In this document: one piece after another, positions 1 to 25,108 of the stretch
Layout: each line of letters opens with the position of its first letter
Numbering within the stretch: position 1 is the stretch's first letter
IMG/VR virus record: IMGVR_UViG_3300017986_000126
Coordinates: 1 to 25,108 of that record
DNA: 25,108 bases
Source: a virus
Strand: one strand, 5' to 3'
The notes under the pieces: generated by a model
Seen by the model: only the letters and a program-made list of their open reading frames with translations
What the model was told of the DNA's origin: nothing
Databases searched by the model: none
Made by a program: the position numbers and the translations under genes

Positions 1-1
1 T

Positions 2-982
2 ACATCAGGCACTGGCGGCACATTTTATTTAGGTATGAACCCAGCTCCTATACGCAATGATAATAATGCTGTACAATCAAACCCATATTGGCATTGCCCG
101 TCTATCAGTAGTTTAGCATTAAACCAATGGTATCTTGTTGTAGGACATTGTTTTTATGAAGGATATGCTGGCGGACGTCATCCTAACAGTGGATATTGGT
201 ACAAAGACAGCAACGGCGTAATACAAAAAACAGATTTAGGATTTTGCAATTGTGGTGACCAAGATGTAAGATGGAACCCTGGAACAACTACAGCAATGCA
301 CCGTAGCTATCACTACTATACTACTAATACAGCTAGTGGAATTGAATGGAGTTCGCCGAGAGTTGACAAATGTGACGGTACAGAACCTACAATAGGCGAA
401 ATAATGAATCAAGGTGAAGGTCAAATTGTTGACATGGTAAACGGTCATAGACTTACACTAGGACAAGGTACTAGTACTAGATCCGGAGGAGATGGAAATG
501 CAGGCGTAGTAACACTGTATGAAAATTCAGAAGGCTATATGAGAAACAGTACTTTTAATCTAGCAAGCAGTGATAATACTGTGATATATTTTGGTAGAAA
601 ATATTCAAGCAGTGGCGACGGTAGAATGCTAACAGCATTGAACAATAACTGGTTATTAGGTTTCCACGATACCACATATGGTGATTATTATGCCAACGGT
701 TGGGTATATGACGGCACAGGTAACAGTGCCGATAACACTTGGAGAATGTACACAGGAACAGGAAACTTATCAACAGATCAGTGGAGTGTTTGGATTAATG
801 ATCAAAAGATTGCAACCAATAACGGCGGCTCACAAGGTCCAAATGGCTGGAACATAAACAGTCAATATAGCCAATATAGTTTTGGACAAATAGGTGCAAT
901 CATGGCCTGGAATAGAGTATTAAGCGATGATGAAATACGCACTGTTTATAGAATAATGGGTAAAAAACACGGATTGAGCTAA
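2..982 (+). CDS. Lectin-like (LamG/concanavalin A-type) tail fibre or adhesin protein, 5' end missing
   Basis: The frame is open from the first codon of the window (position 2); 11 in-frame codons precede the first ATG at 35, so the gene almost certainly begins upstream and this is its C-terminal part. The visible part is rich in Gly, Ser, Thr, Asn, Trp and Tyr, as in phage fibre jellyrolls. The C-terminal part has the closing features of LamG/concanavalin A-like domains: a strand ending in WSVWINDQKI, then FGQIGAIMAWNRVLSDDEI before a short tail. Such domains bind sugars; the likely role is recognition of host surface glycan by the distal tail. The upstream part holds two Cys-containing stretches (CNCGD, DKCDGTE) of unknown role. 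The stop overlaps the next start (TAATG), so the two lectin-like genes are translationally coupled. Fold class is fairly secure, exact role inferred. Confidence 0.7.
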   Translation, partial: TSGTGGTFYLGMNPAPIRNDNNAVQSNPYWHCPSISSLALNQWYLVVGHCFYEGYAGGRHPNSGYWYKDSNGVIQKTDLGFCNCGDQDVRWNPGTTTAMHRSYHYYTTNTASGIEWSSPRVDKCDGTEPTIGEIMNQGEGQIVDMVNGHRLTLGQGTSTRSGGDGNAGVVTLYENSEGYMRNSTFNLASSDNTVIYFGRKYSSSGDGRMLTALNNNWLLGFHDTTYGDYYANGWVYDGTGNSADNTWRMYTGTGNLSTDQWSVWINDQKIATNNGGSQGPNGWNINSQYSQYSFGQIGAIMAWNRVLSDDEIRTVYRIMGKKHGLS

Positions 983-1680
983 TGGGATTAAGTTACGGTA
1001 CTAATTCATTTAATAACGGATTAATTTTTACATTTGATCCTGCTAATAGCAAATGTAATGCTAGTAGTAATCCTATGAATGATGCTGTTACAGGAAATAG
1101 TTATTCTAGGACTGGTTCTCCTACACTAGGACCGTATGGAGGTAGTAGCGTTGATGTGTATAGATTTACAACTACAAATCAATATTTTGAAAGCGGAGTT
1201 TTAAATACACAACCTGCTACTAACTTAACAATCGAAGCATGGATATATGCAGATAGCAGTGAAATAAGTTCAGGAGACAGAGGCACTATAGTGCGTCTCA
1301 ATGGTGGTTCAAGTGCATATTTGAGTTGGAACAAAAGTAATAGAAAACTAAGTAATTATTGGTACAGTCACAGTCCAGATGGGTATCACGAGTTACTTCC
1401 TTCTATGAACAGGAATCAATGGTACCATGTTGTTAGTGTTTGGGATAATGCCGCAGGTGTTCTTAGACAATATCAAAACAGCACAGGTGTTAGAGATAGT
1501 GCAAGTACTTCTACTGTAGGTAATGCAAGTACAGGTGCAAACGTAGAAATAGGAATGGAAAGTACTGGAAGACAATTTGCTGGTGCAATTGGATCTGTTA
1601 GAATATATAATATTGCTTTAACGCAAAATCAAGTTATGCAAAATTATTATAATTTTTCATTAAGATACGGAACTCAATAA
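982..1680 (+). CDS. LamG-type jellyroll protein, probable tail fibre-associated adhesin
   Basis: A 232-residue protein with the standard signatures of a Laminin-G/concanavalin A-like jellyroll: LTIEAWIYA near residue 80, NQWYHVVSVWDN near 145 and a terminal block GAIGSVRIYNIALTQNQV near 205. One domain fills nearly the whole protein, so it is probably a single-domain lectin acting as an accessory adhesin or fibre tip. The start codon shares a base with the stop of the preceding lectin-like gene, which indicates co-translation and perhaps assembly on the same fibre. No signal peptide or membrane segment is seen. Sugar specificity cannot be read from the sequence. Confidence 0.72.
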   Translation: MGLSYGTNSFNNGLIFTFDPANSKCNASSNPMNDAVTGNSYSRTGSPTLGPYGGSSVDVYRFTTTNQYFESGVLNTQPATNLTIEAWIYADSSEISSGDRGTIVRLNGGSSAYLSWNKSNRKLSNYWYSHSPDGYHELLPSMNRNQWYHVVSVWDNAAGVLRQYQNSTGVRDSASTSTVGNASTGANVEIGMESTGRQFAGAIGSVRIYNIALTQNQVMQNYYNFSLRYGTQ

Positions 1681-1684
1681 CTAA

Positions 1685-1692
1685 GATAAATA
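1685..1692 (+). promoter_or_regulatory. Late promoter core GATAAATA
   Basis: GATAAATA differs by one base from the T4 late promoter TATAAATA and lies 21 nt before the ATG of the S74 fibre gene, with an AGGA ribosome site at 1703-1706 between. The same octamer precedes several other transcription units in this window. Confidence 0.6.
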
Positions 1693-1713
1693 CAAATATA
1701 ATAGGAAACACAA

Positions 1714-2373
1714 ATGGCAAACAGTGATAAAAATATCAGTATTAGACCAGAAACAGGTACAGGTAATCAACCAAAAATTACATTTACTGGTTTAAATAAT
1801 ACACCTATAACACTCAACGTCTTAGATGATAACAGTCTAAGTTGGGAAAGCAGTGTTGGACAGTTGTTTAGTATTACACCTAGTTTAACAGGTACAATTT
1901 TTAGCGTCAATGACGTATCCGGTGTTCCTAGTATTGAAGTTGAAGACTCTGGTCTAGTTAAAATTGCACCATTCAGTGGTAACGTACTAATGGGTTCAAC
2001 ATCAGATACTGGTGCAGGTAAACTACAAGTTACAGGTACAATCACTGCAACAGGCGAAGTTACTGCTTATTATTCTGATGAAAGATTAAAAACTTTTGAA
2101 GGTACTATTCCTAATGCACTTGAAAAAATTATGAGTCTAAACGGTTATTATTTTGTTGAAAATGATTTAGCAAAAAGTTTAGGGTTATCAAACAATAAAA
2201 AACAAGTCGGTGTTAGTGCTCAAGAAGTACAAGCAGTGTTACCTGAAGTAATTGCACCGGCTCCGGTTAACAACGATTACTTAACAGTAAAATATGAAAA
2301 ACTTGTGCCATTATTAATTGAAGCAATTAAAGAATTGAAAGCAGAAGTTGATGAACTCAAAAAGGCAAAATAA
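1714..2373 (+). CDS. Tail fibre protein with C-terminal peptidase S74 (intramolecular chaperone) domain
   Basis: A 219-residue protein. Residues 1-115 are a beta-rich, Thr/Gly/Ser-rich stalk. From residue 120 it has the full set of S74 (endosialidase-type chaperone) landmarks: YYSDERLK, in which Ser121-Asp122 is the expected autocleavage point, then GVSAQEVQAVLPEV, then the pair VKYEKLVPLLIEAIKELKAEV. In this family the C-terminal domain drives trimerisation of a beta-helical fibre and then cuts itself off. The stalk is short for a fibre, so this may be a tip or a short spike that joins a longer fibre. An AGGA site lies 7 nt before the ATG and a late promoter core just upstream. The domain call is strong; the place of the fibre in the particle is not known. 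Confidence 0.88.
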   Translation: MANSDKNISIRPETGTGNQPKITFTGLNNTPITLNVLDDNSLSWESSVGQLFSITPSLTGTIFSVNDVSGVPSIEVEDSGLVKIAPFSGNVLMGSTSDTGAGKLQVTGTITATGEVTAYYSDERLKTFEGTIPNALEKIMSLNGYYFVENDLAKSLGLSNNKKQVGVSAQEVQAVLPEVIAPAPVNNDYLTVKYEKLVPLLIEAIKELKAEVDELKKAK

Positions 2374-2386
2374 AAACTTGACCATA

Positions 2387-2394
2387 ATTAAATA
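2387..2394 (+). promoter_or_regulatory. Weak late-promoter-like octamer ATTAAATA
   Basis: ATTAAATA lies 33 nt before the ATG of the 58-residue gene in the only sizeable gap of this region (2374-2427). It matches the window's GATAAATA motif except at the first and third positions (ATTA for GATA) and is much less convincing than the other sites. Confidence 0.25.
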
Positions 2395-2427
2395 GTGTGT
2401 TATATTAGTTTAAAAGTAGGAATATAA

Positions 2428-2604
2428 ATGGCATTACCACCAACCGGCAGTACAATTACAATGAGTCAAATCCGAAATTATTTTGGATACAGTTATACAC
2501 CCATTGTACTTGGTACCCTAGGAACTTATATCAGTATATCTGTTGGTACTACTATTAGTATGAGTTCGTCGTTTGGCGGCTACTATGTTCCAATCGCAGG
2601 TTAA
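2428..2604 (+). CDS. Small 58-residue virion-type protein
   Basis: ATG at 2428 follows AGGA at 2418-2421 (6 nt spacing) and the frame runs to TAA at 2602-2604. The product starts MALPPTGSTITMSQI and continues with a Gly/Thr/Ser/Ile-rich, beta-prone sequence. This opening, M-A-L-P-x-x-G-x-I-x-M/L-x-x-I, is one I associate with small structural proteins next to tail fibre genes of marine phages; this is recognition from memory, not a search. The gene sits between the fibre genes and the next ribosome site, with only 13 nt to the following ATG. A role as a small fibre or baseplate accessory is inferred. The good ribosome site and tight packing make it likely to be a real gene. Confidence 0.6.
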   Translation: MALPPTGSTITMSQIRNYFGYSYTPIVLGTLGTYISISVGTTISMSSSFGGYYVPIAG

Positions 2605-2617
2605 ACAGGAGCACACA

Positions 2618-2992
2618 ATGAAAACCTTATTTGAAGTACTAAACATTGATTTAGCACAAGAGTATACCAAAGAACGTAAACAAGCAGCAGTAGATGCACT
2701 TGACTTATCTGCAGATCTTGCAGCAGAAGTAACAGCAGCTATTGCAGCTATGGATATTCCAGAATCAGACGAACGTCATCATTGGATTCAAAAACTTGGC
2801 CGTGCAGCAGGTGCAGACTTGCTTACACTAGGTAAAGTACAACCAGAAAATATGCTTGCAATGGCAGCTCTTTCAGAAGAAGACTTCCAAGAAGCAGTTA
2901 AAGTAGCAACAGGCAGTGCAAGAAATCTAAATAAACTAACTGTTGATGCTGAAAAAGATCTAAACCAAGAAACAATTAATACAACTATCTAA
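2618..2992 (+). CDS. Hypothetical protein, 124 residues, helical
   Basis: The frame is open from 2573, but the ATG at 2618 is preferred because AGGAG at 2607-2611 lies 6 nt before it and the earlier start would lie inside the 58-residue gene. The product starts MKTLFEVLNIDLAQEY and is predicted by eye to be mostly alpha-helical, with Ala-rich stretches (DLAAEVTAAIAAMDI, ENMLAMAALSEEDFQEA). There is no signal peptide, membrane segment or recognisable catalytic motif. The stop overlaps the start of the glycosyltransferase gene (TAATG), so it is translated in the same unit. I do not recognise the family. Position suggests a virion accessory or a partner of the glycosyltransferase genes, but nothing in the sequence decides this. 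Confidence 0.65.
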   Translation: MKTLFEVLNIDLAQEYTKERKQAAVDALDLSADLAAEVTAAIAAMDIPESDERHHWIQKLGRAAGADLLTLGKVQPENMLAMAALSEEDFQEAVKVATGSARNLNKLTVDAEKDLNQETINTTI

Positions 2993-3576
2993 TGCGTCTT
3001 AGTATATGTGTTCCAGCACGTGATCAAGTCCACACGGCTTTTGCAATTAGTCTTGCTAATCTTACAAGCAGGCTCACAGCAAAAAATATAGATTATGAAT
3101 TGCATTTTGTATTAGGAAGTGTGATTGCAGAATCAAGAACTAGACTTGCTAACGAAGCACTTGATCACAGTGCAACACACATACTATGGTTAGACAGCGA
3201 CATACACTTTCCTGCAAATATTGTTGATAAGTTAAATTCTCACAACAAAGATATTGTTGCAGCAACATACAGCACACGCTATGCTCCTTATAAAAGTGTA
3301 GCATTTGTTGATCCAGATAACATTGATGCTAGACTTGAAGAAACTCGAGGATTGCATAGAGTTTGGGCAGTAGGAATGGGATGCATGTTAATGAAAGCAC
3401 ATGTGTTAGACATTCTGCCTAAGCCTTGGTTTAGTCATGAATACAATAAAAAATTAGACACCTTTGGTGGCGAAGATATATATTTTTGTAACCAAGCAAT
3501 GCATCACGGAATATTAGTACACGTCGATGCAGATATTAAAATTGCACATATAGGAAGTAAGGCAAACGTATTATGA
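2992..3576 (+). CDS. Small GT-A fold glycosyltransferase (family 2-like)
   Basis: A 194-residue protein that begins with the first strand of a GT-A fold (LSICVPARDQV). It has a hydrophobic strand ending in the metal and nucleotide-sugar binding D-x-D motif (ILWLDSDI, Asp68 and Asp70), then an AVGMGCMLM segment, an acidic FGGEDIYF motif near residue 160 (typical of the general base region) and a late His (KIAHIG). This is a compact but complete-looking catalytic core; no membrane segment is present, so it should act in the cytoplasm. Substrate cannot be inferred. It is coupled to the next gene by an ATGA overlap, and that next gene carries repeated, mostly degenerate glycosyltransferase-like units. 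Together they may modify a virion protein, such as the fibres encoded just upstream, or a host glycan. Confidence 0.75.
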   Translation: MRLSICVPARDQVHTAFAISLANLTSRLTAKNIDYELHFVLGSVIAESRTRLANEALDHSATHILWLDSDIHFPANIVDKLNSHNKDIVAATYSTRYAPYKSVAFVDPDNIDARLEETRGLHRVWAVGMGCMLMKAHVLDILPKPWFSHEYNKKLDTFGGEDIYFCNQAMHHGILVHVDADIKIAHIGSKANVL

Positions 3577-6182
3577 GAGCTATTGACAGATTCAATCGTT
3601 TTGGAACAGAAGTATACAATGGGCAAGACCAATTAAAAAATCATATTTTTGATCATTATCCTGTTGTACACACCGAAGAAGAAATCAGCGATTGGCAAAA
3701 CTCTAGCGAATACGTTTGGTTAGTAGATTCAAACATAAAAGTTTATGATAGTTTTCCTTGGTACTTCAAACCTAACCCCGACGAAGAAAAATCTATTCAT
3801 GCATTTCCTTATGTATACAAGGAAAGCAGAGAAGTTAAAAGTTGGGAAATGGTGCGATTAGTTCCTACTGCAACTGGCAACTACAGTACAAAGAAATACA
3901 AATACATTTGCGGTGATTATGACGTATATCAAGGCAAAGATTCGTTTGATATCTTTTATGTGTCAGATGATCCAAGAGATTATTTTTCAGAATTACAAAA
4001 ACGTTTTCCAAATATTATCTATGTCAACAGCATTAAAAAAGCAAAAGAATTAACACAAACCGATATGTTCTGGGTTATTCCAGGTGACGTAATTGTTAGA
4101 GATACATTTAAATTTAGTTACAAGCCTGACGAATGGAGTCACGACTATGTACACGTATTTGGCAACGGCGACATTGATCAATTAGACGGTGTAATTCTTT
4201 ATCCTAAAAATTATGATGCAACAGAAAAAGAATTAGAGTATAGATTTTTCAAAGATAAAAAAGAAGTGCGTATTATGGCAAGTACTCCACGCCAATACGA
4301 CAAATTTGAAATCAACAACTACGAACAATATCAACATGCATTAAAATATAGTTCTACCGATATGTTTTGGGGCATACCACAAGACATTGAAGTTACTGAC
4401 GAAAGTGTATTTGATTTGTATATTAGCCATCACAGCAAAGACACAGAAAAAAATCATGTATGGTTAAACGGAAACAAATATGACGGTGTTGTTCTTTTTA
4501 GTAAACACGCTCCTGTTACAGAAAAAGAAATCAAACACAGATTTGTAGTTAACAGAATTGAACACAATCAAATTGTAAGTTGCAACAAAACGTTTGATAG
4601 ATTTGTAGTTGACAATTACGAAGATTATCTCGAAGCAAAAAAACATTCAACTACATCAATGTTTTGGATGATTCCTTCAGATGTAGTACAATCCGAAGAG
4701 TTTGCATGGGATGGATATTTTGAAAATCAAGATGCATTAGATCGAACAACTACACATGTATTTTTAAATGGTGAGCACACAGACGGTATTGTATTAACCA
4801 GTGTTAACAGCAAACTTACACAAAAAGAAGTTGACAATAGATTTTACATTGATAAAAAAGAACACAATGTAATTGCAAGTACTCCGTTTCCATACGAACG
4901 GTTTGAAATTAACAATTACGAACAGTACACGGAAGCACTGTACAATTCCAAGTATCAAATGTTTTGGGGTGTGCCCAGTGACGTAGAAATAACCAACGAC
5001 AAGTTGTTTGATACATATTTTAGTCATCATAACAAATACGATAGAACTATTAATCATGTTTTCTTAAACGGAGAAAACTACGATGGTGTTGTATTGTTCA
5101 GCAAAGACTGTTTGGTGAGCGAAAAAGAAGTTGATCATAGATTTTATGTGAAGAAAAAAGAATGGGATGCTGTTATTAGTAAACCTAAAAAGTTTGATGT
5201 GTTTAGAATTGACTCGTATGCAGAATACGAATCAGCAAAAGAAAATTCTACAACAGACATGTTTTACTTGGTTTACAGCGATATTGATGTATTAGATACG
5301 TTTAAGTTTGATCATTACATTAGTCATCATAATCAATATGAACGTAAAATAAATCACGTATGGAAAAATGGCGAATACTATGATGGTATTGTACTAACAA
5401 GTAAACACATACATTTGACTCCTAGAGAAATTGATTTTAGATTTATGGCAATCAAAAAAGAATATGATGAAATTGCTAGTATGCCTAAAAAATATGAAGT
5501 TGTGTTTATTAGTAATGGCGAACAGAATGCTGATGATAACTATGAGAAATTACTAGAAAAGGTAGATGCTTGGAGAGTTGATCGTGTTAAAGGCATTCAC
5601 CAAGCACATATTGCAGCAGCAGAAAAAGTTAGTACAGAAATGTTTTGGGTAGTTGACGGCGATGCAGAAGTATTAGATGACTTTGAGTTTGACTATCAAA
5701 TTGCACACTATGACATTGATGGTCGTAATACTGTACATGTATGGCGTAGTTTTAATCCAATTAACGGACTAGTGTATGGCTACGGCGGTGTAAAATTATT
5801 ACCAACTGAGTTAACTAGAAATGTTGACATTGATGCACCGGATATGACAACAAGTATTAGTAATAAGTTTAAGGGCATTAATAGAATGAGTAATACTACT
5901 GCGTTTAATACAGATGCATTTAGTGCATGGCGTAGTGGTTTCCGTGAATGTGTAAAACTTGCAAGTCGTGCAATTGATCGACAAAACGACGAAGAAACAG
6001 AGTTTAGACTTAACGCATGGTGTGATCGTGGTGCAGATAAACCGTTTGGTGAATATGCTATTGCTGGTGCAAAATTAGGACGCAAATACGGCGAAATTTA
6101 CAAAGATAACAAAGAAGCACTGGCAAAGATCAACGACTTTGAATGGTTGAGAGAACAATTTAATCTATCGTCATCTCAATAA
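3573..6182 (+). CDS. Large protein of repeated, degenerate glycosyltransferase-like units with one intact unit at the C-terminal end
   Basis: An 869-residue protein made largely of one module. The core of each unit is MFW-(4 residues)-D, then an NHVW/VHVF strand, then a YDGVVLFSK-like strand and a basic HRFxxxKKE segment. Unit cores start at residues 165, 264, 363, 463 and 563, a spacing of 99-100 residues, with a weaker copy near residue 47 and a last, longer unit at 690. Only the last unit keeps a D-x-D pair (VVDGDAEV, Asp695 and Asp697). The first Asp is Pro in units 1-4 and Tyr in unit 5, while the copy near 47 has D-S-N. The C-terminal 120 residues hold Trp/Cys/Arg-rich segments with no clear family. 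The start overlaps the upstream glycosyltransferase stop (ATGA). The repeat is directly visible. Relation to GT-A enzymes is inferred from the D-x-D unit and the neighbour; the repeats may bind glycan or act as scaffold. The 3' end overlaps the convergent Nudix gene by 23 bases. Confidence 0.7.
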   Translation: MRAIDRFNRFGTEVYNGQDQLKNHIFDHYPVVHTEEEISDWQNSSEYVWLVDSNIKVYDSFPWYFKPNPDEEKSIHAFPYVYKESREVKSWEMVRLVPTATGNYSTKKYKYICGDYDVYQGKDSFDIFYVSDDPRDYFSELQKRFPNIIYVNSIKKAKELTQTDMFWVIPGDVIVRDTFKFSYKPDEWSHDYVHVFGNGDIDQLDGVILYPKNYDATEKELEYRFFKDKKEVRIMASTPRQYDKFEINNYEQYQHALKYSSTDMFWGIPQDIEVTDESVFDLYISHHSKDTEKNHVWLNGNKYDGVVLFSKHAPVTEKEIKHRFVVNRIEHNQIVSCNKTFDRFVVDNYEDYLEAKKHSTTSMFWMIPSDVVQSEEFAWDGYFENQDALDRTTTHVFLNGEHTDGIVLTSVNSKLTQKEVDNRFYIDKKEHNVIASTPFPYERFEINNYEQYTEALYNSKYQMFWGVPSDVEITNDKLFDTYFSHHNKYDRTINHVFLNGENYDGVVLFSKDCLVSEKEVDHRFYVKKKEWDAVISKPKKFDVFRIDSYAEYESAKENSTTDMFYLVYSDIDVLDTFKFDHYISHHNQYERKINHVWKNGEYYDGIVLTSKHIHLTPREIDFRFMAIKKEYDEIASMPKKYEVVFISNGEQNADDNYEKLLEKVDAWRVDRVKGIHQAHIAAAEKVSTEMFWVVDGDAEVLDDFEFDYQIAHYDIDGRNTVHVWRSFNPINGLVYGYGGVKLLPTELTRNVDIDAPDMTTSISNKFKGINRMSNTTAFNTDAFSAWRSGFRECVKLASRAIDRQNDEETEFRLNAWCDRGADKPFGEYAIAGAKLGRKYGEIYKDNKEALAKINDFEWLREQFNLSSSQ
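4011..5490 (+). repeat. Five tandem ~300-bp coding repeats inside the 869-residue gene
   Basis: The codons for the MFW/MFY core fall at 4065, 4362, 4659, 4959 and 5259, spaced 297, 297, 300 and 300 bases. The copies have diverged at DNA level but keep protein landmarks (FEINNYEQY, MFWGVPSD, YDGVVLFSK). Boundaries are approximate. The regular period points to tandem duplication of one module. Confidence 0.8.
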
Positions 6183-6594
6183 CACGAAACACTGTTTCTA
6201 ATTTTTGTTGATTAGTTTTACGTCTAAGTGTGTTGGCCAATCCTGTATGCAAAGGCTTTGGCCAATTACCAAAACTAACCCAAGCATATCCGTCATGTTC
6301 GGCATTTAATACAGGAATAAATTCTTTTTCTACTATACACAAATAAGTGTGAAACAAAAAATGTTCATCATTGCTTATAAAAGTTTCCAGCGGTATTGCT
6401 TTTTTAATTGTAGTATCGCCGATTTCTTCTTGTATTTCTCTACGCAAGCCTTCCCAAGGCGATTCACAGGCTTCGTTGGTTCCGCCTACTAATCCCCATA
6501 CATTTGATTGTTTGCTTTGTGTTCGATGCAAAAACAAAAATCTATTGGTATCAAGTGTGTAAAATAATGCACCACTACAGATAATTTTATTCAT
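6160..6594 (-). CDS. Nudix hydrolase
   Basis: A 144-residue protein with an almost perfect Nudix box, G-x5-E-x7-R-E-x-x-E-E-x-G (Gly38, Glu44, Arg52-Glu53, Glu56-Glu57, Gly59); the Glu residues bind the metal that drives hydrolysis of a nucleoside diphosphate linked to another group. The last Nudix-box position, usually hydrophobic, is Asp60. Length fits a single-domain Nudix enzyme. Possible substrates include oxidised nucleotides, nucleotide sugars, NAD-type compounds or capped RNA; the sequence does not decide between them. It lies 13 nt downstream of gp15 on the same strand with no clear ribosome site, so it is probably read from the gp14-gp15 transcript. Its last codons overlap the end of the convergent 869-residue gene by 23 bases. 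Confidence 0.85.
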   Translation of the reverse strand: MNKIICSGALFYTLDTNRFLFLHRTQSKQSNVWGLVGGTNEACESPWEGLRREIQEEIGDTTIKKAIPLETFISNDEHFLFHTYLCIVEKEFIPVLNAEHDGYAWVSFGNWPKPLHTGLANTLRRKTNQQKLETVFRVIEMTID

Positions 6595-6607
6595 ACAAAT
6601 AGTTATC

Positions 6608-8530
6608 TTATAGTCCGAGTGACCATGTGCCGTTTTTATAATATCCGTCTACACTTAAATGCCAAATATAACCATTCCAATAGTACTGTTGTTTGGTATA
6701 CAAGTTGGTAACATATGTAAATGTTTTGGTTTCACTGGCATCGAGTACAATGTGCCAATTGCTGCCGTCCCATTCAACAATGTCATTAGCGTCTGCCATA
6801 AAGTCAGTACCATCTGCATTTTTCCAAGCATCAGGCCCGTCATCATTTAGGTTAAAGATATATGTTACAACATCACCTTCGTTGGCTTGTTGATTAAGTT
6901 GTACAACTACTTTGTTATCTATTTCTTTTAAAGAAGCACCAACTAGTGTGTTGTTTACGTATACAGCAAACTCGTTTACAGTATCAGCTAACCACCATGT
7001 TGCTTTAAACACATAAAGTTTTTCTAAATCTGTTCTATAGAACAAATCGCCTTCTGTTGGTGAACTAGGAAAACTTGTACCTTCTGCAACTCCTGCTGGT
7101 TTTACAATATCATCGATGTAATAATCTAAATCAGTTTCAAATCTTATAGTTGGTGTTGATACAGTTATTTTTCTTTCTACTTTATTACCAATAGGACGAA
7201 TCATCAACAAACGCAATCCTGGATCTTTAAATTGGGTAGGATTAAAACGTCTCGGATCGATAAAGTAATCAATGCCGCCACCAGTAGTAACAGGTCCTTC
7301 GATTATTGTATCGTCGGGTATTGTATCTTCGTCCCAAGTAATAAGTATTTCAAATTCGTTATCCGGGTTTACTGTTATTGTTCCTGTGATAGGAATAGTT
7401 CTATCAACTCTTCTTAGTCGAACTTCGCTAATACCTGGTTGATATTGTGCTGGTAATTCAGCCTTGAATATTTCTGCCCAAGAGATTTGTTTTTCTTCAA
7501 ATCCTGGATTCTTCATTAATATTGCAGTTTCGTTTTCTACGTATAAGCCATAATTGCGATAGCTGGTTACAACAGGGCCTGTAATTCTATTGCCGTCTTG
7601 GTTTACTGCTAATGTTTTAGTCATCCATATAGTATGTTCATCTACTATTGTACCGTCGGCTAATATAGTTTTACCGTCTGGTGTGGTAGATACATTATTA
7701 ATTGGAATGCCATTGTTATACACAACCCCTTCTAAGTCTGTGGTTATGTTATCACTATAATCGCTGCCTTCTCCAATATCGTTGATATCCAATATGCCGT
7801 CACTTGACGATGTATTGGTATCTGTATCAGGATTGAATCCGTCTAGACTAATAGTACCTTGATCTAAATTAATAACACTAGTAATGATGTCTGTAATAAC
7901 ACCAAGTTTTTTAACTTTAGTAGGAGGTGAAATATATATAGGAGCAGTAAATCCTAATGTAGCAACATCAATATCACTTTCTGTTCCTGTAGGAATACTT
8001 CTACTACTAAAGTCTACAGTGCCTAATTCTAACACACTTAAACTGGTCCAATCAATATAATTGTCAGTGGTTTGTATTTCTAAACTTGGATTGAACAGCA
8101 TCATAATCTGTTCTAGTATTTGTAGTTTTTGATCTGTGTTAGTACTCCATACATCTACATTAACACTTAATGTATAAGGTGTGGGCATTAAGCGTTCAAC
8201 TGTATAACTTTTACCTTGTGTGTTAAGATATTCTTGTCCGTTTTCGTCATACGCACGTTCACGTATGTTAATCTTATTGACATAGCTGCTATCACTTAAA
8301 CGTGTTCTGTCTAGTTCTAATCCAGTGATATACACACTCATTCGTGGAGCACTAGGTATTTTGTTTTCGGAGTTATCTCTAATAATATTTGCAACTTGAC
8401 GTGTTAAGTCACCATACATCACCGGAATACGTACTAGGTTTCCGTCACCGTCTTTGTAACTAAAATGACTAAATGCTCTGACTATCTGTGTTAGATATCT
8501 ACGTATCTGACCGTCGTAAAAATGTTGCAT
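6608..8530 (-). CDS. gp15: Tail terminator / proximal sheath stabiliser gp15, with a long C-terminal extension
   Basis: The first ~215 of 640 residues follow T4 gp15 as I remember it: FYDGQIRRYLTQIVRAF (T4 has FYNSSFRRYATLMGDLF), VRIPVMYGD, a PRMSVYITGLELD strand, then PTPYTLSVNVDVWS, QILEQIMMLFNPSLEI and a late GFTAPIYISPP. T4 gp15 forms a hexameric ring that ends the tail tube and sheath and joins the neck. T4 gp15 is 272 residues; here about 420 extra residues follow. They begin with an acidic Ser/Asp/Thr linker and include three short aromatic modules of the G-D-x-[FYW] and W-(N/D)-G-x-x-W kind, near residues 490-520, 581-597 and 611-628. The start shares one base with the gp14 stop (TAATG on the minus strand). 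The core assignment is fairly strong; the extension is unexplained. Confidence 0.8.
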   Translation of the reverse strand: MQHFYDGQIRRYLTQIVRAFSHFSYKDGDGNLVRIPVMYGDLTRQVANIIRDNSENKIPSAPRMSVYITGLELDRTRLSDSSYVNKINIRERAYDENGQEYLNTQGKSYTVERLMPTPYTLSVNVDVWSTNTDQKLQILEQIMMLFNPSLEIQTTDNYIDWTSLSVLELGTVDFSSRSIPTGTESDIDVATLGFTAPIYISPPTKVKKLGVITDIITSVINLDQGTISLDGFNPDTDTNTSSSDGILDINDIGEGSDYSDNITTDLEGVVYNNGIPINNVSTTPDGKTILADGTIVDEHTIWMTKTLAVNQDGNRITGPVVTSYRNYGLYVENETAILMKNPGFEEKQISWAEIFKAELPAQYQPGISEVRLRRVDRTIPITGTITVNPDNEFEILITWDEDTIPDDTIIEGPVTTGGGIDYFIDPRRFNPTQFKDPGLRLLMIRPIGNKVERKITVSTPTIRFETDLDYYIDDIVKPAGVAEGTSFPSSPTEGDLFYRTDLEKLYVFKATWWLADTVNEFAVYVNNTLVGASLKEIDNKVVVQLNQQANEGDVVTYIFNLNDDGPDAWKNADGTDFMADANDIVEWDGSNWHIVLDASETKTFTYVTNLYTKQQYYWNGYIWHLSVDGYYKNGTWSLGL

Positions 8531-9705
8531 TAATTATCCGCCTTTGGTTTTAGTGCTTTACTTAGAGACTGTCTTTCTGGTACAGTTTCGCCTGCAATTA
8601 CATCAGTGTTTGTATTATTAATAAATTCACCTTTTAGCGTATTTCTGTTGCTGTTAGGCGTCATGTTTGTTCTTACTTTATCTTCTACTTTCACCCAAGT
8701 GTTCCCATTAAATCTAAAAAGTCTGTTAGGTAAGAAATCAGTTCTCAAATAGTAATCGCCATCAAAACTTTCACTCGGAAAGCCCGCTCCTACTCCATAA
8801 GGTGCACCGTTTGGCGGCAACCCATCTCCTACCAAGTATCCTAAATATCCTGCACGTTCCGGAGGACGCATAACAATGTCAACTGGTGTTATGCCATCAA
8901 CAGTTAAACCAGTTGCATCAACTGTAACGATTTCAATTTCACCTGTGCTATCTACTTGTATAGTATAATAATGATTTATGTTATAACCACTTAACGGTGC
9001 GTCTGCTTCGGCTTGTGCTACCACAGCATCGCTGATCTGCATTTCTTTATCATATGTTGAAAGTAAATCTCGTAGTGTATCGCCGTTTGGATTTTCTTCA
9101 TCAGCAGGTAAATCAAGTATGTCTTTGTACTCTTGACTATCTACAATTTGTTTTAGTTTTAATCTATACAAATGCGGATACCATGTTTGACTAAAACCTT
9201 CACTTGCTCTGTTAACATCTTCAACCACATAAAAACGTTTTAATGCTATAGACAAATCATTTAATGCGTATTCGTCTATCAAATGAGGTAACTCAATAAC
9301 ATCACCGCTTATAATCTTTCTGCCAATGGTTTTAACACTACTGTTCATGTGTATTGTTAAAAATATAGTATCGTTACTTAAAAACAAACCAAACTGTCTT
9401 AAATCAAAGTCGTTGTCTTGCACATTATAATGACCACGCAGCCTATAAATGTTTTCATCATACTTGCGATCTCTGTTTTCTAAAAACAACAAATCTTGTA
9501 TGTTTGTTTCGCTTTGTGTTGTGTAAAGAGGTTGATCCGCAGTATTTTCTGTGTTTTCGTCTGTAGGTAAAGCATCAAGTTTTGGACCTAGATACTTGTG
9601 TACAAAAACATCAGTACCGCCAACAGTGAATTGTTCAAAGATAATTTTATCTAAGAAATCATAATCTTTACTTTTTTCTGGTCTGTATAAACTAAGTCTT
9701 GGCAT
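8530..9705 (-). CDS. gp14: Neck protein gp14
   Basis: I choose the ATG at 9705 (391 residues, starting MPRLSLYRPEKSKDYDFLDK). The frame is open further upstream, but that part would run into gp13, and other ATGs at 9711 and 9720 overlap the promoter motif. The order of landmarks matches T4 gp14: a GGTDVFVHKYLGP strand, LLFLENRDRKYD (T4 LIFGEDLKNKF), then DLRQFGLFLSNDTIFLTI (T4 FSNFGMQVQDEVTLSI), then GDVIELPHL and a RFYVV strand. gp14 helps join head to tail. Beyond residue ~210 there is an extension absent from T4 gp14, including SFDGDYYLRTDF with FRFNGNTWVKV (residues 313-344), a module also seen in gp15 and gp18. It lies immediately before gp15, as in T4, but this pair is inverted relative to gp13. 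The homology is remote but supported by gene order. Confidence 0.72.
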   Translation of the reverse strand: MPRLSLYRPEKSKDYDFLDKIIFEQFTVGGTDVFVHKYLGPKLDALPTDENTENTADQPLYTTQSETNIQDLLFLENRDRKYDENIYRLRGHYNVQDNDFDLRQFGLFLSNDTIFLTIHMNSSVKTIGRKIISGDVIELPHLIDEYALNDLSIALKRFYVVEDVNRASEGFSQTWYPHLYRLKLKQIVDSQEYKDILDLPADEENPNGDTLRDLLSTYDKEMQISDAVVAQAEADAPLSGYNINHYYTIQVDSTGEIEIVTVDATGLTVDGITPVDIVMRPPERAGYLGYLVGDGLPPNGAPYGVGAGFPSESFDGDYYLRTDFLPNRLFRFNGNTWVKVEDKVRTNMTPNSNRNTLKGEFINNTNTDVIAGETVPERQSLSKALKPKADN

Positions 9706-9710
9706 ATACA

Positions 9711-9718
9711 TATTTAGC
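9711..9718 (-). promoter_or_regulatory. Late promoter core GCTAAATA for gp14-gp15-Nudix
   Basis: Read on the minus strand, GCTAAATA ends 5 nt before the ATG at 9705. The identical octamer precedes gp18. A T4-type late start about six bases downstream of the motif would put the first mRNA base at or next to the ATG, so the gp14 message may be leaderless. It abuts an opposite-strand core. Confidence 0.55.
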
Positions 9719-9725
9719 ATAAATA
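9718..9725 (+). promoter_or_regulatory. Late promoter core CATAAATA for gp13
   Basis: CATAAATA lies 16 nt before the gp13 ATG, with GGAG at 9731-9734 as ribosome site. The following bases extend the match to ATAAATACTTGTG, identical to the sequence before gp19. Confidence 0.65.
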
Positions 9726-9741
9726 CTTGTGGAGACAAACT

Positions 9742-10503
9742 ATGGCTGATACAACTACTGAAAAACAAGAAATTTTTAACTACGTGGAAGCATTCCTTGG
9801 CGGAGGAATGGTAGACGTTGAGCTTGATCCTGTTCATTACGAAACAGCATTGAAAAAATCATTATCAAAATATAGACAGCGTAGTGAAAATGCTGTTGAA
9901 GAAAGTTATGTTACATTGCCAATAAATCAAGATGTTAATGAGTATACATTACCACAAGAAGTTATCGAAGTACGTAAAATTTACAGACGCAGTGTAGGTA
10001 GTAGATTAGGCGGCAGTGCAGATGGCGGTAGTTTGTTTGAACCTTTTAACCTAGCATACACAAACACATACTTGTTAGCAGGCAGCGGCATTGGTGGTTT
10101 AGCCACATATGATTTCTTTGCACAACAGCAAGAATTAGTTGGACGTATGTTTGGCTCGTTTATTGAATTCAAATGGAATACTTCAAACAAAAAATTAACA
10201 ATATTACAGCGTCCAAGAGCTGACGAAGAAATATTGTTATGGTGCTATAATTTTAGACCAGACTTTGAATTGTACAAAGATTACAAAGCATATCAATGGA
10301 TCAAAGATTATACACTAGCAAACTGCAAATATATGTTAGGCGAAGCACGTAGCAAGTTTAGCACTATTGCAGGTCCTGGGGGCGGTACAACATTAAACGG
10401 CGACACATTAAAAAATGAAGCACAACAAGAAATGGAAAAACTTGAAAAAGAATTAGACATGGCTTCAGCAGGTGGCGTTGGTTACGGCTTCTTAATAGGA
10501 TAA
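9742..10503 (+). CDS. gp13: Neck protein gp13
   Basis: A 253-residue protein starting MADTTTEKQEIFNYVEAFLG at the ATG at 9742; GGAG lies 7 nt before it, and the longer TTG frame would overlap that site. The N-terminal part (VEAFLGGGMVDVELDPVHYETALKKSLSKY) resembles the opening of gp13-type neck proteins, followed by a YTLPQEVIEVRKIYRR strand. The central FIEFKWNTSNKKLTIL strand and the late DYTLANCKYMLGEARSKFS helix also fit head-tail connector proteins. Gp13 binds the portal side of the neck with gp14. T4 gp13 is somewhat longer (309 residues). The C-terminal end is a Glu/Lys helix followed by a Gly-rich tail. The assignment rests on remembered family features and on divergent gp14-gp15 neighbours. 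Confidence 0.7.
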   Translation: MADTTTEKQEIFNYVEAFLGGGMVDVELDPVHYETALKKSLSKYRQRSENAVEESYVTLPINQDVNEYTLPQEVIEVRKIYRRSVGSRLGGSADGGSLFEPFNLAYTNTYLLAGSGIGGLATYDFFAQQQELVGRMFGSFIEFKWNTSNKKLTILQRPRADEEILLWCYNFRPDFELYKDYKAYQWIKDYTLANCKYMLGEARSKFSTIAGPGGGTTLNGDTLKNEAQQEMEKLEKELDMASAGGVGYGFLIG

Positions 10504-10504
10504 T

Positions 10505-11305
10505 ATGTCAAAATTTAAAAACAATAAAGTTATAATTTCTGGCGGATGTAGTTTTACAGCAGGACACGATCTTGCAGATTGGAATGGCAGTGTAGAGCCA
10601 GATGGTATTTGTCATACCTACAGTAATAGAACATGGGATAGCATAATACATCGAAAAATGTCTCCTCATTCTAATCTTAGAAAAACTGCTATGGGCGGAC
10701 ACGGATACGGTGCTATTACAAGAAGAATCATTTATGAATGTGAACAACAATTAAAAACACACAAGCCAGAAGAAATTATTGTTCTAGTAATGTGGACCAG
10801 TGCATTGCGTAGAGAATTTGTAAGCATACATGAAGAATATTTTTATGAGCCAGAACAATACTTTACTCACACTATGCCAGGAATGATAGAACCACGCAAC
10901 AATCCTCATTGGAAAGATGTAAAGAAAAGATTAGAAAAAGAAAAATTAGTAAAAACTGTAGAAGAATTTTATAACAAACGATTTACAAGAGACAATGTAT
11001 ATTATTACAGTTTACAACAATATGAATATCTAACAAATTATCTAAAAGCAAATAACATAATGTATTTTTATACAGGATCTTATAATGATCTTGCAAGTGA
11101 AGATACAATGCAAGAAAACAATATTTTTATACATGACATGTATAAAAGATTAGATATTAAAAATAATGTGTGTTTAGAAAACGGCCTAGGATTTAACGAA
11201 TGGGCAACAAAAGAAAAATTACCAAAAGGTGTCAGTGATCATCCACTAGAAGAAGCACAATTGCGTTGGGCTAAAAAATTTATAAAGTGGATTGAATCTT
11301 GTTGA
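10505..11305 (+). CDS. SGNH/GDSL-type hydrolase-like protein
   Basis: A 266-residue protein starting one base after the gp13 stop. The N-terminal VIISGGCSFTAG matches SGNH block I with Ser16 as candidate nucleophile. A GGHGYGAI segment near residue 65 could supply the oxyanion glycine, a buried strand ending LVMWTS follows, and SDHPLEEAQLRWA near residue 245 supplies candidate Asp and His. The usual spacing at that block is D-x-x-H, whereas here Asp and His are adjacent, so the active site may differ or be lost. SGNH enzymes often remove acetyl groups from sugars, so a role in trimming host or virion glycans is possible. Its tight link to gp13 suggests late expression. No signal peptide is seen. 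Fold-family call moderate, substrate unknown. Confidence 0.6.
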   Translation: MSKFKNNKVIISGGCSFTAGHDLADWNGSVEPDGICHTYSNRTWDSIIHRKMSPHSNLRKTAMGGHGYGAITRRIIYECEQQLKTHKPEEIIVLVMWTSALRREFVSIHEEYFYEPEQYFTHTMPGMIEPRNNPHWKDVKKRLEKEKLVKTVEEFYNKRFTRDNVYYYSLQQYEYLTNYLKANNIMYFYTGSYNDLASEDTMQENNIFIHDMYKRLDIKNNVCLENGLGFNEWATKEKLPKGVSDHPLEEAQLRWAKKFIKWIESC

Positions 11306-11330
11306 CAAAATATTGATTTTTTAGTATATT
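11302..11330 (+). promoter_or_regulatory. Sigma-70-type promoter TTGACA-17-TATATT
   Basis: TTGACA at 11302-11307 is a perfect -35 box and overlaps the stop codon of the upstream gene. After exactly 17 bp comes TATATT at 11325-11330 (5 of 6 against TATAAT). Only 5 nt separate the -10 box from the kinase ATG, so the expected start of transcription falls on or next to the start codon. Host-type promoters usually serve early phage genes, which fits a nucleotide kinase. Confidence 0.7.
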
Positions 11331-11335
11331 AAGTT

Positions 11336-11836
11336 ATGAAGAAAAAGTTATTGGTAATTGGTCACGGCAGGCACGGTAAGGATACTGTCTGTGAAATACT
11401 ACGTGACAAGTATAATTATAGTTTTGAGAGCAGCAGTCAATTTTGCTCTAAACTGTTTATCTATGATATGTTGAAGGACAAGTATGGATATAGTAATGAA
11501 GAACAGTGCTACGCTGACAGGCATAATCACCGAGCAGAATGGTATGATGCTATCTGCGATTATAATGTACCTGATGCGGCACGTTTAGGTAGAGAAATTT
11601 TTCAAGCACACGACATTTATTGCGGACTACGCAACAAGCGTGAATTCTTTGCTATGCAAAACACTGGCGTATTTGACTATGCCATCTGGGTTGATCGCAG
11701 CAATCACTTGCCTCCCGAAGATAAAAATTCAATGAGTCTTGAACAATGGATGGCAGATTTTACCATTGACAATAATGGTGACCTCAACGAACTTGCATTT
11801 AATGTAGATCAGTTAATGAGTTATCTTCATAGATAA
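11336..11836 (+). CDS. P-loop nucleotide kinase-like protein (probable dNMP kinase)
   Basis: A 166-residue protein with a Walker A motif at its very start, GHGRHGKDT (Gly9 to Thr17), in which GKD-T rather than GKS-T is typical of phage deoxynucleoside monophosphate kinases and related small kinases. No other N-terminus is possible because TAA at 11330-11332 stands two codons upstream in frame. Downstream, LGREIF and DYAIWVDRS fit the NMP-binding and lid regions (phosphate-binding Arg, and a buried strand ending in D-R). It should phosphorylate a (d)NMP for phage DNA synthesis; T4 gp1 is longer (241 residues), so a trimmed version or another P-loop kinase is possible. It has its own sigma-70-type promoter inside a block of late genes and no ribosome site. 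Confidence 0.65.
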   Translation: MKKKLLVIGHGRHGKDTVCEILRDKYNYSFESSSQFCSKLFIYDMLKDKYGYSNEEQCYADRHNHRAEWYDAICDYNVPDAARLGREIFQAHDIYCGLRNKREFFAMQNTGVFDYAIWVDRSNHLPPEDKNSMSLEQWMADFTIDNNGDLNELAFNVDQLMSYLHR

Positions 11837-11881
11837 ACACGCACTTTTTGGTGTCTAAACCCCCTTTTTCTCCGTGGATCA

Positions 11882-11889
11882 GCTAAATA
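11882..11889 (+). promoter_or_regulatory. Late promoter core GCTAAATA for gp18
   Basis: GCTAAATA lies 34 nt before the gp18 ATG, with AGGAG at 11911-11915 as ribosome site. The rest of the 11837-11923 gap holds a C5T5-rich stretch but no convincing terminator. Confidence 0.55.
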
Positions 11890-11923
11890 ATAGTAATAGA
11901 TGACCTAGATAGGAGAACAAACA

Positions 11924-14900
11924 ATGGCATTAGTATCACCAGGCGTTCAGGTTAGCGTAATTGACGAGAGTTTCTACACGCCAGCTGAACCAGGAACAAC
12001 ACCTATAATTTTCGTAGCAACAGCGGAGAATAAAACCAATGGTTCAGGTACAGGTATTGCAGCAGGTACTTTAGCAGCAAACGCTGGTAAAGTTTACTTA
12101 ATTAGCTCGCAGAGAGACTTGGTTGAAACATTTGGTGATCCAACATTCTACACTGATGTTAACAACAATCCAATAAACGGCGGCGAACAAAACGAATACG
12201 GTTTACAAGCTGCTTACTCATTCCTTGGAGTAAGTAATAGAGCGTATGTTGTTCGTGCAGACATTGATCTTGCAGCATTAAATGCAAGTGACACACCAAC
12301 AGCAGGAGAACCAACAGACGGTACGTATTGGCTAGATACCCAAACAACTGCTTGGGGCATTTTTGAATGGAACAGTGCAAGCATTACTACCAGTGGCGGT
12401 CAAACATTTACAAACAAAACTCCTATTGTAATTACTTCAACACAAGATTTAGTTGGCGGTTCAGCAACTGCTGATCCTAAATCATCTGTCGGAGCCATCG
12501 GTGATTATGCTGTAAGAACAACAACAAGAACTGTTAAAACATACTACAAAGGCAAAAATGGTTGGGCAGAAGTTGGCTCAGCTAACTGGAAAGCAGCATG
12601 GCCAAGTGTAACAGGCACAAATGCAAACGTTTCAGTTTCAGTTAGCGATGGCTTTACAATTCAAGATGATGGTGCATCAACAATTGCAACTATTACATCA
12701 ACTGGTACTACACTAACACAACTAGCAGCAGACATTACATCAACTGCATCAGGTGTTGGTATTACTGCTGACGTTGTAGACGGATATCTAAATATTTACA
12801 ACAATGGTTCAACTACACCATCAATTAGTTTTACTGATGGTACAGGTACACCTCTTGCAGCAGCAGGTATTGCTACAGCTACAGATTTTGCTGCACCAGC
12901 ATTACAAATCAGTGCTCACACAAGTGTACCAGAATTTAAGACAGGCGACACAACACCACGTCCAACAGGTAGTATATGGTTAAAAACCACAGAACCAAAC
13001 CTAGGTGCTCGTTGGAGAGTAAGTCAGTACAATGGCGATACACAGCTATGGGATTCAGTAGCTGCACCAATTTATGCAACTAATCATGCAGCACTTTATG
13101 CATTAGACCGCAGCGGCGGCGGTGCAAACCTATTAGAAGGTGATGTATACGTTCAATATAATGTAGCAGAAGATGCAGACACATTTGGTACATTTAAACT
13201 GTTTGTAAGAAATGCAAGCGGTCCAACAGTTATTCGCAGCAGCAAAGTTACAGCAACTACATTTGCATCAATTGCAGGTTCGGTAACATTTGGTGTTAGC
13301 GAAAGTGTAAAAGGTCAAATGGCAATGAGCGGTTTCTCAACTGCAACTGCAACCGTTGCAGGTTCTAGTGCAGATGCTGATGCTATTGCAGGTGCAATCA
13401 ACGACCTAGGACTTAATCATGTTGTAGCAAGTGTTGACAGTCAGAATAGAATTGTTATTACACATACAGCAGGTGGCGACATTAGATTTAGTGACACAGA
13501 CGGTGCATTATCAGCAGCAGGTTTTGTTGCATTTGATGTTGACGATCTAACAGGTACAGAAAACCTATACTATACACCAGGTTCAGATGCACTAGACGAT
13601 CCACTTCAATTAATTGCCACACTATGGAAACCAATGACATATACTGCAAGCGACGATGCTCCAAGCACATTAGCAGCAGACGGTGCTCTATGGTACAGCA
13701 GTGTAGTTGACGAAGTTGATATTATGGTACACGATGGTCAGAATTGGGTAGGTTACCTATCTGCAACATCACCATACTACAATGCTTCAGAAGCTGAACA
13801 AACAGACCCAGCAGGTCCTATTGTAAGTGCAAGTGAACCAACTGCACAGTCAGATGGTACTGCTCTTAAAAATGGCGACATTTGGGTAAGCACAGCAGAC
13901 ATTGATAATTATCCAGCAATTTACAAGTACAACAGTACATTAGGTAATTGGATTGAACTAGACAAAACAGACCAAACTACCGAAAATGGTGTACTATTTG
14001 CAGATGCACGTTGGACAGATGCAGGTACAAACGCAGGTGCAGATGCATCAACAATCGAAGAATTGCTAGTAAGCGATCACCTAGATCCAGATGCTCCAGA
14101 TCCAGCACTATATCCAAAAGGTATGTTACTATGGAACCTACGTAGAAGCGGCTTTAACGTGAAGCGTTTTGAGCGTAACTACATTGATACATCAGGCGAC
14201 AATCCTCGTGCAGGAGACGAAGCAATGGCTGATTACTATCCACACCGTTGGGTAACTGAGTCAGCAAACAATGTTGATGGTTCAGGTAGCTTTGGACGCA
14301 ATGCACAACGTAAAGTAGTTGTACAAGCACTACAAGCACTGGTTAACAGCAACGAAGACATTCGTGACAACGAAACACGTTTGTTTAACTTGATGGCAAC
14401 ACCAGGTTACCCAGAACTAATTGGTGAAATGATTAGCTTAAACTACGATAGAGGACTAACAGCATTTGTTGTAGGTGACTCACCTGCAAGACTAACACCA
14501 GATGCAACTTCACTAAATGAATGGGCAACCAACGTTAACACTGTTGTAGAAGATAACGACAACGGTCTAGTAAGCCGCGACGAGTACATGGGTGTTTACT
14601 ATCCATGGGGTTACTCAAGTGATAACATTGGTAACAACATTGTTGTTCCTCCGAGTCACATGGTACTACGCACTATTGCACTTAACGACCAAGTTGCTTA
14701 TCCATGGTTTGCACCAGCAGGTACAAGACGTGGCGGTGTTACTAACGCTACAGCAACAGGTTACATTAATGCAGAAGGCGAATTTGTAAGTGTTGCTCTT
14801 AACGAAGGTCAAAGAGATACACTATATCAAAACAACGTTAACCCAATTACATTCCTAACAGGTGCAGGACTTGTTGTATTTGGTCAAAAGACTAGAGCAA

Positions 14901-15235
14901 GAAATGCAAGTGCATTGGATCGTGTAAACGTTGCAAGACTTGTTGTATATCTACGTAGCCAGCTAAACAGTCTAGCAAAACCATACTTGTTTGAACCAAA
15001 CGATAAAATCACACGTGATGAAATCAAACAGCAAGTTGAGAGCTTGATGGTTGAACTAGTTGGACTAAGAGCATTGTACGACTTCTTAGTTGTATGTGAT
15101 GAATCAAACAATACACCGGCAAGAATTGATAGAAACGAACTATATGTTGATATTGCAATCGAACCAGTTAAAGCAGTTGAATTCATTTACATTCCACTAC
15201 GTATTAAAAACACAGGCGAGATATCAGGTCTATAA
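11924..15235 (+). CDS. gp18: Contractile tail sheath protein gp18, greatly enlarged
   Basis: A 1103-residue protein. The start MALVSPGVQVSVIDES and the C-terminal block are diagnostic of T4-type sheath proteins; the latter includes SLAKPYLFEPNDKITRD, the following LVGLRALYDFLVVCD and a VDIAIEPVKAVEFIYIPL end. Sheath subunits polymerise around the tube and contract to drive it into the host. T4 gp18 is 659 residues; the surplus here lies between residue ~113 (after RAYVVRADIDL) and ~700 (before MLLWNLRRSGFNVKRF). That insert holds four copies of a short aromatic module with a G-x-x-W core followed by a W-centred strand, near residues 130-150, 347-380, 585-612 and 647-679. In the T4 sheath the variable middle domains face outward, so the insert is probably on the tail surface. 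AGGAG lies 8 nt before the ATG. Confidence 0.93.
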   Translation: MALVSPGVQVSVIDESFYTPAEPGTTPIIFVATAENKTNGSGTGIAAGTLAANAGKVYLISSQRDLVETFGDPTFYTDVNNNPINGGEQNEYGLQAAYSFLGVSNRAYVVRADIDLAALNASDTPTAGEPTDGTYWLDTQTTAWGIFEWNSASITTSGGQTFTNKTPIVITSTQDLVGGSATADPKSSVGAIGDYAVRTTTRTVKTYYKGKNGWAEVGSANWKAAWPSVTGTNANVSVSVSDGFTIQDDGASTIATITSTGTTLTQLAADITSTASGVGITADVVDGYLNIYNNGSTTPSISFTDGTGTPLAAAGIATATDFAAPALQISAHTSVPEFKTGDTTPRPTGSIWLKTTEPNLGARWRVSQYNGDTQLWDSVAAPIYATNHAALYALDRSGGGANLLEGDVYVQYNVAEDADTFGTFKLFVRNASGPTVIRSSKVTATTFASIAGSVTFGVSESVKGQMAMSGFSTATATVAGSSADADAIAGAINDLGLNHVVASVDSQNRIVITHTAGGDIRFSDTDGALSAAGFVAFDVDDLTGTENLYYTPGSDALDDPLQLIATLWKPMTYTASDDAPSTLAADGALWYSSVVDEVDIMVHDGQNWVGYLSATSPYYNASEAEQTDPAGPIVSASEPTAQSDGTALKNGDIWVSTADIDNYPAIYKYNSTLGNWIELDKTDQTTENGVLFADARWTDAGTNAGADASTIEELLVSDHLDPDAPDPALYPKGMLLWNLRRSGFNVKRFERNYIDTSGDNPRAGDEAMADYYPHRWVTESANNVDGSGSFGRNAQRKVVVQALQALVNSNEDIRDNETRLFNLMATPGYPELIGEMISLNYDRGLTAFVVGDSPARLTPDATSLNEWATNVNTVVEDNDNGLVSRDEYMGVYYPWGYSSDNIGNNIVVPPSHMVLRTIALNDQVAYPWFAPAGTRRGGVTNATATGYINAEGEFVSVALNEGQRDTLYQNNVNPITFLTGAGLVVFGQKTRARNASALDRVNVARLVVYLRSQLNSLAKPYLFEPNDKITRDEIKQQVESLMVELVGLRALYDFLVVCDESNNTPARIDRNELYVDIAIEPVKAVEFIYIPLRIKNTGEISGL

Positions 15236-15244
15236 TATCATAAA

Positions 15245-15272
15245 TGTGGGGGGTTGAAACAGATCCCCCACA
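15245..15272 (+). other. GC-rich stem-loop after gp18, without a T tract
   Basis: TGTGGGGG (15245-15252) pairs perfectly with CCCCCACA (15265-15272) around a 12-nt loop, 9 bases after the gp18 stop. The following bases are AAATGATAAATA, with no T run, so it does not look like a standard terminator. It may protect the gp18 mRNA 3' end or mark a processing point just before the gp19 promoter. Confidence 0.6.
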
Positions 15273-15276
15273 AAAT

Positions 15277-15284
15277 GATAAATA
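15277..15284 (+). promoter_or_regulatory. Late promoter core GATAAATA for gp19
   Basis: GATAAATA lies 23 nt before the gp19 ATG, with AGGAG at 15294-15298 between. It continues as ATAAATACTTGTG, the same 13 bases as before gp13. It starts five bases after a stem-loop, so gp19 can be transcribed separately from gp18, as expected for a very abundant tube protein. Confidence 0.7.
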
Positions 15285-15307
15285 CTTGTGAATAGGAGAA
15301 TATATAG

Positions 15308-15934
15308 ATGGCAATCTCAACATTAACAAATATTTCGGTTCCATTATCAAACGATAATAGTGCAAACAACCAAGGTCTACTAATGCCGAAGCTGCAATAT
15401 CGCTTCCGTGTATTACTAGAAGGTTTTGGTGTTTCAAACGAAACTCAAGAATTAACAAAACAAGTTATTGACGTAACTCGTCCAAATGTTAGTTTTGAAC
15501 AAACTGAAATTCATGTTTACAACAGTAAAGTACGTTTAGCTGGTAAGCATGATTGGCAAGACATTTCATTGAACTTGCGTGATGACGTTAACGGTTCTGT
15601 ATCAAAACTAGTTGGCGAACAATTACAGAAACAATTTGATTTTTACGAACAAGCAAGTGCAGCTAGTGGCTTGGATTACAAGTTTACTACACGCATTGAA
15701 ATGCTAGACGGTGGTAATGGTATACATACACCAACAGTATTAGAAACATGGGAAATATATGGTTGTTACCTAAACTCAGTAAACTACGGTTCGATGAGCT
15801 ATAGCACTAGTGATCCTGTACAAATTGAACTTTCAATTAGATACGATAACGCATTACAAAAACCAGATAATTCTGGTATCGGATCAAACGTACCACGTAA
15901 CCAAAGTACATTTACTACAGGCGGCGGTGCTTAA
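15308..15934 (+). CDS. gp19: Tail tube protein gp19
   Basis: A 208-residue protein with the tube-protein pattern: MPKLQYRFRVLLEGF, then VIDVTRPNVSFEQTEIHVYNS, WQDISLNLRD, a helix (LVGEQLQKQFDFYEQA), then TRIEMLD and WEIYGCYLNSVNYGSMSYS ending QIELSIRYDNAL. These are the two beta-sheets and central helix of the gp19/Hcp-like fold that stacks as hexamers inside the sheath. It is longer than T4 gp19 (163 residues). It directly follows gp18, as in T4, and has its own late promoter, ribosome site AGGAG and downstream terminator, so it forms a single-gene transcription unit suited to high expression. Confidence 0.92.
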   Translation: MAISTLTNISVPLSNDNSANNQGLLMPKLQYRFRVLLEGFGVSNETQELTKQVIDVTRPNVSFEQTEIHVYNSKVRLAGKHDWQDISLNLRDDVNGSVSKLVGEQLQKQFDFYEQASAASGLDYKFTTRIEMLDGGNGIHTPTVLETWEIYGCYLNSVNYGSMSYSTSDPVQIELSIRYDNALQKPDNSGIGSNVPRNQSTFTTGGGA

Positions 15935-15963
15935 TTATATTTGAGAGATTGCTTTGTAAAACT

Positions 15964-15993
15964 AACAAGGAGTCATCGGCTCCTTGTTTTTTT
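15964..15993 (+). terminator. Intrinsic terminator after gp19
   Basis: AACAAGGAG (15964-15972) pairs with CTCCTTGTT (15980-15988) around a 7-nt loop, and seven T residues run through 15987-15993. It closes the gp19 unit. Confidence 0.88.
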
Positions 15994-16011
15994 ATAAACT
16001 ACGTAGTTTAT
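15994..16011. repeat. 18-bp perfect palindrome between terminator and promoter
   Basis: ATAAACTACGTAGTTTAT reads the same on both strands (9+9 bp). It fills the gap between the gp19 terminator and the GATAAATA motif at 16019, so it is placed as a candidate operator or a second hairpin. No function is known. Confidence 0.6.
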
Positions 16012-16018
16012 TATCCAG

Positions 16019-16026
16019 GATAAATA
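16019..16026 (+). promoter_or_regulatory. Late promoter core GATAAATA, 4 nt before the ATG of the second tube gene
   Basis: Only CATT separates GATAAATA from the ATG at 16031. An AGGA at 16017-16020 could act as ribosome site only on transcripts started further upstream, and those should stop at the terminator at 15964-15993. The motif position therefore predicts a leaderless mRNA. Confidence 0.5.
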
Positions 16027-16030
16027 CATT

Positions 16031-17266
16031 ATGAGCTGGAACAACGGATATAGAAATAACAATAATTTATACAATAGTAGTAAAGGTCAATTGGCTGACT
16101 TTTCCCATGCCAGTGAACTTTACATTAAAAACAACTATAGGTTAACTCCTAATAGTAAATTTTTATATCACTGTGTTTTTAATGTTAATCAAGCTGCACT
16201 AGCAAAAGTTGGTATTGGGTTAAGAAACTATCTTAACGGCACTGAAATCAACATGCTATGCAAAAGTGCAGAACTACCTAGTTTTAATATTAGTACTGAT
16301 ACAAAAAATCAGTATAATAGAAAAAAAATTGTACAAACTAAGCTAAGTCACAATCCTGTAAGATTTAGATTCCATGACGATAGAGCAGGAGTTATACTAG
16401 CATTATGGGAAGCATATTATAGATATTACTATAAAGATCCTAACTATGCCAAATACACAGCAGGAAATCAACCAGACAATGTAACTTTTCAACAGTGGTC
16501 AAACCTTGATACTTACGAAGTAGGTACACAATATCGTTATGGTTTTGATACAGGAAAAAAAGACAACGTACCATTTTTTAACAGCATTACAATAAATGTA
16601 TTATCAGGCAGAGATGGCCGTAGTATACATACAAGTTACACACTTATTAATCCAGTAATAACGGCTTGGGATTCAGATGAAGTAAGCCAAGAATCGTCAG
16701 ACTTTATGGAAGCTACAATGGGCGTTGAATACGAATCTGTTGTATATAACAGAGGTAACACAACAAGAGATAACCCTGCAGGCTTTGCTGATCCGTCGCA
16801 CTATGACACTACACCAAGTCCATTGTATAATCCTAATCAAGATAATTTATACCCGTATCTTACACCATGGGGGAAAGTTTTTGAAGATATAGTTAATGGT
16901 GATGTAGGATTAGATACAGTATTACAAGTTATATTAAATTTACAAAACAGTGAATTTGCTACAGCAAACAATTCAGTTCCAGCAGTTAGTAACAATAGTT
17001 TAGGTTTTAGTATTCCAAAAAATACAAATTTAAATTTTGGAAACCAAGTTGTACAGAACAATTTAACCGCTTCGCCTACTGTGTCAAAAGCTGACTTAGT
17101 AAATAGTTTAACAAATAATCCGGCTGCATTGAACAACTATGCATTTTTAACTGAATTTTCACCAGGTGCAAATGGTGGATTCAACGAAAGAAGAGCAGAA
17201 TGGGACGCACTGCCAGCTGGTACTAAAGCTGCATTTGAACAAAATGCACTAAACAAACTAAGGTAA
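16031..17266 (+). CDS. Second tail-tube-fold protein (gp19/gp54-like tube initiator or baseplate tube protein)
   Basis: A 411-residue protein. Residues ~40-245 repeat the order of elements seen in gp19: a FLYHCVFNVN strand, then CKSAELPSFNISTDTKNQYNRK, the strand VRFRFHDDRAGVILALWEAY running into a helix, FFNSITINVLSG, and YTLINPVITAWDSDEVSQES followed by MGVEYESVVY. This is the tube fold also used by T4 gp54 and gp48, which start tube assembly on the baseplate. The last ~165 residues are Asn/Ser/Pro-rich and poorly ordered, with short hydrophobic segments (VLQVILNLQ), and are not part of a tube fold. A minor tube protein at one end of the tail, most likely the baseplate end, is inferred. It follows gp19 after a terminator and has its own promoter motif right at the ATG. 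Confidence 0.55.
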   Translation: MSWNNGYRNNNNLYNSSKGQLADFSHASELYIKNNYRLTPNSKFLYHCVFNVNQAALAKVGIGLRNYLNGTEINMLCKSAELPSFNISTDTKNQYNRKKIVQTKLSHNPVRFRFHDDRAGVILALWEAYYRYYYKDPNYAKYTAGNQPDNVTFQQWSNLDTYEVGTQYRYGFDTGKKDNVPFFNSITINVLSGRDGRSIHTSYTLINPVITAWDSDEVSQESSDFMEATMGVEYESVVYNRGNTTRDNPAGFADPSHYDTTPSPLYNPNQDNLYPYLTPWGKVFEDIVNGDVGLDTVLQVILNLQNSEFATANNSVPAVSNNSLGFSIPKNTNLNFGNQVVQNNLTASPTVSKADLVNSLTNNPAALNNYAFLTEFSPGANGGFNERRAEWDALPAGTKAAFEQNALNKLR

Positions 17267-17271
17267 TAATC

Positions 17272-17619
17272 ATGGCTGAAGAAGATATTAGTACGTCAAT
17301 TAAAGAATTTTTTGATAGAAATCTAAATGACAAAATTTCATTTAGTTCTAACCAAGTAGACAGTGTAGTTGGATTTTTTAAAAAACGTGGGTTTGATGAT
17401 GTAGCAGCAACAAATGTAGCAAGTGTTATATTGCAACAAGCCAAAAGAGACAATACTAGTGTTTTTAAAATTGTTGATACATTAAAAGGATTAACAGAAA
17501 TTCAACTTAGTAATTTAGTTGCAACAATTTTAAATAACAACAGAAGTAAAATTAGCAACATAGGTTTTGCACAAATATCATCTACAGAAACCAAAGATTC
17601 GAGAAACGTTAAACTGTAA
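17272..17619 (+). CDS. Hypothetical protein, 115 residues
   Basis: A small protein starting MAEEDISTSIKEFFDRNLND, 5 nt after the previous stop, with a weak AAGG ribosome site inside the preceding stop region. It looks mostly helical (VVGFFKKRGFDDVAATNVAS, then LKGLTEIQLSNLVATILN) and ends with a short polar tail. No catalytic motif, signal peptide or membrane segment is evident. Its stop overlaps the gp4 start (TAATG), so it is translationally coupled to head completion. I do not recognise the family with confidence; a small virion or assembly protein is a guess from position. Confidence 0.7.
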   Translation: MAEEDISTSIKEFFDRNLNDKISFSSNQVDSVVGFFKKRGFDDVAATNVASVILQQAKRDNTSVFKIVDTLKGLTEIQLSNLVATILNNNRSKISNIGFAQISSTETKDSRNVKL

Positions 17620-18056
17620 TGGCACATTTTGCACAAGGAAAATATGCATTAAAGAATCCTGAAAAATACATAGGAGGAAGAACACCTACCTATCGTAGTA
17701 GTTGGGAGTTTGCATTTATGCGTTTTTGTGATTTAAATGAAAACATATCAAAATGGGCAAGCGAAGCAGTACGCATTCCATACAGACATCCTTTTACAGG
17801 AAAGTTTACAATATATGTTCCAGACTTTTTTATTGTGTACACAGACAAAAAAGGCAAAGAACATGTTGAACTTATTGAAGTAAAACCAAGTAATCAAACC
17901 TTCAAAGAAAATCTAGGACGTAGCAAAGCAAATCAAGCACACTACGTTATCAATCAAGCCAAATGGCAAGCAGCAAGAGCATATAGCAAACAAAAAGGAA
18001 TCACCTTCAGAGTAATAAATGAAGGAGATATTTTCCACCAAGGAAAACGTAGATAA
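17619..18056 (+). CDS. gp4: Head completion nuclease gp4
   Basis: A 145-residue protein matching T4 gp4 along its length as I remember it: QGKYALKNPEKYIGG, TPTYRSSWEFAFMRFCD, WASEAVRIPYRHPFTGK, YVPDFFIVY and a late AYSKQKGITFRVI. Candidate nuclease residues are Glu30, Asp69 (in VPDFF) and Glu87-x-Lys89 (in IEVKP), the D...E-x-K arrangement of the TnsA-like restriction-endonuclease fold. In T4, gp4 acts with gp2 on filled heads so that the neck can attach. It is coupled to the small upstream gene by a TAATG overlap, and its stop codon lies within the late promoter motif of gp16. Confidence 0.9.
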   Translation: MAHFAQGKYALKNPEKYIGGRTPTYRSSWEFAFMRFCDLNENISKWASEAVRIPYRHPFTGKFTIYVPDFFIVYTDKKGKEHVELIEVKPSNQTFKENLGRSKANQAHYVINQAKWQAARAYSKQKGITFRVINEGDIFHQGKRR

Positions 18057-18059
18057 ATA
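18052..18059 (+). promoter_or_regulatory. Late promoter core GATAAATA for gp16
   Basis: GATAAATA overlaps the gp4 stop codon and lies 26 nt before the gp16 ATG. A late start about six bases downstream would fall near 18065, inside the 5' arm of the hairpin at 18060-18087. Confidence 0.65.
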
Positions 18060-18087
18060 ATAGTAGTATATAACGGAAAGCTACTAT
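18060..18087 (+). promoter_or_regulatory. Hairpin over the gp16 start codon
   Basis: ATAGTAG (18060-18066) can pair with CTACTAT (18081-18087), a 7-bp stem that holds the first two bases of the gp16 ATG (18086-18088). The 14-nt loop contains GGAAAG, the only ribosome-site-like sequence. Transcripts from upstream would carry both arms; those from the late promoter at 18052 would lack most of the 5' arm. The stem is AU-rich and so only moderately stable. Confidence 0.45.
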
Positions 18088-18577
18088 GACTAAAAAATTA
18101 GAAGAAATGTTAAACTTGCCCGACAACGAAGACATTGTCGAAAATTCTAAATCTAAAAAAGAAACTGCTATCATAGAGCAGGAAGATACATTCAGAGATA
18201 TTGCTGAATTTGATAAAATAGCCAGTGCATTGCCAGCTGTAAAAGGGCTTGGAGAATTAGCAGACAAAGAATTAAACGAAGTTGCTGATAAAGCTATGCA
18301 AGCATACGAGGAACTAATGGATCTTGGTATGAACGTAGAAAGTCGTTATAGTGGTAGAGTTTTTGAAGTAGCAGGCGGCATGTTAAAAACATCGTTGGAT
18401 GCTAAAGTTGCTAAATTAGATAAAAAACTTAAAATGGTAGAACTACAACTTAAAAAAGAAAAAATGGACAGAGATGCAGGCCAAGGTGACGGCGACTTTG
18501 TCAACGGTGAAGGGTATGTAGTAACGGACAGAAATAGCTTGCTGGAACGCCTTAAAGGCATGAATAATGATAAATAA
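18086..18577 (+). CDS. gp16: Small terminase subunit gp16
   Basis: A 163-residue protein, almost the length of T4 gp16 (164). It has an acidic disordered start, a long helical centre (LNEVADKAMQAYEELMDLGM, then SGRVFEVAGGMLKTSLDAK running into a Lys-rich coiled coil) and a short C-terminal TDRNSLLERLKG tail. This order fits T4-type small terminases, where the tail segment resembles the GSPTELMDEI region of T4 gp16. Small terminase oligomers recognise concatemeric DNA and control gp17. It follows gp4 and has its own late promoter and start-codon hairpin. Gp17 is about 3.2 kb downstream rather than adjacent. The family match is by remembered pattern, supported by context. Confidence 0.72.
   Translation: MTKKLEEMLNLPDNEDIVENSKSKKETAIIEQEDTFRDIAEFDKIASALPAVKGLGELADKELNEVADKAMQAYEELMDLGMNVESRYSGRVFEVAGGMLKTSLDAKVAKLDKKLKMVELQLKKEKMDRDAGQGDGDFVNGEGYVVTDRNSLLERLKGMNNDK
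18569..18576 (+). promoter_or_regulatory. Late promoter core GATAAATA for the 185-residue gene
   Basis: GATAAATA overlaps the gp16 stop codon (AAT GAT AAA TAA) and lies 21 nt before the next ATG. AGGA at 18585-18588 is the ribosome site. The start sits in a 10-bp palindrome, CATTGCAATG (18591-18600). Confidence 0.65.
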
Positions 18578-18597
18578 TACAAATAGGATCCATTGCA

Positions 18598-19155
18598 ATG
18601 AAAAAATTTACAGATTATTTAACTGAGTCTAAAAAGACTTATGAATTTAAAATAGGTATAGCAGGTGAACTGCCGGAAGGATTTGACAATAGTCTCGAAA
18701 CTGCACTACAGAAGTTTGGACTTGTTAAAGTAACTGCTGGCAAAAAAACACCAATACAAGAACGTCCACTAGACTTTCCACAGTTAGAAAATACAGAAGT
18801 TACTTATTGGGAAGCTGAGGTTTCATATCCTACTACTCCATTAGCATTGCAAGAGTATTTGGGTCATTGCTGTGATGTTCCGAGATATAATGTAATTGTA
18901 CGTAATCCTAACGAACCGCAAGAGCTTTATCAAGAAGAAAAAGAAGAAACAGAATATGAAGTTAAGCTAACCAAAGAAGAAATGGAAGGCGAATCAGCAC
19001 AAGATAAAGTTGGTGGCAATCATGTAATGGATCTATTAAAAGAATTAGAAGCTGCACGTAAAGAACGTGCAAATGATTATATCGGCGATGCTCCTGTGGG
19101 AGAAAGTAAAGATATCAGCGATACTGAAAACTCAAAAAGTGTTGTAGGAGGCTAA
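18598..19155 (+). CDS. Probable internal head protein with T4-type capsid-targeting N-terminus
   Basis: A 185-residue protein starting MKKFTDYLTE-SKK. This closely parallels the 10-residue capsid-targeting sequence of T4 internal proteins (MKTYQEFIAE): Met-Lys, two aromatics at the same positions, and an L-x-E site with Glu at residue 10, where the gp21 protease cuts. The rest has a beta-alpha-beta look (YEFKIGIAGELPEGF, then LETALQKFGLVKVTAG, TPIQERPLDFPQL, TYWEAEVSYPTTPLALQEYL), then an acidic, probably disordered tail. T4 internal proteins are packed in the head and injected with DNA, often to defend against host systems. I know similar sequences from marine T4-like phages without an assigned function. 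Internal packaging is inferred from ten residues. Confidence 0.6.
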   Translation: MKKFTDYLTESKKTYEFKIGIAGELPEGFDNSLETALQKFGLVKVTAGKKTPIQERPLDFPQLENTEVTYWEAEVSYPTTPLALQEYLGHCCDVPRYNVIVRNPNEPQELYQEEKEETEYEVKLTKEEMEGESAQDKVGGNHVMDLLKELEAARKERANDYIGDAPVGESKDISDTENSKSVVGG

Positions 19156-19156
19156 T

Positions 19157-21688
19157 ATGAAAATCTTCGAGGTCACTAGTAGAACTAAAAAAATAATCAA
19201 TGAAATCACAGCTGAAGATTTGTTAGCAGGTCTTAGAGATCGTTTAACCAGTAGAAATTATGATCGTACCGTAAGTTGGATCGAAGATGACTATAATAAC
19301 TTTGCAACACAAGAAGATGTTGATCGCTTTCTACAAGACGCTGCAGAATCTCATGACAACTTTTTTCAAATGCCGTATGCTCGTGCTGCTAGAGAAGCAT
19401 TATTTGCTGTAAATGTTAGTGCAGGTCGAGTTGAAGATACAGGCGAAGAGCCAATTGTACCATTAGATACAGTAACAGACGATCCTGAAGCAGCCAACCA
19501 AGCTGCCGCCGATGCAGCAATTGATAGTCGTATGAATAGCGATGCAGCAGCACCAAGTGAAACACCGGCACCGGCATCTGTTAGAGATTTAGGCAATGGG
19601 TTTGAACAAATAACAACTACAGTTCTCGGTCAAGAAGTTACAGGTGTGCGTGACACTAGATCAAATCTTGTGTTTGTTAGAAATCAAGACAGTGACGGCA
19701 ATGCACTTATTCGTAGTCCTGCTCAATATCTTCAACTAGGCGACAACGGCCAATTAAGAGGTACTACTCCAGGTCCTGAAACTATGAGAGCGTTAACACA
19801 AGCAGGAATCGGTCCTGAAGGCAACGACGAACCAAGCACAGGTCCGGATGACGGATCAAGAGCAGGGCAAGAACCAAACAGACCAGTTACAGCACCAGAG
19901 CCTCAAGGAGATCCATTAGGTGGCGAAGCACCAACAGGTCCCGGCGGTGATGAACCATTACCGCAAACAAGAACAGAACCGAGAACAGCAGCACCGCAAC
20001 GTCAATCTGGTGAATTTAATGCAGACGGTACTGTTGCTGGACCTGGTCAAGCAGCAAGACCTGGTTCAATGACTAGAGGTGCAACACCTACCCAAGCTAA
20101 TGCAAATAGAAATACTCAAGCACCAAGCAGATTACGTATTAGACAAACTATTGCTCCAGCAGTACAAAGATTACTACAATTAGCAAACGAATCGATTGTT
20201 GGTTATAGAGCTATTGTAGAAGGCAAGTCGGTGTTAGAAGCACTCGATCCGCCACAACGTCAACAACTACAACAATACTTAGATCAGATGCGAGCAGCAG
20301 CACAAAACGATCCTGAAGTAAACAACGAGTTTGGCGACCTGATGGCTCGTATGGAAAGAGCATTAGGTATAACACAACCGCAATCGGGTGCAGGCGATGA
20401 AGCAGCAGCACAAGCAGCAATAGCACAACGTCAGGCAGGAACACCAGCACCAGGTACAGGCAGTCTTGATGCAGCTCAAGCAAGTGCCCAAAGGGCTCCA
20501 GCAGCATCAGCAGCATCAGCAGCACCAGCAGCACCAGCAGCAGTATCAGCAGCACCGGCAGCAACACAAGGTAGATATAGTGTTAGAAGAGAAAACGCAG
20601 GTGGACGTCAAATGTTTGCTATTATTGATGGCGAAACACGTATGCCTGCACGTTTAAGAAGTACCAATGTATATTATAATACACAAGAAGAAGCACAAGC
20701 AGTAGCAGATAGATTAAATCAAAACAATGTTCAAACTGTACCACGTGTAGGCGAACCAGGAAACGAAATACCAGGTCAAACTAGTGCAGCACCACAGACA
20801 TCTCCTCGCCCACAAGCAAGACCAGATCAAGCAGCACCAAGTGGATCAGAAGATGACGCAATGGCACAACCAGTTGCTCAAAATGCAGCAAGTCAAGCAG
20901 CAACAGCAAATGCTCAAGATTTTACACTAACTGGTAATTTACGTAGAGGTAGTAGTGGTCCAGAAGTTGAGCAATTACAACGTGCATTAGGTTTCCAAGA
21001 TGCAGAAGTTGATGGACGTTTTGGTCCAAGAACAGAACAAGCTGTAAGAACATTCCAACAAAACCAAGGACTACAAGTAGATGGTATTGTTGGTAGACAA
21101 ACTTACAACAAGATCTTACAAACAAGAGAAGATCCAAGAGCACAGCGTAATGCAGGTGTAGGAAGAATTGGTCAAGTTGCAGCACCAACACAACAAAATC
21201 AAAGTATAGATATGACAGGAAAAGAAATGGCAAAATTAGATGAAGCAAGTTTAACAGTAAATGGTTCAGCAAGCGAAATTGCAGAGCTAATGCGTATGAT
21301 GCAATTAGCAGGTGCACCAAGTGCAAAACCTGTCGACAGCGATGATATTAGTAGTCACATACACAAACCAGAACCATCACCGTGCGGTGCTAAACCAGAA
21401 CCGAGCATGGGAGATATGATTAGCATGATCAGCAAAGAAGAGGAAGAAGTAGATGGCGACTTCCAAGATGCTACAACTGAACCAGATAACTATTATCAAG
21501 ATGTAAGTGCTAGTATTCCTTCGGGCAATGATTTAAACAGACCTAAAGATCGTAAAGCAATACGTACAGTTGATCCTGCATTAGAAACAACTTTAAAAGA
21601 TAGTTTGTTACAAGCATATGAAGGCAAGTACAAATCGGATGCACAGCGTAAAGCTATTTGGGCATCTAAATCAGAAAAGAAGAAATAA
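19157..21688 (+). CDS. Large Pro/Ala/Gln-rich virion protein with a peptidoglycan-binding domain
   Basis: An 843-residue protein with the strongest ribosome site of the window (AGGAGG at 19146-19151, 5 nt before ATG). Order: a helical N-terminus (MKIFEVTSRTKKIINE...); long low-complexity Pro/Ala/Gln/Thr-rich linkers (about 205-330, 400-470, 525-588); a small compact unit at 472-524 (GRYSVRRENAGGRQMFAIID to EAQAVADRLNQNN); and a clear PG_binding_1 domain at 591-655 (LRRGSSGPEVEQLQRALGF, then VDGRFGPRTEQAVRTFQ and VDGIVGRQTYNKIL). A segment near 695-720 (LDEASLTVNGSASEIAELM) and an acidic-to-basic tail follow. No lytic active site is visible, so it binds rather than cuts the wall. A role in the injected or tail-tip apparatus is inferred. 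A terminator follows it directly. Confidence 0.68.
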   Translation: MKIFEVTSRTKKIINEITAEDLLAGLRDRLTSRNYDRTVSWIEDDYNNFATQEDVDRFLQDAAESHDNFFQMPYARAAREALFAVNVSAGRVEDTGEEPIVPLDTVTDDPEAANQAAADAAIDSRMNSDAAAPSETPAPASVRDLGNGFEQITTTVLGQEVTGVRDTRSNLVFVRNQDSDGNALIRSPAQYLQLGDNGQLRGTTPGPETMRALTQAGIGPEGNDEPSTGPDDGSRAGQEPNRPVTAPEPQGDPLGGEAPTGPGGDEPLPQTRTEPRTAAPQRQSGEFNADGTVAGPGQAARPGSMTRGATPTQANANRNTQAPSRLRIRQTIAPAVQRLLQLANESIVGYRAIVEGKSVLEALDPPQRQQLQQYLDQMRAAAQNDPEVNNEFGDLMARMERALGITQPQSGAGDEAAAQAAIAQRQAGTPAPGTGSLDAAQASAQRAPAASAASAAPAAPAAVSAAPAATQGRYSVRRENAGGRQMFAIIDGETRMPARLRSTNVYYNTQEEAQAVADRLNQNNVQTVPRVGEPGNEIPGQTSAAPQTSPRPQARPDQAAPSGSEDDAMAQPVAQNAASQAATANAQDFTLTGNLRRGSSGPEVEQLQRALGFQDAEVDGRFGPRTEQAVRTFQQNQGLQVDGIVGRQTYNKILQTREDPRAQRNAGVGRIGQVAAPTQQNQSIDMTGKEMAKLDEASLTVNGSASEIAELMRMMQLAGAPSAKPVDSDDISSHIHKPEPSPCGAKPEPSMGDMISMISKEEEEVDGDFQDATTEPDNYYQDVSASIPSGNDLNRPKDRKAIRTVDPALETTLKDSLLQAYEGKYKSDAQRKAIWASKSEKKK
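20496..20563 (+). repeat. GCA-rich triplet repeat coding an Ala/Ser/Pro linker
   Basis: Imperfect repeats of GCAGCATCA and GCAGCACCA encode a run of Ala with Ser, Pro and Val inside the 843-residue protein. It is a flexible-linker microsatellite that may vary in length between related genomes. Confidence 0.7.
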
Positions 21689-21707
21689 TATAAACTCCCC
21701 CAAACTC

Positions 21708-21734
21708 AATAGCACCTACGGGTGCTATTTTTTT
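21708..21734 (+). terminator. Intrinsic terminator between the internal-protein gene and gp17
   Basis: AATAGCACC (21708-21716) pairs perfectly with GGTGCTATT (21721-21729) across a TACG tetraloop closed by C-G, the very stable UNCG type. Seven T residues run through 21728-21734. It ends the upstream unit 14 bases before the gp17 ATG. Confidence 0.92.
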
Positions 21735-21735
21735 G

Positions 21736-21743
21736 AGTAAATA
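21736..21743 (+). promoter_or_regulatory. Probable late promoter core AGTAAATA for gp17
   Basis: AGTAAATA begins two bases after the terminator T tract and ends 4 nt before the gp17 ATG at 21748. It departs from GATAAATA at the first three bases, but gp17 needs a promoter here because the strong terminator precedes it, and no other candidate fits. The spacing predicts a leaderless message. Confidence 0.4.
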
Positions 21744-21747
21744 TAGT

Positions 21748-23328
21748 ATGAGTAAAAGTTTAGACGGCGTTTTAACTAAAAAAGCCAATCAAAAAGAAAC
21801 CTATACAGAATCACAAATACAGGATCTATTACAATGTATGGATCCTGATGTAGGATATTTGTATTTTGCAAGACATTTTGCACATATTCAACACCCTGTA
21901 AAAGGCAAACTAATATTCGATCCTTTTGAATATCAGTTAAGATTAATGCATAGTTACCATAACTATCGCTTTAATATTAATATGATGCCTAGACAAACAG
22001 GCAAAACTACTTGTGCTGCCATTTACTTGGCATGGTATGCAATGTTTAAACCTGACCAAACTATTCTAATTGCAGCACACAAGTACACTGGTGCACAGGA
22101 GATTATGTCACGTATACGTTATGTATATGAACTTTGCCCAGACCATATACGTGCAGGTGTTACTAGTTATAACAAAGGCAGTATGGAATTTGAAAATGGT
22201 TCACGTATTATAAGTCAAACAACTACAGGCACTACAGGACGTGGTTTGTCTATCTCACTACTATACTGTGACGAGTTTGCGTTCGTGCAACCTAACATTG
22301 CAGAAGAGTTTTGGACTTCGATTTCACCTACACTAGCAACTGGTGGTCGTGCTATTATTACAAGCACACCTAACAGTGACGAAGATACATTTGCTACTAT
22401 TTGGAAACAAGCAGAACAAAAGTTTGACGAGTATGGTAACGAAAGTGACATAGGTGTTAATGGTTTCCATGCATTTAGAGCACACTGGGCTGAACATCCA
22501 GACCGTGACGAGGAATGGAAGAAAAACGAAATTGGTCGCATTGGTGAAGAAATGTTTAGACGAGAATACGAATGTGAATTCTTAATCTTTGACGAAACAC
22601 TCATCAACAGTTTAAAACTTGCTGTACTAGAAGGCATTGATCCAAAAATTAAAATGGGACAAGTGCGTTGGTATAAAAAATTAGATCCTAAAAAATCATA
22701 TGTTATCGGACTTGATCCTGCAATGGGCACTGGCGGCGACCATGCAGCAATACAAGTTATTGAATTACCAACATACGAGCAAGTAGGTGAATGGCAACAC
22801 AATACCACAGCAATACCGGGCCAAATAAGAGTATTAAGAGATATATGTACATACATTGCCAGCGAAACAAACAACAGTAGTAACATATATTGGAGTGTAG
22901 AGAACAACGGTATTGGCGAAGCAGCATTATTAGTAATACAAGATTTTGGTGAAGAAAATATTCCAGGATTGTTTATCAGCGAACCAATACGCAAAGGTCA
23001 TGTACGCAAGTTCCGCAAAGGATTTAACACTACACATAGTAGTAAAGTTACAAGTTGTGCTAGACTAAAAACTATGATAGAAAATGATAAACTTATTATT
23101 AGAAGCAAAGCATTAGTCAGCGAGCTAAAAGCATTTGTAGCAAGTAGTAGTAGTTTCCAAGCAAAGCCAGGACACAGTGATGATTTAGTTAGTGCTTTAA
23201 TTCTAACACTACGCATGATGAGTGTAATGAAAGATTGGGATCCTACAGTATACAATACTTTTAGTCAAATTGAACAAGACGATGATTACGAAATGCCCAT
23301 GCCGATATTCGTAAGTAGCAGTTATTAG
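21748..23328 (+). CDS. gp17: Large terminase subunit gp17 (packaging ATPase/nuclease)
   Basis: A 526-residue protein from the ATG at 21748; an in-frame TTG at 21733 lies in the terminator T tract and is less likely. The ATPase domain has the Q-containing Walker A MPRQTGKTT (Gln83, Lys86) and the Walker B LLYCDEF (Asp175-Glu176), followed by the coupling segment IITSTPNS. The RNase H-like nuclease domain has Asp323 in VIGLDPAMG, a central SVENNG and the final GHSDDLVSALIL (Asp478-Asp479). It is somewhat shorter than T4 gp17 (610 residues). It docks on the portal, pumps DNA into the head and cuts it at the end. No ribosome site precedes it; a promoter-like AGTAAATA ends 4 nt before the ATG, just after a strong terminator. 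Confidence 0.95.
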   Translation: MSKSLDGVLTKKANQKETYTESQIQDLLQCMDPDVGYLYFARHFAHIQHPVKGKLIFDPFEYQLRLMHSYHNYRFNINMMPRQTGKTTCAAIYLAWYAMFKPDQTILIAAHKYTGAQEIMSRIRYVYELCPDHIRAGVTSYNKGSMEFENGSRIISQTTTGTTGRGLSISLLYCDEFAFVQPNIAEEFWTSISPTLATGGRAIITSTPNSDEDTFATIWKQAEQKFDEYGNESDIGVNGFHAFRAHWAEHPDRDEEWKKNEIGRIGEEMFRREYECEFLIFDETLINSLKLAVLEGIDPKIKMGQVRWYKKLDPKKSYVIGLDPAMGTGGDHAAIQVIELPTYEQVGEWQHNTTAIPGQIRVLRDICTYIASETNNSSNIYWSVENNGIGEAALLVIQDFGEENIPGLFISEPIRKGHVRKFRKGFNTTHSSKVTSCARLKTMIENDKLIIRSKALVSELKAFVASSSSFQAKPGHSDDLVSALILTLRMMSVMKDWDPTVYNTFSQIEQDDDYEMPMPIFVSSSY

Positions 23329-23335
23329 ATAAATA
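23328..23335 (+). promoter_or_regulatory. Late promoter core GATAAATA for the LysM protein gene
   Basis: GATAAATA shares its first base with the gp17 stop codon and ends 7 nt before the ATG at 23343. No ribosome site lies between, again predicting a leaderless or near-leaderless mRNA. Confidence 0.55.
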
Positions 23336-23342
23336 ATATACA

Positions 23343-25108
23343 ATGATAAAATTAGACGCAATAGCAGAACAACTTTTTAATAAAATTAGAGGACGCTTTC
23401 CTGAAGTTACAATAGGTGATGAAGAAGGCACAATTACCAATGAGCCTGCATTGGCTAGATATTTTGATTTTGCATACACTGTAGGCAATAACGAAAGTAT
23501 TGGTAAAATTAGTATTAGTCTTGACGAGGAAGAAGGTCTAACTGTTATTTTCAGCAAAGACTTTGTAACTGAAGCAATCAAAGATGACTGGTATAGATTT
23601 TTAAAAGAACTTCGTGAATTTAGTAAAAAGCGTCTAATGAAGTTTGAAGTAAGAGATATTAACAGATCAAACTTAACAAAACGAGATTATAAATTTTTAG
23701 CTGCAAATCGCTCTGGAGAAACAACAATGGCCGAATCAAAAATGTATGGAACAACTAAAACTAGTTTCCAAAAGATAGGAAATGCACGTTTAGCTATTAA
23801 GCATACTGCACCTATCAATACCGAAAGTGCAACTGGTAGATCACAAAAAATTAAAAGCATCTACATTGAGTCGCCTGAAGGTGAAAGATTTAAATATCCT
23901 TACAAGCATCTAAGTGGTGCTAGAGCAATGGCAGTACACGTAAGCGAAGGCGGCAATGCATATGACGATTTTGGCAAATACATTAGCGGACTAAGCGAAG
24001 AATTAAGTAAACTACGTAAATTTAACCAATACATGAGTCGTAGTAGTGTTATGGCCGAAACACTATCTACATATACAGACATTGTTAAAGAGCGTGTATC
24101 AACAATTAAAAAAGAAATTTCTAATCTACAAAAACCGGCATATTACAAAGAAACATTTGAAACATTTGAACCAAAGATTGTAGAAGATGTTCCAACTGAT
24201 GTACAAGATGCTTGGGTAGAACAACTAACTATTAAACAATTCAATGAAGAATTAAAAGATGTATTTCCATATGTTTACAACCTAGTAGGCGAAAACACTG
24301 TTAAAGAAATTAAGCTAGAAGATATTATTAGCGAAGGCCCAGGAGTAACAGAACCAACAGGCGATGCAGGCCAATATCCAGAAGTTAACTTTAATCCACG
24401 TGCAGGACAAATGGATCAACCAATGCATCCACAAAATGCTGGATTAACTAGAGATAACCCAGGAAGTGAAAACTATATTGTACAAGCAGGCGATACTGTG
24501 TATGCAATATCAAAAAGATTTGGTGTAGCAGTAGAAGACATTATTGAAGTTAACGGACTAGACGACAAAGGCTCAATAAGAGTAGGCGACGAATTAGTTA
24601 TTCCTACAGTAGGCGAAAGCATTATGTCAAAGGCATTCGAAGCAGCAGTTGAAAAGGTCCTAGGACAGTTTGGAAGTTTACAAGAAGCAGAAGGATGCCC
24701 TTGTAATACTCCTCCGGGTGGTAAATGCACATGCCCACCAAATTGTAAAGACTGTAATTGTAGTACAAACGAAAGCAGCGATTTAAAAAGAAAGCCAACA
24801 ATTCCTCTAGGTGAATTTATACTTTCATACTTTGATCGTGCAACAGGCCAGTTTCCAAAAGGTCCAACAGCCGTACTTACTATGGTAGAAAAAGAATACG
24901 GAGAACGATTTGTAAGGCCAGCACACCAGTTCATAGAACGCATAGACGCAAGAGTTGCAGAAGTAATGGGCTACAGAGAGGCGGAAGAAGAAATTCAAGG
25001 CCAAGTTGATCAGGTATACGAGTTTATGGGTGTAGATAGTAAAGACGAAGTTGACCAAAACCTAATGAAAGCAATTCAGAAAAAGTTTGGTACAAAGCCA
25101 GTAGGTGA
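23343..25108 (+). CDS. LysM-domain virion protein with a Cys cluster, 3' end missing
   Basis: The frame is open from the ATG at 23343 to the window end (588 codons), so the gene is incomplete. Residues 1-350 are a mixed domain that I recall as a conserved but unnamed family of marine T4-like phages; landmarks are SIYIESPEGERFKYPYKHLS, GARAMAVHVSEGG and SKLRKFNQYMSRSSVMAE. Residues 377-422 form a clear LysM domain (YIVQAGDTVYAISKRFGV, then NGL and RVGDELVIPT) that binds peptidoglycan N-acetylglucosamine. At 452-473 there are seven Cys in 22 residues (C-x-C, C-x-C, C-x3-C-x2-C-x-C), a possible metal site. The rest is helical and acidic. No signal peptide is seen. With the peptidoglycan-binding protein on the other side of gp17, a particle-borne role in cell entry is likely but inferred. 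Confidence 0.72.
   Translation, partial: MIKLDAIAEQLFNKIRGRFPEVTIGDEEGTITNEPALARYFDFAYTVGNNESIGKISISLDEEEGLTVIFSKDFVTEAIKDDWYRFLKELREFSKKRLMKFEVRDINRSNLTKRDYKFLAANRSGETTMAESKMYGTTKTSFQKIGNARLAIKHTAPINTESATGRSQKIKSIYIESPEGERFKYPYKHLSGARAMAVHVSEGGNAYDDFGKYISGLSEELSKLRKFNQYMSRSSVMAETLSTYTDIVKERVSTIKKEISNLQKPAYYKETFETFEPKIVEDVPTDVQDAWVEQLTIKQFNEELKDVFPYVYNLVGENTVKEIKLEDIISEGPGVTEPTGDAGQYPEVNFNPRAGQMDQPMHPQNAGLTRDNPGSENYIVQAGDTVYAISKRFGVAVEDIIEVNGLDDKGSIRVGDELVIPTVGESIMSKAFEAAVEKVLGQFGSLQEAEGCPCNTPPGGKCTCPPNCKDCNCSTNESSDLKRKPTIPLGEFILSYFDRATGQFPKGPTAVLTMVEKEYGERFVRPAHQFIERIDARVAEVMGYREAEEEIQGQVDQVYEFMGVDSKDEVDQNLMKAIQKKFGTKPVG

Follow-up and report, generated by a model that had tools for sequence, protein, structure and literature searches.

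Among described glycosyltransferases (GTs), K4CP, MGAT4A and TarS join a catalytic GT to further GT or non-catalytic binding domains, which in TarS take the form of C-terminal modules. MGAT4A has a lectin domain (PMC9296478). In phages, DNA-base glycosylation is a frequent job of GTs (PMC13216743, PMC13390438). Pelagimyophages carry GT and radical-SAM genes beside their tail-fibre genes, an arrangement interpreted in the relevant passages as host-surface modification (PMC7029224), and large aquatic phages, the moraphages, are described as having core GTs (PMC12619734). The passages on these GT regions propose that they modify host surface glycans or virions (PMC7029224, PMC12619734).

Here we analyse a GT-like gene with serial repeats in a 25,108-base IMG/VR record, referred to below as the window. 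Judged by its gene content, the source is an uncultured T4-like tailed phage. Genes for a tail sheath, a gp15-like sheath stabiliser and a T4-type terminase were recognised with Pfam and PHROGs, and the nearest cultured records to the terminase are PA5oct-like jumbo phages, at 55% identity.

The array gene and its setting

The array protein has 869 residues and comprises a divergent first unit, five repeat units (R) and a complete C-terminal domain (C). The features of the locus are as follows.

1714-2373, plus strand: fibre-type protein with a Peptidase_S74 chaperone domain, upstream neighbour (Pfam PF13884, E 2e-11; tail-fibre PHROGs)
2992-3576, plus strand: partner glycosyltransferase, 194 aa, with D-S-D (Pfam Anp1; phrog_1574; upstream of the array in the lineage)
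3573-6182, plus strand: array glycosyltransferase, 869 aa, divergent unit 1, five R units and complete C domain (family HMMs; start inside the ATGA overlap)
3573-3938, plus strand: divergent N-terminal unit 1, residues 1-122, triad D-S-N (D52-S-N54), recognisable only weakly as the same unit (hhalign to R 92.6%, E 5e-7)
3996-4283, plus strand: R unit 1, residues 142-237, triad P170-G-D (HMM matches)
4287-4580, plus strand: R unit 2, residues 239-336, triad P269-Q-D (HMM matches)
4584-4880, plus strand: R unit 3, residues 338-436, triad P368-S-D (HMM matches)
4884-5180, plus strand: R unit 4, residues 438-536, triad P468-S-D (HMM matches; within the high-confidence model)
5181-5480, plus strand: R unit 5, residues 537-636, triad Y568-S-D (HMM matches; within the high-confidence model)
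5493-6149, plus strand: complete C-terminal GT-like domain, C, residues 641-859 (HMM; model pLDDT 95.5; GT-A PDB matches)
5655-5663, plus strand: D695-G-D697 of the C domain (D-x-D in 151/153 C domains, NGD in the other two)
6160-9837, minus strand: block of Nudix, gp15-like and 435-aa genes (between plus-strand late genes; order constant across the lineage)

The 869-aa reading frame and all seven triads were found exactly where the first-pass annotation had placed them, and the repeat period of 99-100 residues that it had claimed in the middle of the protein was borne out. Comparison of the protein with itself gave sharp peaks at offsets of 99 and 100 (best 60-residue BLOSUM sums 135 and 185); the remaining offsets between 80 and 139 gave 25 or less, except for 127 (112), the step that leads to the last unit. 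Because the self-comparison peaks so sharply, and with the family census described below, chance repeats were rejected. Ahead of R unit 1, from residue 125 on, stands what is left of a GT domain's N-terminal half; the other R units have no such remnant.

The upstream gene had been described as a small GT fused to the array gene by an ATGA overlap. Its identity as a GT stands, since the 194-aa protein passes the curated cutoff of Pfam Anp1 (PF03452; 33.0 versus 28.8 bits; partial match, 44-97), and so does the ATGA overlap, at 3573-3576; the two genes only overlap, however, and are not fused. The protein also matches phrog_1574 (E 7e-23), a family of unknown function, and its gene lies directly upstream of the array in 43/43 checkable distinct loci of the window's lineage. 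Kinship with N, a second GT paralogue of about 300 aa found in other members of the family and related to C (hhalign 100%, E 5e-43), was rejected on a profile comparison of only 0.5%; as the 194-aa GT thus shows no link to N, the partner GTs differ between the two groups.

The array gene lies downstream of concanavalin/laminin-G-like and Peptidase_S74 fibre-type genes (Pfam, PHROGs), from which it is separated by a 139-aa ORF and then the 194-aa GT. The earlier placing of the gene beside the fibre genes is therefore upheld by Pfam, PHROGs and the gene order of relatives, in which tail-fibre and lectin-like genes adjoin. Downstream follows an inverted block encoding a Nudix protein, a gp15-like protein and a 435-aa virion-type protein, and the order S74 fibre, 139-aa ORF, 194-aa GT, array, inverted Nudix and gp15 is conserved in the lineage. 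In the window, the Nudix ORF runs tail to tail into the array gene and overlaps its end. In the 640-residue product of 6608-8530 (minus strand) the match to T4 gp15 (PF16724) covers only the first ~220 residues, and an 843-aa late-region protein (19157-21688, plus strand) has a PG_binding_1 domain (E 2e-16) within a long low-complexity chain.

Within the 25 kb of the window there are no sugar-nucleotide or radical-SAM genes. Neighbours in other members of the family include radical SAM/SPASM proteins, a GDP-mannose-dehydratase-like epimerase and a UDP-glucose-dehydrogenase-like enzyme. As judged from sequence, the gene context of the relatives fits glycan modification, with the fibre, the host surface or another structure as candidate targets. 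In two loci from metagenome-assembled genomes (MAGs) the C domain is itself fused, to a radical SAM/SPASM protein (L139:6804-8705) and to two GT2 domains (L137:7992-11648).

The family and its D-x-D pattern

IMG/VR was scanned with two queries, the whole protein and the C domain, which gave relatives at 40-100% identity in at least about 600 stretches. A scan of GTDB genomes added 11 MAG loci, mostly from Bdellovibrionota. The cellular origin of these MAG members is only putative because MAG contigs can include phage. A census was then taken over 212 loci from IMG/VR and bacterial MAGs, with D-x-D counted over distinct domains. The architectures seen are C alone, R1-7C, R16C (L112) and NC; since the 212 loci overlap in places, architecture counts over them are not counts of independent contigs. 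Single enzymes of 227-238 aa make up the majority of relatives.

Repeat number ranges from 0 to 16 across the family and changed at least 24 times on a tree of C domains (n = 120). The window's lineage has 45 distinct complete arrays, with five R units in 38, three in 5, six in 1 and seven in 1. All Bdellovibrionota members are without repeats and fall outside the phage members, a branching order that is tentative because it depends on midpoint rooting with long branches. The longest array (L112:1429-6972; 1,848-1,855 aa) has 16 R units and C in a three-unit super-repeat; three unit types recur in order, which suggests expansion by blocks of three. Two loci (L083:4362-6669 and L085:3910-6217) have an array spread over two overlapping reading frames, RRRR and then RC, which may represent a split gene, a frameshift or an assembly error. 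A tail of ~230 aa past the GT domain, bringing the length to more than 1,050 aa, occurs in 11 of 53 distinct lineage relatives (among them L008:1731-5033, L009, L010, L013, L030 and L032); in L008 it matches the Pfam sterol/lipid carrier family SCP2 above cutoff (E 6.8e-5), hinting at a lipid-linked substrate.

The D-x-D motif is present in 0/281 R units, 151/153 C domains and 71/71 N paralogue domains. At the first position of the R-unit triad nearly all units have P, W, Y, S or N and none has D; at the third, D stands in 202/281. Because none of the 281 has a D-x-D, we do not class the R units as glycosyltransferases. Profile comparison shows R to be homologous to C (hhalign 98%, E 1.8e-13), whereas derivation of R from N is unsupported (2.8% vs 98% for C). 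Of these two candidate sources only C is detectably related to R, which makes C-type domains the most likely origin of the array.

The first-pass annotation had seen one catalytic-looking unit and six units inactivated in a consistent way. The first part stands in that the last unit is GT-A-like and the rest are its relatives without D-x-D, but these are not merely point-inactivated, having lost their ends too. Consistency likewise holds family-wide for the R units and fails for unit 1, whose loss is the opposite, the first Asp being retained and the last Asp gone; in 13 distinct relatives the unit 1 triads are DKN, DSN, DPT and similar. From its motif, C (220 aa) is the sole unit predicted to be capable of catalysis, and by the usual GT-A chemistry the rest are not.

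Sequence comparison also indicates that the R units are under purifying selection. In the 41 pairs whose divergence allowed an estimate, the median dN/dS was 0.086 in the array and 0.056 in C. Identity between units that occupy the same position in different proteins is 57-70%, compared with 37-56% for other positions within one protein, and the best match lay at the same position for 205/210 units.

Predicted fold and database relatives

An AlphaFold2 model of residues 437-869 (two R units and C), built from an alignment of 102 sequences, gave a pLDDT of 95.5 and a pTM of 0.87, with pLDDT ~98 at the unit junctions. It replaced an earlier model from 9 sequences (pLDDT 68.6), which had already given glycosyltransferase matches in the PDB. 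The confident junctions and high pTM favour rigid stacking of the units over a beads-on-a-string arrangement. In DSSP order, R in the model corresponds to a central part of C that begins one strand ahead of the D-x-D strand and runs through the long strand near the end of C; R is without the first strand and helix of C and without its five C-terminal helices.

When the deep-alignment model was compared with the PDB using Foldseek, all 50 matches listed were GT-A glycosyltransferases (best E 1.4e-5, prob about 1.00), including K4 chondroitin polymerase, ArnC, WrtF, GalNAc-T2, TarS and RmlT. TM-scores to known GT-A structures were modest (at most 0.39 by target) and rmsd was large, as expected because the match is a partial one of a three-unit model; the resemblance was found in local structure rather than in global superposition. 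The last unit had been expected to prove GT-A-like on structure prediction with fold comparison, and these matches, together with the weak Pfam Glycos_transf_2 similarity, agree with that expectation. For the array protein as predicted, the GT-A fold is well supported, though short of proof, by local structural matches and weak profiles. The best BFVD matches, A0A6J5LK21 (804 aa, E 4e-27) and A0A6J5L5L5 (1076 aa, E 1e-26), are proteins of uncultured Caudovirales phage annotated only as uncharacterised; their lengths fit array members and, from the predicted structures, they are probable members of the family.

Sequence libraries gave little for the array protein itself. No Pfam family scored above cutoff, Glycos_transf_2 (PF00535) reaching 16.4 vs 23.3 bits; weak matches to it occur in 11/22 C domains and, at E up to 0.1, in 17/102 relatives. 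There was no match in PHROGs (best E 0.4) or NCBIfam, and tblastn against 50,697 GenBank phage records, from which near records of the window are possibly excluded, found none for the array or the C domain and only chance-level matches for a single unit. The TET-associated glycosyltransferase family (PF20691) did not match the window protein, A2, A5 or single-domain members. Several candidate relatives were rejected: no sequence-level PDB relative was credible; mitochondrial TFAM matches of A5 (E 0.01) fell in the repeat part, were of low-complexity character and are at odds with the fold result; and the profile similarity between C and a GT2 domain of L137 was too weak to be used (1.5%). Open-licence PMC papers yielded no description of such arrays. 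The earlier remark that no such architecture had been described thus agrees with our finding no known family above cutoff in Pfam, or in PHROGs, NCBIfam, GenBank phages and open-licence papers.

Possible roles and known systems

We consider it fairly probable that the protein is a GT-A enzyme carrying a rigid, non-catalytic array of its own core and that it acts on a fibre or surface glycan together with its partner GT. The C domain would transfer a sugar, together with the partner, and the two would build or alter a short glycan carried by the phage fibre or by the surface of the host. The five to six truncated copies of the core would form a rigid, non-catalytic stack that extends the enzyme, and this array might hold or space the acceptor chain and/or the partner. 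For the array itself, holding or spacing of the acceptor would be the most likely role, with a docking scaffold for the partner as the main rival. A more specific version, in which the array is a variable-length track for an acceptor polymer and phages tune glycan length or specificity by adding or removing repeats, seems to us rather unlikely.

As an assembly scaffold, the truncated cores would dock or oligomerise the partner GT(s), and array length would set the stoichiometry of the complex with no contact to glycan. The partner GT directly upstream in 43/43 lineage loci, the existence of NC fusions and the position-specific identities of the units all suit such docking, as does the N-type GT that adjoins 19/28 repeat-bearing members outside the window's lineage. 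There, however, an N-type GT is counted as equally common beside repeat-less C genes (39/72 adjacent), so that the partnership does not need the array, and we hold the scaffold to be a tentative possibility. The protein could instead be a virion component, an adhesin or fibre accessory, in which the GT-like domains are lectin-like modules and the D-x-D is kept for binding rather than catalysis. Variable-length repeat arrays are typical of fibres, and the gene lies downstream of the S74 fibre and Laminin_G-like genes in an order conserved in the lineage. Yet D-x-D is kept in 151/153 C domains and constraint is stronger on C than on R, the majority of relatives are single enzymes, radical SAM or other GT domains are joined to some bacterial-MAG relatives, and a second GT gene always accompanies the array in the lineage, all of which makes a structural role distinctly improbable.

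Glycosylation of phage DNA bases, as by the T4 glucosyltransferases or TET-associated GTs, would be in keeping with a frequent role of phage GTs (PMC13216743, PMC13390438), but among the members tested the only TET-associated match lies in one bacterial fusion, within a different GT2 domain, and the genes nearby, as far as 25 kb shows, are fibre and sugar genes rather than base-modification genes; we regard this as very improbable. Least credible of all is that the repeats are decaying duplicates without function. The R units have indeed lost the donor site and both domain ends, but dN/dS shows selection on the array and so contradicts neutral decay, which was rejected; the five-unit organisation is moreover constant in 38/45 complete distinct lineage arrays, and the units are position-specific.

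An enzyme with a rigid array of its own core remains the reading that we prefer. Pseudo-enzyme arrays built from their own core, with patterned donor-site loss and labile copy number, would offer a natural test of how acceptor binding or scaffolding evolves in GTs, and comparing lengths across the natural series of 0-16 repeats can put the role of the array to the test. The family is common in uncultured aquatic phages (at least about 600 contigs) and absent from the searched family libraries and cultured phage records, so that many 'hypothetical' proteins gain a likely enzyme class.

The predicted C domain matches the GT2-like GT-A enzymes K4CP, TarS, RmlT, WrtF and ArnC structurally (prob about 1.00). 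As in these enzymes, its D-x-D ends a strand that is followed by a short strand, and it has weak Glycos_transf_2 similarity; unlike them, the array protein passes no Pfam cutoff, and sequence identity is only ~7-17%. To our knowledge none of the five carries truncated copies of its own core in an array. The pelagimyophages (PMC7029224) and moraphages (PMC12619734) are likewise T4-like or large aquatic phages in which GT, nucleotide-sugar and radical-SAM genes lie close to those for tail fibres, as far as the relevant passages go, and repeat arrays are not described in those passages. In K4CP, MGAT4A and TarS the catalytic GT is likewise joined to additional domains, whereas the modules added here, 1-16 in series, are shortened versions of the enzyme's own core and all lack D-x-D. 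The enzyme class is thus a known one, while the build is new as far as the searched libraries and open-licence papers tell.

Follow-up and report, generated by a model that had tools for sequence, protein, structure and literature searches.

Does a ten-residue T4-style start mark an uncharacterised phage protein as cargo that is packaged in the head and injected into the host? This question is raised by an open reading frame, here called X, found in a 25,108-nucleotide stretch of viral DNA (positions 1 to 25,108 of IMG/VR record IMGVR_UViG_3300017986_000126), which is referred to below as the window. The original prediction had proposed X as a candidate anti-defence or takeover protein. The analysis presented here points instead, with about even confidence, to a conserved and constitutive head-associated virion protein whose leader is of the scaffold/gp24 type and is probably trimmed in the clade of the window.

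The X reading frame, its model and its surroundings

X is read on the plus strand from an ATG codon at 18598 to a stop codon ending at 19155 (18598..19155). It encodes 185 amino acids and is assigned to the virion structural family PHROG 14802 (E 4.4e-7), the match spanning residues 1-145 and profile positions 1-150 of 179; Pfam gave no match to X at E 0.1. The start codon is preceded by an AGGA ribosome-binding site (18585..18588, plus strand), also read in the sequence, with a spacing of 9 nt to the ATG. The leader, MKKFTDYLTE (18598..18627, plus strand), is delimited by the comparison with T4, by conservation and by a predicted helix. To judge from the sequence, a putative cut would fall after Glu10, between 18627 and 18628, and residue 11 is a serine. 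Two elements of the original prediction are upheld at this level: a ten-residue T4-style start with L-x-E, whose length and chemistry match those of the T4 internal proteins IPII and IPIII, and a remainder of 175 residues, as confirmed by the 185-residue frame and its ribosome site.

The AlphaFold2 model of X, obtained from an input of 53 sequences (mean pLDDT 66.9), consists of a helix at residues 4-11, a predicted ferredoxin-like beta-alpha-beta-beta-alpha-beta domain at residues 15-102 (18640..18903, plus strand) and an acidic tail at residues 109-185 (18922..19152, plus strand; pI 4.35), which is mostly of low confidence and includes a predicted helix at 141-158. The protein as a whole is acidic, with a computed pI of 4.6. 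Since the modelled helix precedes the domain, the leader would be placed as expected for a removable or docking element, residues 1-10 being of low confidence (mean pLDDT 67). No PDB entry matched the fold of this model at E 1e-3 or better, and a second look returned generic ferredoxin-like folds only, aligned over about residues 11-108 with Z of at most 8.5, which is uninformative on relatedness. In BFVD, ten entries reached that threshold, mostly nameless, one of them a relative from Atu_ph07, and the matches beyond those ten are weaker and mixed. Ip7 of phage MX01 (rank 19, E 3.8e-3, 14% identity) was set aside as a relative of X, many unrelated proteins scoring like it in the same search.

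Upstream of X lie a gp4-like head completion (head closure) nuclease (17619..18056, plus strand; phrog_218, E 9.6e-41; PF08722) and a small protein with a weak small-terminase match (18086..18577, plus strand; phrog_16202, E 3.4e-13; phrog_445, E 3.2e-5). X is followed by a gene designated X+1, described further below, and by a gp17-like large terminase subunit (21733..23328, plus strand; phrog_36964, E 1.5e-119; PF03237).

Conservation of the leader among close relatives

Genes of the related contigs were called with a simple in-house ORF caller, which gave 850 distinct proteins from 100 loci, grouped in 154 families; these contigs are fragments, which bears on any count of leader-bearing proteins. 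The strict motif M-K-x-[FY]-x-x-[FY]-[LI]-x-E, with which the original prediction had proposed to look for further proteins of this kind, occurs in 38 of the 850, all of them X, and no second family emerged. A looser DNA pattern, M-[KR]-x-[FY]-x3-[LIVMF]-x-E, was applied to 16 records, namely 14 IMG/VR contigs (842 kb in total), PA5oct and Vibrio phage 2.275.O. It falls at X in all 14 IMG/VR contigs, X being the only gene start so marked. A second match in contig G004 was discarded as a further leader, being an internal in-frame stretch of another gene, presumably of LysM type; a further match in Vibrio 2.275.O has a stop codon inside, and none was found in the PA5oct record.

Scored by BLOSUM62 against the starts of the T4 internal proteins, the X family shares first rank among the 154 families with an unrelated singleton, a 103-aa protein of locus L168 which we take to be NifU-like and whose start we regard as a chance match. 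A start resembling those of the T4 internal proteins can therefore arise by chance. The position of the motif was also considered. Of the 31 families with at least five members, only X (54/54) and the scaffold (5/5) place the Glu of [LI]xE precisely at residue 10 in the majority of their proteins. As a control, a fixed [LI]xE within residue 18 was found in 9 of 54 families with at least three members, including one, seemingly SSB-like, in which it stands at residue 6 in 19/19. On these comparisons of sequence, the resemblance of the X leader exceeds chance within the clade.

Leu8 and Glu10 are kept in all 81 distinct X proteins of the clade (62-100% identity), a sample of close relatives only, drawn from the best 80 of 592 and the best 80 of 587 matches. 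These 81 are what remains of 83 distinct proteins from 164 loci once PA5oct/MIJ3 and Vibrio are removed; in the full 83, Leu8 and Glu10 are each present in 82, the exception being PA5oct. Ser11, Lys12, Tyr15, Phe17 and Lys18 are about as conserved, so that conservation alone cannot single out the cut site. In a set of 81 complete X sequences that includes PA5oct and Vibrio, a mean column entropy of 0.99 bits was obtained for residues 1-10, an intermediate value, since the other segments run from 0.42 to 1.39: 0.56 for residues 11-21, 1.39 for 22-46, 0.42 for 47-66, 1.02 for 67-110, 1.25 for 111-140 and 0.99 for 141-185.

The X family in named phages and in their particles

A tblastn search with X retrieved 12 phage records, comprising 11 Pseudomonas phages related to PA5oct and Vibrio phage 2.275.O, and the Vibrio copy, used as query in turn, retrieved 56, among which are GAP32, CBB, BF, RaK2, 121Q, PBECO4, Munch, XaC1, XbC2, Atu_ph07 and Phosso. 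The GAP32 orthologue matches PHROG 14802 at 1.6e-106, a family whose members include GAP32_204, CBB_210, RaK2 gp488, 121Q 557 and PA5oct gp282. X is a protein of T4-related jumbo phages of the PA5oct/RaK2-type branch and of relatives from the environment. When the PA5oct or the Vibrio orthologue served as the single query in IMG/VR, pattern matches came up but no relatives, and none were found either in a collection of bacterial and archaeal genomes scanned with the alignment of the family.

X was compared in 13 named phages outside the clade and in MIJ3, whose copy is identical to that of PA5oct. The order head completion/closure gene, small protein, X is found in PA5oct, GAP32, CBB, RaK2, 121Q, XaC1, Munch, BF, Kaldavass and XbC2; MIJ3 and Vibrio 2.275.O have the same arrangement with genes otherwise named or nameless, and Phosso and Atu_ph07 keep it with inserted genes. 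The large terminase lies close 3' of X in the window, PA5oct, MIJ3, Phosso and Atu_ph07, and was not seen near X in the examined stretches of the RaK2-like phages. Conservation of the family, in sequence over the full length as well as in position, extends to phages of Pseudomonas, Vibrio, Xanthomonas, enterics and Agrobacterium. Members of the family are homologous over X residues 1-145 and differ between lineages in Glu10 and in the tail. Across lineages, mean identity is 0.35 in residues 2-15 and 0.27 in the domain. The leader is thus only mildly more conserved than the domain, as a value this high is attained by 8 of 78 windows of the same length. Atu_ph07, with its start taken upstream, and the window are identical at 10/14 positions in residues 2-15 and at 17/92 in 16-107; PA5oct and GAP32 share 1/14 in residues 2-15.

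The annotated start of Atu_ph07 gp113 (L189:9001-9756, NC_042013), placed at L189:9088, is probably too late, and reading from an ATG further 5', which has a ribosome site, yields the X start MKTLQDYLTESKKCY, close to that of the window. That of RaK2 gp488 (L183:11929-12549) lies 72 bases 5' of a start supported by a ribosome site, MINLQKILTD, at L183:12001. The 16.20 kDa of phAPEC6 gp270c compares with 16,204 Da computed for 121Q X from Met38; with this mass match and a fitting gene number, gp270c may correspond to X, its annotated start being placed too late.

The original prediction had X packaged in the head, should the signal be real. Orthologues are found in virions. The record of PA5oct gp282 carries an ESI-MS/MS note, and CBB_210, equated with X by tag and position, is one of 55 proteins of CBB virions, with 13 unique peptides and 60.5% coverage, compared with 21 unique peptides and 68% for the major capsid protein (PMC5259590). 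These two observations place X orthologues in the particle. In CBB, X reads LTPEYSYR from residue 11 onward, and an intact N-terminal tryptic peptide would be ILTELTPEYSYR. The MIJ3 record labels X structural, and four proteins are named from mass spectrometry in the available portion of the MIJ3 article, X not among them (PMC6892783); gp113 is absent from the main text of the Atu_ph07 report of 131 virion proteins (PMC6102473). The accessible parts of the literature on the family, leader and processing yielded nothing on the N-terminus of X.

Leaders of T4 and of the jumbo-phage scaffold

In the T4 record, IPII and IPIII start MKTYQEFIAE/A (a slash marks the site), and they resemble X in the ten-residue leader, in its hydrophobic and acidic pattern and in an [LI]xE at residue 10. 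IPI starts differently, MKTFKEFTST, and has I-T-E only at residue 19. The orthologues of X are unremarkable when compared with these starts, proteins scoring as high numbering 18 in CBB, 15 in 121Q, 51 in RaK2 and 25 in Vibrio. Gp24 of T4, a shell protein related to the major capsid protein, starts MAKINELLRE/S and has in common with X, compared over the leader only, ten residues that end in L-x-E/S. Because this shell vertex protein carries such a leader as well, the motif points to the prohead and not specifically to cargo.

The scaffold of the RaK2-like phages has a leader of this kind as well. Munch and BF have the protein annotated as such; in the others the label is assigned from position before the major capsid protein. 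The starts are MSKLDKFLNE/S in CBB and BF, MSKLDKFLKE/S in Munch and XaC1, and MTKLEKLLKE/S in RaK2; among the scaffolds compared, the Glu of [LI]xE stands at residue 10, and at 11 in PA5oct. In CBB, the scaffold start MSKLDKFLNE and the X start MNKLQKILTE are of equal length, identical at 6 of 10 residues and have their Glu at the same position. The two proteins differ beyond this point: the RaK2-like scaffold is about 370 aa long and contains additional [LI]xE sites, whereas X has a folded domain. Proteins that match the scaffold start at least as well as X number 1 of 616 in CBB, 2 of 611 in 121Q, 3 of 551 in RaK2 and 5 of 505 in Vibrio 2.275.O. This ranking covers four of 11 named records, as whole genomes called with the in-house ORF caller, PA5oct being left out because its scaffold leader has 11 residues; the four genomes share ancestry, and their rankings are therefore not independent. 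In the clade of the window, the scaffold starts MLDALKSLFE/N or near it and shares with X its length, Leu8 and Glu10. A leader common to X and its own scaffold was nevertheless rejected for this clade, X ranking 12 to 14 of 154.

Loss of Glu10 and the head protease

Outside the clade, Glu10 is present in five of the 13 named phages (Vibrio 2.275.O, GAP32, CBB, 121Q and Atu_ph07). It is replaced in the other eight, by Asp in RaK2, BF, XbC2 and Kaldavass, by Ala in XaC1 and PA5oct, and by Ser in Munch and Phosso. Conservation of Glu at P1 and of Leu or Ile at P3, though complete in the clade (81/81), does not extend to all X orthologues. Twelve of the 13 retain the hydrophobic pattern M-x-x-[FL]-x-x-[YFI]-L, the exception being PA5oct, with Tyr at residue 8. 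Proteases of the gp21 type cut after Glu in T4, phiKZ, 201phi2-1 and SPN3US (PMC5694885). The major capsid proteins of six phages without Glu10 (PA5oct, RaK2, BF, XaC1, Munch and Phosso) have three [LI]xE sites in their first 60 residues, so that a shift in protease specificity is not indicated.

A gp21-type protease was found in PA5oct, in Vibrio 2.275.O and in 5 of the 14 related contigs, which are fragments, and the major capsid protein of the relatives has [LI]xE sites near its start. The protease, major capsid protein, scaffold-position protein and portal of PA5oct gave no match at E 1 to the 25-kb window, which is therefore a fragment as regards head genes. Two observations were made around these genes. 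PA5oct gp333 (L176:32921-33142), a 73-aa structural protein encoded between portal and protease, starts MKINDIITE/G and so provides a further prohead-type leader, in a phage that has lost the one on X. In loci L193, L194, L195 and L196, an acidic core-like protein with repeated ATDEEVDE-type runs is encoded 5' of the protease.

Proposed role of X in the particle

In the preferred reading, the leader of X is a short amphipathic helix like those of the RaK2-like scaffold, of T4 gp24 and of IPII/IPIII. This helix would probably dock X on the scaffold core or on the inner face of the shell during prohead formation, and a gp21-type protease would then trim the X of the clade after L-T-E. The mature head would keep the ferredoxin-like domain and the acidic tail, presumably on its inside, and in lineages without Glu10 the helix would remain on X. 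The simplest account of the family is a helix that is important everywhere and is cut in some lineages only, or else is not cut at all. The latter alternative would suit a neck, head-completion or tail-junction protein, in which the helix serves as a structural or interaction element and L-x-E is incidental and never cut; this is a substantial possibility, if a less probable one. It agrees with the location of X in the packaging/tail cluster, among gp4, the small terminase-like protein and tail tube genes and outside the portal-protease-major capsid protein cluster, a location that speaks against the preferred reading. The replacement of Glu10 by Asp, Ala or Ser while the capsid sites persist in six phages, the presence in virions of a PA5oct X devoid of L-x-E, and the fixed near-start [LI]xE of the presumably SSB-like control family all argue in the same direction. 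Against a never-cut motif stand a Glu10 that is invariant in 81/81 proteins of the clade and recurs in Vibrio 2.275.O, GAP32, CBB, 121Q and Atu_ph07, and the likeness of the X start to that of the scaffold in RaK2-like genomes.

X might also be a gp24-like or decoration-type shell component that loses its ten-residue leader at maturation, an explanation which we consider unlikely. Gp24 does lose a ten-residue N-terminal peptide to the protease (PMC9958956), extra unassigned densities are described in the capsids of 121Q and phAPEC6 (PMC5646251, PMC7247149) and CBB_210 is well covered in virions, but the structure searches with X gave no fold link to a shell or decoration protein, the fold being generic. 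More doubtful still is an injected protein of the T4 internal type that would counter host defence or serve takeover of the cell. The internal proteins of T4 differ widely among themselves and share only the capsid-targeting sequence (PMC3012670), and the three of them block distinct GmrSD variants (PMC12373910). The fit of the leader to IPII/IPIII, the first rank among the 154 families of the clade (tied with a singleton), the presence of relatives in virions, the small size and acidity of X and a weak BFVD match to MX01 Ip7, shared with many like-scoring unrelated proteins, would all suit such cargo. In contrast to the T4 proteins, however, which share the leader alone, X is conserved over its full length and, as entropy and synteny indicate, is neither diverse nor accessory outside its leader, in phages of hosts as different as Agrobacterium and enterics. 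Its strict leader is not shared by several unrelated proteins as in T4 but is confined to the X family among the 850 proteins called on these fragmentary contigs. With Glu10 lost in 8/13 named phages and comparable leaders on scaffold and gp24, it is unlikely that X is accessory cargo of the T4 kind directed against defence. A leader constrained in the clade, orthologues in virions, and a protease and capsid sites in relatives support the original prediction in part; a role as variable injected cargo is not supported.

If X is a prohead substrate, as the preferred reading has it, T4-style ten-residue leaders would be general in head assembly of the T4 superfamily and would be carried by conserved structural proteins as well as by cargo. 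Motif scans for injected anti-defence proteins would then need a second filter, which would ask whether the protein varies beyond its leader. Since some orthologues have Glu10 and others lack it, they form a natural series in which leader docking can be separated from cleavage.

The hypervariable neighbour X+1

The gene that follows X (X+1; 19157..21688, plus strand) encodes 843 aa with a PG_binding_1 domain (PF01471) at residues 600-652, detected by Pfam. It is hypervariable among relatives, in which the length of the protein ranges from 200 to 852 aa; PG_binding_1 was found in 9 of 10 relatives scanned, mostly the longer ones, as well as in the window copy. The PA5oct gene at this position encodes a structural protein with an ESI-MS/MS note. 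An [LI]xE with its Glu within residue 16 is present in 41 of 61 distinct X+1 N-termini vs 106 of 577 (18%) in other families, a count in which the start rules differ between the sets, a few starts look miscalled and kinship is uncorrected.

Of 46 complete X+1 proteins, 41 match a profile of the C-terminal domain. The match extends to the start of the domain in 23 of these, and a script found [LI]xE there in 20; two more boundary sites, LNE in L161 and LKE in L153, lie just beyond the window of the script, and L061 has V-N-E. The boundary motif is seen in 0 of 8 further proteins with a slightly later profile start, and the start of the domain is unseen in ten. As a candidate site, the boundary [LI]xE belongs to one subfamily, which includes the X+1 of the window. 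There, the codons of L-D-E (21236..21244, plus strand; residues 694-696) would form a putative prohead-protease site before the C-terminal domain. This site stands at residue 696 of 843 in the window and at residue 6 in L088 and L115.

X+1 looks more like swappable cargo than X does. The two genes might form a cassette, with X as the constant docking partner, provided with its prohead-type leader, and X+1 as a swappable payload freed in the head by the prohead protease. The variable part of X+1, of up to about 690 residues and often with a peptidoglycan-binding domain, would have a short [LI]xE peptide on its N-terminal side and, in one subfamily, the boundary [LI]xE on the other, beyond which the constant C-terminal domain would lie; once freed, the payload would be ejected into the host envelope or cell. 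Such a cassette is judged improbable, its weight being lowered by the absence of the boundary site from the other subfamily. X+1 would be a better place than X to seek delivered proteins in these phages.

Two other genes of the window deserve mention. After the terminase, 23343-25106 encodes a LysM-domain protein that matches the virion structural family phrog_13484 (E 1.2e-16) and has I-A-E at residues 7-9. At 3573-6182, an 869-aa protein contains several repeats of about 100 residues with MFW.IP.D-like motifs.
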